Shown piece by piece: positions 1-64,000 of a stretch of DNA of 64,000 nucleotides. Source of the stretch: Psychroserpens jangbogonensis (GTDB taxonomy: Bacteria > Bacteroidota > Bacteroidia > Flavobacteriales > Flavobacteriaceae); contig NZ_JSWG01000011.1 in the NCBI RefSeq assembly GCF_000797465.1, positions 62,001 through 126,000 of the forward strand, given 5' to 3'. Below the pieces are notes generated by a model. The model was not told the origin of the DNA. It saw only the letters and a list, made by a program, of their open reading frames with translations, and did not search any database. Both the position numbers and the translations under genes were made by a program. Every line of letters begins with the position of its first letter. The first letter of the stretch is position 1.

Positions 1-1823
1 GGCATCATGAAAATCTGATTGTAATATGGATCTTCAACATCTTGAATAAGTCTAAACTGAAGAGGTTTATTATTTAAAAAATTACTATTTAAAGACTTAT
101 AATTATCTCTAAGATTAAACTCAGGAATTGTATTATCGTAGTTTAAAGCAAACTTTGTGTTTCCTTCTCTTGGAATGGTAAGGGTTTTACTTTCGTTTAT
201 GTTTTCTATCCAAGTTTTGGTAATAATAGAATCATTATCAAGAGTAAATAATGACACTGGTACACTATTATCTCTTTTGTTTCTTATCGTTAGTGTTATA
301 GAATCTTCAGTAGCTTTGACATCTTTAATTTTGAAATCAATCTTTTTTCGAGAATTGATATAATCGGTAAAAAACCAATCGACATCTTTGTCTGTGTTTT
401 TCTTAAGTAGATTTTCGAATTCTTTTGATGATGTAATTTCTAGTTTTTCATCTGAAAGGAATTGACTAATAGTAGATTCAATAGTATTGCCATTTACAAA
501 ATCATCTAAATATCGTAAACCAACACCAGCTTTGTATTTACTAGCAATATTTGAATTGAATTTTAAGAGAGAATCTTTTGAAGTTGTCAATGGTTGATCT
601 CTGTTCGTTCTAGCCATTTGCATATAGAACATAACAAACTGGTCATTGTATTTTAAATCTGCAGCATGAAACGATCTAATTCCCCAAACACTTGCTAGTG
701 TACCAATCATTTTGGTGTCAGGATAAAACTCTTCAATATACTTCATTAAGTAATAAATCTGAATCCCTTCTTTAATCCAATAATCTTTTCTTGGGTTGAC
801 TAAAAGCGTGTTATCTAAGTAATTTTTAAGCGCAGTTTTTAATAATTTTAGTTCATATTGAAAACTATCAGGAAAAGGCCTAATAAAATCAGGTAGTTGA
901 TTTAAGCCATACAAAGGATCTTTTTTATAATCACTCTTTGTAATCAATAATCGCTCGTGAGGATAATCCCCAAGGTTTTTGGTAATATAACGTGTTATTT
1001 TGTCTGTAATTAGAGCTTTTTCTTCTCCAGGAATGTCTTTACTATTTATATCTGAAACGATATTAAAATCATCAGTTTGAACATATTTAAACTCAGAAAA
1101 TCTAACCAATACAAATGTAGTATTAACTCTGTTCTCTCCGTATAATTTTATGATTTGTTCGTTGTTTGTCTGTTGTATATCACTAGTGTTCAATTCAGAA
1201 ATAAACGTATATCCTAAAGGAAATTTAATTTCAAAATTGAGGTTTGCTTTTGGAGTATAAAGGTCATCTAGATTTTTGTTACTATATATCTGCCATTTGT
1301 CATCGTAAACGGCAGGAGTAAGGTACCAATATTTTAAACTTAACTCTTTGTTTTCGCTAATACCATAACCAGTAAAGGTGTCGTCAGGCAATACTAAATT
1401 ATAGGTTAAGTTGAGCTCATATTTTTGATTCGGTAAAAGCGATGAGTTTAGTTCTACTTTTACGATATCTGGATGTTCTACTAAATTACTAAAATTTAAG
1501 TTGTCACCTGTGTTGTCTTTCAAAGTAGTGATTGTGGTATAGCCACGTTGCTCACTCTTTGCAAGATGTACCTTAAGGCTAAATTCTTCTTCAAAACGTT
1601 TTGCTAAAGGTGTTTTTTTTGTTGAATAAGCATTATTCCAATCATTAAGATAAATGACATTTAAGGCGTCGTCACTCGTGTTATGATAAATAATCTTTTG
1701 TTGTATGTGAATGGTCTTGTTCTCTATATCAAAATCAGCTTTTAGATCAATAGAATTTTGACCAAAACCAACAGTATACAAGCACAAACTAAATGCAATA
1801 AAAAGGGATTGTTTTAATTTCAA
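1..1823 (-). CDS. M1-like (gluzincin-fold) peptidase homologue, C-terminus cut by window edge
   Basis: The frame reads without a stop from a TTG at 1823 to the window edge (about 607 codons). It opens with a signal peptide ending near FGQ and continues with an all-beta N-domain followed by a helical domain of peptidase M1 type. The WIKEG block near residues 349-353 matches the WLxEG segment holding the third zinc ligand. The place where HExxH should stand, 19-23 residues upstream, reads KTALK (329-333), and the GAMEN-equivalent reads YGLNQ (305-309). Zinc binding is therefore unlikely in the usual form. The TTG overlaps the TGA of the upstream gene, so translation is probably coupled. Family placement is inferred from fold-level similarity; activity is unknown and may be lost. 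Confidence 0.7.
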   Translation of the reverse strand, partial: MKLKQSLFIAFSLCLYTVGFGQNSIDLKADFDIENKTIHIQQKIIYHNTSDDALNVIYLNDWNNAYSTKKTPLAKRFEEEFSLKVHLAKSEQRGYTTITTLKDNTGDNLNFSNLVEHPDIVKVELNSSLLPNQKYELNLTYNLVLPDDTFTGYGISENKELSLKYWYLTPAVYDDKWQIYSNKNLDDLYTPKANLNFEIKFPLGYTFISELNTSDIQQTNNEQIIKLYGENRVNTTFVLVRFSEFKYVQTDDFNIVSDINSKDIPGEEKALITDKITRYITKNLGDYPHERLLITKSDYKKDPLYGLNQLPDFIRPFPDSFQYELKLLKTALKNYLDNTLLVNPRKDYWIKEGIQIYYLMKYIEEFYPDTKMIGTLASVWGIRSFHAADLKYNDQFVMFYMQMARTNRDQPLTTSKDSLLKFNSNIASKYKAGVGLRYLDDFVNGNTIESTISQFLSDEKLEITSSKEFENLLKKNTDKDVDWFFTDYINSRKKIDFKIKDVKATEDSITLTIRNKRDNSVPVSLFTLDNDSIITKTWIENINESKTLTIPREGNTKFALNYDNTIPEFNLRDNYKSLNSNFLNNKPLQFRLIQDVEDPYYNQIFMM

Positions 1824-3088
1824 TGTGCTATAATGAATTTTAATGGTTTATCTTGAAATTCTTGTGTTGTGATGTAATATATACCATTTGCCATAGATGA
1901 CATGTTTTCTTCTATATATAACGAATTTTTAACATTAATTGTTTTAATAACTTGCCCTAAACTATTGTTAATAGTCAGCGTTTTTAATTGAGCTAAGGGA
2001 TTCAGTTTTAGTCTTAACACATCGCTAATAACATTAGAACCTGCGAATTGAATTGCAGTTATGGTTGTGAACTCTTTTAAGGATAAAGTTTGATTAGTCT
2101 GTAATTCTAGTGTAACTGGAAGATGATCACTAAAATTGTGTAACGCATTTCTTATAAATGATGAATAATCAGCACCAGAACAATCTGATGAGTTGATAGC
2201 TTGATTATAGCATTGTACATTGGCGTTATTTCCAAAGACTTTATATGTGTTTTCTACAAATTTAATTTCAGGATTTGTCTCCATGTTTTCTGAGGTCATG
2301 ATAAAATCAAATCGATCATCAAACCCTCCTGTCGCTCCGCCAAAACCAGTTTGTGTTCTGGTAGATTGCGTCATCACATCAATATAATTTGTGTTGTTAT
2401 GCCAGCTTCCAATTTGGTCCGCAGGATCTATAAAATCAATATTATTGTTGTTGTCAGAATCTATGAGTTCTTGAAATGCAGCTTCAGAACTCGTATATAC
2501 ATTGAAGTCTCCAGCTAGAACCACATTGCTATCTGAAGGTAAAGTGTCGAGATATGCAATTAAATCTTCAACCATTTGAAAACGAAGTGCTTGATTTTCT
2601 GTTCCACTAGATGCTTTTAAATGACAAACGATAAAATCAATAAACACAGGATTTGTATCAACTTCAAGTGAATTGATTTTCATTCTATAATGATTGAAAT
2701 CCCTAAAAATACTCGTTACAATACTTTGGCTATCTAATATAAACTTTGAACTATCGTAGTAAATGAAATTCTGAAGATCATTTTGGTTACCAAGGTTATC
2801 ATCAGAAGTATTCAATTCAAATGTTGCACTTTGGTAATTTGGATTTAAAAACTCCAACGTACTCATTATGGTATTTGCACCACTTATATTATTGAGTTCA
2901 CACACCATAAATATATCTGGTCTATAATCGTCTAAAACTAATTCTAAATATTGTAAACGATTAGGGACTGCATCTTCTAAGGGGAAATTTAAAACGTTAT
3001 AAAACATTAATTTAAAATTCTCCTGTGCATGCAATCCTTTAAATGCAAAGATGCAAAGCATCAATACCAAACATATTTTCTTTTTCAT
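1820..3088 (-). CDS. Secreted endonuclease/exonuclease/phosphatase-family protein with T9SS type A sorting domain
   Basis: The protein has about 422 residues. The chosen ATG at 3088 starts a clean signal peptide (MKKKICLVL..., cleaved after HAQ); an in-frame start 18 nt upstream would add six residues before it. The catalytic blocks of the EEP (DNase I-like) superfamily are present in order: FYNVLNF, VCELNN (metal-binding Glu), VCHLKA, AGDFNVY (Asp/Asn) and the C-terminal SDHLPV (Asp-His pair). The last 75 residues form a type A Por secretion domain ending in a GIYYITT-like strand, so the enzyme should be exported across the outer membrane and anchored or released. It is likely a secreted nuclease or phosphodiesterase; the substrate cannot be told. 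It sits between the LOG gene and the M1-like gene on the same strand. Confidence 0.85.
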   Translation of the reverse strand: MKKKICLVLMLCIFAFKGLHAQENFKLMFYNVLNFPLEDAVPNRLQYLELVLDDYRPDIFMVCELNNISGANTIMSTLEFLNPNYQSATFELNTSDDNLGNQNDLQNFIYYDSSKFILDSQSIVTSIFRDFNHYRMKINSLEVDTNPVFIDFIVCHLKASSGTENQALRFQMVEDLIAYLDTLPSDSNVVLAGDFNVYTSSEAAFQELIDSDNNNNIDFIDPADQIGSWHNNTNYIDVMTQSTRTQTGFGGATGGFDDRFDFIMTSENMETNPEIKFVENTYKVFGNNANVQCYNQAINSSDCSGADYSSFIRNALHNFSDHLPVTLELQTNQTLSLKEFTTITAIQFAGSNVISDVLRLKLNPLAQLKTLTINNSLGQVIKTINVKNSLYIEENMSSMANGIYYITTQEFQDKPLKFIIAH

Positions 3089-3115
3089 AGCTGTATTAAA
3101 AAGCAAATGTCTGTT

Positions 3116-3802
3116 TTAGAAATTCGGACTTAGTCCAGATTCCTTATAGAAACTATCTAAAATACTTATAACTTCATCTGCAGTATCTACCACATGAATT
3201 AAGTCTAAATCCTTCGGACTAATATTTTTTTCTTCTAACAAAGTTGATTTTACCCAATCCATTAAGCCTCCCCAAAAATCGGATCCAACTAAGATGATAG
3301 GGAATTTTTCAATTTTATTAGTTTGGATTAAAGTCATAGCTTCAAAGAGTTCGTCTAAAGTTCCAAAACCTCCAGGCATAACCACGAATCCTTGTGAATA
3401 CTTAACAAACATTACTTTTCTAACGAAAAAGTAATCAAAATCTAAGCTTTTATCTGCATCAATATACGGATTATCATGTTGCTCAAAAGGCAATTCAATA
3501 TTAAGACCTACAGAAGTTCCTCCTGCAATATGGGCACCTTTATTACCAGCTTCCATGATTCCTGGTCCACCACCTGTAATGACACCATATCCATGTTCTA
3601 CGATTCTTGTTGCTACTTGTTCTGTGAGTTTATAATATTTGTGATCTGGCTTTGTTCTTGCAGATCCAAAAATAGAAACACAAGGTCCAATTTTACTAAG
3701 CTTTTCGTAACCACTTACGAATTCACCCATAATTTTAAAAATGGCCCATGAGTCGTTGGTTTTAATTTCATTCCAACCTTTTACATTTTGTTCTTTTCTC
3801 AT
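3116..3802 (-). CDS. LOG-family nucleotide 5'-monophosphate phosphoribohydrolase (TIGR00730)
   Basis: This 228-residue Rossmann-fold protein carries the LOG hallmarks: FGSART near residue 45, GGGPGIMEAGNKGAH near 78-92, and PGGFGTLDE near 143-151, which supplies the nucleotide-binding and catalytic Glu. Family members release ribose 5-phosphate from nucleoside monophosphates, including cytokinin ribotides. The length is typical. It follows uvrA by 30 nt on the same strand and precedes the EEP gene by 27 nt, so it is probably co-transcribed. A role in nucleotide salvage is more plausible than cytokinin synthesis in this organism, but this is inference. Confidence 0.9.
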   Translation of the reverse strand: MRKEQNVKGWNEIKTNDSWAIFKIMGEFVSGYEKLSKIGPCVSIFGSARTKPDHKYYKLTEQVATRIVEHGYGVITGGGPGIMEAGNKGAHIAGGTSVGLNIELPFEQHDNPYIDADKSLDFDYFFVRKVMFVKYSQGFVVMPGGFGTLDELFEAMTLIQTNKIEKFPIILVGSDFWGGLMDWVKSTLLEEKNISPKDLDLIHVVDTADEVISILDSFYKESGLSPNF

Positions 3803-3832
3803 TTGTATTCTTATTAATTTTAAGTCAACCGG

Positions 3833-6664
3833 CTAATTTAATTCTTTTTTCAAGAATTTAGCAGTGTAACTCTTTTTATCTTTAATTATCTCTTCTGGAG
3901 TTCCTTTGGCTACTATGTTTCCTCCACCTTGTCCGCCTTCGTAACCAATATCAATAATGTAGTCTGCCATTTTAATAACATCTAAGTTATGCTCAATGAT
4001 TAAGACCGTATTGCCTTTATCAACTAACTTAATTAGAACTAACATTAGGACTCTAATATCTTCAAAATGTAATCCTGTTGTTGGTTCATCAAGAATATAG
4101 AAGGTATTTCCTGTATCTCTTTTACTGAGTTCTGTTGCGAGTTTTATACGTTGTGCTTCTCCTCCAGAAAGTGTTGTGCTTTGCTGACCAAGAGTTATAT
4201 ATCCTAAACCAACATCTACAATGGTTTTTAATTTTTTATGAATTTTCGGAATGTGTTCAAAGAAGTTAACGGCGTCATTCATAGTCATGTCCAATACATC
4301 ACTAATCGATTTTCCTTTGTAGCGAATCTCTAAGGTTTCTCTATTGAATCGTTTGCCTTGGCAAGTTTCACATTCGACATATACGTCTGGAAGGAAATTC
4401 ATTTCAATGACACGTAAACCACCACCTTGACAGGTTTCACATCGACCACCTTTTACATTGAAACTAAATCGACCAGGTTTATAACCACGAATCAAAGCTT
4501 CAGGAATCTTTGCAAACAAACTTCTTATTTCGCTAAAAGTTCCAGTATAAGTAGCAGGATTACTTCTAGGAGTTCTACCAATAGGAGATTGGTTTATATC
4601 AATCACTTTATCAATATGCTCCAAACCTTTAATGCTTTTGTAAGGCATTGGTACTTTCACACCATTAAAATAATGCGCATTCATAATTGGGTAAAGCGTC
4701 TCATTAATAAGTGTTGATTTTCCACTACCTGAAACACCAGTAACTCCAATCATTTTTCCTAAAGGAAGCGTTACAGATACATTCTTTAAATTGTTACCTG
4801 TGCACCCTTTAAGTTCAATTTTTTTGCCATTTCCTTTGCGTCGCTTCTTTGGTACAGGAATTTTTTTTGTTCCGTTAAGGTAATCAGCTGTTAAAGTATC
4901 ATGAGTTAATAATTCTTCAGGAGAACCGATGCTAATAATTTCTCCACCATATTTTCCTGCCTTCGGTCCAATATCAATAACATAATCGGCACGTTCTATC
5001 ATGTCTTTATCATGTTCAACAACAATAACAGAATTTCCAATATCTCGAAGAGCGACCAGTGAGTTTATTAATTTTTCATTATCACGTTGATGTAAACCAA
5101 TACTAGGTTCGTCTAAAATATAAAGAACACCAACTAACTGAGAGCCAATTTGAGTGGCAAGCCTAATACGTTGCGCTTCTCCACCTGATAGTGATTTTGA
5201 ACTTCTATTAAGTGATAAATAATCTAAACCAACATCTAATAAAAATTTAGACCTTGTTTTTATCTCTTTTATAATTTCTTCAGCAATTTTAAACTGTTTC
5301 TCTGAAAGGTGGTTTTCTAAATCTTCAAACCAAGCAGAGAAATCAATAATGTCTTTTTGTGCAAGTTCAGCAATACTTAGTCCGTTAACTTTAAAATATA
5401 AAGACTCTTTTCTTAGTCTAGATCCTTTGCAAGTTGGACAAGATACTTTGTCCATATAGTCTTTTGCCCAACGTTTTAGTGATGTCGTTTCAGCATTTTT
5501 ATACTGACTTTCGATAAAATTGGCAACACCTTCAAATTCTATATTATAATCACGAGTTACACCTAAAGTTTTACTTTCTACGGAAAACTTATCGTTTCCA
5601 CCATACATAATCATTTGTTTGGCTTCAGAAGGAATGCCTTTGAATGGATCAGTCAAATTAAAATTAAAGCGCTGTGCTATGGTTTCAAATTGCTTAAAAA
5701 TCCAACTATTTTTTTCCGAACCATGAGGTGCTAAAGCACCAGCCTTAATAGACAAACTATTATCAGGAACAATTTTATTTTCGTTGACTTGGTATAAAGT
5801 TCCAATACCGTTACACGTTTGGCAAGCACCTTTTGGAGAGTTGAATGAAAAGTTATTAGGTTCTGGATTTGGATATGAAATACCAGAAGAAGGACACATG
5901 AGATTACGACTAAAATAACGAACCTCTTCCGTATCGTGATCGAGAATCATTAATACGTCGTCACCATGATACATCGCAGTATTTATAGTTTCAGAAAGAC
6001 GTTTATCATTATCTGCAGTGTCATCAATTTTAAGTCTGTCGATGACGATTTCTATTTCATGCGTTTTGTAACGATCGAGCTTCATTCCTTTTACTAGATC
6101 ACGAACGTCACCATCGGCTCTTACTTTTACAAAACCTTGCTTTGCAATTTGTTCAAAAAGTTCACGATAGTGACCTTTTCTAGAGCGAATAATAGGAGAG
6201 AGGACATTAATGCGTTTACCTTTATAGCTCTCTTTGATAAGGTCTTTTATTTGCTCATCACTGTAGCTTACCATTTTTTCTCCAGTATTATAACTATAAG
6301 CGTCACTTGCGCGAGCATAGAGCAGACGTAAGAAATCATAAATTTCTGTAATAGTACCAACAGTAGATCGAGGTGATTTACTTGTTGTTTTTTGTTCAAT
6401 TGCAATTACAGGAGATAAGCCATCAATTTTATCTACATCAGGACGTTCTAAACCACCCAAAAATTGTCGAGCATAGGCAGAAAACGTTTCAATATAACGA
6501 CGCTGACCTTCGGCATAAATAGTATCAAAGGCTAAAGAAGATTTTCCGCTTCCAGATAAACCAGTTATAACAACTAATTGTTCACGTGGAATGGAAACAT
6601 CAATATTTTTTAAGTTATGCACTCTGGCACCTTTGACCTCGATGAATTCGTGGAATTTGCTCAT
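3833..6664 (-). CDS. uvrA: Excinuclease ABC subunit A
   Basis: At 943 residues it has the full UvrA length and both ATPase halves. Walker A motifs are GLSGSGKSS near residue 34 and GVSGSGKST in the C-half; signature motifs are LSGGEAQRIRLATQIG and LSGGEAQRIKLATELS. UvrA scans DNA for bulky lesions with UvrB in nucleotide excision repair. One oddity: the first zinc module starts CPSSG instead of CPxC, so one of four cysteine ligands is serine, while the later CETCQGGG...CETCQG module is intact. I recall similar CPTT/CPTS variants in other Bacteroidota, so it is probably lineage-wide. It is the first gene of a four-gene minus-strand run. Confidence 0.97.
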   Translation of the reverse strand: MSKFHEFIEVKGARVHNLKNIDVSIPREQLVVITGLSGSGKSSLAFDTIYAEGQRRYIETFSAYARQFLGGLERPDVDKIDGLSPVIAIEQKTTSKSPRSTVGTITEIYDFLRLLYARASDAYSYNTGEKMVSYSDEQIKDLIKESYKGKRINVLSPIIRSRKGHYRELFEQIAKQGFVKVRADGDVRDLVKGMKLDRYKTHEIEIVIDRLKIDDTADNDKRLSETINTAMYHGDDVLMILDHDTEEVRYFSRNLMCPSSGISYPNPEPNNFSFNSPKGACQTCNGIGTLYQVNENKIVPDNSLSIKAGALAPHGSEKNSWIFKQFETIAQRFNFNLTDPFKGIPSEAKQMIMYGGNDKFSVESKTLGVTRDYNIEFEGVANFIESQYKNAETTSLKRWAKDYMDKVSCPTCKGSRLRKESLYFKVNGLSIAELAQKDIIDFSAWFEDLENHLSEKQFKIAEEIIKEIKTRSKFLLDVGLDYLSLNRSSKSLSGGEAQRIRLATQIGSQLVGVLYILDEPSIGLHQRDNEKLINSLVALRDIGNSVIVVEHDKDMIERADYVIDIGPKAGKYGGEIISIGSPEELLTHDTLTADYLNGTKKIPVPKKRRKGNGKKIELKGCTGNNLKNVSVTLPLGKMIGVTGVSGSGKSTLINETLYPIMNAHYFNGVKVPMPYKSIKGLEHIDKVIDINQSPIGRTPRSNPATYTGTFSEIRSLFAKIPEALIRGYKPGRFSFNVKGGRCETCQGGGLRVIEMNFLPDVYVECETCQGKRFNRETLEIRYKGKSISDVLDMTMNDAVNFFEHIPKIHKKLKTIVDVGLGYITLGQQSTTLSGGEAQRIKLATELSKRDTGNTFYILDEPTTGLHFEDIRVLMLVLIKLVDKGNTVLIIEHNLDVIKMADYIIDIGYEGGQGGGNIVAKGTPEEIIKDKKSYTAKFLKKELN

Positions 6665-6679
6665 AAATAATCCTGAAAA

Positions 6680-6710
6680 TGTGAGTTTTGCTCACAAAGT
6701 TGCAAAGGTA
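6680..6710 (-). promoter_or_regulatory. Predicted uvrA promoter (-7 box) with adjacent short palindrome
   Basis: On the minus strand TACCTTTG (6710-6703) matches the Bacteroidota -7 box TAnnTTTG; the -33 element is weak (TTTCG around 6730-6734). Just downstream, at the expected transcript start, lies TGTGAG-N5-CTCACA (6680-6696), a 6-bp inverted repeat that could be a 5'-terminal RNA hairpin or a repressor site. The uvrA start codon follows 16 nt later. Confidence 0.5.
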
Positions 6711-6831
6711 CTTAATTTAGCAATAAAATCGAAATATGGATCATTTAGAGTTTTGTTAAATTAGGGATTCTGCCAAAGTTTTTAAGACGATGTTCGTTTT
6801 CTTTTATTAATTTAGTTGCTAAAGCTAAACC

Positions 6832-7284
6832 ATGCATCTAACAGAAGACATCAAAGACTATATTAATAAGAGTGTTTTGTGTTGGCTTGCGACAGTATCT
6901 TCAGATCAAATCCCAAACGTTTCACCAAAAGAAATCTTTGACTGTTATGAACCTGAAAGTATTATTATAGCCAATATTGCATCACCTCAAACGGTTCGTA
7001 ATATCAAACAAAATTCTAATGTTTGTGTGAGTTTTATTGATATTCTCGTTCAGAAAGGATTTCAAATTAAAGGTAAAGCTGAAATCGTTAGTAAAGCACA
7101 TTCGGAATTCTCAGCAATGGAACAGAAATTAACCAAAATGACTAGAGGACTATTTCCGTTTGCAAGCATTACAAAAATTAGTATTCAGGAAGTAAAGACC
7201 ATCATTGCACCTAAATGTCTGCTTTATCCAGAAACAACAGAAGAACAACAAATAGAAAGCGCTAAAAAAGCTTATGGCTTTTAA
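6832..7284 (+). CDS. Pyridoxamine 5'-phosphate oxidase-family (FMN-binding split barrel) protein
   Basis: This 150-residue protein has the short PNPOx-like split-barrel pattern: an N-terminal LCWLATVSSDQIPNVSPKE strand pair, then SIIIANIASPQTVRNIKQN and VCVSFIDILVQKGFQIKGKAEIV. Such proteins bind FMN or F420 and act as small oxidoreductases, or only bind flavin. The catalytic residues of true PdxH are not evident, and PdxH proteins are longer (about 210 residues), so this is not assigned as pyridoxine biosynthesis. It diverges from uvrA and lies 30 nt upstream of the cyclophilin gene. Confidence 0.8.
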   Translation: MHLTEDIKDYINKSVLCWLATVSSDQIPNVSPKEIFDCYEPESIIIANIASPQTVRNIKQNSNVCVSFIDILVQKGFQIKGKAEIVSKAHSEFSAMEQKLTKMTRGLFPFASITKISIQEVKTIIAPKCLLYPETTEEQQIESAKKAYGF

Positions 7285-7314
7285 AAAACTAAACTGTATT
7301 AAATCAAATTAATA

Positions 7315-8133
7315 ATGAAGACGAATCTAAAAATTACGTTTGTAATAGTATTAAGCTTATTGTTTTTAAGTTATAATTCTGGGGCTACTTCAGAAGATAG
7401 AACAATAGTTGAAATGAAGACCAATTATGGTACAATGGTTCTTGAACTTTACAATGAAACCCCTTTACATCGAGATAATTTTATAAAGTTAGTTAATGAC
7501 AAAGCATACGATAGCTTGCTGTTTCATCGTGTGATAGAAAGTTTTATGATTCAAGGTGGTGATCCAGATAGTCGACATGCAAAATCTGGTGTTCTTTTGG
7601 GTGAAGGAGATTTGAAGTATTCGGTTAATGCAGAATTTAGACCAGATTTGTTTCATAAAAAAGGCGCTTTATCTATGGCTAGATCAGAAACACTTGGAAG
7701 AGTTTCTAGTGCAATGCAATTTTTTATAGTTCAAGGAAAAATCTATAACGATAGTCTTTTAGATGTATCAGATTCTAGAATAAATAAAATGTTAGCGAGA
7801 CATTATTTATTAAACCAACCAGCGAATGAAACGTTATGGACAGCCTTAAAAAAGGCAGAAGAAGATGAAGCTAAGTATAAGGTTTTGAATGACAGTGTTA
7901 ATGTTATGGTTGAGTCTTTTACAGATTTTGAAACTTATAGCATTCCGCAAACACAACGTGAGATTTATAAAACAATAGGAGGGACGCCTCATTTAGATCA
8001 AAATTATACGGTTTTCGGACAAGTTATTGAGGGATTAGATATTGTAGATTCAATAGCCAAAGTAAAAAAGGATAAATGGGATCGACCAATATCTGATGTT
8101 ATTATACTTTCGGTTCGGTTAAAAACGAATTAA
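7315..8133 (+). CDS. Exported cyclophilin-type peptidyl-prolyl isomerase
   Basis: The 272-residue protein starts with a signal peptide (about 24 residues). The cyclophilin fold follows: TNYGTMVLELYNETPLHRDNF, the catalytic-loop FHRVIESFMIQGGDP, and SAMQFFIVQGK. Then comes an insertion of about 75 residues, rich in Lys/Glu and likely helical, before the closing VFGQVIEGLDIVDSIA block. PPIases speed proline isomerisation during folding of exported proteins; location is periplasm or membrane periphery. The insertion in the last third is unusual compared with compact cyclophilins of about 165 residues. Confidence 0.9.
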   Translation: MKTNLKITFVIVLSLLFLSYNSGATSEDRTIVEMKTNYGTMVLELYNETPLHRDNFIKLVNDKAYDSLLFHRVIESFMIQGGDPDSRHAKSGVLLGEGDLKYSVNAEFRPDLFHKKGALSMARSETLGRVSSAMQFFIVQGKIYNDSLLDVSDSRINKMLARHYLLNQPANETLWTALKKAEEDEAKYKVLNDSVNVMVESFTDFETYSIPQTQREIYKTIGGTPHLDQNYTVFGQVIEGLDIVDSIAKVKKDKWDRPISDVIILSVRLKTN

Positions 8134-8203
8134 GGTAATTATGGCAAGCTCGTTTCCATATTAATTTATATTTTAGTTGAGCAGTAATCAATAAATTAAA
8201 TAG

Positions 8204-8731
8204 ATGAAATTATTAGGTATAGGATCAAGAATAAATCACTCAGAATACGGTAAAGGTGTTGTCACTAATGTCACGTCAAAACATTATTGGGTTACATTTA
8301 TTGATAACGGATTAGAAACTATTGAGCTAGATAGTGAATTTGAAGTTATTGAAGCTGCGGAAGACGAAGTAGATACGGTCAGCTTTTATGAAGTAGAGAG
8401 TAGTCTGGTTCAAATTCTAAAAAAATGGAGTGATGCAACTGAAGTTGTTTCTATTGCAGATAAATGGAAAGGGGGAAAATTGATTTTAGAACCAACAGAT
8501 ACTAGTTTACAGAGTAAAGAAATTCCTATTGATGGGTTTTTCCATAAGATTACCATGGTTAGAGATCGATTACGAGTTATGGAACAGAAAATTAACTCCA
8601 GCAAGAATCTTGATGAACAAGAAAAAATAGAACTTCAACAATATATTACAAGGAGTTACGGAAGTTTAACCACATTTAATGTGCTATTTAAACTGAAAAC
8701 TCAACAGTTCACAGGGCAGAAGAGCTCATAA
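8204..8731 (+). CDS. Conserved hypothetical protein with KOW/SH3-like N-terminus
   Basis: I do not recognise a named family for this 175-residue soluble protein. The N-terminus (GIGSRINHSEYGKGVVTNV...YWVTFIDNG) has the pattern of a small SH3-like barrel, as in the VxHxxFGxGxV repeat at the C-terminus of UvrD/Rep-type and Smr-associated proteins. The rest is mixed alpha/beta, ending with helices (residues 115-165). There is no signal peptide or membrane segment. It stands alone with 70 nt upstream and 130 nt downstream. A nucleic-acid or protein-binding role is a guess from the N-terminal pattern only. Confidence 0.7.
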   Translation: MKLLGIGSRINHSEYGKGVVTNVTSKHYWVTFIDNGLETIELDSEFEVIEAAEDEVDTVSFYEVESSLVQILKKWSDATEVVSIADKWKGGKLILEPTDTSLQSKEIPIDGFFHKITMVRDRLRVMEQKINSSKNLDEQEKIELQQYITRSYGSLTTFNVLFKLKTQQFTGQKSS

Positions 8732-8788
8732 TATTAGTATTTCATTTTTTGTTTTTGAAAGCACTGTTTTTAGAAAACATGGATTTTA

Positions 8789-8820
8789 TTTGGAAAATTC
8801 TAAAATGTAAAGTATATTTG
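8789..8820 (+). promoter_or_regulatory. Predicted Bacteroidota sigma-A promoter for the membrane protein/XRE pair
   Basis: TTTG at 8789-8792, a 20-nt spacer, then TATATTTG at 8813-8820 gives a textbook -33/-7 pair. The start codon of the downstream gene is at 8869, leaving a leader of about 42 nt. Confidence 0.65.
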
Positions 8821-8868
8821 TCATATAGTAAAGATAATTTTACTTAATATAAAAGATACTTGTCAATT

Positions 8869-9318
8869 ATGGATCGAAATAGTTTTGTTGAATGTGAGAG
8901 AAAGGGTTTAAATAAATTAATCAACTTTAGGTTACCATACTATTTCTATAAAGTAGGAATGGTTATAGTAGGAGCTTCAATTGTCATGATGTTTGTTAGG
9001 GCATTTGCTTTAGATGGTGATCAAGAAATATTAAAAGAAGTTTTACAAAAAGGAATCTTAATAGGAATGTTACTTATGTCTATTGCAAGAGATAAAGATG
9101 AAGACGAGATGGTTGTGAAATTAAGAATGCAATCTTATACTTACGCATTTATAGCTGGTGTTCTATATGCTTTAATTATGCCATTTGTTGATTTAGGTGT
9201 GTCTACCATTGTGCATGGAGGAGGAGAAGTATATAAAGATTTAGGCGATTTTCAATTATTGTTATTTATCCTAATGGTACAGCTCTTATGTTTTCATACT
9301 TTAAAGCGTATGCGATAA
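8869..9318 (+). CDS. Four-helix integral membrane protein paired with an XRE regulator
   Basis: This gives 149 residues from the ATG at 8869; an upstream TTG (8860) in frame is less likely. Four hydrophobic helices are visible at about residues 22-42 (YYFYKVGMVIVGASIVMMF), 60-75, 90-110 and 128-145. A cytoplasmic loop (ARDKDEDEMVVKLRMQ) lies between the second and third. The family is not identified. Its stop codon TAA shares the A with the ATG of the following XRE gene (TAATG), so the two are translationally coupled. This arrangement is common for small membrane proteins with a dedicated regulator. Function is unknown. Confidence 0.8.
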   Translation: MDRNSFVECERKGLNKLINFRLPYYFYKVGMVIVGASIVMMFVRAFALDGDQEILKEVLQKGILIGMLLMSIARDKDEDEMVVKLRMQSYTYAFIAGVLYALIMPFVDLGVSTIVHGGGEVYKDLGDFQLLLFILMVQLLCFHTLKRMR

Positions 9319-9518
9319 TGGAAAATACTATAAAAGTAGAACGTGCTATTTTGAGTCTTACTCAAGATGATTTAGCCAAAAAAATTGGTGTATCACGTCA
9401 AACGATAAATTCTATTGAAGCCAATAGATATGTACCGTCAACTGTTTTAGCTTTAAAACTTTCAGATGTGTTTAGTAAACCAGTTAATGACTTTTTTAAT
9501 CTTAGTAAAAATGATTAG
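9318..9518 (+). CDS. Small XRE-family helix-turn-helix regulator (YozG/Cro-like)
   Basis: The protein has 66 residues from the ATG at 9318; a longer frame upstream only reads back through the preceding gene. It is almost entirely one Cro/CI-type HTH: LTQDDLAKKIGVSRQTINSIEANRYVPS (residues 13-40), then LALKLSDVFSKPVNDFF. Such mini-regulators bind DNA as dimers and often control their own operon. With the coupled membrane protein it forms a two-gene module under the 8789-8820 promoter. Confidence 0.9.
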   Translation: MENTIKVERAILSLTQDDLAKKIGVSRQTINSIEANRYVPSTVLALKLSDVFSKPVNDFFNLSKND

Positions 9519-9532
9519 CCTGATAATAGTAA

Positions 9533-9562
9533 TTATAACGATTTGCTTACAAATCGTTATAA
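9533..9562. terminator. Perfect 13-bp hairpin at the 3' junction of convergent genes
   Basis: TTATAACGATTTG-CTTA-CAAATCGTTATAA is a perfect inverted repeat with a 4-nt loop. It covers the stop codon of the sirtuin gene (9557-9559) and lies 14 nt after the XRE gene. No T-tract follows on either strand, so it may protect 3' ends rather than act as a classic intrinsic terminator. Confidence 0.55.
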
Positions 9563-10228
9563 CAATTCTTTAAGTGTTTTAAGTCCCATTGTAGCTGTTT
9601 CAGTAATCACTTTTAATTGCCCTTTACTTTCTATCGCAGGATTAGGATCAATAAAAAAAGTTGGAGTGCCTTCAGGAACATAATGCATTAAACTTGCTGC
9701 AGGATAGACTTGCATTGAAGTACCAATAATTACTAAGATATTTGCTGTTGCACAGATTTCCATTGCTTTATCAATCATTGGAACCGCTTCACCAAACCAA
9801 ACAATATGCGGTCTTAATTGATAACCTTTGTCACACATATCACCAGGAATAAGATCTTTCGTCCAAGATTGGATATCAAATTCGTTTCCAGTGCTCCTTA
9901 CTTTTAGTAATTCACCATGTAGATGAATTACTTGACTGCTTCCAGCGCGTTCATGAAGATCATCTACATTTTGTGTTATGATAGTGACGTTATATGATTG
10001 TTCTAATTCTACTAAGTCTTTATGTGCAGAATTTGGTTCAACTTCTAATAACTGTTTCCGTCGCTGATTGTAAAACGCTAAAACCAATTCTGGATTTTTA
10101 TGAAACCCTTCTGGTGTAGCAACTTCCATAACATCATGACCTTCCCATAATCCGTCGGCATCTCTAAACGTTTTTAATCCGCTTTCGGCACTCATGCCAG
10201 CACCTGTAAGTACAACTATATGTTTCAT
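9557..10228 (-). CDS. cobB: Sir2-family NAD-dependent protein deacylase
   Basis: The protein has 223 residues. Sirtuin motifs are clear: VVLTGAGMSAESGLKTFRD (residues 4-22, NAD binding), TQNVDDLHERAG with the following HLHGEL (catalytic His near 120), and late GTSMQVYPAASL. The segment between, RSTGNEFDIQSW...GYQLRPHIVWFGE, lacks the two CxxC zinc pairs of CobB proteins, leaving only one Cys (MCDKG). This zinc-less class is known among bacterial sirtuins. It should remove acyl groups from lysines using NAD. It is convergent with the XRE gene. Confidence 0.9.
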   Translation of the reverse strand: MKHIVVLTGAGMSAESGLKTFRDADGLWEGHDVMEVATPEGFHKNPELVLAFYNQRRKQLLEVEPNSAHKDLVELEQSYNVTIITQNVDDLHERAGSSQVIHLHGELLKVRSTGNEFDIQSWTKDLIPGDMCDKGYQLRPHIVWFGEAVPMIDKAMEICATANILVIIGTSMQVYPAASLMHYVPEGTPTFFIDPNPAIESKGQLKVITETATMGLKTLKELL

Positions 10229-10331
10229 GTGTGTATGCTTATTGTTTTTTTATTGACACATGTTATTCGCTATTGATCATTCTCTTGAGTGATAAAGCTT
10301 TTAACTTGCTTATTTCATTGTATAAATTTAC

Positions 10332-10339
10332 TAATTTTA
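10332..10339 (+). promoter_or_regulatory. Near-consensus -7 box four nt before the trmH start
   Basis: TAATTTTA, one mismatch from TAnnTTTG, is followed by GCGT and then the ATG at 10344. If used, transcription would start at or beside the start codon. No good -33 element at the right distance was found, so confidence is low. Confidence 0.3.
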
Positions 10340-10343
10340 GCGT

Positions 10344-11000
10344 ATGATTGACCTAGACCTTTTAGAACATTTAGAAACTTACCTCACAGAAAAACGAAAG
10401 GTGCGATTCACAAATGTATTGTCACAACGCACAAAACATTTTACTGTTGCTACAGAAGATGTTTATCAATTGCATAACACAAGTGCCGTAATTCGCAGTT
10501 GTGATGTGTTTGGTATTCAAGAAGTAAATATTGTCGAAGAAGTAAATAGCAAAAACATAGATCGTGAAATAGCCATGGGAGCACAAAAGTGGGTAGATTT
10601 AAATCGCTACAATTCTGTAAAAGAAACTATTTCAGATTTAAAAGAAAAAGGGTATCAAATTGTAGCTACCACACCTCATGAAAAAGATGCGATGCTTCAT
10701 GATTTTGATGTAACAAAAAAATCTTGCTTTTTCTTCGGAAGAGAGACAGAAGGTTTGTCACAAGAGGTTATAGATCAAGCAGATTGTTTTTTAAAAATAC
10801 CTATGGTTGGATTTACTGAAAGTTTGAATATTTCGGTTTCAGCAGCAATTATTTTGCAACATGTTACCACTAAGCTTAAGCAATCCAATGTGAATTGGCA
10901 ACTCACTGAAGCCGAAAAACAAGAAAAGCGAATAGATTGGTGTAAGAAAACTATTAAAAGTTATGATGAGATTATTGAACGTTTTTATCAAACGCAGTAA
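10344..11000 (+). CDS. trmH: tRNA (guanosine-18-2'-O)-methyltransferase, SpoU family
   Basis: The protein has 218 residues. It shows the three SPOUT motifs in order: NTSAVIRSCDVFGIQEV (motif 1 Asn/Arg), FFFGRETEGLSQEV (motif 2, the deep-trefoil knot) and IPMVGFTESLNISVSAAIIL (motif 3). The N-terminal RKVRFTNVLSQRTKHFTVATEDVYQLHN is typical of TrmH rather than RlmB. It methylates the ribose of G18 in the tRNA D-loop using SAM. The start is chosen at ATG 10344, just after the putative -7 box. Confidence 0.92.
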   Translation: MIDLDLLEHLETYLTEKRKVRFTNVLSQRTKHFTVATEDVYQLHNTSAVIRSCDVFGIQEVNIVEEVNSKNIDREIAMGAQKWVDLNRYNSVKETISDLKEKGYQIVATTPHEKDAMLHDFDVTKKSCFFFGRETEGLSQEVIDQADCFLKIPMVGFTESLNISVSAAIILQHVTTKLKQSNVNWQLTEAEKQEKRIDWCKKTIKSYDEIIERFYQTQ

Positions 11001-11108
11001 TCATAAAACTTAAGTAATATCTTGTCAAAGCCTCATATAAAGTGTTACTAATCTATTATTTTGGTATTTAAAGAGAATTAATTTGTCAATCAATCATAGA
11101 TTAATAGA

Positions 11109-11771
11109 TTGGATTCAATTAGTTATTTTATTAAAGTGAGTGTTTTATTCAAACAATTAAAATCACTGCTCTTTACATTTAGATTAATTTTTATTGTTGT
11201 GTTAATAATGCTAGGGATATTATTAGGATTACATTATTTTAATGATGTACCAATAGAAGTTTTAACGAATGATGTAGCAGTACTTGGAAAACTTCCTATT
11301 TATGCAGGTATACTATCTCAAATAGGTATATTTCTGTGGTCAGCAACTGCTGCAATTTGTCTTTACAGCTTGCAATTTATTTCTAACAAAAAGCATAAGA
11401 CGTTTATTTGGGCTTCAGCATTTATTACAATTTTTCTAGGTTTTGATGATGCATTCATGTTTCATGAAATATTATTTCCATCTTTAGGAATACTTCAAAA
11501 AGTAGTGTTTTTATGTTATGGAATATTGATGTCGTTCTATTTCTTAAGTTATTTTAAACTCATCTTTAAAACAGATTTTATACTCTTAGGATTGGCTATG
11601 ATAAGCTTTGGGTCATCTTTATTTATAGATAATTTGATGGCAAACACAACACCATATGTCTCAAAACTACTTGAAGATGGTTTTAAATTTTTGGGTATTC
11701 TTTTTTGGTTGGGATATTTTGTAAAAACTACGAAACAAATGATAGGTCTGGAAACTTTAGAAGCGTCCTGA
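11109..11771 (+). CDS. Six-helix membrane protein of unknown function
   Basis: There is no ATG near the start. The frame can begin at TTG 11109 or GTG 11136; the N-terminal basic stretch FKQLKSLLF precedes the first membrane helix either way. About six hydrophobic helices are spaced through 220 residues. Two carry conserved-looking polar groups inside the membrane: GFDDAFMFHE near residues 117-126 and SLFIDN near 175-180, which could form a metal or substrate site as in membrane hydrolases. I do not recognise the family. The 3' end overlaps the convergent gene by 15 bp. Confidence 0.6.
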   Translation: MDSISYFIKVSVLFKQLKSLLFTFRLIFIVVLIMLGILLGLHYFNDVPIEVLTNDVAVLGKLPIYAGILSQIGIFLWSATAAICLYSLQFISNKKHKTFIWASAFITIFLGFDDAFMFHEILFPSLGILQKVVFLCYGILMSFYFLSYFKLIFKTDFILLGLAMISFGSSLFIDNLMANTTPYVSKLLEDGFKFLGILFWLGYFVKTTKQMIGLETLEAS

Positions 11772-12539
11772 TTTTTTACTACGACTTAATACTTTATACT
11801 CTTCATAGCATTCACTAATAGCATCTAGAACTTGAAGATCATTAGCAGTTTCTATAAAATCTTTTGAATAATTACATTGATTTATGATTTCGTCTAAATC
11901 ATATTTATCAACTTGCAAAAGGACTAGAAGCATTTCTCTATCAAAACGTGAAGCTAGGTTTTTTCTAATTTCATCGTCTTGCTTCATCTTTTTGAGCTTA
12001 CGTAATTCATTTGGCTTTTTACCAAACATATTATGTAAGAAATCTGCAGGATTAAAAATAGCGCCTAAAACTTTATTTACAGCATTAGGTCTTCGGTCAC
12101 CAGCTTCATAGCCTTTGTTTGATAATCCTGAAATACTATATCTATAATTAGATTTTATAGGTATTTGCTTAATATCTACAGCTAAGTAACCCGTAAGTTT
12201 TAATTGATTAACAACAACTTCTTCTAAAGCTAAAGCTAACTCAGTCATGCCTATTTTGGTCTGGCCAAACTTAAGCCAATCATTGGTAACTCTTACTTTA
12301 ATGGATTTATAACCTAAATACGAAAAATGAAGTGTGTCATTAACACTTGCTTTTATTTCAAACTCACCTTGATCATTGGTAGAAGTACCAATAACTTGAT
12401 TCAAATTAACAATATTCACTCGGTCAATTGGTAAATCTGTAGAGACATCGATAACCGTTCCCATTACAGATGTTGGATCTTGAGCAAAACAAATTACAGT
12501 TGTAAAAAAAAGAATAGCAAGTAGCTGTAGGTGTCTCAT
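11757..12539 (-). CDS. Secreted carboxypeptidase-regulatory-like (CarboxypepD_reg) domain protein
   Basis: The protein has 260 residues with a signal peptide (first 19, ending CFAQ). Residues 23-100 form a beta-sandwich of the kind at the N-terminus of TonB-dependent receptors: VMGTVIDVSTDLPIDRVNIVNLN, then GTSTNDQGEFEI and LHFSYLGYKSIKV. No barrel follows; instead there is a charged helical C-terminus with FNPADFLHNMFG and several Tyr/Lys/Glu blocks. Such stand-alone proteins are common in flavobacteria and of unknown role. TACTTTTG at 12577-12570 is a possible -7 box. Confidence 0.8.
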   Translation of the reverse strand: MRHLQLLAILFFTTVICFAQDPTSVMGTVIDVSTDLPIDRVNIVNLNQVIGTSTNDQGEFEIKASVNDTLHFSYLGYKSIKVRVTNDWLKFGQTKIGMTELALALEEVVVNQLKLTGYLAVDIKQIPIKSNYRYSISGLSNKGYEAGDRRPNAVNKVLGAIFNPADFLHNMFGKKPNELRKLKKMKQDDEIRKNLASRFDREMLLVLLQVDKYDLDEIINQCNYSKDFIETANDLQVLDAISECYEEYKVLSRSKKSGRF

Positions 12540-12698
12540 GTATTAAAATTACGGTATAAAAGTACTAAACAAAAGTAAATAACTAAATGAATGCCTAATA
12601 ATTTGACTTAATATTAACAAGATGTGATTCTGAAGCCTATATTTAGTGTTGTGTTAAAGTTTTGTATGCTTATTTTATTGTATATATTAAACAAAACT

Positions 12699-15050
12699 AT
12701 GATGAGTCTAAAACCAACGTTTAGTATTATATTACTCCTATGTTGCTTAGCAGTTAACAGTTTTGCACAACAAGAAGCTGCAATATGGTATTTCGGTGAT
12801 AATGCAGGTTTAGATTTTAATTCTGGAGTTCCTGTACCATTATTAGATGGTCAGATTGATACAGTTGAAGGTTGTGCCACAATTTCAGATGCCAATGGTA
12901 GTTTGTTGTTTTATACTGATGGGATTATAGTCTGGAACAGAAATCATAATGTGATGCCCAATGGTACTGGATTGTTAGGAGATCCTTCTAGTACACAATC
13001 TGGAATTATAGTACCAAAACCAAATAATACCAACGTTTATTATATTTTTACCGTTGATGATTCTGCTGGTCCAAATGGACTTAATTATTCTGAAGTTGAT
13101 ATGGCATTAAATGGAGGTAATGGTGATGTGACTTCTTTAAAGAATATTCAACTAGTGACACCAGTATCTGAAAAAGTGACAGCAATAGACCATGCTAATG
13201 GAATTGATTTTTGGGTAGTAACACACGAATTTAATTCAAATAACTTCACATCATACTTAATTTCTGAATCAGGAGTTACAACAACTCCAGTTATTTCCTC
13301 AGTTGGAAGTATGCATGATGGTCCAACACAAGAATCATTTGGGTATATGAAGATTTCTCCTAACGGAGAACGCTTGGCACTAGCTAAATTTGTTGCAGAT
13401 GTAGATGTTGAGTTATTCGATTTTGATAATTCTACTGGAATCGTGTCTAACCCATTAGAATTACAAGGTGTGTTTTATGATAATAATGCCTCTGGAGCAT
13501 ATGGAATAGAGTTTTCTCCTAATAATCAACTGTTGTATGTGTCTGATGTTGATTTTGAAAATAATGTTAGTAGAGTTCATCAATTTGATATTAATCAAAA
13601 TTCAGTTGTAGATATTTTAAATTCAGACACGATTCTTTATGAAGGTAATAGAATTCTTGGAGCAATTCAACTTGCTATAGATCAAAAAATGTATGTGTCT
13701 GTGGCTGAAGCATTTTTTATTGATGTTATCGAAAACCCAAATAGTATCGGGATTTCAGCTAACTATTCTTCTGAAACGGTCAGCCTTGGAGGAAGATTAG
13801 GTGTTTTTGGATTACCGCCTTTTATCCAATCCTTTTTTAATGTTGGAATTAATGTAGAAGGAATTTGTCTTGGTGAAAGTACACAATTTTCAGTTTCTGC
13901 TTCTGATGAAATTGTATCAATTTCGTGGAATTTCGGAGATGGTAATACTTCTGAAGATGAAAATCCATTACATGTGTATGCATCTCCTGGTGAATATGAT
14001 GTAGTTGTAATTGTTAATTCTCTATCAGATACAACAACCTTATCAAAAACTATTGAAATTTATGATTCACCAATAGCTAACACTATAACAGATTATATTT
14101 TATGTGATGATCTTAGTTCTGACGGCTTTGAAAATTTTAATCTTTTTAGTCTGAATGATCAGATATTAAATGGACAAGTTGGAAATTTTAATATTACCTT
14201 TCATATATCTGAAGAATTTGCTAATGAAGGTACTAATATGTTACCTAGTAATTATGAAAATACGAGCAATCCTGAAAGCATTTTTGCACGGATTGAAAAT
14301 GCTAATAATAGAATTTGTTATGATATTACATCATTTGAAATTTCAACGTTTCCTTTGCCTTCTATAATTGAAGAGGAGACTTATATGTTATGTGTAGGTG
14401 ATTCTATTCAGTTAGAAGCAGAGGAAGGTTATAATTATTATTGGTCTACTGGAGAGGCTACTCGAATTATTACGGTTAATGAAGCTGGAATTTATACAGT
14501 TGATATTATTGATGAGAACCAAGTGCCATTTATTAGTTGTTCGAGAACTAAAACGTTCGTAATAAATGCGTCTGATATTGCAACAATTGTTAATATTCAA
14601 ATTGAAGATTGGTCACTAAATAATAATATTATAAGTGTTTTTGTAGATGGCTTAGGTGATTATGAATTTTCTTTAGATAATATTACATACCAAGACAGTA
14701 ATATTTTTACAGGGTTATCTCCAGATGCTTACACTGTTTATATTAGAGATAAAAATGATTGTGGTATAGTTAGTGAAGACGTATTTCTGTTATATTATCC
14801 TAAATTTTTTACACCAAATGGAGACGAATATAATCCATTTTGGCAAATTATTAACGGCTCAACAGAGCTTGATTTAGAAGTGTTAATATTTGATAGATAT
14901 GGCAAACTAATTGCAGAATTCACAACGGGCTCCATTGGTTGGGATGGGAGTCATAATGGTCAAGATATGCCAGCTACAGATTATTGGTTTGCGGTTAAAC
15001 GACCCAGTAATGGAAAAACATATACAGGTCATTTTACATTGAGACGTTAG
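12699..15050 (+). CDS. Large PKD-domain surface protein with T9SS type B sorting domain
   Basis: The protein has 783 residues from ATG 12699, chosen because a signal peptide (ending NSFAQ) starts there; a GTG 75 nt upstream adds an implausible extra hydrophobic leader. Residues 25-390 look like a beta-propeller-like region beginning AIWYFGDNAGLDF. A PKD domain follows (VSISWNFGDGNTSEDENPLH, near 430-490), then Ig-like modules. The last 85 residues are a gliding motility-associated/type B sorting domain: PKFFTPNGDEYNPFW, then LIFDRYGKLI, GWDGSHNGQDMPATDYWF and a final FTLRR. It should be exported by T9SS and attached to the cell surface. Adhesion is plausible but unproven. Confidence 0.88.
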   Translation: MMSLKPTFSIILLLCCLAVNSFAQQEAAIWYFGDNAGLDFNSGVPVPLLDGQIDTVEGCATISDANGSLLFYTDGIIVWNRNHNVMPNGTGLLGDPSSTQSGIIVPKPNNTNVYYIFTVDDSAGPNGLNYSEVDMALNGGNGDVTSLKNIQLVTPVSEKVTAIDHANGIDFWVVTHEFNSNNFTSYLISESGVTTTPVISSVGSMHDGPTQESFGYMKISPNGERLALAKFVADVDVELFDFDNSTGIVSNPLELQGVFYDNNASGAYGIEFSPNNQLLYVSDVDFENNVSRVHQFDINQNSVVDILNSDTILYEGNRILGAIQLAIDQKMYVSVAEAFFIDVIENPNSIGISANYSSETVSLGGRLGVFGLPPFIQSFFNVGINVEGICLGESTQFSVSASDEIVSISWNFGDGNTSEDENPLHVYASPGEYDVVVIVNSLSDTTTLSKTIEIYDSPIANTITDYILCDDLSSDGFENFNLFSLNDQILNGQVGNFNITFHISEEFANEGTNMLPSNYENTSNPESIFARIENANNRICYDITSFEISTFPLPSIIEEETYMLCVGDSIQLEAEEGYNYYWSTGEATRIITVNEAGIYTVDIIDENQVPFISCSRTKTFVINASDIATIVNIQIEDWSLNNNIISVFVDGLGDYEFSLDNITYQDSNIFTGLSPDAYTVYIRDKNDCGIVSEDVFLLYYPKFFTPNGDEYNPFWQIINGSTELDLEVLIFDRYGKLIAEFTTGSIGWDGSHNGQDMPATDYWFAVKRPSNGKTYTGHFTLRR

Positions 15051-15057
15051 TTTACTA

Positions 15058-15096
15058 TAAAAAAAAAAGCCTTGTTTAAAACAAGGCTTTTTTTTA
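15058..15096. terminator. Bidirectional intrinsic terminator
   Basis: An A-run, the stem AAGCCTTGTTT/AAACAAGGCTT (15067-15077 with 15079-15089) and a T-run lie exactly between two convergent genes. It reads as a terminator on both strands. Confidence 0.9.
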
Positions 15097-17088
15097 ATCT
15101 CTACGTCTTGAACGTCTAGGTCTGTCAGATCCAGAACTACTCTCTGAACGTCTAGGTGCTCTTGAGTCTCCTCCTGAACTTTGTCTATCACTTCTATTTC
15201 CAGAACTATCGCTAGAACGTCTATCGCCTCTGTTTCCAGAATCACTTCGTCTTCCTGAACCTTCAGAAGAGCGTCTGTCAGAAGAGCGTCTGTCACTTCT
15301 GTTGCCAGAATCAGAATCACTACGTCTTCCAGATGAGCGTTTATCATCGTTGCGTCTTCGGTCACCACCACCAGAAGAGCGTCCACCATCACGACGTCCA
15401 CCACCTGAGCGTCCGCTATCACGACGTCCACCACCAGATGATCGTCCACCTCGACTTCGTCCGTCACCACCTCTGTCTTCACTAACTTCAACATTGACAA
15501 ATCTTCCGTCATGTTTAAAATCGGTAAAAAAGGCTAATACCTTCTCTTGAACTTCTTTTTCAGTATTAAAGAAAGAAAAACTCTCTTTTACATCAACTTT
15601 AAAGACATCATCACGACCTAACTCTAAAACTTCTTTTAAGAAATCTTTTAGTTTCATCCAATCATAACCATCTTTTCGCCCTACGTTTATAAAGTAACGT
15701 GATTCATTTTTACTTCCTCCATAACCACGACCACCACTATCGCCTTCAGAATCTCTAGAAGAACTTGGAGCATTAAGGTTTTTAGTTTTTTGGTAATAGT
15801 CAAAGAAACGAGTAAACTCAACTGAGAAGAATTTTTTAATCAATTCGTCTTTATCAGTATCTTCAAATAAATCATTTATACTCGTTAGATATTTGTCAAT
15901 CTCATGATTAACTTCTGTATTGTGTATTTTATTAGCAAGTGACATCAATTGAACTTCACAAATTTCCATTCCATCAGGAATTTCTTTTTTCTCAAATTCT
16001 TTCTTGATGATGCGCTCGATACTTTTAATTTTACGCACTTCACTTTTAGAAACGATTACCATCGAAATACCAGTTTTACCAGCACGTCCTGTACGTCCAG
16101 AACGGTGTGTGTAAATTTCAGGTTCATCAGGTAATTGGTAATTGATAACGTGAGTAATATCATCAACGTCAATACCACGAGCAGCAACATCTGTTGCAAC
16201 TAGCATTTGTATTTGTTTGTTTCTGAAAGACTTCATTACCATATCACGTTGATTCTGACTTAAATCTCCATGTAAAGCTCCAGCACTGTAACCATCTTCG
16301 ATTAAGTTTTCGGCTACTTTTTGTGTATCACGTTTTGTGCGACAGAAAATCACAGAAAAGATATCTGGATTTGCATCAGACAAACGTTTTAAGGCTTGGT
16401 AGCGATCTCTTGCGTTTACTAAATAGTATTCGTGAGAGACTTGACTTGTGCTTTCGTTTTTATTTCCAACCGTAATTTCAATAGGGCTATCCATGAATTT
16501 TCTAGCAATGTTAGATACCTCTTTAGGCATCGTTGCAGAAAACAGCCACGTATTTTTATCATCTGGTGTATGTGATAAGATATCAGTGATATCCTCATAG
16601 AATCCCATGTTTAGCATTTCATCGGCTTCATCTAAAACTGAATATTCAATTTTAGAAATATCAACCATGTTTCTACTAATCATATCTTTCATACGACCTG
16701 GAGTAGCCACAATAATTTGTGCGCCACGTTTTACAGCTCTTGCTTGATCTTGAATACTTGCACCACCATAAATAGCGACAACATTCAGACCTTTACAATA
16801 CTTTCCGTAAAGTTTAATCTCGTTGGTAATTTGTAAACAAAGTTCACGAGTAGGAGAGAGTATCAATCCTTGCGTCGTACGACTATCTACATTAATTTTT
16901 TGTAGCATCGGAAATCCGAATGCGGCAGTTTTACCTGTTCCTGTTTGCGCTAAGGCAACAAGATCGGTATCTTCTTCTAATAAAATTGGAATTGCTTTTG
17001 CTTGTACATCACTAGGGTTTTCAAATCCTAAATCGTTAATAGCTGCAATAAGGTCTTCATTAAGACCGAGTTCTTGGAATGTGCTCAT
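15094..17088 (-). CDS. DEAD-box RNA helicase with DbpA RNA-binding domain and RS/RGG-rich tail
   Basis: The protein has 664 residues from ATG 17088 (MSTFQELGLNEDL), the usual start of this family; 22 upstream codons in frame are unlikely coding. Helicase motifs: Q-motif GFENPSDVQ, AQTGTGKT, PTRELCLQ, TPGRMKD, DEAD, SAT, VATDVAARGIDV and HRSGRTGRAGKTG. A DbpA-like domain follows (YFINVGRKDGYDWMKLKDFL), which in relatives binds rRNA hairpins. The last 120 residues are Arg/Ser/Gly/Asp-rich and repetitive, also visible as internal DNA repeats at 15100-15475. A role in ribosome assembly or cold-induced RNA unwinding is likely. The mRNA has a long structured leader. Confidence 0.93.
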   Translation of the reverse strand: MSTFQELGLNEDLIAAINDLGFENPSDVQAKAIPILLEEDTDLVALAQTGTGKTAAFGFPMLQKINVDSRTTQGLILSPTRELCLQITNEIKLYGKYCKGLNVVAIYGGASIQDQARAVKRGAQIIVATPGRMKDMISRNMVDISKIEYSVLDEADEMLNMGFYEDITDILSHTPDDKNTWLFSATMPKEVSNIARKFMDSPIEITVGNKNESTSQVSHEYYLVNARDRYQALKRLSDANPDIFSVIFCRTKRDTQKVAENLIEDGYSAGALHGDLSQNQRDMVMKSFRNKQIQMLVATDVAARGIDVDDITHVINYQLPDEPEIYTHRSGRTGRAGKTGISMVIVSKSEVRKIKSIERIIKKEFEKKEIPDGMEICEVQLMSLANKIHNTEVNHEIDKYLTSINDLFEDTDKDELIKKFFSVEFTRFFDYYQKTKNLNAPSSSRDSEGDSGGRGYGGSKNESRYFINVGRKDGYDWMKLKDFLKEVLELGRDDVFKVDVKESFSFFNTEKEVQEKVLAFFTDFKHDGRFVNVEVSEDRGGDGRSRGGRSSGGGRRDSGRSGGGRRDGGRSSGGGDRRRNDDKRSSGRRSDSDSGNRSDRRSSDRRSSEGSGRRSDSGNRGDRRSSDSSGNRSDRQSSGGDSRAPRRSESSSGSDRPRRSRRRD

Positions 17089-17254
17089 TCTTTTGTTTTG
17101 TATTCGATTATGTCCTTTGGTGTTACAAAAGAAGCGAATCGACATACTAAACACTTAAACTTCTAGGTAACACATCCTCACTCTGAGGAATTTAACGTCC
17201 CGATTCTTCGGGATTTTTCAAGGTGCAAAGATAGGCTTTTATTTGGATAATCAA
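17089..17254 (-). promoter_or_regulatory. Promoter and structured 5' leader of the DEAD-box helicase gene
   Basis: On the minus strand TATCTTTG (17233-17226) with ATTG 18 nt upstream (17255-17252) is a probable promoter. The transcript would start near 17220 and run about 130 nt before the ATG at 17088. It contains two perfect stem-loops: TCCCGA-loop-TCGGGA (17213-17198) and TCCTCA-loop-TGAGGA (17189-17175). This resembles the long leaders of cold-shock helicase mRNAs, but no named RNA family is recognised. Confidence 0.5.
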
Positions 17255-17367
17255 TATTCTAGTTTATCTCCATTGGAAGTAAAGTTTAAACCCTCTGCTA
17301 AAAGCCGCTTTTTAAAATTTTCTATTTATCGTGCTTTCCCTATTTTTCTAGTTAAATCATTCTGTAT

Positions 17368-17453
17368 AATGATATATATCATTGTGTGAATTTTACAATC
17401 CTCTTACCTTTTTAATCGGAAATAATTCCGGAAAATTTACTCAATGTTGAGTA
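17368..17453. promoter_or_regulatory. Cluster of palindromes upstream of the repeat lipoprotein gene
   Basis: The 392-bp gap between the helicase start (17088) and the lipoprotein start (17481) carries the helicase leader and promoter on its left. On its right are three inverted repeats: AATGATATATATCATT (17368-17383, perfect), CGGAA-N4-TTCCG (17417-17430, flanking TTCCGGAA at 17426-17433), and TACTCAA-TG-TTGAGTA (17438-17453). The last lies 27 nt before the ATG. They may be operators for the lipoprotein gene. No convincing -7 box was seen. Confidence 0.4.
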
Positions 17454-17480
17454 TTTAATAATAAATAAAACTTAATAACT

Positions 17481-18470
17481 ATGAAAACTAAACAGTTTAT
17501 TACAGGTATTCTTTCTATTCTTACTATTTTTTGTTTTACCATAACTTTTACAGGATGTAGTAGTGATGATGATGGAGATGGAGATGGTCCCACAACGGTA
17601 ACGTACAGAGTTGCTGAAATAGTTAACACTGAAATTTCAGGTTCAAATATTTATGAAGACAAAGATCTTTATAATTATATAGATAATCGGTTAACAGAAG
17701 TTATTAATCTTGACAAAGAAAATGGAATTTGGGTGGAAGACAGAAAAACGGAATTTGAGTATAATGGTGATTGGGTGTCTTCTACCCGCTATGACAAAGA
17801 TGGAGATGATTGGGTGTATCAGAATATGCAGTCATCAAATCAAATCAAAATTGTAAATGGGAAAGTTATGGAAATCCAAAACACCTATTTGAATTATGTT
17901 TATAGAGAAGTTTTTACGTACAGTGGAGATAAAATAATGAAAGTTGAGTTTTTTGAAAATGGTGAATTAGATGAAAAGTATGTCTGTACATATATTGGAG
18001 AAAACCTAGATGAAATTATTGAATACAACTACTATAACGGTATTGAAGAATTAGATCGCAAATATGAATTCTCTTATGTAAATGGAAACTTGACAGAGGT
18101 ATTAAGACTGTACTATGATAACGGAGTTTGGGAAAATTCTGATAAAGATGTATACTTATATTCTGGAAATAAAGTGATTCAAATTGATGATTATGACTTT
18201 GATGATGATAATGGTATTTGGGAATTAGATGATAGCGAATATTTTAGCTATAATAGTCAAGGACTTTTAGAATCTATTTCAGAGAGTGGTGATGGATGGA
18301 CAGAGGAAGAAATATACACGTATGAAGAAGGCATAGGTAATTATAGATTATTATATGGTGATGCTGGTTATTATGAAGTTTTCAATTATCCAAATGCTCA
18401 AAGAAATGGTGAGACTGTTGCAAGTCCTGATGAAAGAAAGTTTAATTTAAAACGATTCTTAATGCATTAG
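17481..18470 (+). CDS. Lipoprotein with YD-like tandem repeats
   Basis: The protein has 329 residues. The signal peptide ends FTGC-SSDDDGDGDG: a lipobox cysteine followed by an acidic run of the type that exports lipoproteins to the flavobacterial surface. The rest is a series of imperfect repeats of roughly 35-40 residues, rich in Tyr, Asn, Asp and Gly, e.g. YVNGNLTEVLRLYYDNGVWE and YSGNKVIQIDDYDFDDDNG. They recall RHS/YD-type beta-strand repeats or bacteroidal surface repeat proteins. It ends with NYPNAQRNGETV and a basic tail. Function unknown; probably a surface-exposed binding protein. Confidence 0.8.
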   Translation: MKTKQFITGILSILTIFCFTITFTGCSSDDDGDGDGPTTVTYRVAEIVNTEISGSNIYEDKDLYNYIDNRLTEVINLDKENGIWVEDRKTEFEYNGDWVSSTRYDKDGDDWVYQNMQSSNQIKIVNGKVMEIQNTYLNYVYREVFTYSGDKIMKVEFFENGELDEKYVCTYIGENLDEIIEYNYYNGIEELDRKYEFSYVNGNLTEVLRLYYDNGVWENSDKDVYLYSGNKVIQIDDYDFDDDNGIWELDDSEYFSYNSQGLLESISESGDGWTEEEIYTYEEGIGNYRLLYGDAGYYEVFNYPNAQRNGETVASPDERKFNLKRFLMH

Positions 18471-18531
18471 AATGATGTACTAAGTAAAAAATCATATTAT
18501 TTTTTTTGATTGTTAAAAGCTAATTAACTAC

Positions 18532-18581
18532 CATCAAATAAAAAAGACCTTGCAGAAATGTAAGGTCTTTTTTATTTGATG
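18532..18581. terminator. Long bidirectional terminator with GAAA tetraloop
   Basis: Arms 18532-18554 and 18559-18581 pair over 23 bp (one G-T wobble) around a GAAA loop, with A and T runs inside the arms. It sits between the convergent lipoprotein and rdgB genes and should stop transcription from both sides. Confidence 0.88.
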
Positions 18582-18617
18582 ATTTTTATCTATTCAGTTT
18601 GGTGTCAAATATCTTGC

Positions 18618-19193
18618 TTAAATTGTATTTAGAAATTCAACCAATAACCTAACAGCTTTCCCTCGATGTCCAATGGTGTTCTTTTCATCTAACGAAATTT
18701 CAGCAAATGTTTTATTATAACCTTCAGCTTTAAAAATTGGATCATATCCAAAACCTTTATCTCCATGTTTGGTTTTAGTAATTTCGCCTTTACAAATTCC
18801 AGTAAACGTTTCTAAGTTATTATTTAGATGAAGCGCAATAACGGTTTTAAACTGTGCATTTCTATTCGGTCTTACTTCAAGATTTTGAAGTAACTTATCC
18901 ATATTATCATTAGCATCTCGTAGCTCTCCAGCATAACGAGCACTAAAAACACCAGGCTCACCATTAAGCGTTTCAACTTCTAAACCTGTGTCATCAGCAA
19001 AGCAATCAAATCCATAGTGTTCTTTTATATATTCTGCTTTTTGAATGGCATTGCCTTTAATTGTTAATTGCGTTTCTGGTACGTCTTCAAAACAACCAAT
19101 GTCTTTTAAACCTAATAGTTTAACATGTGAAGGAATTAAGGATTGTACTTCTTTGAGTTTATTAAGATTGTTTGTTGCGAAAACGAGCTGCAT
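18618..19193 (-). CDS. rdgB: Non-canonical purine NTP pyrophosphatase (RdgB/HAM1)
   Basis: The protein has 191 residues, the family's normal size. Motifs: VFATNNLNKLKEV at the start, FADDTGLEVETLNGEPGVFSARYAG around residues 65-90, GDKGFGYDPIF near 145-155, and the closing KNTIGHRGKA. The enzyme hydrolyses ITP, dITP and XTP to monophosphates and so keeps deaminated purines out of DNA and RNA. It is followed by the long terminator and lies downstream of the HxlR gene with a 30-nt gap on the same strand, so the two may share a transcript. Confidence 0.95.
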   Translation of the reverse strand: MQLVFATNNLNKLKEVQSLIPSHVKLLGLKDIGCFEDVPETQLTIKGNAIQKAEYIKEHYGFDCFADDTGLEVETLNGEPGVFSARYAGELRDANDNMDKLLQNLEVRPNRNAQFKTVIALHLNNNLETFTGICKGEITKTKHGDKGFGYDPIFKAEGYNKTFAEISLDEKNTIGHRGKAVRLLVEFLNTI

Positions 19194-19223
19194 GACTATA
19201 AATATTGAAGCTTTAAAGATACT

Positions 19224-19571
19224 TTAATTATTTTTTTTATCTGAATAATTTTCAACTACAAAATCACCCCATTCTGCAATAGAAATCAGAATAGGAATAA
19301 GTGTTTTTCCGAAATCTGTTAAGGCATATTCAACTTTTAAAGGAGGTTTAGTCGTGTACACTTTTCTACTTATCACTCCATCTTCTTCCAGTTTTTTTAG
19401 TTGTAAACTCAACGTACGCTCAGTTACAGTTGGAATAAGTTTTCTTAATTCGTTATATCGCAATGGACTATCAATTAAATGAATCAAAATAACCGATTTC
19501 CATTTTCCTCCAATGATGCCCATTGTAACGCTTGTGCAACATGGATATTCTTTTCCTTTTACTTTATACAT
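19224..19571 (-). CDS. HxlR-family winged-helix transcriptional regulator
   Basis: The protein has 115 residues with the classic HxlR layout: CCTSVTMGIIGGKWKSVIL (the N-terminal Cys and recognition of the GGKW turn), LRYNELRKLIPTVTERTLSL, then LEEDGVISRKVY and VEYALTDFGKTL. HxlR proteins bind inverted repeats as dimers, and many respond to electrophiles or quinones through the N-terminal cysteine; here there are two adjacent cysteines (residues 11-12). It diverges from a nitroreductase gene, a frequent pairing, with a clear operator between them. Confidence 0.93.
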   Translation of the reverse strand: MYKVKGKEYPCCTSVTMGIIGGKWKSVILIHLIDSPLRYNELRKLIPTVTERTLSLQLKKLEEDGVISRKVYTTKPPLKVEYALTDFGKTLIPILISIAEWGDFVVENYSDKKNN

Positions 19572-19613
19572 AACTTTTTTTGTTATAAAATGCTACTATC
19601 CTTTTAGACCGTT

Positions 19614-19667
19614 ATTGCAAATGTAATATACTATACTTAGTTTTGCAACTATAAAAAGTATAGTATA
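19614..19667. promoter_or_regulatory. Divergent promoters with a perfect 12-bp operator-like inverted repeat
   Basis: Inverted repeat TATACTATACTT (19627-19638) and AAGTATAGTATA (19656-19667), spacer 17 nt. Plus-strand promoter: ATTG (19614-19617)-N20-TAGTTTTG (19638-19645). Minus-strand promoter for hxlR: GTTG (19649-19646)-N20-TACATTTG (19625-19618). The left arm sits between the -33 and -7 boxes of both, the right arm over the nitroreductase transcript start. HxlR binding here could silence both genes. Confidence 0.7.
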
Positions 19668-19683
19668 AATAATTATTTAAAAT

Positions 19684-20343
19684 ATGAACATAATAGATAC
19701 CTTAAATTGGCGATATTCTACAAAAGATTTTGACCCAACAAAAAAAATTTCCGAAGATAATGTTAAACAGTTAAAAGCATTATTAAGAATGAGTCCTTCA
19801 AGTACAAATATTCAGCCTTGGCATTTTCTAATCGCAGGTGATAAAGAAGGTAAAGAAAGAATAGCAAAAGGAGCTCAAGGCTTTTTTCATTTTAATGAGC
19901 CAAAAATATTAAATGCGTCTCATGTTGTTGTGTTTTGCTCAAGAACAAGTGCAGATGAAGACTATATGTTACATCTTTTAGATAAAGAAGAAAAAGATGG
20001 AAGATTTCCAAATGATGAAGTGAAACAAAATACGCATGGAGGTCGAAATCTTTTTGCTGATATCCATAAATATGATGTAAAAGATTTTCAACATTGGCTG
20101 GAAAAGCAAGTCTACCTAAACATTGGTAACTTCTTGCTTGGCGCTGCAACCCTTGGTATAGACGCTTTGCCTATGGAAGGCGTAGATTTAAAAGCGCTTG
20201 ATGGAGAGTTTGGTTTACGAGAAAAAGGATATACTTCTGTTGCAGTTGTAGCTGTTGGATACAGAACAGATTCTGATTTTAACACAACTGACAGAACACC
20301 AAAGTCGAGGTTGTCAGAAGCCGAAATATTTACATTGTTGTAA
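19684..20343 (+). CDS. NfsB-type NAD(P)H nitroreductase
   Basis: The protein has 219 residues. Nitroreductase-family features: N-terminal LNWRYSTKDFDPTKKISED, the FMN-binding RMSPSSTNIQPWHFLIA (residues 34-50), LEKQVYLNIGNFLLGAATLGIDALPMEG in the middle, and VAVVAVGYRTDSDF followed by a C-terminal KSRLSE. Such enzymes bind FMN and reduce nitroaromatics and quinones with two electrons. The divergent HxlR regulator and operator suggest induction by an electrophilic or quinone-like compound; this is inferred from the pairing. Confidence 0.93.
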   Translation: MNIIDTLNWRYSTKDFDPTKKISEDNVKQLKALLRMSPSSTNIQPWHFLIAGDKEGKERIAKGAQGFFHFNEPKILNASHVVVFCSRTSADEDYMLHLLDKEEKDGRFPNDEVKQNTHGGRNLFADIHKYDVKDFQHWLEKQVYLNIGNFLLGAATLGIDALPMEGVDLKALDGEFGLREKGYTSVAVVAVGYRTDSDFNTTDRTPKSRLSEAEIFTLL

Positions 20344-20384
20344 GAAAGACTAAATAATATTTAGTTAAAAATTGATAATAGTTT

Positions 20385-20417
20385 AAAACACAGATTTTGG
20401 GATCTGTGTTTTTTTTG
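20385..20417 (+). terminator. Intrinsic terminator after the nitroreductase gene
   Basis: Stem AAAACACAGAT (20385-20395), loop TTTGGG, stem ATCTGTGTTTT (20402-20412), followed by further T residues to about 20416. Confidence 0.88.
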
Positions 20418-20485
20418 TCTTAATAAATTAAGCTTTATACTGAAAAACTTTAGTTATCTTTAGTAACTACTAACTAAATTAAAGA

Positions 20486-22126
20486 ATGCAAGAATTTAAT
20501 TCACCATTAGCCGCTTTTCTGCATTGGGAAGCCGAATCTCCAAATCATATCTTTTTAAAACAACCTATTAATGGTAAGAAAATAGAATACACATATCAAG
20601 AAGCTGGTAAAGAAGCGCGTAAAATGGCTACATATTTAAATTCTTTAGGTTTGCCAGACCGAAGTCATATCGCCTTACTTTCAAAAAATTGCGCACATTG
20701 GATTATATCAGACTTAGCAATAATGATGGCTGGTTATGTGTCTATTCCGATTTATCCAACATTGAACAGCTCATCAATGAACCAAATTTTGGTACATAGC
20801 GAATCAAAAGCTATTATTATTGGTAAGTTGGATGATTTTGCATCTCAGAAGGAAGGTATTCCAGATATTCCAAGAATTAGTGTTGGATTATTTGGCGAAC
20901 AAGAAGGCATGTTATGGGAAGATATCATTGAAAAAAATCAAGCACTTAAAGAAGTTCATAAAACAGATCCAGATGCTTTACATACAATTATTTATACATC
21001 AGGAACAACTGGAACTCCCAAAGGTGTGATGCATTCTGGCAGTAATTTTATGGAGTCATCATCAACATTAGTTCGAGAGTTCACATTAGATAGTAAACCA
21101 AGGCTGTTTTCATATTTACCTTTAGCTCATGTAGCCGAACGTTTACTAAACAATGCAGGAATGGCATTAGGAGGTTCGATTACATTTGCCGAGTCTTTAG
21201 AGACATTTGCCAAAGATTTAGAAGAAGTTCAGCCCAATTTGTTTTTTGCAGTGCCAAGAATATGGACCAAATTCAGAGAGAAAATATTAGAATCTCTTCC
21301 TCAGAAGAAACTTAATTTATTATTAAAAATCCCAATACTAAACGGCATAATAAAAAATAAACTGAAACATAAGTTAGGTTTAAAGGAGGCTGTTTTTATT
21401 GCCTCAGCGGCTGCGCCAATTTCTTCTGAAATAGTAAGATGGTATTTAAAGTTAGGGATAACTATTTATCAAGGTTACGGAATGACAGAAGATTGTTGTG
21501 TATCTCATTTTAATAAACCAGGAGCAAATAAAATTGGTTCTGTAGGTAAAACATTTGATAATGTAAAAGCAAAATTGTCACCCGAAGGTGAGATTTGTAT
21601 CAAGAATAAATGCTTGATGAAAGGTTATTATAAAGCGCCAGAATTAACAGCAGAAGTTTTTGATGATGAAGGTTATTTAAAAACTGGCGATATGGGAGAA
21701 TTTGATCACGATGGATTTTTGAGTATTGTTGGTCGTGTAAAAGATCAATTTAAAACCGATAAAGGCAAATACATTTCACCATCACACATTGAGTTATTAA
21801 TGTGTGGTAATACAGATATTGAACAGATTTGTATTGTTGGTACTGGAATTCCTCAACCTATCGCTTTAATCACCTTATCTGAACTCGGAAAAGCAAAGTC
21901 TAAAGAAGATGTCTCAAGTTCATTGCTAGCAAGTGCAACCGGAATTAATCCAACGCTTGAAAAACATGAGCGAATCGAAAAAATAGTTATTATGAAAGAA
22001 GATTGGAATGTTGCTAATGGTTTAGCGACACCAAGTTTGAAAGTGAAACGAAACAGTATTGAGAAAATTCATCAGGAGTTTTATCCATCATGGTTTAAAA
22101 CTACTGAAAAGGTGATTTTTGAATAG
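20486..22126 (+). CDS. AMP-forming acyl-CoA synthetase (long-chain fatty acid CoA ligase type)
   Basis: The protein has 546 residues. ANL-superfamily motifs: IIYTSGTTGTPKGVMHS (P-loop, near 168-184), YLPLAHVAER, YQGYGMTEDC (A5), and the hinge/A8 region YLKTGDMGEFDHDGFLSIVGRVKDQFKTDKGKYISP, with the catalytic hinge at about 415-445. The short linker and order fit eukaryote-like long-chain acyl-CoA synthetases (AMP-dependent). It activates fatty acids for beta-oxidation or lipid synthesis at the inner membrane. The C-terminus (LKVKRNSIEKIHQEFYPSWF) includes the expected Lys of A10. Monocistronic by position, between two terminator-bounded regions. Confidence 0.92.
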   Translation: MQEFNSPLAAFLHWEAESPNHIFLKQPINGKKIEYTYQEAGKEARKMATYLNSLGLPDRSHIALLSKNCAHWIISDLAIMMAGYVSIPIYPTLNSSSMNQILVHSESKAIIIGKLDDFASQKEGIPDIPRISVGLFGEQEGMLWEDIIEKNQALKEVHKTDPDALHTIIYTSGTTGTPKGVMHSGSNFMESSSTLVREFTLDSKPRLFSYLPLAHVAERLLNNAGMALGGSITFAESLETFAKDLEEVQPNLFFAVPRIWTKFREKILESLPQKKLNLLLKIPILNGIIKNKLKHKLGLKEAVFIASAAAPISSEIVRWYLKLGITIYQGYGMTEDCCVSHFNKPGANKIGSVGKTFDNVKAKLSPEGEICIKNKCLMKGYYKAPELTAEVFDDEGYLKTGDMGEFDHDGFLSIVGRVKDQFKTDKGKYISPSHIELLMCGNTDIEQICIVGTGIPQPIALITLSELGKAKSKEDVSSSLLASATGINPTLEKHERIEKIVIMKEDWNVANGLATPSLKVKRNSIEKIHQEFYPSWFKTTEKVIFE

Positions 22127-22232
22127 ATTTTCAATCCGTAAAATTTATCAATACTTTATGACTTTTGTCAGTTAAATTTTATTTTCAATTTTGTAAATTT
22201 ATGTATTGAAATTAACTAAAACAAGACCGATT

Positions 22233-22532
22233 ATGGATGTAAACATTAGATATGTCGATGTAGATATAAGTGACACACTGAACACTTTTACAAAAGAAAA
22301 ATTAAATAAATTATTTGTCAGATATGATTTTCTAATTGGAGCGGCAGTCCGATTCAAACAAGATGAACACAGTCATACAAAAGGTAAAATATGTGATATA
22401 GAATTAAGTTTACCTGGACCACGAATATTTGCTACTTCAGACGAAGCAAAACATGAAGTCGCTGTTAGAAAAACTATTAGCGATTTAGAAAAACAACTTA
22501 AAAGGCGAAAAGAAGTTTTTAAGACGCATTAA
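22233..22532 (+). CDS. hpf: Ribosome hibernation-promoting factor (HPF/YfiA, short form)
   Basis: The protein has 99 residues from ATG 22233; an in-frame TTG at 22206 adds nine residues not seen in the family. It has the HPF beta-alpha-beta-beta-beta-alpha pattern: VNIRYVDVDISDTLNTFTKEKLNKL, then IGAAVRFKQDEHSHTKGKICDIELSLPG and a C-terminal basic helix AVRKTISDLEKQLKRRKEVF. No dimerisation domain, so it is the short type that blocks 30S sites and favours 100S formation with another factor. A strong terminator follows. Confidence 0.88.
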   Translation: MDVNIRYVDVDISDTLNTFTKEKLNKLFVRYDFLIGAAVRFKQDEHSHTKGKICDIELSLPGPRIFATSDEAKHEVAVRKTISDLEKQLKRRKEVFKTH

Positions 22533-22555
22533 CTCTTTAAATTTTTCGCAAACTG

Positions 22556-22593
22556 GCCTTATGAAATTCGAAAGCATTTTATGAGGCTTTTTT
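22556..22593 (+). terminator. Intrinsic terminator of hpf
   Basis: Left arm GCCTTATGAAA (22556-22566) pairs with TTTTATGAGGC (22577-22587) over 11 bp with two G-U wobbles, followed by TTTTTT. Confidence 0.8.
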
Positions 22594-22655
22594 GTGCATT
22601 AAAGAATTAGTGAGTTTTGAATGTTATATTTGTAGATACTTAAATTTCTCTTCAA

Positions 22656-24725
22656 ATGAAAAAACTAGCCCTTGTAATTGTATTATTATCACTTATGAAT
22701 TGTTCAGAAAAAGAAATCGAAAAAATTGCTGTTGAGTTACCAAAAGATAACCCGTTTAATGTTGCTTTAAATGAATCTTTTGATTACGCTAAAGTTACAG
22801 GAGAATCTATAGAATCCTACGTAGATTATGAAATAGAACAAGCAGTGCAAACGATTGAAGTTATAAAAAGTCAATCAACGCCATCATTAGAAAATACATT
22901 TCTTCCATTTGATGCTGTATACAATAAATTAAGTCAAGCTGGCAGCAATTCATTTATGTTGTATTGGACGTCTACAGATTCTATAACTAGAGTAAAAGGG
23001 ATAGAGTATTCTCAAAAAGTAGATTCTATAAGCACAGCGATTTCATCAGATAAAGAATTGTTCAAACAGTTTGAAACTTTTGCAGCTTCTGAAGCCTATT
23101 CTAAATTAAATAATAGACGACAACGATTTGTTGACGATATCATTGATAATTTCAAACAATCTGGAATTAATTTAGCTGATGATAAATTGGATAAGGTTAA
23201 AACCTTAAAAGCCGAAATTTCAGATTTGACGTCTCAGTATTCAATAAATATGAATACAGCTAATTCAGTATTAACACTAGATGAAGCTGGAGCTGACGGA
23301 CTTCCAGAGAGTCTTAAAGAGAAATATAAGACTGAAAATAGCACTTATGAAATTCCTGCTCAACCTTCAACTAGAGGGCCAGTTATGGATAATGCGACAA
23401 ATCCAGAAACTAGAAAAGCATACCAAATGCTGTATTCTAATAGAGGTGCTGATAAAAATTTAGAGATTTTAAATCAGTTGGTTAAAAAACGTTATCAACT
23501 TGGACAGTTAATGGGTTACAAATCTTATGCGGAATATAATTTAGTTCCTAAAATGGCTAAAAACCCAGAGACAGTATGGAAATTTGTTAATGACCTGATA
23601 GCAGAATCTAAAGAAAAGGCCATTCAAGATATAGAGGTGTTAAAAACGGCTAGAAAGAAGTTGGATAATATCAGTATTGATGAAGATTTAAATGCTTGGG
23701 ATTTAGCATATTATAAAAATCAGATATTAAAAACCGAATACCAAGTAGATGCCGAAAAAATACGTGAGTATTTACCAATGAGTGCATGTCTTTCAGGAAT
23801 GTTTGAGTTATATCAAGAATTATTAGATGTAGAATTCAAAAAAATAGAAAATGCTTCGGTTTGGCATGAAGATGTTTTAGCGTATGAAGTGTTTGAAAAT
23901 GATAAATTAAAAGGACGTTTCTTTCTGGATTTGTACCCAAGGCCAAATAAAGAAACATGGTTTTATGCTGTGCCTTTATCTTCCGGAAAACAAATGGAAG
24001 ATGGTTATGAAGTTCCAGTATCTATGCTCTTGGGTAATTTTACAAAGGGAACTGATGAGTTGCCTTCCATGATTACTCATGGTGAATTAAGCACTTTATT
24101 TCATGAGTTCGGACACATTATGGACAAGATGTCTTATGAAGGAGAATACAGCATGCAATCTGACACAAAAAGGGATTTTGTTGAGGCAATGTCACAGATT
24201 TTCGAAAATTGGATTTGGGATTATGATGTCTTAAGTACGTTTGCAAAGCACTATGAAACAGGTGAAGTATTGCCAAAAGAATTATTTAATAGCATGGTGA
24301 ATGCTAAAAATGTATCATCAGGTATTTCTGCTCAAGGGTCATTAAGAAACTGTATTTACGATATGAATTTATATGATAAATACAATCCAGAGCAACCAAT
24401 AGATACAGATCAGTTATGGCGTGATGTAGATAACCAATTGGGCGTTATGGATTGGTATGTTGAAGGAACTCATCCTCAAGCTTGTTGGATTCATATCAAT
24501 ACACATCCAGTTTATTACTATGGTTATTTATGGTCTGAAGTTTATGCTCAAGACATGTTTACTGTATTTGAAAAGAATGGATTACGCAATCAAGAAACTG
24601 GTGTGAGATACAGAAAATTAATTCTTGCTAATGGAAGTCAAAGAACCGTTGATGAGGCTGTTGAAGAATTTCTAGGTCGACCAATGAATAACAAAGCCTA
24701 CGTTAAAAGTCTTGGGCTAGAATAA
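22656..24725 (+). CDS. M3-family zinc metallopeptidase (peptidyl-dipeptidase Dcp-like) lipoprotein
   Basis: The protein has 689 residues. Its signal peptide MKKLALVIVLLSLMNC has a lipobox cysteine, so it is membrane-anchored in the periplasm. The M3 active site is FHEFGHIMDKMSYEGEYS near residues 485-502 (HExxH and downstream Glu). Family blocks RKAYQMLYSNRGADKN, FFLDLYPRPNKETWFY and YYYGYLWSEVYAQDMF are present; the C-terminal FLGRPMNNKAYVKSLG is typical. It cleaves short peptides, probably releasing C-terminal dipeptides. TATATTTG at 22625-22632 is a likely -7 box. The next gene follows after 5 nt. Confidence 0.95.
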   Translation: MKKLALVIVLLSLMNCSEKEIEKIAVELPKDNPFNVALNESFDYAKVTGESIESYVDYEIEQAVQTIEVIKSQSTPSLENTFLPFDAVYNKLSQAGSNSFMLYWTSTDSITRVKGIEYSQKVDSISTAISSDKELFKQFETFAASEAYSKLNNRRQRFVDDIIDNFKQSGINLADDKLDKVKTLKAEISDLTSQYSINMNTANSVLTLDEAGADGLPESLKEKYKTENSTYEIPAQPSTRGPVMDNATNPETRKAYQMLYSNRGADKNLEILNQLVKKRYQLGQLMGYKSYAEYNLVPKMAKNPETVWKFVNDLIAESKEKAIQDIEVLKTARKKLDNISIDEDLNAWDLAYYKNQILKTEYQVDAEKIREYLPMSACLSGMFELYQELLDVEFKKIENASVWHEDVLAYEVFENDKLKGRFFLDLYPRPNKETWFYAVPLSSGKQMEDGYEVPVSMLLGNFTKGTDELPSMITHGELSTLFHEFGHIMDKMSYEGEYSMQSDTKRDFVEAMSQIFENWIWDYDVLSTFAKHYETGEVLPKELFNSMVNAKNVSSGISAQGSLRNCIYDMNLYDKYNPEQPIDTDQLWRDVDNQLGVMDWYVEGTHPQACWIHINTHPVYYYGYLWSEVYAQDMFTVFEKNGLRNQETGVRYRKLILANGSQRTVDEAVEEFLGRPMNNKAYVKSLGLE

Positions 24726-24730
24726 TAATT

Positions 24731-25375
24731 ATGAAGTACACGAAGTACATATTTATTTTTTGTTCTTTTTTGTTCTTGTCAAATTTCAAGAGTTCTAAAG
24801 ACTATGAATTCGATTACATTATTGAGTACAAATCACTGTTAAGTGGCAAAGAGGATAAATCTATTTTTTACCTGACAAATTCTAAAGACAATTCTTATTA
24901 TGGTAAATTTTCAAGTGAAGATGATACAAATTATAGAATTAGTTTTTTTAAGCCAGGAAGCGTTCGAAGTCATGCAACTGTAAACAAGCAAGATTTTTTT
25001 AAAGCTGAGACTATTTTGATTGAAGCTAATGTTTTCAAAAAAGATTATAATTCAAAAGCCAATAATAATGATTACTTTGAAAATCTTAGGGATACTTTAA
25101 TAAATGAAGCTTCTTTTAAAAGATATGTTTTTAAATCAGTACATGTTAATCCTATGAATTTAGATATTTACTACACTGTTGAGCCTAAAACTGAATTTCA
25201 TTTACCATTACTGTCTTTTGGAGGTGCTTATCAAGTATGGAAATCAGAAAAAAATATTCCAAATGGTATTTTGAAGGAGTATTATTTTTTTAATGAGGAT
25301 AATAACATTGTTGAAGCACATTATAAACTAGTTGGTTATCAACCTTACAAAAAGACGATAAGAGTAAAGTATTAA
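24731..25375 (+). CDS. Exported hypothetical protein, co-transcribed with the M3 peptidase
   Basis: The protein has 214 residues with an N-terminal hydrophobic segment (KYIFIFCSFLFLSNFKSS) acting as signal peptide or anchor. The remainder alternates short beta strands (FDYIIEYKSLLS, SIFYLTNSKDNSYYG, YRISFFKPGS, FHLPLLSFGGAYQVW, IVEAHYKLVGYQPY), suggesting a beta-sandwich or barrel-like extracytoplasmic protein. I do not recognise a family. It starts 5 nt after the peptidase stop and its own stop directly abuts the stop of the convergent rlmH gene. Confidence 0.75.
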   Translation: MKYTKYIFIFCSFLFLSNFKSSKDYEFDYIIEYKSLLSGKEDKSIFYLTNSKDNSYYGKFSSEDDTNYRISFFKPGSVRSHATVNKQDFFKAETILIEANVFKKDYNSKANNNDYFENLRDTLINEASFKRYVFKSVHVNPMNLDIYYTVEPKTEFHLPLLSFGGAYQVWKSEKNIPNGILKEYYFFNEDNNIVEAHYKLVGYQPYKKTIRVKY

Positions 25376-25849
25376 TCATCTATGATGATAAGGCTCATTT
25401 CGTAAAATAGTAAAGCCACGATACAATTGCTCAATCACAAACAAACGAATCATTTGATGGGAAAAAGTCATTTTAGATAATGACAGTTTTCCATTTGCTT
25501 TTTTATACACGTCTGGTGAGAACCCATAAGGTCCACCAATCACAAATACCAATCGTTTAATACCCGAATTCATGTGCTTTTGTAAATAATTTGAAAAGGC
25601 AACCGAATCTAATTCTTTTCCGTTTTCATCCAATAAAATCAAAACATCTGTAGGATTCAGTTTGTTTAAAATGAGTTCACCTTCCTTTTGTTTTTGTTGG
25701 TCTTCACTAAGGTTTTTTGCTTTTTTGAGATCTGGAATAATCTCAAATTCAAATTTCACATAAAAACCTAAACGCTTTTGATAGTCATCAATAAGAGCCT
25801 GTAATTGCTTATTATCAGTTTTGCCAATGGCAAGAAGTTTAATTGTCAT
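25376..25849 (-). CDS. rlmH: 23S rRNA (pseudouridine-1915-N3)-methyltransferase
   Basis: The protein has 157 residues, exact family size. SPOUT features: MTIKLLAIGKTDNKQLQ at the start, LILLDENGKELDSVAFSNYL in the middle, the knot LVFVIGGPYGFSP, and the closing LSLSKMTFSHQMIRLFVIEQLYRG...PYHHR, whose final Arg is used in binding. It methylates pseudouridine 1915 in helix 69 of 23S rRNA on assembled ribosomes. A -7 box lies four nt before the ATG. Confidence 0.97.
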   Translation of the reverse strand: MTIKLLAIGKTDNKQLQALIDDYQKRLGFYVKFEFEIIPDLKKAKNLSEDQQKQKEGELILNKLNPTDVLILLDENGKELDSVAFSNYLQKHMNSGIKRLVFVIGGPYGFSPDVYKKANGKLSLSKMTFSHQMIRLFVIEQLYRGFTILRNEPYHHR

Positions 25850-25853
25850 GCTT

Positions 25854-25861
25854 CAAAGTTA
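25854..25861 (-). promoter_or_regulatory. -7 box of rlmH placed for a leaderless mRNA
   Basis: Minus strand TAACTTTG (consensus TAnnTTTG) is followed by AAGC and then the ATG at 25849. With a usual 5-7 nt distance to the transcript start, the mRNA would begin at the start codon. No clear -33 element. Confidence 0.45.
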
Positions 25862-25938
25862 TACTTTTTTAGAATTTGGAATTTGTTTTTTGAAACTTTT
25901 TAAGTTGCAATTACTATTTTTACATTAAATACATTCAT

Positions 25939-26799
25939 ATGATTTCTCAAGAACAATTCAACATAGAAGTAGACCTCATTATTACAAATGCGATAAGAGA
26001 AGATGTAGGTGATGGAGATCACAGTTCTTTAGCTTGTATTCCAGCAACAGCAAAAGGTAAGGCCAAACTTTTAGTGAAAGATGAAGGCATTATTGCTGGT
26101 GTAGAATTCGCAAAGCAAGTATTTGCTTATGTCGATAAAGATATGAAAGTTGAAACCTTGATTGAGGATGGAAGTCCTGTAAAGTATGGAGATATTGTGT
26201 TTTATGTAGAAGGTGCTTCGCAATCTATTTTGAAGGCTGAACGTTTGGTTTTAAATGCGATGCAACGTATGAGTGCGATTGCGACAAAAACAAAGCAGTT
26301 TGTTGATTTATTAGAAGGTACTGGAACCAAAATTCTGGATACTAGAAAAACAACACCTGGACTTAGAGCTCTAGAAAAATGGGCTGTAAAAATTGGAGGA
26401 GGAGAGAACCATAGGTTTGCATTGTATGATATGATAATGTTGAAAGACAATCATATTGACTTTTCTGGAGGAATAACAAAAGCAATTAATAAAACAAAGC
26501 AATACTTAAAAGACACCAATCGTGATTTAAAGATTATTGTTGAAGCAAGAGATCTTGATGAAATAAAGCAAATCCTTGAAGTTGGAGGTGTGTATCGAAT
26601 TTTGATAGACAACTTCAATTATGAAGATACTCGAACAGCTGTTAAGATTATTGGTGATCAATGTTTAACTGAGTCTTCAGGAGGTATTAACGAAAAAACC
26701 ATTAGAAAATATGCCGAATGTGGTGTGGATTATATTTCTTCAGGAGCTTTGACACACTCTGTGTACAATAAAGATTTAAGTTTAAAAGCAGTAGACTAA
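25939..26799 (+). CDS. nadC: Nicotinate-nucleotide pyrophosphorylase (carboxylating), quinolinate phosphoribosyltransferase
   Basis: The protein has 286 residues. Motifs: EDVGDGDHSS near the start, ERLVLNAMQRMSAIATKT, LDTRKTTPGLRALEKWAVKIGGGENHRFALYDMIMLKDNH (residues 135-174, substrate-binding Arg/Lys/His), IIVEARDLDEI, and late SSGGINEKTIRKYAECGVDYISSGALTHS. It makes nicotinate mononucleotide from quinolinate and PRPP in de novo NAD synthesis. nadA and nadB are not in this window. Confidence 0.97.
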   Translation: MISQEQFNIEVDLIITNAIREDVGDGDHSSLACIPATAKGKAKLLVKDEGIIAGVEFAKQVFAYVDKDMKVETLIEDGSPVKYGDIVFYVEGASQSILKAERLVLNAMQRMSAIATKTKQFVDLLEGTGTKILDTRKTTPGLRALEKWAVKIGGGENHRFALYDMIMLKDNHIDFSGGITKAINKTKQYLKDTNRDLKIIVEARDLDEIKQILEVGGVYRILIDNFNYEDTRTAVKIIGDQCLTESSGGINEKTIRKYAECGVDYISSGALTHSVYNKDLSLKAVD

Positions 26800-26806
26800 A
26801 AAGAGG

Positions 26807-28222
26807 TTAACTTGTTGTAAGTCCTAAACGTTTCCCTTCTTTAATCATTAATTCATGAGCAGCTTCATATTCATTAGGAATATCACCTTCGAGAATAGCT
26901 TCTTTAATCAATTCTTTTATGTGTCCGATTTCACGAGAAGGCTTGATATTAAAAGCTTTCATGATATCTTCACCTGAGATTGGTGGTTGAAAATTACGTA
27001 TTTGATCACGTGCCTCAACTTCATCAATTTTTTGACGGACAATCTTAAAATTATTATGATACTTCTGAAATTTATTTGGATTCTTAGTCGTAATATCTGC
27101 TTCGCAAAGCGTCATTAAATCTTCGACATAATCACCAGCATCAAAAACCAAACGCCTAACAGCCGAATCAGTAACAAGGTCTTGAGCTAAAACAATAGGT
27201 CTCGAACTCATAAAAACCATTTTTTGAACAAATTTCATTTTTTCATTCAATGGCATTTTTAACTTTTTGAATAAATGGTATACCATTTTAGCACCTTCAA
27301 ATTCGTGTGCATGGAATGTCCAACCTACTTTTTTACTAAACTTTTTAGTAGGTGCTTTTCCGATATCATGGAGTAGTGCAGCCCAACGCAACCAAAGATT
27401 GTCTGTGTGCTTTGAAATATTATCTACAACTTCTAAAGTGTGGTAAAAGTTGTCTTTATGTTTTTGTCCTTCAATTTCATCTATACCTTTTAAAGCAGTT
27501 ATTTCAGGTAAGATATGGTCTAATAAACCTGTTTTTTCAAGCAATAAGAAACCTACAGAAGGTACATCGCTTTCTAGAATCTTATTTAGTTCTACAACTA
27601 TACGTTCCTTAGTAATGATTTTAATTCGATCTTTATTTCTTGTAATTGACTCCAATGATTTTGCTTCAATAACAAATCCAAGTTGTGTCGCAAATCGGAT
27701 GGCTCTCATCATTCGCAAAGGATCATCACTATACGTTATATCTGGATCTAGAGGTGTACGAATGATTTTGTTCTGTAAGTCTTCAACACCATTAAAAGGA
27801 TCTAATAAGGCACCAAAATTATCTTCACTCAAATCCAGAGCTAAAGCATTTATTGTGAAGTCTCTTCGGTTTTGGTCATCTTCAAGAGTTCCGTTTTCAA
27901 CAACAGGATTTCTACTGTCTTCATTATAACTTTCCTTTCGAGCACCTACAAACTCAATATCCATATCTTCAAAAGGAAGCATAGCCGTTCCGTAAGTTTT
28001 AAATACCTGTACTTTTGGTTTGTTAGGCAAGTTTTTCGAGACTTGTTTGGCAAGTGTGATTCCACTACCAACAGCAACAATGTCAATGTCTTTATGTAAT
28101 CCTCGATTTAAAATATGATCACGTACAAAGCCACCAATCACATATGAATCAAGTTCAAGCTCGCGAGCAGAATCAGATATGATTTTAAAAATAGTGTTGT
28201 GTAAGGCGTTTTTGTAATTCAT
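26807..28222 (-). CDS. CCA tRNA nucleotidyltransferase/poly(A) polymerase-family protein with HD domain
   Basis: The protein has 471 residues. The nucleotidyltransferase core is YVIGGFVRDHIL (residues 24-35), KDIDIVAVG (catalytic Asp pair), RKESYNEDSRNP, RRDFTINALALDL and DPLRMMRAIRFATQLGF. An HD domain follows: RWAALLHDIGKAPTKKF (near 286), then FHAHEFEGAKM. Class II CCA enzymes of Bacteroidota have this architecture and add or repair the tRNA 3'-CCA end. The HD domain may give phosphatase or phosphodiesterase activity. Poly(A) polymerase activity cannot be excluded from sequence alone. Confidence 0.93.
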   Translation of the reverse strand: MNYKNALHNTIFKIISDSARELELDSYVIGGFVRDHILNRGLHKDIDIVAVGSGITLAKQVSKNLPNKPKVQVFKTYGTAMLPFEDMDIEFVGARKESYNEDSRNPVVENGTLEDDQNRRDFTINALALDLSEDNFGALLDPFNGVEDLQNKIIRTPLDPDITYSDDPLRMMRAIRFATQLGFVIEAKSLESITRNKDRIKIITKERIVVELNKILESDVPSVGFLLLEKTGLLDHILPEITALKGIDEIEGQKHKDNFYHTLEVVDNISKHTDNLWLRWAALLHDIGKAPTKKFSKKVGWTFHAHEFEGAKMVYHLFKKLKMPLNEKMKFVQKMVFMSSRPIVLAQDLVTDSAVRRLVFDAGDYVEDLMTLCEADITTKNPNKFQKYHNNFKIVRQKIDEVEARDQIRNFQPPISGEDIMKAFNIKPSREIGHIKELIKEAILEGDIPNEYEAAHELMIKEGKRLGLTTS

Positions 28223-28409
28223 TACTTCAATTTCAAATGCTTCGAGATGAATTTAATTACTTTTTTAAAAAGTAAATAAAAGTTTGTTTCAGTTGACAAA
28301 TCTACAACATAGTCGACTTCTAATAAAATGTCTTTATGTTTATTTTATGGACAAATTCAAGTATTGATTGCATTATTCCTATCTTGTTTGCCAATGATTT
28401 TTAATATAA

Positions 28410-28441
28410 ATTGTGCAACACACTTAAACATTTTATATTTG
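28410..28441 (+). promoter_or_regulatory. Predicted promoter of the glycan cluster
   Basis: ATTG at 28410-28413, a 20-nt spacer and TATATTTG at 28434-28441 form a strong Bacteroidota promoter. The DegT aminotransferase gene starts 33 nt downstream. Confidence 0.65.
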
Positions 28442-28474
28442 TTTTTATATTTTTAAATTCATCAACTTTTCTTA

Positions 28475-29548
28475 ATGATTAACGTAACAAAATCTTTCCT
28501 TCCAAATCAAGCAGAGTATAATGCCATTTTAAAAACATCTTGGGATAAAGCTTGGATCACCAATAGAGGTCCTTTGGTAAAGGAGTTGGAACAAAAGATT
28601 AAAGATAAGTTTGATATCAGTCATGTTATAGCGACTACAAATGGAACATTGCCACTTCAAATAGCTATAAAAGCTTTAGAACTTAAGGGTGAAATAATAA
28701 CCACACCGTTTAGCTATATAGCAACGGCTTCTAGTATCGCTTGGGAATCATGTACACCGATTTTCGCTGATATTGAGGCAGATAGTTTCAATATTGATCC
28801 CAAAGAAATTGAAGCTAATATTACTGAAAAAACAACTGCAATTATTGCAACACATGTATTTGGGAATCCTTGCAATTTAGAAGCGATACAGAGCATTGCA
28901 GAAAAATATAATTTGAAAGTTATTTATGATGCAGCTCATGCTTTTGGTGTAATTTATAAAGGAACTTCTATTTTTGAATATGGAGATGTGAGTACATGTA
29001 GTTTTCATGCGACAAAAATTTTCCATACAGGAGAAGGTGGAGCATTGTTTACAAAAGACCAAGAGCTTTATGATGCTTTGTATTACCATCATAATTTTGG
29101 TCATGATGGACCGGAAAATTTTCATGGTTTAGGAATCAATGCTAAAATGAGCGAATTTCAGGCAGCAATGGGTTTAACTGTATTTCCATATTTTGATGAT
29201 ATTATTGCAAGACGGGAATTACTTTATAAATTATACTTAAGTAAACTGAATTCAGAAAATTTGCAATTTCAGAGGATCATAAATGATTCAGAATATAACT
29301 ACGCTTATTTTCCTTTAGTATTTGAATCAGAATCACAATTAAACACAGTGAAAGAGGCCTTGAATGATAATCAAATTTTTCCTAGACGTTACTTTTATCC
29401 ATCTTTAAACACCATTGATTATTTAAAAGGTGAGTCAATGAAAGTTTCTGAATCTATTTCAAAACGTATTTTGTGTTTGCCTCTCTACTATGATTTGACC
29501 GAGACTGATGTAAATAAAATAAGTGATATTATTATAAAATATATATAA
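28475..29548 (+). CDS. DegT/DnrJ/EryC1/StrS-family sugar aminotransferase (VioA/FdtB-like)
   Basis: The protein has 357 residues. PLP-fold motifs: TNGTLPLQIAIKAL, TTPFSYIATASSIAWE, IIATHVFGNPCN, VIYDAAHAFGV (cofactor Asp) and CSFHATKIFHTGEGGAL with the Schiff-base Lys near residue 182. The SFHATKxFHTGEGG form is typical of enzymes that aminate dTDP-linked keto-deoxy-hexoses at C3 or C4. No nucleotidyl-sugar synthase is in the window, so the donor is made elsewhere. It heads an operon: the acyltransferase starts right after its stop. Confidence 0.9.
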   Translation: MINVTKSFLPNQAEYNAILKTSWDKAWITNRGPLVKELEQKIKDKFDISHVIATTNGTLPLQIAIKALELKGEIITTPFSYIATASSIAWESCTPIFADIEADSFNIDPKEIEANITEKTTAIIATHVFGNPCNLEAIQSIAEKYNLKVIYDAAHAFGVIYKGTSIFEYGDVSTCSFHATKIFHTGEGGALFTKDQELYDALYYHHNFGHDGPENFHGLGINAKMSEFQAAMGLTVFPYFDDIIARRELLYKLYLSKLNSENLQFQRIINDSEYNYAYFPLVFESESQLNTVKEALNDNQIFPRRYFYPSLNTIDYLKGESMKVSESISKRILCLPLYYDLTETDVNKISDIIIKYI

Positions 29549-30187
29549 ATGATAATTATAGGAGCTAAAGGCTATGCAAAGGAAGTTTTAGAAGTTGTAG
29601 TTTCAGATCTTAAAGCTGATAATATAGCGTTTTTTGATAATGTAACTAATCCATGTCCTGATCAATTATATGATAAATATAAAATTTTAAGGTCAGAGAA
29701 CGAAGCGAAAACATTTATTAAGAAAACTGAAGATAAGGATGTAGTGATTGGAGTAGGCTTACCAATAATAAGAAAAAAAATGTATGATTTCTTTTCGAAT
29801 TTAGGTGCTAATCCAAAAACAATAATTGCTAAAGACACTTCTATTGGGAGTTTTGATGTAAGTATTGGAAATGGTACAACTATAATGCAAGGCGTTAGAA
29901 TTACTAATAGTGTAAATGTCGGAAAGGCTTGTTTAATCAATTTGAATTGCACCATTGGTCATGATACAACCATAGGAGACTTTGTTGAATTATCACCTAA
30001 TGTAAATATTTCTGGAAGGTGCGAAATAGGAGATTTAACAAGTATTGGAACTAATGCCATTATAATTCCGGATATTACTATTGGACGTAATTGCATAATT
30101 GGAGCGGGAACCTTGGTAATAAAAGATGTTCCTGATAATAGTGTAGTAGTTGGAGTACCAGGTAAAATTATAAAGACAAATGAGTAA
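29549..30187 (+). CDS. PglD/NeuD-type sugar acyltransferase (left-handed beta-helix)
   Basis: The protein has 212 residues. The Rossmann-like N-terminus MIIIGAKGYAKEVLEVV and a central domain are followed by hexapeptide repeats from residue 95 on (VSIGNGTTIMQGVRI, ACLINLNCTIGHDTTIGDF with a catalytic His). The end VVGVPGKIIK is standard. PglD/VioB-like enzymes N-acylate the 4-amino group of UDP- or dTDP-amino sugars. Lying directly behind the aminotransferase, it most likely acylates the product of that enzyme to give an N-acyl-amino-dideoxyhexose donor. Confidence 0.9.
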   Translation: MIIIGAKGYAKEVLEVVVSDLKADNIAFFDNVTNPCPDQLYDKYKILRSENEAKTFIKKTEDKDVVIGVGLPIIRKKMYDFFSNLGANPKTIIAKDTSIGSFDVSIGNGTTIMQGVRITNSVNVGKACLINLNCTIGHDTTIGDFVELSPNVNISGRCEIGDLTSIGTNAIIIPDITIGRNCIIGAGTLVIKDVPDNSVVVGVPGKIIKTNE

Positions 30188-31073
30188 ACCTTTAGTTTCT
30201 GTTGTAATAATCACCTATAATCATGAAGAGTTTATTAAACAAACTCTAGATAGTATCCTTTCCCAAAAAACAAATTTTGATTTTGAAGTTGTTGTAGGCG
30301 AAGACAAAAGTCCAGACAATACACTTGAGGTTTGTAAGACTTATGGAGATAAAATCAACCTGATTTATGGCGAAGAAAATATTGGGATGATTCCTAATTT
30401 TATCAGAACCCTTAAAGCAGCTAATGGAAAATATTTTGCAGTTTGTGAAGGTGACGATTATTGGATTGATCCGTTGAAACTTCAAAAGCAAGTTGATTTT
30501 TTAGAAGCTAATCCAGACTATGTGATTTGTTGGACTGATTACAATATTTTAAACGATAATGGTGAAATCACAAAGACCGATTTTGGTTATACTAAAGACG
30601 TGATTGATATAGATTATAATAATCTGTTTAGACCATATTCTACCTATACATTAACTTCAATGTTTAAACGAGAAGCTTTCGATTTAGAGCTCTATCAGAC
30701 CTTGAAATACTATAAAGATAATTCGTTGTATGTTTTGCTATTAAGGGAAGGAAAAGGTGTCTTTTTAAACTTTGTGTCTTCTGTCTATCGAGTTCATGAA
30801 GGTGGAATATATTCGTTAACATCAAATTACCAGAAAAGATATACGTCCTACTTAAACCTTAAGGAAATAATGGATGCCGTTCCAGAATCTCATACTAAAA
30901 ACATGAAACGCGTATTAAATTCATTAGGTAATGCAACTGCTTTCGGACTTCTTAAACTTAAACAAAAAGGAGAAAAATTAAGCGAAGATCAACTAACGTT
31001 TATGAATGATTATTTTAAAAACGGGAATTTAAAAACCAAATTGAAATATTTCAAAAGACGTTTCTTAAAGTAA
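30180..31073 (+). CDS. GT2-family glycosyltransferase
   Basis: The protein has 297 residues. GT-A fold: VSVVIITYNHEEFIKQTLDSIL at the N-terminus, VVVGEDKSPDNT, and the metal-binding region YFAVCEGDDYWIDPLKL (DxD-like EGDD). RVHEGGIYS comes late in the catalytic region. The start overlaps the acyltransferase end by 8 bp, so the three plus-strand genes form one operon. It probably transfers the acylamino sugar or another core sugar. Its 3' end overlaps the convergent glycosyltransferase by 9 bp. Confidence 0.9.
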   Translation: MSKPLVSVVIITYNHEEFIKQTLDSILSQKTNFDFEVVVGEDKSPDNTLEVCKTYGDKINLIYGEENIGMIPNFIRTLKAANGKYFAVCEGDDYWIDPLKLQKQVDFLEANPDYVICWTDYNILNDNGEITKTDFGYTKDVIDIDYNNLFRPYSTYTLTSMFKREAFDLELYQTLKYYKDNSLYVLLLREGKGVFLNFVSSVYRVHEGGIYSLTSNYQKRYTSYLNLKEIMDAVPESHTKNMKRVLNSLGNATAFGLLKLKQKGEKLSEDQLTFMNDYFKNGNLKTKLKYFKRRFLK

Positions 31074-32057
31074 ACTTTTAAAAAAGAGTGCCATTTTATC
31101 TATAAATGGAATTTGACCAAAATATCCGGACTCATTTTTTAAATAGCTATAAAACTTTTTATTGTAAGAGCTAGAATTTCTAATGGTTCTGATAATGACA
31201 GTATCAATATGCTTATTGAAAATCTCTAGGTTGTAATATTTAGTTTCTGAATTTCTTGATTTCAAATCTTTTGATGCTTCAATAACAGAAATAACTTGTT
31301 CTGGAGCGAGGTTTCGTTTTAAAGAGACAGCATATAAATAATTGTCAAGGTTTGTATTGGTTTCGTTAATACCAAAATGAAGCAATTGCTTTTTCTTTAT
31401 TAATACATTAGCCTTTTTAAGATTTTCTTCTTTTGTCTGACTAATATTATTAGGATGCCATCTGTAGTTGAGCAACGATTCAGGAATATTATAAAAATCA
31501 GTAACTTGAATTACCTGACTCCATAGTCCGTAATCTTCAGCAGGAACATATTGATGTTCAAACTTAAAATCCTTAATTGCAGACTTTCTAAACATAACTG
31601 TTGGATTACCAATACCACAACTACTTAAAAACTGTACTTTTAAATTTTCTGGATTAACTGAATGTTTAATTAGTTTTTGTTTATCACCAAAAAAAGTTAA
31701 CCAGGTTCCACAGACACCAATATTTGGATTGTTCTTAAAAACAGCTAATTGCTTTTCAAATCGTGTTGGTAACGCAATGTCATCAGCATCCATTAGTGCG
31801 ATAAACTCAGTATGAGCTCTTTCTATACCTTCATTTCTTAAATTAGCGGGACCTTCGTTTTCAGTTTTATTGATAACTTCAACACGGTTGTCTTTTTTTT
31901 GATATGTGTCTAATATTTCTGGTGTGCTATCTGATGAATTATCGTTTAAAACCAATAGTTTGAAATCTGCAAAAGTCTGGTTAAGAATACTATCAATAGC
32001 TTCTTTCAGATACTTTTCGCCATTATAAACTGGCATGATTACAGTTAAAGAATTCAT
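31065..32057 (-). CDS. GT2-family glycosyltransferase, convergent with the preceding gene
   Basis: The protein has 330 residues: LTVIMPVYNGEKYLKEAIDSIL, LVLNDNSSDSTPEIL and the DxD motif ALMDADDIALPTRFEKQ. NPTVMFRKSAI and AEDYGLWSQVIQ are further GT2 catalytic-face blocks; a GIERA-type helix precedes the DxD. The C-terminus is helical and basic, suggesting membrane association. It is a single minus-strand gene inside a mostly plus-strand cluster, with its own start in the 32058-32128 divergent gap. Confidence 0.9.
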   Translation of the reverse strand: MNSLTVIMPVYNGEKYLKEAIDSILNQTFADFKLLVLNDNSSDSTPEILDTYQKKDNRVEVINKTENEGPANLRNEGIERAHTEFIALMDADDIALPTRFEKQLAVFKNNPNIGVCGTWLTFFGDKQKLIKHSVNPENLKVQFLSSCGIGNPTVMFRKSAIKDFKFEHQYVPAEDYGLWSQVIQVTDFYNIPESLLNYRWHPNNISQTKEENLKKANVLIKKKQLLHFGINETNTNLDNYLYAVSLKRNLAPEQVISVIEASKDLKSRNSETKYYNLEIFNKHIDTVIIRTIRNSSSYNKKFYSYLKNESGYFGQIPFIDKMALFFKSLL

Positions 32058-32077
32058 TGGTTTATGTTTTTCAATAG

Positions 32078-32114
32078 CAAAAGTAAGTATTTATAAAGCT
32101 TAACATTATATTTG
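32078..32114. promoter_or_regulatory. Divergent -7 boxes between two glycosyltransferase genes
   Basis: Minus strand TACTTTTG (32085-32078) serves the gene starting at 32057; plus strand TATATTTG (32107-32114) serves the gene starting at 32129. No clear -33 elements were found for either. Confidence 0.4.
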
Positions 32115-32128
32115 TAAAAATTATTTTT

Positions 32129-32992
32129 GTGGGTAAAATACAAGTAGGCTTCCTGGTATCTTATGACTTTAATTTGCTAAAGAACGCAATTCCTAGAGTT
32201 TATAAAGATGCTGACACCATTTTTTTAGCGATAGATAAGAATAGAATGACCTGGAATGGTGCTCCGTTTACTATTGATGATTCTTTTTTTGAATGGATAA
32301 AAGCGTTCGACACTGACGGTAAAATTGTTATTTATGAAGATGATTTTTATGTTCCAGAATTGTCAACAATGGAGTGTGAGGTGAGAGAACGAAAAATGCT
32401 TTCTGATAAAATGGGAATAGGAAATTGGCTCGTACAATTAGATGCAGATGAATACTTTATTGATTTTAAAAGTTTTGTAGATTTTTTGAAATCAAAAAAA
32501 CACTTATTGAAAAATCCAGAAAAAACTCCCGTAGAAGTTTCTCCCTTTTTGGTTAATATTTATAAAAAACTGGAAGGAGGTGTTCTTGTAGTAGATAAAG
32601 CAACTAAAATTAGAGCAGCAACCAACTATCCAGATTACAAAGTTGGTAGAAAAACAAAACATAAAACGGTATATCATAATTCTTTGATTTTACATGAATG
32701 TTTATCAAGAACAAGAGAAGAACTTGAGTTTAAACTTGATAATTGGGGACATGATGTAGATATTAATAAAAAAGAGTTTTTGGAGAAGTGGGAGTCTGTA
32801 AATGAAACTAATTACAACACAATGCAAGATTTCTTTTATTTAGAACCATCAAGTTGGAAAAACCTAAAGTATTTAAAAGGAATTACTGTGGAAGAATTAT
32901 CAAAAAGTGTAAAAGATGAAGGGATGTATCATTCTGCTTTATATGTGTTCTTTAAAAATTTTGGTCAATCGTTTAAATATCTTTTTAAGTAA
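32129..32992 (+). CDS. Glycosyltransferase-like protein (GT2/GT-A fold, DxD in LDADEYF)
   Basis: The protein has 287 residues from GTG 32129, 15 nt after a -7 box. GT-A features: GFLVSYDFNLLKNAIP at the start and WLVQLDADEYFIDF near residues 105-118, which supplies DxD plus Glu. It lacks the canonical N-terminal VSVIIPTYN block, so it is a divergent member closer to enzymes acting on wide or core-like glycans. RKTKHKTVYHNSLILHE in the middle may bind the acceptor. It is followed by another GT after 5 nt. Acceptor and donor unknown. Confidence 0.75.
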   Translation: MGKIQVGFLVSYDFNLLKNAIPRVYKDADTIFLAIDKNRMTWNGAPFTIDDSFFEWIKAFDTDGKIVIYEDDFYVPELSTMECEVRERKMLSDKMGIGNWLVQLDADEYFIDFKSFVDFLKSKKHLLKNPEKTPVEVSPFLVNIYKKLEGGVLVVDKATKIRAATNYPDYKVGRKTKHKTVYHNSLILHECLSRTREELEFKLDNWGHDVDINKKEFLEKWESVNETNYNTMQDFFYLEPSSWKNLKYLKGITVEELSKSVKDEGMYHSALYVFFKNFGQSFKYLFK

Positions 32993-32997
32993 GGGAA

Positions 32998-33807
32998 ATG
33001 GATAAGGTGAATGTAAGCTTAATTATTACAACATATAACTGGCCAAAAGCGTTGGAGTTGGTTTTATTGAGCATTTCAAAGCAAAATGTATTGCCATATG
33101 AAGTGTTGGTGGCAGATGATGGGTCTACAGAAGACACACTCCAATTGGTTAGGAAGTTTCAAGAAAACTTCCCTGTACCTTTGATTCATATATGGCATGA
33201 AGATGATGGTTTTAGAAGGTCAGCTGTGTTAAATTTAGCTATTTCTAAGGCAAAAGGAGATTATATTATGCAGTTGGATGGAGACTGTATTGTGCATAAA
33301 AACTTTGTTGGAGATCATGTCGGTAGTGTTGAGAAAAACACATATCTCTATGGGTCTCGAGTAAATATTCAGGAATCTTTTCTAGAGACACTATTCGATC
33401 AAAAGAGAATAGGGTTTTCTTTTTTTTCTAAAGGAATTAAAAAAAGAGGAAGAACTATTCATTTGCCTTTTTTTGGTAGGATATTGTATAAAAAGAACAA
33501 TGAGCTGTCTAGGAAATTACGAGGTTGTAACTTGTCTTATTGGAAAGCTGATTTTATAGCTGTTAACGGGTATAATGAAGATATGACTGGTTGGGGTAGA
33601 GAAGATTCAGAACTGATTATAAGAATGATGAATAAAGGGGTTGCAGGAAAACGATTAAAATATCAGGCTATTATATATCATATATGGCATAAAGAGAGTT
33701 CAAAGCAAAAATTAACTATTAATGATGCCATACAGAAAGATGCAATTAAGAATAAAACTGTTTGGTGTGATAATGGGGTTAATAAATATTTAAGTGAAAA
33801 GAACTAA
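32998..33807 (+). CDS. GT2 glycosyltransferase with GT7-like C-terminal (galactosyltransferase-type) motif
   Basis: The protein has 269 residues: VSLIITTYNWPKALELVL, VLVADDGSTEDT, HIWHEDDGFRRSAVLN and the DxD block YIMQLDGDCIVHKNF. The C-terminal GYNEDMTGWGREDSEL (residues 193-208) matches the WGxEDxD signature of chondroitin-polymerase or beta-1,4-galactosyltransferase type enzymes. It is a paralogue of the gene at 35364-36191. It overlaps the kinase gene downstream by 14 bp, implying coupled translation. Confidence 0.9.
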   Translation: MDKVNVSLIITTYNWPKALELVLLSISKQNVLPYEVLVADDGSTEDTLQLVRKFQENFPVPLIHIWHEDDGFRRSAVLNLAISKAKGDYIMQLDGDCIVHKNFVGDHVGSVEKNTYLYGSRVNIQESFLETLFDQKRIGFSFFSKGIKKRGRTIHLPFFGRILYKKNNELSRKLRGCNLSYWKADFIAVNGYNEDMTGWGREDSELIIRMMNKGVAGKRLKYQAIIYHIWHKESSKQKLTINDAIQKDAIKNKTVWCDNGVNKYLSEKN

Positions 33808-34561
33808 AAGCATACATAAAGATTATAAAGTACACGAAGCTTTTTTTGATGATATCATTTCAAATTTTGATTCTAAAGGCGAGCATTTTGGTAATCAAGA
33901 TAGAAATTCACTTAAACTATTTGATTTAAATGGAAAGACGGTTAATGTGAAATCTTTTCGTGTTCCTAATTTTATCAATCAAGTTGCCTATAGATTCTTT
34001 AGAAAAAGTAAAGCACAGCGTTCATTTGAATATGGTAATTGGCTTAAGAGTTTAAATATTGGTACACCACAACCTTTGGCTTATTACGAATACAAATCGC
34101 TTTTGCTTTTCAAAAAAAGCTATTATATCAGTGAACAACAGGACTGTGATTTAACATATCGTGAGTTAACTACCGATTTTAATTATCCTGATTATGATAA
34201 TATTCTAAGAGCTTTTACTAGATTCACATATAAGTTGCATGAAAAGGATGTTCATTTTTTAGATCATTCTCCAGGAAACACTTTGATTAAAAAAACTGGC
34301 GACAGCTATGAGTTTTATTTAGTGGACTTAAATAGAATGGAGTTTAAAGACTTAGATTTTGAAACTCGAATTAAGAACTTCTCAAAACTTACGACTCATA
34401 AACCTATGATTGAAACCATGAGTGACGAATATGCAAAATGTTCTGGTGAAGATTATAACAAGGTGTTTAATTTAATGTGGTCTTACACAGAAGCATTTCA
34501 GAATAGATATCATAGAAAAAGAAGACTCAAAAACAAACTCAAGTTTTGGAAGAAGTCTTAG
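33794..34561 (+). CDS. Lipopolysaccharide core kinase-like protein (WaaP/InaA/KdkA family)
   Basis: The protein has 255 residues from GTG 33794. Kinase-fold residues: VNVKSF (beta-3 Lys), SFEYGNWL (helix-C Glu), catalytic loop VHFLDHSPGNTLI with Asp and Asn (about residues 150-162), and YLVDLNRMEF (DFG-equivalent DLN). The family phosphorylates Kdo or heptose of the LPS inner core, using ATP on the cytoplasmic side. Embedded in a glycosyltransferase cluster and overlapping a GT gene, it fits inner-core modification. Its 3' end overlaps the convergent gene by 4 bp. Confidence 0.82.
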   Translation: MKRTKSIHKDYKVHEAFFDDIISNFDSKGEHFGNQDRNSLKLFDLNGKTVNVKSFRVPNFINQVAYRFFRKSKAQRSFEYGNWLKSLNIGTPQPLAYYEYKSLLLFKKSYYISEQQDCDLTYRELTTDFNYPDYDNILRAFTRFTYKLHEKDVHFLDHSPGNTLIKKTGDSYEFYLVDLNRMEFKDLDFETRIKNFSKLTTHKPMIETMSDEYAKCSGEDYNKVFNLMWSYTEAFQNRYHRKRRLKNKLKFWKKS

Positions 34562-35319
34562 AACTCTTTATTCCTATAAAGTTTTTTGAGTTTGGTGTAT
34601 TTTAAATAAGTAATATTTGCCGTTTGAGCACTAATTACAAACCCATTTTTACCATCTAAAAATCCAAATCTTAAAATGTAAGCTTTAAAAAAAGCCCAAA
34701 TTGGATTCCATACAATTTTATATAATGGTGCTTTTTCCCCTTTATCATAATAAGCTTGAGCCGAAATGGTAGAAAAGTATTCCGTTTTCTGATTAAATTC
34801 TGGATAACTTTGATAGGTCCAATGTAAGATGTCGCCTTTAAGTCTAGACGTTTTTCGGTTGTCTTTTAATTTGATTTCATCATGTGGATTTATACCTTCC
34901 CAATGCGCAACACATCTATCAAAAACGCGTAGTTTTTTATTTGGATACCAATCAGAATGCTTTATCCATTGTCCGCAAAAATTATTAAAACGATTACAGT
35001 AATAACCATCAAACTGCCAATTAGACTTAAGTTCAATAATTGAATTCTGAAGTGTTTCTGATAAGGCTTCATCACCATCTAACGATACAATAAAATCGTT
35101 TGAAGCTTGTTTTAATGCAAAGTTTTTTTGTTCAATGTAGCCAAGAAACTCTTGTTCAATAAACGTAACATTGTATTTTAAACAAATCTGTTTAGTGTTA
35201 TCTGTGGAAAATGAATCCACAACAATAATTTCATCAACTAGATTAACGAGAGATTGCAAACACCTTTCAATGTTTTTGTCTTCATTAAACGTAATAATAA
35301 CACCTGAGAGTTTAATCAT
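34558..35319 (-). CDS. GT2-family glycosyltransferase (WaaE/KdtX-like)
   Basis: The protein has 253 residues. Features of the LPS core beta-glucosyltransferase type: LSGVIITFNEDKNIERCLQSL, VDEIIVVDSFSTDNT, FIVSLDGDEALSE (DGDE replacing DxD) and VFDRCVAHWEGINPHDEIKL, then HWTYQSYPEFNQKTEYFS. The C-terminal stretch PLYKIVWNPIWAFFKAYILRFGFLDGKNGF is the amphipathic, membrane-associated tail typical of this group. It likely adds a sugar to the LPS inner core. It diverges from the next GT gene with a palindromic promoter between them. Confidence 0.9.
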   Translation of the reverse strand: MIKLSGVIITFNEDKNIERCLQSLVNLVDEIIVVDSFSTDNTKQICLKYNVTFIEQEFLGYIEQKNFALKQASNDFIVSLDGDEALSETLQNSIIELKSNWQFDGYYCNRFNNFCGQWIKHSDWYPNKKLRVFDRCVAHWEGINPHDEIKLKDNRKTSRLKGDILHWTYQSYPEFNQKTEYFSTISAQAYYDKGEKAPLYKIVWNPIWAFFKAYILRFGFLDGKNGFVISAQTANITYLKYTKLKKLYRNKEF

Positions 35320-35340
35320 TCTACATTCATCTTAATTTGG

Positions 35341-35358
35341 CAAAAATAACTATTTTTG
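35341..35358. promoter_or_regulatory. Back-to-back -7 boxes forming a palindrome
   Basis: CAAAAATA-AC-TATTTTTG is an 18-bp near-perfect palindrome in which each arm is a -7 box (TATTTTTG) on opposite strands. The minus-strand box serves the gene starting at 35319. The plus-strand box lies 5 nt before the ATG at 35364, suggesting a leaderless transcript. Confidence 0.5.
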
Positions 35359-35363
35359 ATGCA

Positions 35364-36191
35364 ATGAAAGCTATAGACATTTCAGTAATTATAAGTACCT
35401 ATAATAATCCAAAGTGGTTACAGAAAGTATTGTGGAGTTTTGATGCTCAAACCTTCAAAAATTTTGAAGTCGTTATTGCTGACGATGGATCAAATGAAGA
35501 CACAAAATTACTTATAGATTCTATGTCTACTAAATTGAGTTATCCTATACAACACATTTGGCACGAAGATAATGGCTTTCAAAAAACAATCATTTTAAAT
35601 AAAGCAACAGTAGCCAGTAAAGGAGAGTATCTCGTTTATACTGATGGCGATTGCATCGCAAGAGCAGATTTTTTGCAAGTTCATGCCAATAGGAGAGAAG
35701 TTGGTTATTTTTTATCTGGAGGTTATTTCAAATTGCCTATAGATATTAGTGAAACTATTTCTGAAGCTGATATAAAGGAACAACATTGTTTTGATATCAA
35801 ATGGTTAAAACAAAACGGGCATAAATCTTCATTTAAGAATAATAAAATTACTTCAAAAGGATTAAAAGAGAGTTTGCTTAATTTACTTACACCTACTACA
35901 GCGACTTGGAATGGTCACAACGCTTCTGGTTATAAAAATGATATTATAACTGCAAATGGTTACGATGAGCGCATGCAATATGGAGGTGAAGACAGAGAAT
36001 TAGGAGAGCGTTTGTTTAATGCTGGACTCAAGGCAAAGCAAATTAGATATAGTGCTATTTGTTTACATTTAGATCATGCAAGAGGATATGTAACACCTGA
36101 AATGATTGAAAAAAACAAAGCTATAAGAGCAACTACAAAATCTGATAAAATAACAAAAACACCTTACGGTATAGAAAAACTAAATTCATAA
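35364..36191 (+). CDS. GT2 glycosyltransferase with GT7-like C-terminal motif, paralogue of the 32998 gene
   Basis: The protein has 275 residues from ATG 35364; nine codons upstream in frame would run through the -7 box and are not counted. Blocks: ISVIISTYNNPKWLQKVL, VVIADDGSNEDT, HIWHEDNGFQKTIILN, YLVYTDGDCIARADF and the C-terminal GYDERMQYGGEDRELGERL. The HIWHED-GF and DGDCI blocks are nearly identical to those of 32998-33807, so the two arose by duplication. The stop codon overlaps the start of the YrbL-like gene (one shared base). Predicted LPS or O-glycan sugar transfer. Confidence 0.9.
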   Translation: MKAIDISVIISTYNNPKWLQKVLWSFDAQTFKNFEVVIADDGSNEDTKLLIDSMSTKLSYPIQHIWHEDNGFQKTIILNKATVASKGEYLVYTDGDCIARADFLQVHANRREVGYFLSGGYFKLPIDISETISEADIKEQHCFDIKWLKQNGHKSSFKNNKITSKGLKESLLNLLTPTTATWNGHNASGYKNDIITANGYDERMQYGGEDRELGERLFNAGLKAKQIRYSAICLHLDHARGYVTPEMIEKNKAIRATTKSDKITKTPYGIEKLNS

Positions 36192-36808
36192 TGGTAGTTC
36201 TAAACAACGAACATTACATGGCTCAAGGCTTGGCAAGGAAATGCTATTTCTATCCTGATAATGATGCTTTATGTATTAAAATTGGATTGCCAGACGTTGA
36301 TGAATCTCATATCACTAAGGAAATTGATTATTACAAAAAGATACAGAATAAAGACGTTGCAAAGTTCGACTACCCGTTTTATTCGTTATACCACGAAACT
36401 ATTGAAACTAATGTTGGTGAAGGGTTTGTTTACGATTTAGTTAGAGATGAAAAGACTCAAAAGGTTTCAAAAACCTTACTTGATTATATTGTAATGAAGG
36501 ATTGTCCGATTGAGGATTCAATCTTTGATTCTGCGTTACATAGGTTGAAAGAACAAATGATCAAACATAAGATATTTGCAAGCGATTTAAGACCTCGCAA
36601 CATTTGTTGTAAAATACTTAAAGATGATTCAATTGAATTAATTATCATTGATGGGATTGGTCACAGAGACTTTTTGCCATTAGCTGATTGGTTTGGATAT
36701 TTTGCTAGAAGGAAAGTAGTACGACGTTTTGAAAGCATCCATTTACATACAGCAGATGAACATCGTCAATTAATAAGGCGATTATATCCAAAATGGATTA
36801 ATTGGTAG
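36191..36808 (+). CDS. YrbL-family kinase-fold protein
   Basis: The protein has 205 residues. It matches the PhoP-regulatory-network YrbL pattern: GLARKCYFYPDNDALCIKI (glycine-rich region and beta-3 Lys), EIDYYKKIQ (helix-C Glu), ASDLRPRNICC (catalytic loop with Asp/Asn, near residues 138-148) and IELIIIDGIGHRDFLP (Asp of the DFG equivalent). In enterobacteria YrbL is linked to envelope stress; biochemical function is unsettled. Here it is coupled to a GT gene in a core-glycan cluster, so sugar phosphorylation is plausible. Its 3' end overlaps the convergent GT9 gene by 11 bp. Confidence 0.82.
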   Translation: MVVLNNEHYMAQGLARKCYFYPDNDALCIKIGLPDVDESHITKEIDYYKKIQNKDVAKFDYPFYSLYHETIETNVGEGFVYDLVRDEKTQKVSKTLLDYIVMKDCPIEDSIFDSALHRLKEQMIKHKIFASDLRPRNICCKILKDDSIELIIIDGIGHRDFLPLADWFGYFARRKVVRRFESIHLHTADEHRQLIRRLYPKWINW

Positions 36809-37856
36809 TAAGAAATTTTTTGAGTTCTTCAAAAAACAGAGACGGCTTAATCATTTCATAAAGCGACTTATAATTGTCTTTCAATTCTTTAGATGTTGAA
36901 TTGTTCACAATATCTGGATTGAAGTCTTTTAAGTGAACAGAGACATTTTGTGTACCATCTTCAAACATATTCCATGCTTCTTTAATAATCCAAGGTGAGA
37001 AAATAGTAAAGGTTGGAATATTTAAAGCTTTAGCCATATTAACAGCACCTCCTTCATTCCCAATCATGGCAGTACAATGATGTGTAATGGCTAAAAATTC
37101 TCGTAATCCCTTTCCGAAGACATCAAAAAAGATGTGTTTTCGTGTTTCCAAAGCACAAAAATTATATACCGTTTTTGCTTCATCCACTTGTTTAGGTATG
37201 TAATTAAATAAAATTTGTCCGTTAGTTTGTTCTACAATAAAGTCAATCACTTTTGCCATGTGAGGCAAAGGATAAGTTTTATTATCACCACTTCCCAAAA
37301 CGCTAATCATATATAAGGGCTTAGACAAATCTATATTTGAATCTTTAAGTAATTGATGAGACGTTTCAATCTCCTCAGGTGTTAGATGAATTTTCGGTCG
37401 AATAGGTTCCGGAATCTCTTTAACAATAGGTTCCAACATTTGCAATCTGTTCTCTATTGCTAATCCAGCGTTAGTTTTAGCCTCAGTTGCTTCTTTAAAA
37501 GTATTTGTGTAATAGTATTTTGTGTACCATTTATATTTCGAAATCTTAATGGCAGCACCAGAAAATTTTGTAATTAGATTACTCGAAAATTTTGAGTACA
37601 CATCAATTACAACATCGTATTCTTCTTTTCTTATATCTTTTAGAAAGCTTAAAAATTGAGCTCGACTGTCTTCAATTTCTGGAGTAATAAATAAAAATTT
37701 ATTTATATATGGATTATTCTCAACAACGGCATAGGTGTGTGAGTTTATGACATAGTGTAGCTCAGCATTTGGATGTTCGGCTTTTATAGCTTCAAACAAT
37801 ATGCTTGTGGTGAGCACATCACCAATCATTTTTTGTTGTATAATAAGAATTTTCAA
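36798..37856 (-). CDS. GT9-family glycosyltransferase (heptosyltransferase-like)
   Basis: The protein has 352 residues. GT-B two-domain pattern: MKILIIQQKMIGDVLTTSILFEAIK, HYVINSHTYAVVENNPYI, VVIDVYSKFSS in the N-half and SVLGSGDNKTYPLPHMAKVI, AMIGNEGGAVNMAKALNIPTFTIF in the C-half (donor-binding Glu/Gly-rich segment). It resembles WaaC/WaaF-type ADP-heptose transferases; donor identity cannot be told. It starts 17 nt after dapD on the same strand, so it may be expressed with it although functionally it belongs to the glycan cluster. Confidence 0.9.
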   Translation of the reverse strand: MKILIIQQKMIGDVLTTSILFEAIKAEHPNAELHYVINSHTYAVVENNPYINKFLFITPEIEDSRAQFLSFLKDIRKEEYDVVIDVYSKFSSNLITKFSGAAIKISKYKWYTKYYYTNTFKEATEAKTNAGLAIENRLQMLEPIVKEIPEPIRPKIHLTPEEIETSHQLLKDSNIDLSKPLYMISVLGSGDNKTYPLPHMAKVIDFIVEQTNGQILFNYIPKQVDEAKTVYNFCALETRKHIFFDVFGKGLREFLAITHHCTAMIGNEGGAVNMAKALNIPTFTIFSPWIIKEAWNMFEDGTQNVSVHLKDFNPDIVNNSTSKELKDNYKSLYEMIKPSLFFEELKKFLTTN

Positions 37857-37873
37857 AACTCTGAGATAATCAA

Positions 37874-38689
37874 TTAAACAGCTACATCGTATTCACGTAA
37901 AGCATCATTAAGAGAAGTCTTTTTATTAGTACTCTCTTTACGCTTTCCAATAATTAAGGCACAAGGCACATTGTATTCTCCTGCAGGAAACGTTTTTGTA
38001 TAGCTCCCAGGAATAACTACAGAGCGTTCTGGTACAATACCTTTCATTTCAACTGGTTCATCACCAGTAACATCAATGATTTTTGTACTCATGGTCAAAA
38101 CGACATTAGCTCCTAATACAGCTTCTTTTTCAATGCGTACACCTTCAACTACAATACATCGTGAACCTATAAATGCACCATCTTCTATAATTACTGGTGC
38201 AGCTTGTAAAGGTTCTAAAACACCTCCAATGCCAACACCTCCAGATAGATGTACATTTTTTCCAATTTGCGCGCAGCTACCAACTGTAGCCCAAGTGTCA
38301 ACCATTGTACCTTCATCAACATAAGCACCAATATTTACATAACTAGGCATTAAAATAGTTCCAGGAGATATGTAAGCACCATGTCTTGCTACAGCATTTG
38401 GCACAACACGAATACCTTTCTTTTTATAGTCACGTTTTAATGGAATTTTATCATGATACTCAAAAATACCAGCTTCTAGGGTTTCCATTTTTTGAATAGG
38501 AAAATATAAAACAACAGCTTTTTTAACCCATTCATTTACTTGCCAACCATTTTCAGTTGGTTGTGCAACTCTTAAAGTACCTTCGTCTAAAAGGTCTATA
38601 ACGGTTCGTATACTTTTAATGGTTACTTCGTTAGTTAGAAGAGAACGGTCGTTCCAGGCATCTTCAATATACTGTTGTAATTCTTTCAT
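37874..38689 (-). CDS. dapD: 2,3,4,5-tetrahydropyridine-2,6-dicarboxylate N-succinyltransferase
   Basis: The protein has 271 residues. The N-terminal helical part (MKELQQYIEDAWNDRSLL) is followed by left-handed beta-helix repeats (VVPNAVARHGAYISPGTILMP, VNIGAYVDEGTMVDTWATVG, QIGKNVHLSGGVGIGGV) and the RSVVIPGSYTK segment. It carries out the succinylation step of the lysine/diaminopimelate pathway, feeding peptidoglycan. TATCTTTG on the minus strand (38718-38711) is a good -7 box 22 nt before the ATG. Confidence 0.97.
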   Translation of the reverse strand: MKELQQYIEDAWNDRSLLTNEVTIKSIRTVIDLLDEGTLRVAQPTENGWQVNEWVKKAVVLYFPIQKMETLEAGIFEYHDKIPLKRDYKKKGIRVVPNAVARHGAYISPGTILMPSYVNIGAYVDEGTMVDTWATVGSCAQIGKNVHLSGGVGIGGVLEPLQAAPVIIEDGAFIGSRCIVVEGVRIEKEAVLGANVVLTMSTKIIDVTGDEPVEMKGIVPERSVVIPGSYTKTFPAGEYNVPCALIIGKRKESTNKKTSLNDALREYDVAV

Positions 38690-38710
38690 TTTAATTATTG
38701 TCAGTTTTCA

Positions 38711-38718
38711 CAAAGATA
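38711..38718 (-). promoter_or_regulatory. Predicted -7 box of dapD
   Basis: Minus strand TATCTTTG matches TAnnTTTG, giving a leader of about 16 nt. No clear -33 element. It does not overlap the small-RNA promoter at 38769. Confidence 0.5.
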
Positions 38719-38768
38719 AGTCTATAAAATTCTTGTCATAATTTCTAATTCAGAAAAAAATAAAAAAA

Positions 38769-38799
38769 GATGTGACCTATTTAAAAAGATGGTGTCTTA
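38769..38799 (+). promoter_or_regulatory. ECF-type promoter, unit 1 of a tandem pair
   Basis: GATGTGACC (38769-38777), N14, GTGTCTTA (38792-38799). Reading ACC as the -35 core and GTC as the -10 core, the spacing is 16 nt, usual for ECF sigma promoters. The same element with identical spacing recurs at 38935-38965, and 15 bases around the -35 part (AAAAAAGATGTGACC) are the same in both. It does not fit the TTTG/TAnnTTTG housekeeping pattern. Confidence 0.5.
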
Positions 38800-38802
38800 T
38801 AA

Positions 38803-38912
38803 TTGTGATTATTATTGTTCTTGTGTTATCCTTAATACAAACACTTGATTTCTTTAATAATTAATAGCTAATTTTTAAAACACCTTTCTTACCCTGGAAG
38901 GGTGTTTTTTTT
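38803..38912 (+). ncRNA. Predicted small RNA 1 (about 110 nt)
   Basis: The segment runs from the expected start just after the 38769-38799 promoter to the terminator at 38877-38917. No ORF of useful length is present. dapD leaves to the left and ruvX to the right, so a terminator here has no neighbouring gene to serve, which argues for an independent transcript. The 3' part, from an AATTAATAG-like stretch into TTTTAAAAC and the terminator loop, resembles the same part of small RNA 2. Not tested. Confidence 0.45.
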
Positions 38913-38917
38913 TTTTT
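38877..38917 (+). terminator. Intrinsic terminator of small RNA 1
   Basis: Stem AAAACACC (38877-38884) with GGTGTTTT (38901-38908), extended by CTT/AAG across an internal bulge, followed by a run of 13 T residues ending at 38917. Confidence 0.85.
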
Positions 38918-38934
38918 AAAAAATTTATAAAAAA

Positions 38935-38965
38935 GATGTGACCCTATTCATAATCATGTGTCTTA
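38935..38965 (+). promoter_or_regulatory. ECF-type promoter, unit 2 of a tandem pair
   Basis: GATGTGACC (38935-38943), N14, GTGTCTTA (38958-38965): same words and same spacing as unit 1, 166 bp upstream. The intervening 14 bases differ between copies, so the two boxes are selectively conserved. Confidence 0.5.
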
Positions 38966-38969
38966 AAAG

Positions 38970-39073
38970 TATAACATGAACTGTTTAAAGTAGAGGGTAA
39001 ACTAGTTTATGGATAATTATTAATGGTTGATTATTTTAAAACGCTTCTTTGACCTTCAAAGAGGCGTTTTTTT
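38970..39073 (+). ncRNA. Predicted small RNA 2 (about 105 nt)
   Basis: It runs from just after the second ECF-type promoter to the terminator at 39038-39073. There is no coding potential beyond a five-codon ATG frame. It shares with small RNA 1 an AT-rich body, a TTTTAAAAC entry into the terminator stem and an ACC-containing terminator loop, so the two look like a tandem duplication. Target unknown. Confidence 0.45.
39038..39073 (+). terminator. Intrinsic terminator of small RNA 2
   Basis: Stem AAAACGCTTCTTTG (39038-39051), loop ACCTT, stem CAAAGAGGCGTTTT (39057-39070), one U-G wobble, then T residues. It ends 25 nt before the ruvX start codon. Confidence 0.88.
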
Positions 39074-39086
39074 GTTTTTTAACAAT

Positions 39087-39094
39087 TACCTTTG
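39087..39094 (+). promoter_or_regulatory. -7 box of ruvX placed for a leaderless mRNA
   Basis: TACCTTTG matches TAnnTTTG exactly and is followed by CAAT and the ATG at 39099. It lies after the small RNA 2 terminator, so ruvX needs its own promoter here. Confidence 0.5.
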
Positions 39095-39098
39095 CAAT

Positions 39099-39512
39099 AT
39101 GGCGAGAATACTAGCAATTGATTATGGTACAAAGCGTACAGGAATAGCTGTGACAGATGAGTTACAGATTATTGCCTCTGGTTTGACGACAGTAGATACT
39201 AAAGAATTAATAGGGTTTTTAAAGACCTATTCTTCGGAAGAATCGGTTGAGTTATTTATTGTAGGAGAACCGAAACAAATGAATTTTGAAGCCTCTGAAA
39301 GTGAAGTGTCAATTTCTAAATTTTTAGAAAAATTAGAAAAAGCTTGTCCAGATATTCCTATTAAACGAATTGATGAACGTTTTACATCTAAAATGGCATT
39401 TCAAACCATGATTGATAGCGGACTTAATAAAAAGCAACGTAAGAATAAAGCCTTAGTTGATGAGATTAGTGCTACAATCATCCTTCAAAGTTACCTTTAT
39501 AATCAATCTTAA
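39099..39512 (+). CDS. ruvX: YqgF/RuvX-family Holliday junction resolvase-like nuclease
   Basis: The protein has 137 residues from ATG 39099. A longer in-frame reading from 39027 would pass through the terminator hairpin and is rejected. RNase H-like motifs: RILAIDYGTKRTGIAVTD at the start (catalytic Asp), LFIVGEPKQMNFE in the middle, IKRIDERFTSKMA and a final KNKALVDEISATIILQSYL (Asp). YqgF proteins process 16S pre-rRNA ends in several bacteria and were first named after resolvases. It is followed by def. Confidence 0.95.
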   Translation: MARILAIDYGTKRTGIAVTDELQIIASGLTTVDTKELIGFLKTYSSEESVELFIVGEPKQMNFEASESEVSISKFLEKLEKACPDIPIKRIDERFTSKMAFQTMIDSGLNKKQRKNKALVDEISATIILQSYLYNQS

Positions 39513-39577
39513 ATAAACACAAAAAGTTATAAAATCACAATAAGAATTGTATTTTTGCAATCGAAAAATAATAGTAC

Positions 39578-40168
39578 ATGATATTACCAATAGTTGCTTA
39601 TGGCGACCCTGTTTTAAGAAAAAAAGGAGAACCAATTACTAAGGATTACCCTAAATTAGATGCTCTTTTAGAAAATATGAAAGAGACAATGTATGGTGCT
39701 TTTGGTGTAGGTTTAGCAGCTCCACAAATTGGATTACCTATTCGAATATTTTTAGTGGACACATCTCCTTTTGCCGAAGATGAAGTCTTTACGGAAGAAG
39801 AACAAGAGGAATTAAAAAATTTCAAACGTACATTTATAAATGCTGAAATCATAAAAGAAGAAGGTGACGAATGGGCTTTTAATGAAGGCTGTTTAAGTAT
39901 TCCTGATGTTCGTGAGGATGTATTCAGACAACCAAAAATAAAAATTGAGTATCAGGATGAAAATTTTGAAACTCATACTGAAGAGTTTGATGGTCTAATT
40001 GCTAGAGTCATTCAACATGAATACGATCATATTGAAGGTGTTTTATTTACAGATAAACTATCCTCATTAAAAAAGCGTTTGATAAAAGGAAAATTATTAA
40101 ATATCTCTAAAGGGAAAATTACAGTCGATTACAGAATGCGTTTTCCAGCTATAAAAAAGAAACGATAA
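39578..40168 (+). CDS. def: Peptide deformylase
   Basis: The protein has 196 residues. All three PDF motifs are present: GVGLAAPQIG (motif I, residues 45-54), EGCLSIP (motif II, zinc Cys) and QHEYDHIEGVLF (motif III, HExxH). An acidic insertion EDEVFTEEEQEELKNF between motifs I and II is usual for Bacteroidota type enzymes. It removes the N-formyl group from nascent proteins. TATTTTTG at 39550-39557 is a probable -7 box with a 15-nt leader. It leads into DUF5606 and mazG with short gaps. Confidence 0.97.
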   Translation: MILPIVAYGDPVLRKKGEPITKDYPKLDALLENMKETMYGAFGVGLAAPQIGLPIRIFLVDTSPFAEDEVFTEEEQEELKNFKRTFINAEIIKEEGDEWAFNEGCLSIPDVREDVFRQPKIKIEYQDENFETHTEEFDGLIARVIQHEYDHIEGVLFTDKLSSLKKRLIKGKLLNISKGKITVDYRMRFPAIKKKR

Positions 40169-40194
40169 CATATAAAAATCATAACCCATAAATT

Positions 40195-40623
40195 ATGAGC
40201 TTAGATAAAATACTTTCCATTTCTGGAAAACCAGGTTTATATAAAATTATTGCACAAACTAGAAATGGCTTTGTTGCAGAATCTTTAATTGATCAAAAAA
40301 AAGTTAATGTAAATATTCACAGTAATGTGAGCATCTTAAGCGAAATTGCTGTTTATACATTAACAGAGGAATTACCATTAAGAAAGGTTCTTAAAAAGGT
40401 AATGGAAAAAGAAAGCGGTCAGCAGACATCAATAAGTCATAAAGACTCTAAAGATAGTTTAGAAGAGTACTTCTTTGAAGTATTACCAGATTATGATGAA
40501 GATCGTGTATATGCAAGTGATATCAAAAAAATTGTGCAATGGTACAATTTACTTCAAAAGCATGATATGTTAGATGCTTTAGAAGAAGATTCAGAAGTTG
40601 TAGCTTCGGAAGAAGAAGAATAA
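40195..40623 (+). CDS. DUF5606-family protein
   Basis: The protein has 142 residues. The N-terminus LDKILSISGKPGLYKIIAQTRNGFVAESLID is the well-conserved start of DUF5606, an SH3-like fold seen only in Bacteroidota. The middle RVYASDIKKIVQWYNLLQ forms a helix, and the tail is acidic (EEDSEVVASEEEE). Role unknown. It lies 26 nt after def and 9 nt before mazG, a conserved neighbourhood suggesting a link with translation or nucleotide clean-up. Confidence 0.85.
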   Translation: MSLDKILSISGKPGLYKIIAQTRNGFVAESLIDQKKVNVNIHSNVSILSEIAVYTLTEELPLRKVLKKVMEKESGQQTSISHKDSKDSLEEYFFEVLPDYDEDRVYASDIKKIVQWYNLLQKHDMLDALEEDSEVVASEEEE

Positions 40624-40632
40624 GTATTAAAC

Positions 40633-41406
40633 ATGTCTGATAAAAAGTCGCAATTAAAAGCTTTTGGGCGTTTACTCATCATTATGGATGAGTTGCGTGA
40701 GCAATGTCCTTGGGACAAAAAGCAAACCATGCAAACGCTTCGTCATTTAACTATTGAGGAAGTTTACGAATTAGGTGATGCTATTTTAGACAACGATTTA
40801 GACGAAGTAAAAAAGGAATTAGGCGATGTATTGCTTCACATTGTATTCTATTCTAAAATAGGAAGCGAATCTAACAGTTTTGATATTGCAGATGTTTGCA
40901 ATAGCATTTGTGATAAGTTAATAGACCGTCATCCGCATATTTATGGTGATGTTGTTGTTGAAAACGAAGAAGATGTTAAAAGAAACTGGGAGCAACTCAA
41001 GCTTAAAGAGGGCAAGAATAGTGTTTTAGAAGGTGTTCCTAAAACTTTACCTGCTATGGTAAAAGCCAACAGAATTCAAGATAAGGTTGCAGGTGTAGGT
41101 TTTGATTGGGAAGAACCACATCAAGTTTTTGAAAAAGTAGAAGAGGAGCTAGGCGAATTGCAAGTTGAAATCAACGCTGGAGATCAAGATAAAATTGAAA
41201 GTGAATTTGGAGATGTCTTATTTTCAATGATAAACTACGCACGATTTTTAAAAGTTGATCCCGAAAGTGCTTTAGAGCGCACCAACAAAAAATTCATAAA
41301 ACGTTTTCAGTATTTAGAGGAAAAGTCTAAGGATTTAAACAAACCATTATCTGATATGACACTTGCAGAAATGGATATTTATTGGGAAGAAGCGAAAAAA
41401 ATATAA
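40633..41406 (+). CDS. mazG: Nucleoside triphosphate pyrophosphohydrolase MazG
   Basis: The protein has 257 residues with two MazG-type helical domains. The first is RLLIIMDELREQCPWDKKQTMQTLRHLTIEEVYELGDAI and KKELGDVLLHIVFYS (metal-binding ExxE/ExxD). The second is EKVEEELGELQVEIN and ESEFGDVLFSMINYARFL. The enzyme hydrolyses all NTPs to NMP and PPi, and in E. coli lowers ppGpp. Last gene of the ruvX-def-DUF5606-mazG set. Confidence 0.96.
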   Translation: MSDKKSQLKAFGRLLIIMDELREQCPWDKKQTMQTLRHLTIEEVYELGDAILDNDLDEVKKELGDVLLHIVFYSKIGSESNSFDIADVCNSICDKLIDRHPHIYGDVVVENEEDVKRNWEQLKLKEGKNSVLEGVPKTLPAMVKANRIQDKVAGVGFDWEEPHQVFEKVEEELGELQVEINAGDQDKIESEFGDVLFSMINYARFLKVDPESALERTNKKFIKRFQYLEEKSKDLNKPLSDMTLAEMDIYWEEAKKI

Positions 41407-41607
41407 TTTTTTTACTCGTTGTAGTCCAAACTTATAAAACCATTCGTATATAAAATAGATAGAAACCTATTACTAGGTTTCATTATCATAAGTAGGTAAT
41501 CTTAATTAGATAGTTAAGCGGATGTGGTTAAGATTTAAAATTTAGTTTAGTTAGGGGTAAAATCCTGTCTGTTTATTCAGGCAGGATTTTATTATTTAAG
41601 ACGTTTG
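41407..41607 (+). other. Non-coding gap with hairpin and terminator after mazG
   Basis: About 200 bp between convergent mazG and yebC with no ORF. GAAACCTA-TTAC-TAGGTTTC (41462-41481) is a perfect 8-bp hairpin. AAAATCCTGTCTG-loop-CAGGCAGGATTTT (41559-41590) is a strong, bidirectional terminator. The gap is longer than needed for a terminator alone, so a long 3' UTR or a processed small RNA is possible. No promoter of either type was seen. Confidence 0.6.
41559..41590. terminator. Bidirectional terminator between mazG and yebC
   Basis: 13-bp stem (one U-G wobble), loop TTTATT, with A residues on the left flank and T residues on the right. Confidence 0.85.
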
Positions 41608-42354
41608 TTATTCTGTTGTTTCTTCCATCGTATGATACACGTTTTGCACGTCATCATCTTCTTCAAGCTTTTCAAGTAATTTTTCTACATCATGAGCTTG
41701 TTCGGGAGTTATTGTTTTTGTTACCTGAGGTATACGTTCAAAACCAGATGAAATGATTTCTATTTTATTTACTTCTAAATAGGATTGGATGTTTCCAAAA
41801 CTTTCAAATGGCGCATAAATCATGACGCTAGTTAACTCATTTCCTTCTTCATCCTCATCGGTATCTTCAAAAATTTCTTCAACACCAAAATCTATGAGTT
41901 CTAATTCTAATTCTTCTAAATCTAATTCTTCACCTTTAATTTTAAAATTACAGGTGTGGTCAAACATAAAAACAACAGAACCAGAAGTACCTAAACTTCC
42001 ATCACATTTATTAAAGTAAGAACGTACATTTGCTACTGTTCGTGTGTTATTATCAGTGGCTGTTTCAATAAGTACGGCAATTCCATGTTGTGCATAACCT
42101 TCAAAAATAACTTCTTTGTAATCACCTTGACCTTTTTCACTTGCTTTCTTAATAGCGCGTTCAACATTGTCTTTAGGCATGTTTACAGATTTCGCATTCT
42201 GAATCACAGCTCTCAATCTAGAATTTGAATCTGGATCTGGACCACCTTCTTTCACAGCCATTACAATGTCTTTACCAATGCGTGTAAAGGCTTTACTCAT
42301 TGCAGACCAACGTTTCATTTTTCTTGCTTTGCGAAATTCAAAAGCTCTTCCCAT
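41608..42354 (-). CDS. yebC: YebC/PmpR-family protein (TACO1-like)
   Basis: The protein has 248 residues: MGRAFEFRKARKMKRW at the start, FTRIGKDIVMAVKEGGPDPDSNSRLR, NMPKDNVERAIKKA, VLIETATDNNTRTVANVRSYFNKCDGSLGTSGSVVFMF, then an acidic middle stretch and a C-terminal EKLLEKLEEDDDVQNVYH. YebC proteins were called transcription regulators; recent work links the family to relief of ribosome stalling at prolines. A promoter is visible at 42388-42418 on the minus strand. Confidence 0.95.
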   Translation of the reverse strand: MGRAFEFRKARKMKRWSAMSKAFTRIGKDIVMAVKEGGPDPDSNSRLRAVIQNAKSVNMPKDNVERAIKKASEKGQGDYKEVIFEGYAQHGIAVLIETATDNNTRTVANVRSYFNKCDGSLGTSGSVVFMFDHTCNFKIKGEELDLEELELELIDFGVEEIFEDTDEDEEGNELTSVMIYAPFESFGNIQSYLEVNKIEIISSGFERIPQVTKTITPEQAHDVEKLLEKLEEDDDVQNVYHTMEETTE

Positions 42355-42387
42355 TATCGTTCTTTTTTAAATTTTTTTTGTTGAATT

Positions 42388-42418
42388 CAAAATTATCAAA
42401 ATTTAATTGAAATGCCAA
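42388..42418 (-). promoter_or_regulatory. Predicted yebC promoter
   Basis: Minus strand TTG (42418-42416), 20-nt spacer, TAATTTTG (42395-42388). The leader would be about 28 nt. It sits just upstream of the gene ending at 42425. Confidence 0.55.
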
Positions 42419-42424
42419 CAAACA

Positions 42425-43459
42425 TTAGTCTTTAGGAATGTGTTTTGCTAAAAAGTTTGCGTTGGTATTATTCAGTCCATTAATAGCAGCTTGACGATTA
42501 GTATTTAAATCGGTATTTACCTTATTGTAATTTTTAACAGCTTTATTAATATCCTTTACTTTCTTGTTATAAGCCTCAATTTGTTCTTTAGTACGTTTGC
42601 GTTCAGAAGTTTGATCTAAAGCCGTTTTAATTTTATCGAAATCTTCATTTAGGATAAGGTAATCTGTTAATTGTGGTACTTTGTTTTCTGTTTCATCAAT
42701 AAAGAATTCAAACGCTTTTTTTGTCGCATTAATAATAGAATCATCTTTTTTATATTGTGATTTTGTCTTTAAAATTTCAAGACCATCTTTTGCAGCTGCG
42801 TTAAGTGCATTTGCATTTTGTTGAATGGCACTTACATCATTAGACTCTACAGCATCCCAAAGATAAATCTCATTGATGTATACTTTAAAATATACCAAAT
42901 ACATTTCATTATAATGTTCAAAAACTTCATTTGAAATTTTCATTTTTTTACCTAGATCATTTTCATTTTCTATAATTTCAATATTATGTTCTGTAGCAAA
43001 GGCATAAAATTTAGTTTCATATTCTTTTTGTGATTCCTCCATTTTTTTATCGGCCATTTCCTGAGCAATAATGTAGGCTTCCATGGCATCATAAGATTGT
43101 TCTGCTACTGCTTTCATATCTACAATTTCAGCATAATCATGATTTAAAAGACTTTTGTTAAGTCGCATGTGTTTTAGCACTTCATTCTTATAATCCTCGC
43201 CGTCAAAACCGTTGGCTTTTTCAATTTTTGCGATGGCCTTATCTATTGTTTTTAGCAGATTTTTCCTTTTACTATCAATGCTTCTGTCACTTTTACTGTG
43301 TGCGACAGCTTTAGTGTATTTCCACATGTTTTTAGTAATAGCTTGCTGTTCTTCTCCTACGAAATCTAGATATTCTGAAGCATTACTGAATTTTTGTGCC
43401 GTTGCAACGCTTGATATTAGAATACATAATATGCTAAATGTTAATGTGATATTTTTCAT
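42425..43459 (-). CDS. Secreted all-helical protein (possibly LIC11966-like surface protein)
   Basis: The protein has 344 residues from ATG 43459, chosen because MKNITLTFSILCILISSVATAQ is a clean signal peptide. The rest is Lys/Glu/Ala/Asn-rich and almost entirely helical, with long amphipathic stretches (SQKEYETKFYAFATEHNIEI, FEHYNEMYLVYFKVYINEIY) and a coiled-coil-like C-terminus. I weakly recall similar proteins labelled LIC11966-family surface proteins, but no motif proves it. It starts 1 nt after the S41 protease stop, so the two are co-expressed; it may be a substrate or adaptor of the protease. Confidence 0.7.
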   Translation of the reverse strand: MKNITLTFSILCILISSVATAQKFSNASEYLDFVGEEQQAITKNMWKYTKAVAHSKSDRSIDSKRKNLLKTIDKAIAKIEKANGFDGEDYKNEVLKHMRLNKSLLNHDYAEIVDMKAVAEQSYDAMEAYIIAQEMADKKMEESQKEYETKFYAFATEHNIEIIENENDLGKKMKISNEVFEHYNEMYLVYFKVYINEIYLWDAVESNDVSAIQQNANALNAAAKDGLEILKTKSQYKKDDSIINATKKAFEFFIDETENKVPQLTDYLILNEDFDKIKTALDQTSERKRTKEQIEAYNKKVKDINKAVKNYNKVNTDLNTNRQAAINGLNNTNANFLAKHIPKD

Positions 43460-43460
43460 G

Positions 43461-45518
43461 TTAGTCATTGGTGTTTAATTTTAAAAGGTCCATTATAATG
43501 TGATGTGCCTCAGAAATATATATATCGTTTTGAATGTTTTTTAGTATTGTTTTATTGACGTCTTTCTGCTCGTCATTATAGCTAAGAATCTCGTTTGTTG
43601 AACTTGTGTTACTCACAACCAATGAAGATGCTTTGTTATCAATCACATCACTAAATATTTCCCATTGAGAATGATATGCATTAATGTTTTTATACACATT
43701 TTGCAAATTGAGAGGATATTCAGTTTCCAACTCAAAATAGTTTTCTATAATTAATTTGTTGAGTGATTTAACGGCGTCAAAAGCAGAATTGTTTTCAATG
43801 CGAGCTTGATTTTTAGTTACTAATGATTCTAAGGGAAGTGCTTTAAGTTTAATATATTTTAATGTAGGTTCAATAGAATCATTATCTAAAGCAAAAGAAG
43901 AGAAGCGCTCTTCAGTTTTAAAGTTATCATATAAATTTGGTAATCGTATATCTGGAATGACACCAACTGCCTGATGACTTTGTCCAGTTATGCGATAGAA
44001 TTTTTCTACTGTAAGTTTTGAAAACCCTAATTCCGAATCTTCATCTAACGGCAATATCACTTGAGCTGAAGCTTTACCATGAGTTGTTGAGCCTACAACA
44101 ATTGCTCTATTATAATCTTGCATAGCCGCTGCAAAAAACTCTGAAGCTGATGCACTAAAACCATTGATAAGGATAACAATTGGCTTCATAAATAAAGAGC
44201 CTCTATTCATATCTCTTATAGTATATGTTTCACCATTTCCATATTTCAAAATTGATAATGGACCTCTGTTAATAAACATTCCAGAAAGATCAGCCGCTTC
44301 TTTCATTGAGCCTCCACCATTAAAGCGTAAATCTAAAATAAGAGCATCAATGTTTTCTTTTTGGAGTTTATAAAGTTCTTTTGCAACATCGTTTGCTACA
44401 CCTAAACCATTTGGAGATTCAAAATCTGAATAAAAATTATTAATACTGATGTAGCCTACATTAGCTTCGTCTTTTAATAAAAAACCTGTGACAGTATTAT
44501 CTTCAATTTTTGTTTTTGTTTTGGTTAGCTCTATGGCTTTTATAGTGCCATTTTGCTTTTTAATTTTAAAGGTGATGGTTTTATTGTTTTCATCGTTGGT
44601 AAATGCGATGATGTCTTCGTTAGAAACGCAATACGTTTCTAAAACCACTCCGTTTGCTTGCAATGATTTAATAACATCTTTAGATTCGAAATTACCATTA
44701 ATAAATGCTGGACTACCAGGCGTAATATGGGCAATGATAATATCACCATTATCATTTTTGCTTGTTACGATACCAAAAGAGAGTTGATCGTTCGATAAAG
44801 AGTTTACATAAGTTGTTTTATCTGTAGCATTAAAAAATGTAGAATTAGGATCATGAAAAGCAACATAAGCATTTAAGAAGGCTTCTTTTACAAATTGAGA
44901 AAGTCCGCCTTTTTTGTTTAGTAATTCTTCGAGTTTACATAATTCTTTTTGTATGATTTTTGGTTTAATATCTTTCTCTTCCGCAATAAAGTTTGCTGTA
45001 AGATTTTCAATTATGGAATCTTTTTCAATAAGTTCAAACAGAATATTATAGCGTAAACGTTTACTCCAATAACCAATTGTTTTTGAATTGTTATCAAGAT
45101 ACTTATAGGAAGCATCTGGTGCAAAGCGCAGCGTGTCTTTTCCCGAATAGTCTAATTTCGCTTTTGAAAAACTAGTTATGATCTGTTTTGCATTTTCTAT
45201 ACGTTCGGCAAGGATAATACTGTATTTATCAATAAACTCACAATCCTTATTTAAAATGTAATCATCTAATTGCAGACGATCCTTTTCGAACAAATCAATA
45301 TCCTTTTTTGTAAAGAATTTTTTGTTGTTATCTAATTGGCCTAAAAATAATTTATATACACCAATAGAGAGACTGTCGTCTACAGGTTTAGGTTTGAAAT
45401 GCTCTTTCTTTACTAATACTTTTATAGCTTGTAATTGGTCGCAAAACTCTGGTTGCTCCTGGGATGGAGCAATTAAAAAACAGCATAAAAAAGATAGTAG
45501 AGTAAGTTGTTTAAGCAT
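43461..45518 (-). CDS. Exported carboxy-terminal processing protease (S41, Tsp/Prc-like)
   Basis: The protein has 685 residues with a signal peptide (MLKQLTLLSFLCCFLIAPSQ). An N-terminal helical region is followed by a PDZ domain (residues 260-335, LSFGIVTSKNDNGDIIIAHI and GSPAFINGN). The S41 peptidase domain comes next: GYISINNFY, LDLRFNGGGSMKEAADLSG, the nucleophile Ser in NGFSASASEFFAAAMQ and the general-base Lys in STTHGKASAQ. A C-terminal helical part resembles the Prc-type. It degrades or trims periplasmic proteins from the C-terminus. Upstream is phhB. Confidence 0.93.
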   Translation of the reverse strand: MLKQLTLLSFLCCFLIAPSQEQPEFCDQLQAIKVLVKKEHFKPKPVDDSLSIGVYKLFLGQLDNNKKFFTKKDIDLFEKDRLQLDDYILNKDCEFIDKYSIILAERIENAKQIITSFSKAKLDYSGKDTLRFAPDASYKYLDNNSKTIGYWSKRLRYNILFELIEKDSIIENLTANFIAEEKDIKPKIIQKELCKLEELLNKKGGLSQFVKEAFLNAYVAFHDPNSTFFNATDKTTYVNSLSNDQLSFGIVTSKNDNGDIIIAHITPGSPAFINGNFESKDVIKSLQANGVVLETYCVSNEDIIAFTNDENNKTITFKIKKQNGTIKAIELTKTKTKIEDNTVTGFLLKDEANVGYISINNFYSDFESPNGLGVANDVAKELYKLQKENIDALILDLRFNGGGSMKEAADLSGMFINRGPLSILKYGNGETYTIRDMNRGSLFMKPIVILINGFSASASEFFAAAMQDYNRAIVVGSTTHGKASAQVILPLDEDSELGFSKLTVEKFYRITGQSHQAVGVIPDIRLPNLYDNFKTEERFSSFALDNDSIEPTLKYIKLKALPLESLVTKNQARIENNSAFDAVKSLNKLIIENYFELETEYPLNLQNVYKNINAYHSQWEIFSDVIDNKASSLVVSNTSSTNEILSYNDEQKDVNKTILKNIQNDIYISEAHHIIMDLLKLNTND

Positions 45519-45556
45519 AGAGGGATTTAGTAGGTTTCATTTTTTAGATTTCGCTA

Positions 45557-45847
45557 TTAGTCTTGAACTTCAACAATATCTTCTATTGCTTCTGCTAATT
45601 TAAAATCTTTGTTTGTGACACCATTAACATCATGAGTTGACAATGAAATTTTCAAAACATTATATACATTACTCCAATTTGGATGATGATTTTGTGCTTC
45701 ACATTCAAAAGCAATTCTGCTCATAGCGCTAAAACAATCTTTGAAATTATCAAATTCAAATTCGGCATGAATGGCATTTTTATGGTATTCCCAATCTGGA
45801 AAATGTAGTAGTTTTTTTTCAATAATGTCATCTGAAAGTAAACTCAT
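45557..45847 (-). CDS. phhB: Pterin-4a-carbinolamine dehydratase
   Basis: The protein has 96 residues from ATG 45847; 27 upstream codons in frame lack family similarity. Motif: ECEAQNHHPNWSNVYNVLKI (two catalytic His after EAxxH) and STHDVNGVTNKDFKLA. The enzyme dehydrates 4a-hydroxytetrahydrobiopterin, formed by phenylalanine hydroxylase, and so recycles the cofactor. No phenylalanine hydroxylase is in the window. The next gene on the strand is the S41 protease after 38 nt. Confidence 0.94.
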   Translation of the reverse strand: MSLLSDDIIEKKLLHFPDWEYHKNAIHAEFEFDNFKDCFSAMSRIAFECEAQNHHPNWSNVYNVLKISLSTHDVNGVTNKDFKLAEAIEDIVEVQD

Positions 45848-45961
45848 AGTTATAGTGTTTCTATTAAAAGTATGAAATTTTATCGTAAAATAAGAACTTA
45901 TCCCTTGCGAGAATACAAAATGAGTCAAACAGACAAAATAAACTTTGAAAGGTTGTTTTTA

Positions 45962-46795
45962 CTACTTATTTAGCTCTTGAAGGACTTCAAGACTTGTAAC
46001 TTGAAGATGTTTAGGAAGTTTATTAAACTTTGGAAGTACTGCTAAGTAACGATCTTCGTTGGTTGTATAAACATGTTTGTACAACACTCCGTTTTTGGTT
46101 GTAATTTGATTAACAATGTCTTTAATGTATTCATCATGATGTACTAGGTCTGTACTTCCTAAATGAAACACACCAGACTTATTTCTGTTAATCATGTAAT
46201 GAATTTGTTGAGTGACTTTAGAGTCTGTTGTCACATTCATAATGATATTCGGAAAAATTTCAATAGCAGTTTTGTCTGCTAAATGTTGTTTTAATTCCTT
46301 TATTCTTGGAGACTGAGCACCAAGAACCATTGGTAGTCTCACAATTGCCGCTTTTTTCTTCGGAAGACGTAACAGCATGTTTTCAATTTTTATTTTGAAA
46401 TGGCCATATATACTACCGCTAAAGGTTTTATCTAATTCGTAACTTGGATATTTACTGTAGGCATCAAATACATTGGCTGACGACAGAAAAATAATCTTAC
46501 AATCGTGTTCTAAAACATATTCTGAAAGGTGCTGATGCGCTATAGTTTGCGCTTGAAAATCACCTCGCAAGGCCGAAATAATGATAGTAGGTTTTGTTGC
46601 ATTTAATACATCGTAAACGTCATCCTCTTCAACATTGTATTGCAAAAAGTGATTATTGTCTTTGTAGATTTTGTGAGGAACGCGGTAGGTACCAAAAGTT
46701 TTAAAATAGGAACATAGTTCTTTGTAAATAGCATTTCCTATAAACCCACTAGCTCCTAAAATTAATATACGATGTTTGCTGTCGTTCTCCTTCAT
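45962..46795 (-). CDS. SDR-type NAD-dependent epimerase/RmlD-like protein
   Basis: The protein has 277 residues. Extended-SDR pattern: RILILGASGFIGNAIYKEL (GxxGxxG near residues 13-19), TIIISALRGDF, IIFLSSANVFD and the YxxxK active site SIYGHFKIK (about 125-133). The VFHLGSTDL block is present. It resembles dTDP-4-dehydrorhamnose reductase but is shorter and without a clear nucleotide-sugar partner. It follows gcvT by 24 nt on the same strand; substrate unknown. Confidence 0.82.
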   Translation of the reverse strand: MKENDSKHRILILGASGFIGNAIYKELCSYFKTFGTYRVPHKIYKDNNHFLQYNVEEDDVYDVLNATKPTIIISALRGDFQAQTIAHQHLSEYVLEHDCKIIFLSSANVFDAYSKYPSYELDKTFSGSIYGHFKIKIENMLLRLPKKKAAIVRLPMVLGAQSPRIKELKQHLADKTAIEIFPNIIMNVTTDSKVTQQIHYMINRNKSGVFHLGSTDLVHHDEYIKDIVNQITTKNGVLYKHVYTTNEDRYLAVLPKFNKLPKHLQVTSLEVLQELNK

Positions 46796-46819
46796 GAATC
46801 ACTACGTCAATGGATGTAA

Positions 46820-47890
46820 CTAAAGTTTGTAGAATGGTAGCTTTACAACAGTTGCTGGAATAGTTTTTTTACGAATTTGAATATTTATTTTACTATTAAC
46901 ATCTGCAAAAACGGTAGGCACATAACCTAAACCAATCCCTTTATTTAAACTTGGAGACATTGTTCCGGAAGTAACTATACCAATCTTTCTTCCGCTAGAA
47001 TCAACGATATCATAACCTTGACGTGGAATACCTCTGTCGTCAAGTTCAAAAGCAACTAATTTGCGTTCTGCTCCACGACGTTTTTCATCTTCTAAAGCTT
47101 CAGAATTTGTAAATGTTTTAGAGAATTTTGTAATCCAACTTAAACCTGCTTCAATTGGAGACGTAGTATCGTCTATGTCATTTCCATAGAGGCAATAACC
47201 CATCTCTAAACGTAAGGTATCACGAGCAGCTAAACCAATAGGCTTTGCTCCAGCTTCGACAACTTTATCCCAAACTTGTTTCACTTCAGAATTTTTGCAA
47301 TAGATTTCAAATCCACCACTTCCAGTATAGCCAGTAGCTGAGATAATAACATGTTCAACTCCAGCAAAATCACCTACTACGAAGTTGTAAAACTTTATTT
47401 CAGAAAGGTCATGACTAGAAAGCGTTTGCATTGCATCAACAGCTTTTGGACCTTGAATGGCTAAAAGCGAATAGTTCTCACTAAGATCTTTCATTTCAGC
47501 ACCAACATCATTTTTAGATGAGATCCAGTTCCAATCCTTTTCTATGTTACTTGCGTTAACAACCAATAAATAGGTTTCTTCCTTGATCTTATATATAATT
47601 AAATCGTCAACAATACCACCATCATCATTTGGTAAACAACTGTATTGTGCTTTTCCAACTGTTAGTTTTGAGGCATCATTGCTACACGTTTTTTGAATTA
47701 AATCAAGTGCGTTTGGACCTTCAATTAAAAATTCTCCCATATGCGATACATCAAAAACACCAACTCCAGTTCTTACGGCTTCATGTTCGATATTGATACC
47801 ATCATATTGTACTGGCATATTGTAACCAGCAAAAGGAACCATTTTTGCTCCAAGTGCTTCATGAGTTTCTGTTAAGGCTGTATTTTTCAT
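46820..47890 (-). CDS. gcvT: Glycine cleavage system T protein (aminomethyltransferase)
   Basis: The protein has 356 residues, usual size. Motifs: [38 protein letters not shown] (folate-binding Asp nearby), [33 protein letters not shown] (folate Glu/Arg) and the late [21 protein letters not shown]. It transfers the methylene group from the lipoyl-bound intermediate of gcvH to tetrahydrofolate and releases ammonia. gcvH and gcvP are not in the window. A short hairpin lies in its leader; no glycine riboswitch was found. Confidence 0.97.
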
Positions 47891-47907
47891 TAAAATGAGT
47901 TTTGTGT

Positions 47908-47981
47908 TTCCGTTTAACGGAAGTGATATTATTTTACTTAAAAAGGGATAATTCTTCCTTTGATTTTCAATGACAAATGTA
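47908..47981 (-). promoter_or_regulatory. gcvT promoter and short leader hairpin
   Basis: Minus strand TACATTTG (47981-47974) is a good -7 box; the nearest -33 TTG (48006-48004) is 22 nt away. Between it and the start codon is TTCCGTT-T-AACGGAA (47908-47922), a 7-bp inverted repeat 17 nt before the ATG. The remaining gap to 48106 holds nothing else that I can support. Confidence 0.5.
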
Positions 47982-48105
47982 TCGAAAATTATCTGTTTTA
48001 TTACAAGAGTATTTCGACAGAAATTTCAAGAATTAAAGTATTTATTGAAGTGTTAATGAATAAAGGGATTTCCCTAATGATTTCAAATTGCTTGGATAAA
48101 ATGAT

Positions 48106-48639
48106 TTATTCTTGCCAAGACTCAATTAAATCATCAATTTCAAAAGAGTCATCTGGAATGTATAAATTATCCCAATACAAACTCCCATTAATTTTAACAA
48201 ATACTCGGTAATATCCAGGATTTAAATCTTCAATATTTATAGTTAAATTAGAACTGTTGACCTCATTAAACTTAAGTTCTGCTTTAGAATCCACGTTTTC
48301 TTCAGTGTACAAATCAGAATCTAAAAACTCATCAAAGTCAGTTTCCTGATATTTTTTTTCAGCATGTGCAGCAATCAACCAAATATCTGAAATTGTATTA
48401 AATGATTGTATTGTTATATTATCTGATGGTGGGTTTGGGAAAGCCAAGAATTGAGAACCAGTAAAAACATTTGGATTACCGAGTTTAATTGATTCTGATA
48501 CATCAGACATTCTAATATTTATTCCTGTAACCAAGGTAATACTGTTTACGTCTGAGCTTATAGATGATGAATCATCGTCATTAGAACAACCAAGTAAGAT
48601 AAAAAAAATGATTATAAATTGAAAGAGTTTATGATTCAT
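48106..48639 (-). CDS. Lipoprotein of unknown function
   Basis: The protein has 177 residues. Signal peptide ends IIFFILLGC followed by SNDDDSSS, the acidic/serine surface-export run of flavobacterial lipoproteins. The body is beta-rich with NITIQSFNTISDIWLIAAHAEKKYQ and a C-terminal LTINIEDLNPGYYRVFVKINGSLYW that reads like an Ig-like or fibronectin-type strand pair. The family is not recognised. It sits 31 nt downstream of the DUF4268 gene on the same strand. Confidence 0.8.
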   Translation of the reverse strand: MNHKLFQFIIIFFILLGCSNDDDSSSISSDVNSITLVTGINIRMSDVSESIKLGNPNVFTGSQFLAFPNPPSDNITIQSFNTISDIWLIAAHAEKKYQETDFDEFLDSDLYTEENVDSKAELKFNEVNSSNLTINIEDLNPGYYRVFVKINGSLYWDNLYIPDDSFEIDDLIESWQE

Positions 48640-48670
48640 TATTTTGGTTTAGTTAAGCAAGTTTTAAGTC

Positions 48671-49099
48671 TTAATCCTTTAGAATATCTTCGAAATCAGT
48701 AAAAAAGCTTTCAAATTTATCCATATAGGTCTTGAAGAACACCATAACGTTTTGCCAACTGTTTTTGTTATGAATGGAAACTTTTTGCTCAAGCGGTAAA
48801 TAAATTCTAGAAATTTCCTTTCCATTATCGAGGTAGTAGGTTTCTTCAAAAATAGCGTCACTCAAATACTCATCTTTAAGAATGCTTTTTAGACTTAAAA
48901 GTTTTTCCCAAGAATTAATTCGATTTTCTAAATCATCCTCAAGATCTAAGGCTATTAGAGCAGATTTTGTGTCAAAATGAAACTTAAAAGAGAAGCCTTT
49001 GATTTTCGTATCATATAAAATCCATTTCCTAGGAAATGACTTTCCGAAGCTTGTCCAAAACTCTTGTCTTAACTGTCGTGACTCTTCTTTTGAAAACAT
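48671..49099 (-). CDS. DUF4268-family protein
   Basis: The protein has 142 residues. The pattern EESRQLRQEFWTSFGKSFPRKWILYDTKIKGFSFKF and LEDDLENRINSWEKLLSLKSIL, with conserved W, R and E positions, matches DUF4268 as stand-alone proteins in Bacteroidota. In other bacteria the domain is fused to nuclease or restriction-type modules, but no such partner is here. It starts 2 nt after the ZIP transporter stop, so they are co-transcribed. Function unknown. Confidence 0.82.
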   Translation of the reverse strand: MFSKEESRQLRQEFWTSFGKSFPRKWILYDTKIKGFSFKFHFDTKSALIALDLEDDLENRINSWEKLLSLKSILKDEYLSDAIFEETYYLDNGKEISRIYLPLEQKVSIHNKNSWQNVMVFFKTYMDKFESFFTDFEDILKD

Positions 49100-49101
49100 A
49101 G

Positions 49102-49776
49102 TTAAATAAGATAGGCAATTCCAACTCCTAAAATAATTGCAGTGAGTTTTGATAAATTGAATTTATGACCTTCACCACTTTCAAATAATATTACTGTAGA
49201 AATATGAAAAAAGATACCAATCACTACGGCATTAATGATAAACACATAATTTGAAATCCAATCTACATTGTTAGAAACTATAGTTCCTAAAGGAGTCATC
49301 ATTGTGAAAACTACTAAAAACCCAATAATCTGTAGTTTACTAAAACTGGATTGTAATAAGAACATAGTTAATAATGCAGCAATTGGAATTTTATGTATTA
49401 ATACACCATACACCATGTCATTATGCTGGTGAATAGGAAATCCTTCTAAAAAACTATGAATACATAAACTAATAAACAACAACCAAGGGAATGCTGTTTC
49501 ATCTTTATGGATATGCACATGGCCATGCTCTGCACCTTTAGAGAAAAACTCTAATATGATTTGCAATAAAATACCAGACATAATAAACAAGCCAGTTTTT
49601 TTGCCATCTAAATGTTCGTAAACTTCGGGTAGTAAATCAAAAAGAGTTAACGCTAATAAAAATGCACCACTAAAAGAGAGTAGTAGCTTTGTATAAGCGT
49701 TTCTTTGTTGTTTAAAAATAACAACTATAAAAACTCCAATTAATACGGCATATACAGGAAATAAGTATTTATTCAT
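49102..49776 (-). CDS. ZIP-family divalent metal transporter
   Basis: The protein has 224 residues with about eight membrane helices. ZIP-type polar motifs inside helices: FISLCIHSFLEGFPI (HSxxEG, helix 4) and VLIHKIPIAALLTMFLL (H-K-I-P-I, helix 5), plus a His-rich loop EHGHVHIHKDE between helices 3 and 4. These bind and pass zinc or iron across the inner membrane. It is shorter than many ZIPs but the metal sites are intact. Downstream DUF4268 and lipoprotein genes follow with small gaps. Confidence 0.9.
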   Translation of the reverse strand: MNKYLFPVYAVLIGVFIVVIFKQQRNAYTKLLLSFSGAFLLALTLFDLLPEVYEHLDGKKTGLFIMSGILLQIILEFFSKGAEHGHVHIHKDETAFPWLLFISLCIHSFLEGFPIHQHNDMVYGVLIHKIPIAALLTMFLLQSSFSKLQIIGFLVVFTMMTPLGTIVSNNVDWISNYVFIINAVVIGIFFHISTVILFESGEGHKFNLSKLTAIILGVGIAYLI

Positions 49777-49815
49777 TTACAATGTTCTTCTTGAGTGCAA
49801 TTTAATGTATTCTGA

Positions 49816-50547
49816 TTATTTAAAAACCATAACTAGACGTTCTGAAGTGTTTTTATGAAATGGATTCAGTTTGAAATCTCCAAAGACATCTAGTAAATAA
49901 ACACCAGCTTCTTCAAAAAGAACTTCGAAGTCTTTAAGCGTTAATGCTTTTACTCGTTCTTGAAAACGATAATCTTCATTGTTAACACTAAACGTAATGG
50001 TTTTAATGATGTAGCCATCTTCAACATGTCGTTTCTGATTAAAATCAATCCCATCAACAGTTTTTACATTTTCAGCAACTAGATTATTGACAACAAAGTC
50101 ACTATTCAAAAAGTCAATTACACCAAAACCGTATTCATTTAAGTTTTCTTTAATAGATTTAATTGTTTTGAGATTGTCATCTTCATTTTCAAAATACCCA
50201 AAACTAGTAAAAAGATTAAATACAGCATCAAATTTTTTACCATAAGGCTTACACATATCATGAACATCAAAATGTAAAGTCTTATTTTCAAATTGCTTTG
50301 CGTAAGAAATGCTGTTTTCAGATAAGTCTACTCCAGTAACTTCATAACCTAAAGAATTTAAATACATAGAGTGACGACCTTTTCCACAGGCAAGATCAAG
50401 AATTTTGCCATGCTCAGGAATGTTTAAATATTCAGTAAGGTTGTCCATAAACAATTGAGCTTCACTATAATCTCTATCCTTATAAAGAATATGATAGAAA
50501 GGTGTATCAAACCAAGATGCGTACCATTGCTGTGTGTCTTCTGTCAT
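49816..50547 (-). CDS. Class I SAM-dependent methyltransferase
   Basis: The protein has 243 residues. Rossmann methyltransferase motifs: KILDLACGKGRHSMYLNSLGYEVTGVDLSENSISYA (motif I and acidic loop, residues 58-93), HFDVHDMCKPYGKKFDAVFNLFTSFGYF (motif II region) and FGVIDFLNSDF. The late part EVLFEEAGVYLLDVFGDF is the usual C-terminal strand pair. Substrate cannot be told; small-molecule methylation is likely. It diverges from the THUMP methyltransferase gene. Confidence 0.9.
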   Translation of the reverse strand: MTEDTQQWYASWFDTPFYHILYKDRDYSEAQLFMDNLTEYLNIPEHGKILDLACGKGRHSMYLNSLGYEVTGVDLSENSISYAKQFENKTLHFDVHDMCKPYGKKFDAVFNLFTSFGYFENEDDNLKTIKSIKENLNEYGFGVIDFLNSDFVVNNLVAENVKTVDGIDFNQKRHVEDGYIIKTITFSVNNEDYRFQERVKALTLKDFEVLFEEAGVYLLDVFGDFKLNPFHKNTSERLVMVFK

Positions 50548-50553
50548 GTTTAT

Positions 50554-50615
50554 TTCCCATAGTAATGGGAATCCTTTTAATTCTTCTTTTAAGCCACAAA
50601 AATACTTTATTTTTG
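50554..50615. promoter_or_regulatory. Divergent promoter palindrome and leader hairpin
   Basis: CAAAAATA (50597-50604) and TATTTTTG (50608-50615) are -7 boxes on opposite strands, three bp apart, in the gap between two divergent methyltransferase genes. In the minus-strand leader, TTCCCAT-AGTA-ATGGGAA (50554-50571) is a perfect 7-bp hairpin ending 6 nt before the ATG at 50547. Confidence 0.5.
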
Positions 50616-50635
50616 CTATCTATTAGTCGTATGGT

Positions 50636-51796
50636 ATGGAGAATAATTATAAAATGGTGGCCAAAACACTATTTGGTTTTGAAGATTTATTAGAACGTGA
50701 GCTTATTCAATTGGGAGCTATTCATGTAAAAAAAGGCGTAAGAAACGTTAGTTTTACTGGAGACAAAGGCTTTATGTATAAGTGTAATCTAGCATTGCGT
50801 ACTGCCATTAAAATTCTTAAACCAATACATTCATTTAAAGTAAAAAATGAGCAGGATCTTTATGATAATATCTACAAGATGCCATGGGAAAATTACCTAA
50901 AGGCAACAGGTACTTTAGCTGTAGATGCAACTGTTAATTCTTTAGTGTTTACGCATTCATTATATATTGCTCAAAAAACCAAGGATGCTATTGTAGATAA
51001 ATTTAGAGATACTGAAGGACAACGTCCAAATGTAGATTTGAAGTTTCCTGACGTAAAGATTAATGTTCATATAGACAGAAACACGTGTAACATCTCTTTA
51101 GATTCTTCTGGAGATTCATTACATAAAAGAGGTTATAAAACGGCAACTAATATTGCACCAATCAATGAAGTGCTTGCAGCTGGTTTAGTTATGCTTTCGG
51201 GTTGGGATGGTCAATCTGATTTTATGGATCCTATGTGTGGTAGTGGTACTATTTTAGCTGAAGCCGCTATGATAGCTTGTAATATTCCACCAAATTTGAT
51301 GCGTAAAGAGTTCGCTTTTGAACGCTGGTCTGATTGGGATGTTGATTTATTTGAAAAGATAGAAGAATCACTCCTTAATAAAACGAGAGACTTTCATCAT
51401 AAAATAATTGGTTATGATAAGTCACCTAGTGCTGTTTCAAAGGCTCAGGCAAATATTGAAAATGCGAAATTAGAAGATTTTGTTCATATACAACATGAAG
51501 ATTTCTTTAAGACTAGGAAATCTGGTAGCGAGAAATTACACATGGTATTTAATCCACCTTATGGTGAACGATTGGATATTGATATGGAAACGTTTTATCA
51601 GGATATTGGAGATACGTTAAAACAAGGCTATCCAGGAACTGATGCTTGGTTTATTACCTCAAATTTAGACGCATTAAAACATGTAGGCTTGCGTCCTTCA
51701 CGAAAAATACATCTTGTAAATGCAAAACTAGAAGCACGTTTAGTAAAGTATGTAATGTATGAAGGAAGTAAAAAAGGAAAGTATATGGACAACTAG
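50636..51796 (+). CDS. THUMP-domain RNA guanine-N2 methyltransferase (RlmL/Trm-like)
   Basis: The protein has 386 residues. An N-terminal ferredoxin-like/THUMP region (KMVAKTLFGFEDLLERELIQLGA, YDNIYKMPWENYL) is followed by the UPF0020 methyltransferase: DPMCGSGTILAEAAMIACNIPP (residues 198-219), IIGYDKSPSAVSKAQANIENA and the N6/N2-type motif VFNPPYGERLD. It matches the first half of RlmL, which methylates G2445 of 23S rRNA, but the C-terminal RlmK half is missing, as usual in Bacteroidota. Divergent from the SAM methyltransferase. Confidence 0.92.
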   Translation: MENNYKMVAKTLFGFEDLLERELIQLGAIHVKKGVRNVSFTGDKGFMYKCNLALRTAIKILKPIHSFKVKNEQDLYDNIYKMPWENYLKATGTLAVDATVNSLVFTHSLYIAQKTKDAIVDKFRDTEGQRPNVDLKFPDVKINVHIDRNTCNISLDSSGDSLHKRGYKTATNIAPINEVLAAGLVMLSGWDGQSDFMDPMCGSGTILAEAAMIACNIPPNLMRKEFAFERWSDWDVDLFEKIEESLLNKTRDFHHKIIGYDKSPSAVSKAQANIENAKLEDFVHIQHEDFFKTRKSGSEKLHMVFNPPYGERLDIDMETFYQDIGDTLKQGYPGTDAWFITSNLDALKHVGLRPSRKIHLVNAKLEARLVKYVMYEGSKKGKYMDN

Positions 51797-51818
51797 ATGT
51801 TGTTAGTCTTATTGGTAA

Positions 51819-52343
51819 TTAGTATTTTTCTTCCAGTGTATTAGTGTGATGCTCAATGTGATGAGCTGTCCACATAATGATTTCTCGTATTGGCATTTTT
51901 CCCATAAGAGGATGTGGAAGTATTAGAGTATCTAAGTTTTTGTCTGAAATTTTTCTTGCTTTATACTGTAGTTTTTTGCTTTCAACTTGTAAACGATCTA
52001 ATATGAATTGTTTCTCAGTTAAAAGAGGTGTTTTCATGTTTCTTGATGGACCAAAAGTTCCACCTTCCGCATTTTTTAGACGTTCTTGATACCGATTAAC
52101 TACTGTTTGGTAATCTCTAACTTCTCTGTTTGACTTTCCGTATTTATAACGCAATAAAAATTTAGGCATGCTCAATGCATTATTAAGAAGCTTAAAGCTT
52201 TGAAGTAGATGTAAAGCGTGTTGACCAGTTGTCCATTTACCTTTTGGACCTTCAAGCCATTTATCATCTTCCTGTTTTGAAATCCAAGTGACTAAAGCTT
52301 TGTTCTTGTCCTCTATAAGGTCTGCAATTGAATCTTTATCCAT
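51819..52343 (-). CDS. DinB-superfamily protein
   Basis: The protein has 174 residues, a four-helix bundle. Metal-binding histidines lie in TTGQHALHLLQSF (helix 2 start) and MWTAHHIEHHTNTLEEKY (C-terminal helix), the usual DinB triad positions. DinB-like proteins include thiol transferases and many of unknown function. The start MDKDSIADLIEDKNKALVTWI is standard. It is convergent with the RNA methyltransferase, 22 nt between stops. No partner that suggests a substrate. Confidence 0.85.
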   Translation of the reverse strand: MDKDSIADLIEDKNKALVTWISKQEDDKWLEGPKGKWTTGQHALHLLQSFKLLNNALSMPKFLLRYKYGKSNREVRDYQTVVNRYQERLKNAEGGTFGPSRNMKTPLLTEKQFILDRLQVESKKLQYKARKISDKNLDTLILPHPLMGKMPIREIIMWTAHHIEHHTNTLEEKY

Positions 52344-52440
52344 ATAAATCGTTCGTTGTATATATGGAAAAGATATAAAATATTTATGGATTTATCAGTA
52401 TTGAAATTTAGGGATAGTTATAAAAAAGAGCACTGTGATT

Positions 52441-53190
52441 TTAATCTTCCTTTTCAACTACTACTTTTTTGTCTTTTTTAATAATAGGGATGAGGTAAGA
52501 CAAGTTGTAACCAAAGCCTATTCCAAATCGTCCACTATCATATGTCCTGTTAAATCCAGGAATATATTGGTTTTCAAACCCTTCAGGCTCATCTTCACTG
52601 ACTAAACTTTTAATTTGAATATTAAGTCCTAAGAATAAATTACTAAATAATTCTGCTTTTATACCTATAATGAGTTCTACCCAAATTGCTGTTAAACCAC
52701 TTACTTCTCTTGACTCTTCTGAAGAAAATTGACTCGGCCAATATTGATTGGTATTATACACTGTGAAACTATCTAGGTTTTGGCTAAATGTACTTGCTCC
52801 AACTCGTAAACCGAAATAAATCATGTTTTGCATTTCTAACCAGTTTTGGTAAGAATTATAGTCAATACCAGCTTTAAAATAACTACCAGTTGCAGTAACG
52901 CTTAGAAAATCATTTGAAATAGTTCGCTCTTCAGTTCCTAGTTCACCTGCTAGATATATTTTCTTTGTCAATCTATAATCTCCGGTAATTTCAAAGCCTG
53001 TGTAATCCTCATCAATAACTGTTCTAACTAATCTACCTATATCAGCACCAAGACGCAATCCATATTTTTGTTTATAGATTAAGGTATCAGATTTCGTTTC
53101 TTCATCAATTGCTTCTTGAGCATTTAAAACACCACAGAAGAGAAAGAGGAAACTACTAATGAAAAAAGTTAAAATGTGTCGTTGTTTCAT
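52441..53190 (-). CDS. DUF6048-family outer membrane beta-barrel-like protein
   Basis: The protein has 249 residues from ATG 53190, where a signal peptide (MKQRHILTFFISSFLFLFCGVLNAQ) begins. The body has alternating amphipathic beta strands (YGLRLGADIGRLV, YTGFEITGDYRLTKKIYLAGELG, GRFGIGFGYNLSYLIPI), fitting a small outer-membrane barrel. It overlaps the upstream DUF6452 gene by 35 bp. The order rlmD-DUF6452-DUF6048 is a known flavobacterial neighbourhood. Function unknown. Confidence 0.82.
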   Translation of the reverse strand: MKQRHILTFFISSFLFLFCGVLNAQEAIDEETKSDTLIYKQKYGLRLGADIGRLVRTVIDEDYTGFEITGDYRLTKKIYLAGELGTEERTISNDFLSVTATGSYFKAGIDYNSYQNWLEMQNMIYFGLRVGASTFSQNLDSFTVYNTNQYWPSQFSSEESREVSGLTAIWVELIIGIKAELFSNLFLGLNIQIKSLVSEDEPEGFENQYIPGFNRTYDSGRFGIGFGYNLSYLIPIIKKDKKVVVEKED

Positions 53191-53707
53191 CTTCAATTGA
53201 TTGATTATCATTTAGGGGTTGTGCAAGAACAATCCATCTGTCCATATCATCTAAATCAAATTGGATATTGACAGTTCTATAAATTGTTTTATAACCGCAT
53301 GCACGCGATACATAAACGTTTTCAGTTATATAGTTTATGGTAATAATATCTTCATTTCCAGTAACAAAATCATCGCTAGTATCACCTGGAGTTCCATTGT
53401 CATCTATGGCATAATCTCTTCTGAAACTAAAACTTGTAGAACTTTCATCGGTTTTTAATGGTAATTCTACTTCACTAACTGTAGAGTTACCGGTGAAATC
53501 TGAGAGTGCATCATCATTCCCAACACCTTGAATTCTTAAATTAGGGACATTTTTATTGTTCTCCTGATTAGAAACATCAAAAAACTCCAATATTAATCTT
53601 GGTGTTGTTGGTACATCTTCAGGACAAATATCATCACGTTCACAAGTGCATACAGTAGCTAATAGGAAAACTGCTAGACTAATTCTTTTTATGATGTTAA
53701 ATTTCAA
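53156..53707 (-). CDS. DUF6452-family lipoprotein
   Basis: The protein has 183 residues. Lipoprotein signal IKRISLAVFLLATVCTC, then ERDDICPEDVPTTPRLILEFFD, a characteristic DUF6452 start with conserved C and P. The rest is beta-rich, ending MDRWIVLAQPLND. It lies between rlmD (18 nt upstream) and DUF6048, with which it overlaps, so the two are probably made and used together in the outer membrane. There is no clue to the ligand. Confidence 0.85.
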   Translation of the reverse strand: MKFNIIKRISLAVFLLATVCTCERDDICPEDVPTTPRLILEFFDVSNQENNKNVPNLRIQGVGNDDALSDFTGNSTVSEVELPLKTDESSTSFSFRRDYAIDDNGTPGDTSDDFVTGNEDIITINYITENVYVSRACGYKTIYRTVNIQFDLDDMDRWIVLAQPLNDNQSIEDETTTHFNFFH

Positions 53708-53725
53708 ATTTATTCGATTTATGTA

Positions 53726-55138
53726 TTAGTGTTTTTCCAAAAGTACAACATTTTCAACATGATGCGTTTGCGGAAACATGTCAACTGCCTGTGTTCTTGT
53801 TATTTTATAAATGTCTTTCAATAAAGCTAAATCTCTTGCTTGTGTGGCACTATTGCAGCTCACATAAACAATTTTGTCTGGAGCAATATTTAGAATTTGC
53901 TGAACAACATCTTTATGCATCCCATCACGTGGTGGATCTGTAATAATGACATCTGGTTGGCCATTTTTTTCAATGAACTCTGTATTAAATACATTTTTCA
54001 TATCACCAACATAAAAGTCAACGTTTTCAATTCCATTTAATTGTGCATTCTCTTTGGCGGCCTTTATAGCATCGGGAACAGCTTCAACACCAACTACAAA
54101 TTTTGCTTGCTTTGCAACAAACTGAGCAATGGTTCCTGTGCCTGTATATAAATCATACACAAGTTCATCTCCTTTAAGTCCTGCGAAATCTCTAGTGATT
54201 TTATACAACTCGTAAGCTTGATCTGAATTGGTTTGATAAAATGATTTAGCATTTATTTTAAATCGTAAGCCTTCCATTTCTTCAAAAATGTGATCGTTGC
54301 CTTTGTAGCATATCACATCTTGGTCATAAATAGTATCGTTTGCCTTACTGTTAATTATATATTGTAATGAAGTAATCTCCGGAAATGATTCAGCAATAAA
54401 ATCTAAAAGTAAAATTCGCTTTTCTTTATCTTCTTTAAAAAACTGAATGACTATCATAAGATCACCAGTAGTCGATGTTCTAACCATCATTGTACGAAGA
54501 AGTCCAGTTTGCTGTCTTGTATTAAAAAATTCTAAACCGTTTTCAATTGAAAAATCTCTAACTGCATTTCTAATACCATTTGAAGGATCTGCTTGAAGCC
54601 AACATTTATTAATGTCTAGAATTTTGTCCCACATTCCTGGAATGTGAAAACCTAATGCATTTCTATCTCCTAAATCTTTATCAGAATCAATCTCTTCTTG
54701 AGTCAGCCATCTGGAATCACTAAAGGAGAATTCCATTTTATTTCTGTAAAAATAGTGTTCAGCCGATCCTAAAATAGGAGAGACTTCAGGTAATTCTAAA
54801 TGACCAATGCGAACTAAATTATTAGTAACTTCTTTTTGTTTAAACTCTAATTGATACTTGTAATCCATGTGTTGCCACTTACAACCACCACAAACACCAA
54901 AATGCTCACATTTGGGCTCAGTACGTTTATCAGATAATGTATGAAATTTTATGGCTTTTCCTTCGTAATATGCTTTACGCTTTTTAAAGGTTTGTACATC
55001 TACAATATCACCAGGAACAGCGTTTGGAAGAAACACTACGCGACCATCAGGTGCTTTAGCAACGGTTTTTCCTTTTGCTCCAGCATCAATCACTTCTATA
55101 TGTTCGAAAACTTGTCTTTTATTTTTACTTCTTGCCAT
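53726..55138 (-). CDS. rlmD: 23S rRNA (uracil-1939-C5)-methyltransferase
   Basis: The protein has 470 residues. An N-terminal TRAM domain (GKTVAKAPDGRVVFLPNAVPGDIV) is followed by a [4Fe-4S] cluster motif CEHFGVCGGCKW (residues 77-88) and the methyltransferase: FYQTNSDQAYELYKITRDF, DLYTGTGTIAQFVA, VITDPPRDGMHKDVV and the nucleophile Cys in VYVSCNSATQARDL. It makes m5U in 23S rRNA; RlmCD-like dual activity cannot be excluded. The -7 box is 4 nt before the ATG. Confidence 0.95.
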   Translation of the reverse strand: MARSKNKRQVFEHIEVIDAGAKGKTVAKAPDGRVVFLPNAVPGDIVDVQTFKKRKAYYEGKAIKFHTLSDKRTEPKCEHFGVCGGCKWQHMDYKYQLEFKQKEVTNNLVRIGHLELPEVSPILGSAEHYFYRNKMEFSFSDSRWLTQEEIDSDKDLGDRNALGFHIPGMWDKILDINKCWLQADPSNGIRNAVRDFSIENGLEFFNTRQQTGLLRTMMVRTSTTGDLMIVIQFFKEDKEKRILLLDFIAESFPEITSLQYIINSKANDTIYDQDVICYKGNDHIFEEMEGLRFKINAKSFYQTNSDQAYELYKITRDFAGLKGDELVYDLYTGTGTIAQFVAKQAKFVVGVEAVPDAIKAAKENAQLNGIENVDFYVGDMKNVFNTEFIEKNGQPDVIITDPPRDGMHKDVVQQILNIAPDKIVYVSCNSATQARDLALLKDIYKITRTQAVDMFPQTHHVENVVLLEKH

Positions 55139-55142
55139 AGGG

Positions 55143-55150
55143 CAAAAATA
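55143..55150 (-). promoter_or_regulatory. -7 box of rlmD placed for a leaderless mRNA
   Basis: Minus strand TATTTTTG (55150-55143) is followed by CCCT and the ATG at 55138. The expected transcript start coincides with the start codon. Confidence 0.5.
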
Positions 55151-55213
55151 ACAATAGCCATAAATAATAATGTAAGTAAATAGGATTATCTTTAAAAAAC
55201 TTCAAAATTAAAT

Positions 55214-55241
55214 GAACCTTTTTAATTTTTCTACGTCTTTA
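55214..55241 (+). promoter_or_regulatory. ECF-type promoter of the SRPBCC-sigma-membrane protein operon
   Basis: GAACC (55214-55218), N16, GTCTTTA (55235-55241), 4 nt before the ATG at 55246. ACC-to-GTC spacing is 16 nt, identical to the two elements at 38769 and 38935. An ECF sigma gene lies in this operon, and ECF genes commonly autoregulate. The transcript would start near the start codon. Confidence 0.45.
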
Positions 55242-55245
55242 AGAT

Positions 55246-55752
55246 ATGAGAGTCATTAATAGTCATAAAAGGATAATTGATCAACCTGAAGAAAAGGTAT
55301 CAGAACTATTTAAAACCTTAGCAACAAATGAAGATCAAATTTGGCCGTCAATAAATTGGCCAGCGATGCGCTTTAAAGATGGTTTGAAATCAGGAAGTCA
55401 AGGTGGACATGGACGAATTCGCTATACTATCATAGCCTTTGAACCTGGAAAGCACATTAAATTTGAATTCACAAAGCCAGAAGGTTTTAATGGAACACAT
55501 GAATTAAACATTAAGGCTATTTCAGAAGAGACTACTGAAATTAATCATCTTATAAAAATGAACACTAATCTCAAAGCCAGTTTTTTATGGTTGTTTATGA
55601 TCCGTTGGTTACATGATGCTTTAATTGAAGAGGCTTTTGATAATGTAGAAAATTACTTTTCAGAAGAAAGTAAAAGAACAAAATACAATTTTTGGGTCAT
55701 CCTTTTGAGGGACTTCTATAAACGAAAATCGTTTCAAACCAAACAGGCATAA
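55246..55752 (+). CDS. SRPBCC-family (START/Bet v1-like) protein
   Basis: The protein has 168 residues with the helix-grip pattern: KRIIDQPEEKVSELFKTLATNEDQIWPSINWPAMRF, HGRIRYTIIAFEPGKHIKFEFTKPEGFNGTHELNI, then a C-terminal helix FLWLFMIRWLHDALIEEAF. These folds bind small hydrophobic ligands. As first gene of an operon with an ECF sigma factor, it could sense a ligand or act in the response. The stop TAA touches the TTG start of the sigma gene. Confidence 0.85.
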   Translation: MRVINSHKRIIDQPEEKVSELFKTLATNEDQIWPSINWPAMRFKDGLKSGSQGGHGRIRYTIIAFEPGKHIKFEFTKPEGFNGTHELNIKAISEETTEINHLIKMNTNLKASFLWLFMIRWLHDALIEEAFDNVENYFSEESKRTKYNFWVILLRDFYKRKSFQTKQA

Positions 55753-56304
55753 TTGAAAAAAGATAACCATATAGATATAGAACTCGTAAAAGCTTATCAA
55801 GCAGGAGATCAAAAAGCAATAGCTAAATTGGTCAAGCGATGGCACTTGATATTTTGCACCAAGGCATATTGGATGGTTAAGGATGCTAATTTATCTAAAG
55901 ACATAGCGCAAGAGAGTTGGCGAACTATAATGGATAAACTCCATACGTTACAAAAACCTTCGAGTTTTAAAAGTTGGGCCTTGCGAATCGTGTATTCAAA
56001 ATCATTGGATGCTTTGAGAGACATTAGTCGGAAACGAACAAAAGAAACCGAATTCGGAAATTCACAAGTTACATTTGTTGATGATTATAATGAAAGTGCC
56101 GAACTCAAAGAAGCGCTTTTAAAAGCCGTTAATCATTTGCCAGACCATCAGAAAGTGGTTTTAAGACTTTTTTATACTGAAGATTATTCACTAAAAGAAA
56201 TAAGTGATATTTTAAATATATCTATCGGAACAACAAAATCAAGATTGTTTCACGCTAGAGAAAAACTGAAATTAACCCTAAAAAATAAAAATTATGAAAA
56301 CTAA
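55753..56304 (+). CDS. ECF-type RNA polymerase sigma factor
   Basis: The protein has 183 residues from TTG 55753, directly after the SRPBCC stop. Sigma-2: VKAYQAGDQKAIAKLVKRWH, DANLSKDIAQESWRTIMDKLH and SFKSWALRIVYSKSLDAL; sigma-4: LPDHQKVVLRLFYTEDYSLKEISDILNISIGTTKSRLFHAREKL, a clear HTH. Group by region content: ECF (no sigma-1.1 or sigma-3). It directs RNA polymerase to special promoters; the element at 55214 may be its own. It overlaps the next gene by 11 bp, so the membrane protein is a likely anti-sigma partner. Confidence 0.93.
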   Translation: MKKDNHIDIELVKAYQAGDQKAIAKLVKRWHLIFCTKAYWMVKDANLSKDIAQESWRTIMDKLHTLQKPSSFKSWALRIVYSKSLDALRDISRKRTKETEFGNSQVTFVDDYNESAELKEALLKAVNHLPDHQKVVLRLFYTEDYSLKEISDILNISIGTTKSRLFHAREKLKLTLKNKNYEN

Positions 56305-56680
56305 TATGGAAGACATCGATCAATTAATTAAAGATACATTAACACAAGAAGAAGCGAAATTCTATGATTCACTAGAAGAGCAAAATGTTTTAGGAATGGT
56401 AGGTGGGTTATTCACAGGTAAAAATAAATGGATTTTAATCCTTATGAATATTATGACCTTAATATTCTTTGGGTTGTTTGTGTACTGTACCGTAAATTTC
56501 TTTGATACAACTGAAACTAATGAACTTATTAAATGGGGAACAGGTGGACTTGTGTTTTTATTAGGTGTTAGTATGCTTAAAGTGTTTGCTTGGATGCAAA
56601 TGGATAAAAATGCGATTCTTAGAGAAATGAAGCGTTTAGAATTACAAGTATCATCATTATCTGGAAAAATTTCGGAATGA
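56294..56680 (+). CDS. Two-helix membrane protein, candidate anti-sigma factor
   Basis: The protein has 128 residues. The cytoplasmic N-terminal part (IDQLIKDTLTQEEAKFYDSLEEQ) is acidic and helical. Two membrane helices follow (WILILMNIMTLIFFGLFVYCTVNFF and WGTGGLVFLLGVSMLKVFAW), then a C-terminal coiled helix (LREMKRLELQVSSLSGKI). There is no zinc-binding HxxxCxxC motif, so it is not a ZAS-type anti-sigma. Position, overlap with the sigma gene and topology suggest it holds the sigma factor at the membrane. This is inference. Confidence 0.75.
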   Translation: MKTNMEDIDQLIKDTLTQEEAKFYDSLEEQNVLGMVGGLFTGKNKWILILMNIMTLIFFGLFVYCTVNFFDTTETNELIKWGTGGLVFLLGVSMLKVFAWMQMDKNAILREMKRLELQVSSLSGKISE

Positions 56681-56876
56681 GGTTTTAAATTATTATTTTG
56701 CGAGCCTAAGGGATGATTTCTTTCCCACGCTGAATTTTCGGACTCTTCGAAAGGATAAAGGTAGATAAGGAATAATTATTTTACTCGCTAAGCGAGATTT
56801 AATTATTAGTTTGTATCGTATTGATATCAGACGATGCCTTTTTTTAGAATTAGGCATAAACCTTAAATTATTTAAA
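56681..56876 (+). other. Gap before rocD with a small hairpin
   Basis: 196 bp without ORF support. CTCGC-TAA-GCGAG (56784-56796) is a 5-bp hairpin set in AT-rich imperfectly paired flanks. Neither a terminator for the sigma operon nor a convincing rocD promoter could be identified. Confidence 0.5.
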
Positions 56877-58154
56877 ATGGCTGTTTTAGACCACATTTCA
56901 TCGCAAGAGGCGATGGCACTAGAAAACAAGTATGGAGCGCAAAATTATCATCCATTACCAGTAGTACTAACTAAAGGTGAAGGTGTTTATGTTTGGGACG
57001 TAGAAGGTAAAAAGTATTATGACTTCTTATCGGCTTATTCGTCTTTAAACCAAGGACATTGTCATCCAAAGATAGTTAACGCTATGACTGAGCAAGCACA
57101 ACGCTTGACTCTAACTTCTCGAGCATTTTACAATGATATGCTAGGGAAGTATGAAAAGTACGCATCTGAGTACTTTAAATTTGACAAAATGCTACCTATG
57201 AATTCAGGAGCAGAAGCTGTAGAAACAGCTTTAAAACTTTGCCGTAAATGGGCTTACGAAGTTAAAGGAATCGATTTGAATAAAGCTGAGATTGTTGTTT
57301 GTAAAAACAATTTTCATGGTAGGACTACAACGATCATTTCATTTTCTAATGATCCAGTCGCAAGAAAAAATTTCGGACCTTACACAGATGGATTTATTAA
57401 GGTTGACTATAATGATATAGAAGCTTTAGAATCTGTTTTGAGTACCAATCCAAATGTTGGTGGCTTTATGGTAGAGCCTATACAAGGTGAAGCAGGAGTA
57501 TTTGTGCCTAGTGAAACTTATTTAATGGAAGCTAAGGCTTTATGTGAAAAATATAATGTGTTATTCATAGCAGATGAAGTTCAAACAGGAATAGCACGAA
57601 CAGGTAGATTACTTGCTAGCTGTGGAAATTGTAGTTGTCCAAATAAAGATTGTTCAGGGACTCCAGATGTTAAACCAGACGTTTTAGTTTTAGGTAAAGC
57701 ACTAAGTGGAGGTTTGTATCCTGTTTCAGCTGTAATGGCTAATAACGAGATCATGAATGTTATTCAGCCCGGAAATCATGGAAGTACCTTTGGAGGTAAT
57801 CCAATTGCTGCTGCAGTTGCTATTGCAGCTCTTGAAGTTGTAAAAGATGAAAGTTTAGCTGAAAATGCTTTTCAATTAGGAGAATTGTTTCGAAGTGAAA
57901 TTAACAAATATATCGAAACTAGTTCTATAGTGAACTTAGTAAGAGGTAAAGGGCTTTTAAATGCTATTTTGATTAATGATGATGAAGATAGCGATACTGC
58001 TTGGAACATTTGTTTAGCATTACGTGACAATGGTCTACTTGCTAAACCAACACATGGTAATATTATTCGTTTTGCACCACCTTTAGTAATGACTAAAGAG
58101 CAAATGTTAGATTGTGTTTCAATTATCACAAAAACACTTCATGAGTTTGAATAA
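56877..58154 (+). CDS. rocD: Ornithine-oxo-acid transaminase
   Basis: The protein has 425 residues from ATG 56877; 22 upstream in-frame codons are rejected because the family starts near [24 protein letters not shown] motifs: [51 protein letters not shown] (Asp) and the Schiff-base Lys in [14 protein letters not shown]. An insertion of four closely spaced cysteines ([13 protein letters not shown], near residues 248-260) is unlike mammalian enzymes and may bind zinc; I recall it in other Bacteroidota. It makes glutamate semialdehyde from ornithine and 2-oxoglutarate. Confidence 0.94.
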
Positions 58155-58170
58155 TTCATAAATTATAATT

Positions 58171-58204
58171 AAAAAAAAAGCGACCATTTGGTCGCTTTTT
58201 TTTT
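58171..58204. terminator. Bidirectional terminator after rocD
   Basis: A-run, stem AAAAAGCGACC/GGTCGCTTTTT with ATTT loop (centre about 58188), T-run. Lies between convergent genes. Confidence 0.9.
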
Positions 58205-58225
58205 AATCTAAATCTATATTATATA

Positions 58226-58567
58226 CTATTGGTTTTCTTGCATTTCCTTTAGCACGTCCATATATTGATCTCTCATTTCATCTAATTGACCAGTACTCAT
58301 CAAGTAAAGATAAATAATCACAATTATGATACTTATTACTAACCCAATAATGGTTATTATTTTTGCAGTTTTTAGTTGACCGAAGTTGCTATATGCGTCT
58401 GGATCTTCAGCATATAGTTTTTCATCTTTCTTAATTAAAAATAATGCAATTCCTGATAGAACAATTCCACCAAAACCACTTGTGCAGCAACATCCAATAA
58501 ATGAAACTATTCCTAAAATTAAAGCAGTTGTTGCGTTGGGTAATTTTTTTTGTACTAGTTGGTCCAT
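58226..58567 (-). CDS. CCC-motif membrane protein (DUF4190-like)
   Basis: The protein has 113 residues. Residues 14-42 form a first helix pair with the FIGCCCTSGFGGIVLSGIALFLI motif that gives the family its name, and a second helix (IITIIGLVISIIIVIIYLYLM) comes near 70-90. A short amphipathic tail follows. Found widely in Bacteroidota, function unknown. It starts 11 nt downstream of the DUF2752 gene, a common pairing. Probably an inner-membrane protein. Confidence 0.85.
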   Translation of the reverse strand: MDQLVQKKLPNATTALILGIVSFIGCCCTSGFGGIVLSGIALFLIKKDEKLYAEDPDAYSNFGQLKTAKIITIIGLVISIIIVIIYLYLMSTGQLDEMRDQYMDVLKEMQENQ

Positions 58568-58578
58568 AAAAGTTGATG

Positions 58579-58866
58579 TTAGTTAATAAAAGTTTTTAAA
58601 ATAAAGTTCCCTAAAATAATAACAACATTGATAATAGCTAAGGGAATAATAATCTTACTAGCAAATTTATAATTTTTGAAATAATTAAGCCCAAAAAAGG
58701 CAAATAATAATATAAGTGTGAAAATCGCAGGATACATATAAAATGCTGCAACAAATTCCCCTTGAAATATTAAGGCAACAGATCGTTGTATTCCGCAACC
58801 CATACATTCAAAACCCAAAAGTTTTTTGTTTAAACAAGGCAACATAAATTCCTCTAGAGAAGACAT
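58579..58866 (-). CDS. DUF2752-family membrane protein
   Basis: The protein has 95 residues (or 88 from the internal ATG). The family motif CPxxxLLGFxCxGCGxQRS is visible as LPCLNKKLLGFECMGCGIQR (residues 9-28), followed by two membrane helices (FVAAFYMYPAIFTLILLFAFFGL and IIIPLAIINVVIILGNFIL). The conserved cysteines lie at the membrane edge. No known role. Coupled by position to the CCC-motif gene. Confidence 0.88.
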   Translation of the reverse strand: MSSLEEFMLPCLNKKLLGFECMGCGIQRSVALIFQGEFVAAFYMYPAIFTLILLFAFFGLNYFKNYKFASKIIIPLAIINVVIILGNFILKTFIN

Positions 58867-58922
58867 AAATTCAATAATTGGTATTCAAAAATAACAAAAC
58901 TTAGAAAAGAAACACGTATTGT

Positions 58923-60767
58923 CTACTTGTTTTTAATCACCAATTTTTTGGAAAGAGTATTGTTGTTATCTAGGCTAATTACAGTCACATAAATACCATC
59001 GCTGAGGTTTTTTGTTGAAAATCGATATGTATCTTGATGATCTAAATCCGTTGCGTTAAATACTTGCTTTCCAGAAACATCAAAGAGAGTGACTTTATTA
59101 ATAGATATGCTATTTGGATTTTTTATTGTTAGTTGGGAATTGTTATTGTCTTGAAAAACTATAAAATCTGAAACCGTAACTTCTTCATTACTTAATGTGT
59201 CTTCATTTGAAAAAGTGATTACAAAGCGATTATCATAAACCCCTTGATCTAAATTTAAACCATAATTTTGTTGCCTAAGGTCTACATATAGATTAGTTTC
59301 AGTATCGTGTAAGTAAATAGGTTGAGAGTCGTCAAAGTTTTGAATATCAAAAATTCTAAATCTTAAAGGTTGATTTTCAGAAAGTTTCACCACAACAGGT
59401 ATTCGTAAGTCTATTGAAAAATCATGAGCTTGTGCAACATAAGCTTCATCATTTAACACCCAGTAACCGTCAGAATCAATACTAGAAGAGCTTTTTGATT
59501 CTAAGCCGTAATCAAAATCACTAGTTGCACTTTGATGAAAATTATGTAATAATTGTCTTGTATATGTTTCGTTAAAGTCTATATTAATTCTAAAACGTTT
59601 ATAATCATCTGGAATGATTTGTAGACCATCTTCATTGTAAATTAAATCATCATATGAAATAGTAGTATTTTCTGTAGTTCTAAAAAACTCACTTTGAGTA
59701 CCACCTTTCTTTACAAAAATCCTCATGGCATTATTAGTTCTAGCAGTAGTATTAGCGCTATTGCCTTCAATCATGAAACCTTGTCCTATAGGTATATATC
59801 TATAAACCCGCTTTGAACTTGTGCTAGACGGTCCAGTCGCTAATGTAGTGCCATCTGCATTGTAAGTATCGAATGTTGCAGAAATGAAACTCTCTAGGGT
59901 TGCAAGTTCATTGATAGTATATGTTGCATAACCACCAACGTATTGTGCTAGATAGTGAGAATTTACAGATAAGTCTTGTTCCCAAAAGAAAAGTGTCCCA
60001 CTAATTGAATTTCTATTAGTACTATCCCAAATATAGGCTCTTGCATCCATTGCCGAAGGGTAAGGATTTCCAACAAGAGTTAGCTCACCATTTAAGACAG
60101 ATGTTGTCATCGTTCCATTATTTGCTTTGCCTCTAAAATCATAAAGTTGGTTATTGCCAGAGCCACTAGTACCTTTCATTGTAAAACCATAACCAGGATT
60201 AGCATTTCCTAAATGAGCAATATAATCCCATTCACTATATACTGTTCCTGGGTTAAAGGTGTAAATCCATCTGTTTGAGATTTGAAGAGGAGTTGAAACA
60301 CCATTATATCCAGTAATGAAAGTTGCAGGATTACTTGTAATAGGGTTTAAGGCAGGGTCTGGATCTCCTATAAAATCAAAAAGTTGATTAAACGCTTTAA
60401 AAGGATTATTTACACTATTATTAAGAGGAGTCGTTCCATCGTCTTCAAAAACATTTCCTACAGGAGAACACCAGTAGTTGTATGCCCAATTGTGTACAGT
60501 TCCATTTTGGAACACACTTAATCTTCCTAATCCTGAATTTCCTATATTATTACCTTGAATTAGCTGTGCTTGGTTTCTTAGATAGATAAAGCCATTAGTA
60601 TTTAAACTAATATCATCTGTCACATATAATGGTGCAACATTTGGAGCACTAGTAAAACCTGAACCATCAACAAAAATAAAGCTACCACTACTTACAAATA
60701 AGTCTGCTTGTGCTAGAGTAAAATTCGTTATAAGAATTGTAATTATGAGGGTATATATATGTTTCAT
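58923..60767 (-). CDS. Surface protein with T9SS type A sorting domain
   Basis: The protein has 614 residues. Signal peptide (residues 1-19, ending LAQ) and a repetitive beta-rich N-half (FVDGSGFTSAPNVAPLYVTDD, NWAYNYWCSPVG, LVGNPYPSAMDARAYIW) that recurs in many flavobacterial surface proteins. The C-terminal 70 residues are a type A sorting domain: VTLFDVSGKQVFNA and LSDGIYVTVISLD...KKLVIKNK. Export by T9SS and surface attachment are expected; ligand unknown. It is the third gene of a minus-strand operon with two other secreted proteins. Confidence 0.88.
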   Translation of the reverse strand: MKHIYTLIITILITNFTLAQADLFVSSGSFIFVDGSGFTSAPNVAPLYVTDDISLNTNGFIYLRNQAQLIQGNNIGNSGLGRLSVFQNGTVHNWAYNYWCSPVGNVFEDDGTTPLNNSVNNPFKAFNQLFDFIGDPDPALNPITSNPATFITGYNGVSTPLQISNRWIYTFNPGTVYSEWDYIAHLGNANPGYGFTMKGTSGSGNNQLYDFRGKANNGTMTTSVLNGELTLVGNPYPSAMDARAYIWDSTNRNSISGTLFFWEQDLSVNSHYLAQYVGGYATYTINELATLESFISATFDTYNADGTTLATGPSSTSSKRVYRYIPIGQGFMIEGNSANTTARTNNAMRIFVKKGGTQSEFFRTTENTTISYDDLIYNEDGLQIIPDDYKRFRINIDFNETYTRQLLHNFHQSATSDFDYGLESKSSSSIDSDGYWVLNDEAYVAQAHDFSIDLRIPVVVKLSENQPLRFRIFDIQNFDDSQPIYLHDTETNLYVDLRQQNYGLNLDQGVYDNRFVITFSNEDTLSNEEVTVSDFIVFQDNNNSQLTIKNPNSISINKVTLFDVSGKQVFNATDLDHQDTYRFSTKNLSDGIYVTVISLDNNNTLSKKLVIKNK

Positions 60768-60784
60768 AATGGATTATTACTGAC

Positions 60785-61177
60785 TTATTTCTGTTTTAAG
60801 GAGTCGGTTTTAATGAATGGTTTTTTGTTCTGTTTCTTAACTTGAACACGACTTAATGTGTCTTTAAAAATAACTCTTTTTTTACTTGATAATCTATTTG
60901 ATTGATTATTTTTTTTTGAGGTCTTTGAATTAATCGAATCATTTTCAAGTAAATAGTCTCTTTTTGTTGCTCTAGAGTTGGAATTAGCTTTTTGTTTATT
61001 GTTGTTTTTAGATTTTTCATTTTTAACAATAGCAGCCTTTCTTGAATTGAAATTTGATTTTACTTTTGTTTTTTTTGCTTTTATTGAATCACTATTTGTT
61101 TTCACTTCTTGACCAAATGCAATAGAATTAATAGAAAAAAGGAGAAGTAAAAGAATTAGATTTTTTATTGGCTTCAT
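60785..61177 (-). CDS. Secreted, highly basic, disordered protein
   Basis: The protein has 130 residues from ATG 61177, giving a clean signal peptide (MKPIKNLILLLLLFSINSIAFGQ). The mature part is about 105 residues of Lys, Asn, Ser and Arg with almost no hydrophobic residues (KSKNNNKQKANSNSRATKRD and similar), so it should be disordered and strongly positive. No family is recognised. It is squeezed between two surface-protein genes with gaps of 17 and 5 nt, suggesting it works with them, perhaps binding nucleic acid or acidic glycans outside the cell. Hypothesis only. Confidence 0.7.
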   Translation of the reverse strand: MKPIKNLILLLLLFSINSIAFGQEVKTNSDSIKAKKTKVKSNFNSRKAAIVKNEKSKNNNKQKANSNSRATKRDYLLENDSINSKTSKKNNQSNRLSSKKRVIFKDTLSRVQVKKQNKKPFIKTDSLKQK

Positions 61178-61182
61178 AATCA

Positions 61183-62085
61183 CTAATCTAAAATTGTTAA
61201 GTTTCTATGTGAATCATTTGGTGATGAATTCACACTATTAAAAACTGAAGCAGGAAAATTACCGCTTCGCATCCATTGTATTTTTAGTGTTGTAGAAACT
61301 CCTGGTGTTACGCTTACTGGAAACATTGTAAAATGAGCATTCCAAGAAGAAATTGAAATGGAGCCCAGAATATCATCAAAATCAAAATCTGTTGTTACAG
61401 ATGTAGTGCCAGCTAATACGCTATTCCCGGCAGTTACATTTACTAATCTTAATTCAACATACTGTTGAATGCCATTAGCAATATCTGAAAATCCAGATGC
61501 ACCAAAATTTAGATAAACAGTATCATGTTGTGGAGTGAAGGTAATAGACATGTCTGTCATGTCAGTAAATGTTGCTGTATTTATAGCAATATCTGATGTT
61601 CCAACGACACTTTGAATATTATCACCATAGCGAGCATCAACCCGATTTATAATCACCCATCTGTTTTGAGTATCGTTGTATTGTAGAGTAACAGTTGCAT
61701 ATTGTCCGTACAAGGTGTAATTCTGTGCTCCAGGACATAAGATCCTATTAATACCAGCTCCACCAGCGTTGTGCCTAATTGTCATTGGAGCAGTCGTTGT
61801 GTTTTCTAAGGTAACAATTTGCCCATCTGCATCAGTAGTAGGAACAATACTTCCAATTGTGAAGTTTGCTGTTGGTCCTGTAATTCTGTAAAATGAATAA
61901 GGTGTGGCTCCCAGGCCAATATTCAAATTGGTATTACCATTAGTTAGTGATAATGCATTGCCTTCTCGTAACGCAAGAGCTCCTTCTACATCTAATTCTG
62001 TTCTTGGGTTTGTATTATTAATACCAACTTGTGCATGTAGTGCTATCCCGACGAAAAATAAAAACAAGAGTGTAATTTTTTTCAT
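61183..62085 (-). CDS. Secreted beta-rich protein, first gene of a surface-protein operon
   Basis: The protein has 300 residues. Signal peptide (residues 1-19, LHAQ), then VGINNTNPRTELDVEGALALR, the start found in many flavobacterial tail-fibre-like or adhesin-like proteins. The middle and C-terminal parts are beta-sandwich-like (VTLQYNDTQNRWVIINR, ITFTPQHDTVYLNFGASGFS, YVELRLVNVTAGNSVLAG). No sorting domain is visible, so it may be periplasmic or surface-associated by contact. Two secreted-protein genes follow with very short spacing. Confidence 0.8.
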   Translation of the reverse strand: MKKITLLFLFFVGIALHAQVGINNTNPRTELDVEGALALREGNALSLTNGNTNLNIGLGATPYSFYRITGPTANFTIGSIVPTTDADGQIVTLENTTTAPMTIRHNAGGAGINRILCPGAQNYTLYGQYATVTLQYNDTQNRWVIINRVDARYGDNIQSVVGTSDIAINTATFTDMTDMSITFTPQHDTVYLNFGASGFSDIANGIQQYVELRLVNVTAGNSVLAGTTSVTTDFDFDDILGSISISSWNAHFTMFPVSVTPGVSTTLKIQWMRSGNFPASVFNSVNSSPNDSHRNLTILD

Positions 62086-62172
62086 AGCGAATAAATTTTA
62101 ATCCCTATTAAATTTAATAAATAACTGCTTGATTATTAGTGATAATAGTTTAATTTCGATAAATCGTATTTT

Positions 62173-62184
62173 TTTAACGTTAAA
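62173..62184. promoter_or_regulatory. 12-bp perfect palindrome upstream of the small membrane protein gene
   Basis: TTTAACGTTAAA, 9 nt before the ATG at 62193, with CGAT-AA-ATCG at 62157-62166 further up. Possible operator between the divergent genes at 62085 and 62193. Confidence 0.35.
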
Positions 62185-62192
62185 CTATCATA

Positions 62193-62390
62193 ATGTCTAG
62201 AATAATTAGCTACATTTTAATCATAACTGGCGCATTTGTAGCCATTTACGCTCAAGCTGAAGAAGAACAAAATCAATATATTTTAATTGGAGGAGTTGTA
62301 GTTTTAATGATGGGTATCTATAGAGTGTCCAGAAATATTCCTAGCAAAAAAGATCAAGATGAAAACAATCAAAATGAATCAAGTTCATGA
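62193..62390 (+). CDS. Small two-helix membrane protein
   Basis: The protein has 65 residues: helix 1 ISYILIITGAFVAIYAQA, helix 2 YILIGGVVVLMMGIYRVS, then a polar tail (SKKDQDENNQNESSS). The last four bases overlap the Smr gene start (ATGA), so it is coupled to that gene. No family recognised; size and coupling support that it is real. Confidence 0.75.
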   Translation: MSRIISYILIITGAFVAIYAQAEEEQNQYILIGGVVVLMMGIYRVSRNIPSKKDQDENNQNESSS

Positions 62391-62941
62391 ATTTTCAAAT
62401 TGGGGATAAGGTTTCAGTATTAGATGATGATATTTCTGGTATTATCGTTGAGATAAAGAGCGATATTGTGGGCGTCGAAACCTCTGATGGTTTTGTTTTA
62501 GAATTTAAATCTAATGAACTCATTAAAACCAAGTCTTTTTCTAGTGAGATCTTTTCAAATGAAGGCTTAGATGATGTTATTAGGCAAAAAGAACTTCATT
62601 CAAAGAAGCAATCCGTAAGAAAGAAGCCAAAAGATCGTAATCTGCCAGCAATGGAGGTTGATTTGCATATTCATAAGCTTACAGATTCTAATAGAAGAAT
62701 GACTAATTACGATATACTCACACTTCAATTGGATACAGCTAAGCGACAATTAGAATTCGCAATGCGTAAACGCATTCAGAAAATAGTATTTATTCATGGT
62801 GTAGGAGAAGGCGTGCTAAAAATGGAATTAGAAACTCTTTTTAGACGTTACGAGAATATAAAGTATTACCAAGCTGATTTACAGAAGTATGGTAATGGTG
62901 CAACTGAAGTTTATATTTTTCAGAATGTAAGCCCTAATTAA
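62387..62941 (+). CDS. Smr-domain protein (MutS2 C-terminal-like)
   Basis: The protein has 184 residues. An N-terminal SH3-like part (FQIGDKVSVLDDDISGIIVEI) is followed by a linker. The Smr domain spans residues 92-180: AMEVDLHIHKL (LDLHG equivalent), FIHGVGEGVLKMELETLF (HGxGxG) and the closing YYQADLQKYGNGATEVYI. Smr domains nick branched DNA or cleave RNA at stalled ribosomes. It is the DUF2027-type stand-alone form of Bacteroidota, not MutS2. Its 3' end overlaps the convergent gene by 8 bp. Confidence 0.9.
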   Translation: MNFQIGDKVSVLDDDISGIIVEIKSDIVGVETSDGFVLEFKSNELIKTKSFSSEIFSNEGLDDVIRQKELHSKKQSVRKKPKDRNLPAMEVDLHIHKLTDSNRRMTNYDILTLQLDTAKRQLEFAMRKRIQKIVFIHGVGEGVLKMELETLFRRYENIKYYQADLQKYGNGATEVYIFQNVSPN

Positions 62942-63857
62942 AAATAGGAGTCCCAACTCTAGAATCTAAAGTACCAGGATCAACTAAAACACCAAAATCT
63001 AAAGTCTGTTGTGTAATTGATGGTAATGAAATTTCAGAAACAAGTGCCGTTACCGTATATATCATTCTAATAGTATGTGTTCTAAAAGCTGTGGCTACTA
63101 CAGTTGTGAAGACTTGATCATTTAAATAATCAGCTTCTCCGAAATCTGGATCGGTTACATCATCAGTTGGGTTCTGGTTAACGTTGATGTTTTCTTCATC
63201 ACGCGTATCGACACCATCACCATCATCGTCTTTGTCTAAGTAATTTGGAATACCATCGCCATCAGTGTCTAAGGCGTTTATAAGACCATCTTCTTCGGTG
63301 TAATTAACACCTTCGCTAGTTGTTAGTACGTTGTCACCATCGTCATCAGCATCTAAATAATCATATATACCATCACCATCGGTATCTGTTGGATTTGTAT
63401 CAGGATCATTATCACCATCTAAGTTTTCGTCTTCAAGTTCTGTTGGTATGCCATCATTATCATCTTCAACCAAGATCGTTTTAATATATACTTCACCCGA
63501 AATACTTACTTCATCTTTTTCTATTTGTAGATCAGAAGGAGGAATGTCATTACAGAAAAAATTGCTAGTTGGTATTCTACCATATGACCTGTAATTAAAA
63601 GCATTTGAACTCGCCAAAGACAATGTGTTTTCATAAAGATTGTCATCATCTACCTCTAGAATATCTTCAAGTGTTAAAGTTGTAAGCTGAATAGATAAGG
63701 TTTCAGATGTGCTTTCGTTGATTTTATAAAACACTAAACTGCTATTGCCACATTGCTCAAATGTATCTTCAAAATCTAAGGTTACCTCAAATATATCTCC
63801 ATCGTCACAGGTGGTCAATAAAAGTCCAAAACAAAGTATATAAAGAAATTTTCGCAT
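62934..63857 (-). CDS. Lipoprotein with calcium-binding thrombospondin-3-like repeats
   Basis: The protein has 307 residues from ATG 63857 (MRKFLYILCFGLLLTTC, lipobox cysteine, then DDGD). The central part (about residues 130-230) holds repeated DxDGDGxxDxxD units: DNDGIPTELEDENLDGDND, DTDGDGIYDYLDADDDGDN, DTDGDGIPNYLDKDDDGDG. These bind calcium in thrombospondin type 3 repeats. The flanks are beta-rich. Such modules stiffen or link domains of surface proteins. Partner unknown; overlaps the Smr gene at the 3' end. Confidence 0.85.
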   Translation of the reverse strand: MRKFLYILCFGLLLTTCDDGDIFEVTLDFEDTFEQCGNSSLVFYKINESTSETLSIQLTTLTLEDILEVDDDNLYENTLSLASSNAFNYRSYGRIPTSNFFCNDIPPSDLQIEKDEVSISGEVYIKTILVEDDNDGIPTELEDENLDGDNDPDTNPTDTDGDGIYDYLDADDDGDNVLTTSEGVNYTEEDGLINALDTDGDGIPNYLDKDDDGDGVDTRDEENINVNQNPTDDVTDPDFGEADYLNDQVFTTVVATAFRTHTIRMIYTVTALVSEISLPSITQQTLDFGVLVDPGTLDSRVGTPIFN

Positions 63858-63936
63858 GCTGTAATTCATTAAGAAACAAAAATAGAGATTTGTAAATTTA
63901 TAACGATACGATTAACAAATAATTTTGATAGAACAT

Positions 63937-63957
63937 TTATGGTTTTATTTACCATAA
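63937..63957. promoter_or_regulatory. Inverted repeat near the right edge
   Basis: TTATGGT-N7-ACCATAA (63937-63943 and 63951-63957). About 140 bp here lack a gene; the next gene probably starts beyond the window, and this repeat may be its operator. Confidence 0.3.
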
Positions 63958-64000
63958 GATTATTGCATCTTTGTACTCCTATTTTAATTATTTATGAATA

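Follow-up and report, generated by a model that had tools for sequence, protein, structure and literature searches.

What is served by two promoters and two transcription terminators that lie between divergent genes and appear to belong to neither? The question is raised by the 409 bp that separate two house-keeping genes, dapD (37874-38689, minus strand) and ruvX (39099-39512, plus strand), both Pfam-confirmed, in the 64-kb window analysed here, by which we mean the whole stretch of DNA (G000:C3:62001-126000; genome total 3.63 Mb). The source is a marine bacterium whose genus, represented here by 23 genomes, we call Psychroserpens (Flavobacteriaceae). By eye, a TAnnTTTG box stands upstream of both genes, and this motif is the house-keeping -7 element according to the accessible text of two reports (PMC9723704; PMC7366714). 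With a box of its own neither gene needs the ECF-type promoters, and in the case of ruvX it is the sequence TACCTTTG (39087-39094, plus strand), read by eye against the consensus in the accessible text of PMC9723704, that is likely to be the house-keeping -7 box, apart from the neighbouring RNA unit. An initial annotation had placed two paralogous small RNAs here, each with an ECF-type promoter and a T-tailed hairpin, and had suggested that relatives be searched for the element and the gap, and that both units be compared with Rfam. It had also stated that the flanking genes do not reach these terminators, which is borne out here.

Direct reading returned GATGTGACC-N14-GTGTCTTA twice on the same strand and 166 bp apart, exactly as had been annotated. 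The promoter of the unit on the dapD side (U1) spans 38769-38799 on the plus strand, with the -35 box GATGTGACC at 38769-38777, a 14-nt spacer, and the -10 box GTGTCTTA at 38792-38799. That of the unit on the ruvX side (U2) spans 38935-38965 on the plus strand and is built in the same way (GATGTGACC at 38935-38943, 14-nt spacer, GTGTCTTA at 38958-38965); transcripts would start near 38805 and 38971, respectively. When up to three mismatches were allowed the window held two matches, both exact, compared to a mean of 0.10 in 100 dinucleotide shuffles of the window, one of which reached two. The exact pattern is confined to these two copies in the whole genome and its reversal is absent, and a chance pairing of the boxes was ruled out by the shuffles together with the absence of the reversed pattern. 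Among 53 unit promoters of the genus, collected by means of the box pattern, GTGAC is invariant, GTGTC nearly so, and most box columns approach 2 bits, an invariance that is partly by construction since the boxes belonged to the search pattern. The spacers vary except for an A-rich middle and a T, and the promoter-like contrast between conserved boxes and differing spacers, noted before in the two copies, thus recurs across the genus with that reservation.

U1 is a predicted small RNA of ∼108 nt (38805-38912, plus strand, ends inferred), supported by fold, covariation and conservation, in which 20 sequences display the order outer stem, inner stem, linker AAUUAAUAGCUAAUUUU and terminator. Its hairpin domain (38807-38862, plus strand) combines an outer 8-bp stem (38807-38814 with 38855-38862), 100% paired and with no pair altered on both sides, and an inner stem (38822-38827 with 38840-38845), 92.5% paired, in which five of the six pairs show changes on both sides in at least one of the sequences. 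The linker AUUAAUAGCUAA (38860-38871, plus strand), whose first letters overlap the outer stem, is identical in 20 of 20 aligned U1 sequences, the ends of which were set by locating the linker, present in all 20; a U1 remnant in genome G002 lies outside this alignment. We predict this linker to be the seed for the leader of mscS, a channel gene introduced below, and the complement of the 5' end of a further RNA kind, S3. A terminator hairpin (38877-38908) with its T run completes the unit (38877-38917, plus strand). U2, predicted from fold and covariation to be a small RNA of ∼103 nt with ends at about 38971 and 39073 (plus strand), is matched strongly by its model at 21 of the 23 genus loci, and these 21 sequences have in common a stem-loop whose G-rich loop is conserved, a linker related to that of U1, and a terminator. 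The stem-loop occupies 38975-39011 (plus strand), with a loop that reads AAGGUAGAGGGU in most species and AAAGUAGAGGGU in the window, and the terminator hairpin with its T run 39038-39073 (plus strand; hairpin 39038-39070), with a helix of 14 pairs that is 97.9% paired. Both of the T-tailed hairpins that had been described downstream of the boxes are accordingly present on the plus strand, where the region 38300-39500 contains four terminator-like sites, overlapping ones included, compared to 0.6 expected.

Both units fold far better than shuffled sequence, with z-scores of -5.64 (U1) and -5.20 (U2) and none of 200 shuffles as stable for either. On the minus strand U1 reaches -1.49 (18 of 200 shuffles as stable) and U2 -5.15, the latter folding almost equally because of hairpin symmetry. 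Cells altered on both sides of a pair numbered 38 in U1 (12.9 in shuffles) and 16 in U2 (4.6 in shuffles), values matched by none of 500 shuffles in either unit, and the covariation score exceeded all 500 shuffles for both and dropped when partners were slid by one to three columns. One of the five covariation measures for U1, further pair types, was not above shuffles (239/500), and all of these shuffles ignore the relatedness of the species. The longest complete frames cover 7-21 codons in the 20 U1 and 2-19 in the 21 U2 sequences, mostly with GTG or TTG starts, and no ORF of constant length is kept among them when complete frames inside the unit are counted. A small protein was ruled out by this lack of a conserved frame, in agreement with the earlier remark that no ORF fits. 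An own promoter, an intrinsic terminator, no kept ORF and compensatory changes, by which independent sRNAs may be judged, were all found for the units, and we consider them with high confidence, on the strength of sequence, to be RNA genes with promoters of the ECF class.

A query with RuvX located ruvX in all 23 genus genomes, and the boxed units in the stretch upstream of ruvX number two in 8 genomes, three in 12, one in G002 and none in G007 and G022. The proposed search for element and gap in relatives thus found both boxes kept, with at least two boxed units at the dapD-ruvX place in 20 of 23 genomes. The constant members of the array are U1 on the dapD side and U2 on the ruvX side; U1 was found in 19 of the 23 gaps, and G015 has it next to dapD on a different contig. 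A middle unit, U3, is present in 13 genus genomes, and the alignment of 11 of these (L043 and L053 were omitted as divergent) revealed no conserved helix other than the terminator. By eye, G001, G004 and G020 have an additional unit that shows no clear box. In G015, U1 lies beside dapD (L016) and U2 with a middle unit beside ruvX on a different contig (L053), which makes the units separable.

In the family, the U1 model (R1) matched at least 5 and the U2 model (R2) at least 6 of 397 genomes, three of each within the genus, counts that are lower bounds because filters were strict and nine candidates were scored in each genome. From 59 ruvX places in a family sample 30 were taken as loci, 28 of them outside the genus, and boxed units stand within 700 nt in five of these 28 (G051, G027, G069, G030 and G037); 23 of the 28 had a recognisable DapD, and the contig of L103 stops next to ruvX. 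Two more genera with units (G162 and G143) came from other searches. In L119 (G030), L118 (G069), L122 (G037) and L146 (G143) we observed boxed, hairpin-ended units before ruvX with an RNA too divergent for a clear model match, and L119 and L146 contain a GGTTGGTTAGTTAG-like stretch. In other genera (L099, L101, L102 and L107-L110) the dapD-ruvX gap extends to ∼700 nt and holds, by eye, a small ORF with a signal-like start.

The claim that the two RNAs are paralogous has to be worded with more caution. U1 and U2 have the same architecture, the same promoter and related linkers, and the U2 linker of G027 reads AATTAATAGCTAATT, as in U1. The cross-matches of the models in the window are moderate (R1 to U2, E 0.017; R2 to U1, E 0.0067). 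At many loci the models match each other's units over linker and terminator at E 0.00016-0.08, with values of 0.002-0.06 also at the unrelated L112 and L104, the former reaching E 0.0024 with unit models. On sequence, a common origin of U1 and U2 is likely, and rests more on the shared plan, promoter and linker than on these model matches.

The other genes that carry the box point to the sigma factor that would read it. A relaxed box has 12 sites in the source genome and none when reversed, and these precede U1, U2 and genes for an OmpA-family protein, a PAS histidine kinase, an aquaporin (MIP), an ECF sigma factor and a DUF2853 protein, as well as an acetyltransferase-like frame and a secreted protein (both by eye) and the RNA-like stretches L093 and L094. 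The remaining site, which falls within a gene of the opposite strand, is probably due to chance. Pfam confirmed the ECF, OmpA, MIP, DUF2853, PAS-kinase and MscS-type (PF05552) proteins, and in sequence the ECF protein matches RpoE, SigH and SigW. L094 (996-1180, contig C61 of the same genome) is boxed and ORF-free, has a strong hairpin with a T run, and lies upstream of a gene that by eye is copper-oxidase-like. The kind of genes sharing the box makes the units candidate stress-response RNAs, and it is on this kind that the link to stress rests.

The exact pattern GTGACY-N14/15-GTGTCTTA occurs in 83 of 299 family genomes (73 of 236 genera), with 214 sites compared to 10 for the reversed pattern. 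In 30 family box loci, one per genome, the box stands before the ECF ortholog in seven, and before homologs of the DUF2853, OmpA and PAS-kinase genes in one each. An ECF ortholog (68-99% identity) was found in 27 of 30 chosen genomes, and the box before it is exact in 20 of the 27 operons (19 with N14, one with N15) and changed by one letter in six, two of which read GTGTCTAA (L199 and L200), L201 being not assessable. This strengthens the assignment of the promoters to the ECF type, since 26 of 27 operons have that box, perfect or with a single substitution, ahead of their ECF sigma gene. The ECF gene looks autoregulated through that box, and because the box is the same we name this sigma factor as the reader of the U promoters; that an orthologous RpoE-type ECF sigma factor reads them is put forward with fair confidence. 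The operon has the order ECF sigma gene, 57-aa ORF and MscS-type channel gene in 26 of 27 cases (L201 was unreadable). The 57-aa ORF between the ECF gene and mscS (L092, 1955-2128) is conserved in the 26 operons and has no NCBIfam match; its product may be an anti-sigma factor or an accessory protein.

Genomes that naturally lack the sigma gene are informative in this respect. Three of the 23 genus genomes (G002, G007 and G022) have no ECF ortholog, their best matches being paralogs of 29-31% identity. All 20 genus genomes with the gene have at least two boxed units, compared to one, none and none in the three without it: G007 and G022 show neither a boxed unit nor a U1 or U2 model match at the locus, and G002 has a U1 remnant of 42 bits (87-134 elsewhere) and a good boxed U2 of 99 bits (85-120). 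This joint loss may reflect very few independent events. In G008 (L196) the ECF frame is apparently shifted near its start, yet the units persist, and the site in the mscS leader is absent.

This site makes mscS the predicted target of U1. Between the 57-aa ORF and mscS lies a variable, AT-rich spacer (21-45 nt including the stop codon), which contains AGCTATT in 17 and GCTATTA in 16 of 20 genus species, the latter ending 12-21 nt before the mscS start codon and 17 or 18 nt before it in 12 of the 16. When the spacers were shuffled in 2000 rounds, a 7-mer containing both G and C was common to four species at most, a comparison to be read with the knowledge that the site was noticed after the fact and that shuffles ignore species relatedness. 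Read in reverse complement, GCTATTA is contained in the U1 linker AUUAAUAGC. When U1 was paired with the mscS leader of its own genome, 0-5 of 300 single-base shuffles were as good in 17 of 20 genomes; the test failed in G001 (26/300), G008 (16/300) and G012 (143/300). In the source genome mscS ranks first of 62 leaders for pairing with U1, the other 61 being those of mechanical ORFs of at least 120 codons within the window. In predicted ensembles the seed AATAGCTA is partly unpaired (0.35-0.76). GCTATTA is absent from the mscS leaders of three genomes of other genera that bear U units, G162, G051 and G027 (the last has CTATTAAT), and the target is therefore supported within the genus only; within it, we regard mscS as a target of U1 with moderate confidence. 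The sequence complementary to the U2 loop, ACCCTCTA, is found nowhere else in the window, and its presence in the mscS leader of G162 may be chance.

We propose that the units are ECF-driven sibling trans-acting sRNAs that form a noncoding arm of the sigma response and most likely act on mscS, a reading in which transcription itself is inferred and to which we assign a probability of roughly 0.78. According to this proposal, an autoregulated RpoE-type ECF sigma factor would transcribe U1 and U2 from separate copies of its promoter, each transcript would stop at its intrinsic terminator, and the U1 linker AAUUAAUAGCUAAUU would pair with the mscS leader ∼17 nt before the start codon. Pairing would block translation of mscS, which comes third in the sigma operon (repression being the predicted sign), and channel output could thereby be limited or postponed during production of the sigma factor.

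It could also be hypothesized that the units are real RNAs with other mRNA targets or a protein partner, and that GCTATTA is an element of the mscS leader's own, acting in translation or stability. Its position 12-21 nt before the start codon is where a translation element might be found, conserved loops of U1 (UUCCCUAA) and U2 (AGAGGGU) were left with no partner found, and G162 and G051 bear U units while lacking the mscS site. The heptamer, however, matches the invariant part of U1, and the mscS leaders of G070 and G228, two genomes in which the U models had no match, lack it. We take this alternative seriously while leaning against it.

A second kind of RNA shares the promoter. S3 is a short unit that begins with UGCUAUUA, and this start copies the mscS site, so that UAAUAGC of U1 and its siblings could be titrated by an ECF-driven S3 in a sponge circuit. 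Its pattern was found in 5 of 23 genus genomes (control 0) and in 13 of 397 family genomes (11 of 237 genera; 16 hits compared to 3 reversed). Seventeen of the 19 loci inspected look short and hairpin-ended by eye. Pairing of the S3 5' end with the U1 linker was equalled by 0-4 of 500 shuffles in five of five genomes, and that with U3 by 4 and 0 of 500 in the two tested. Against a sponge, S3 pairs weakly with U2 (equalled by 20-58 of 500 shuffles), 18 of the 23 genus genomes are without S3 under the strict pattern, at least 15 of them bearing U units, S3 also occurs in genera where the U models gave no match, and two loci, L163 and L174, are mRNA leaders. We find a sponge rather unlikely; S3 may be a decoy, for which our confidence is low, or an independent sRNA with targets of its own. 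As S3 candidates we list L093 (1343-1436, contig C62 of the source genome), L156-L162 and L164-L173, and by eye about 12 of the 17 short loci adjoin one of two recurring neighbour genes on the opposite strand.

The position of U2 immediately upstream of ruvX, on the same strand and with a terminator in between, would suit a 5' leader that attenuates ruvX, with U1 as a relic of its duplication. This is highly improbable, as ruvX has, by eye, the TAnnTTTG box mentioned above after the U2 terminator, U1 can lie away from ruvX, and promoter, linker and plan are common to both units. U1 itself as a ruvX leader was ruled out by G015, where it stands beside dapD on a separate contig. Functionless chance repeats deserve next to no credence given that boxes, covariation and synteny are conserved in many species.

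How do the proposed sibling sRNAs relate to known systems? The sigma-E sRNAs of E. coli and Salmonella use Hfq, and a search for Hfq (PF17209), which as a control found Hfq rings in 5 of 14 known genomes, gave no match in the source genome. The suggested comparison with Rfam produced no window match above the gathering threshold, the best of 33 sub-threshold matches scoring 27.9 bits at a cut-off of 65. A known RNA family was ruled out by Rfam on the window and on six loci with S3 or similar units. According to the accessible text of PMC11005410, MicA, RybB and MicL of E. coli and Salmonella resemble the present case in that an RpoE-type ECF sigma factor has a coding arm and a noncoding arm of several sRNAs, and differ in targeting outer-membrane protein mRNAs, whereas the target predicted here is the channel gene of the sigma operon. 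Unlike them, the units described here are tandem siblings in a genome where no Hfq was found, and their sequences, compared via Rfam only, gave no match. FoxI and FoxJ of Fusobacterium nucleatum are likewise two sRNAs of one sigma-E outside the Proteobacteria, with feedback on the sigma regulon, but have C-rich seeds and porin targets and belong to another phylum, and the text accessible to us describes no tandem arrangement (PMC11005410). The same text places sigma-E noncoding arms in Proteobacteria and Fusobacteriota (PMC11005410).

Closer in phylogeny, the FopS family with GibS of Bacteroides thetaiotaomicron comprises 14 paralogous sRNAs in the same phylum, some with the promoter motif PM2 (accessible text of PMC11697453), for which recognition by an alternative sigma factor has been proposed (accessible text of PMC7366714). 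They differ in that they repress SusC-like transporters, bind RbpB and mostly have different promoters, and the accessible text shows no ECF autoregulation (PMC11697453); the GibS model of Rfam scored 18.7 bits on the window at a cut-off of 115. In the same family of bacteria, Flavobacterium psychrophilum has Rfp11 and Rfp18, the former expressed from the ECF-like promoter class SM6 (accessible text of PMC9723704). SM6 is described there with a CGT box at -10 and with T9SS genes (PMC9723704), whereas the -10 box here is GTGTCTTA and the genes are others; the RNAs themselves were compared by description only. Adjacent paralogous sRNA genes are also represented by OmrA/OmrB, PrrF1/PrrF2 and AbcR1/AbcR2 (accessible text of PMC4211561). 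These belong to other phyla and regulators, whereas the genus arrays have up to three boxed units. In the accessible parts of the open-licence literature we found no description of this motif, operon or array, and no ECF-linked sRNA array in Bacteroidota; the Bacteroidota sRNAs with an ECF-like promoter in that literature are Rfp11 (PMC9723704) and possibly the PM2 members of FopS (PMC11697453). Our confidence in ECF-driven siblings acting on mscS is slightly lowered by the failure of the target outside the genus, by the moderate outcome of the sibling comparison, and by FopS, through which paralogous sRNAs are already present in the phylum. More speculatively, these elements could form a circuit in which no Hfq is detected, where the sigma factor drives its own operon, sibling sRNAs that shut off mscS and an S3 decoy, with the number of siblings tuning the circuit, an extension that we deem distinctly unlikely.

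In conclusion, one conserved promoter links a sigma gene, a pair of RNAs and their candidate target, and natural absence of the sigma gene accompanies loss of the units. This opens tests of sRNA action in bacteria without a detected Hfq, and of sRNA control over a mechanosensitive channel. An RNA stress circuit would thereby become testable in an understudied phylum.
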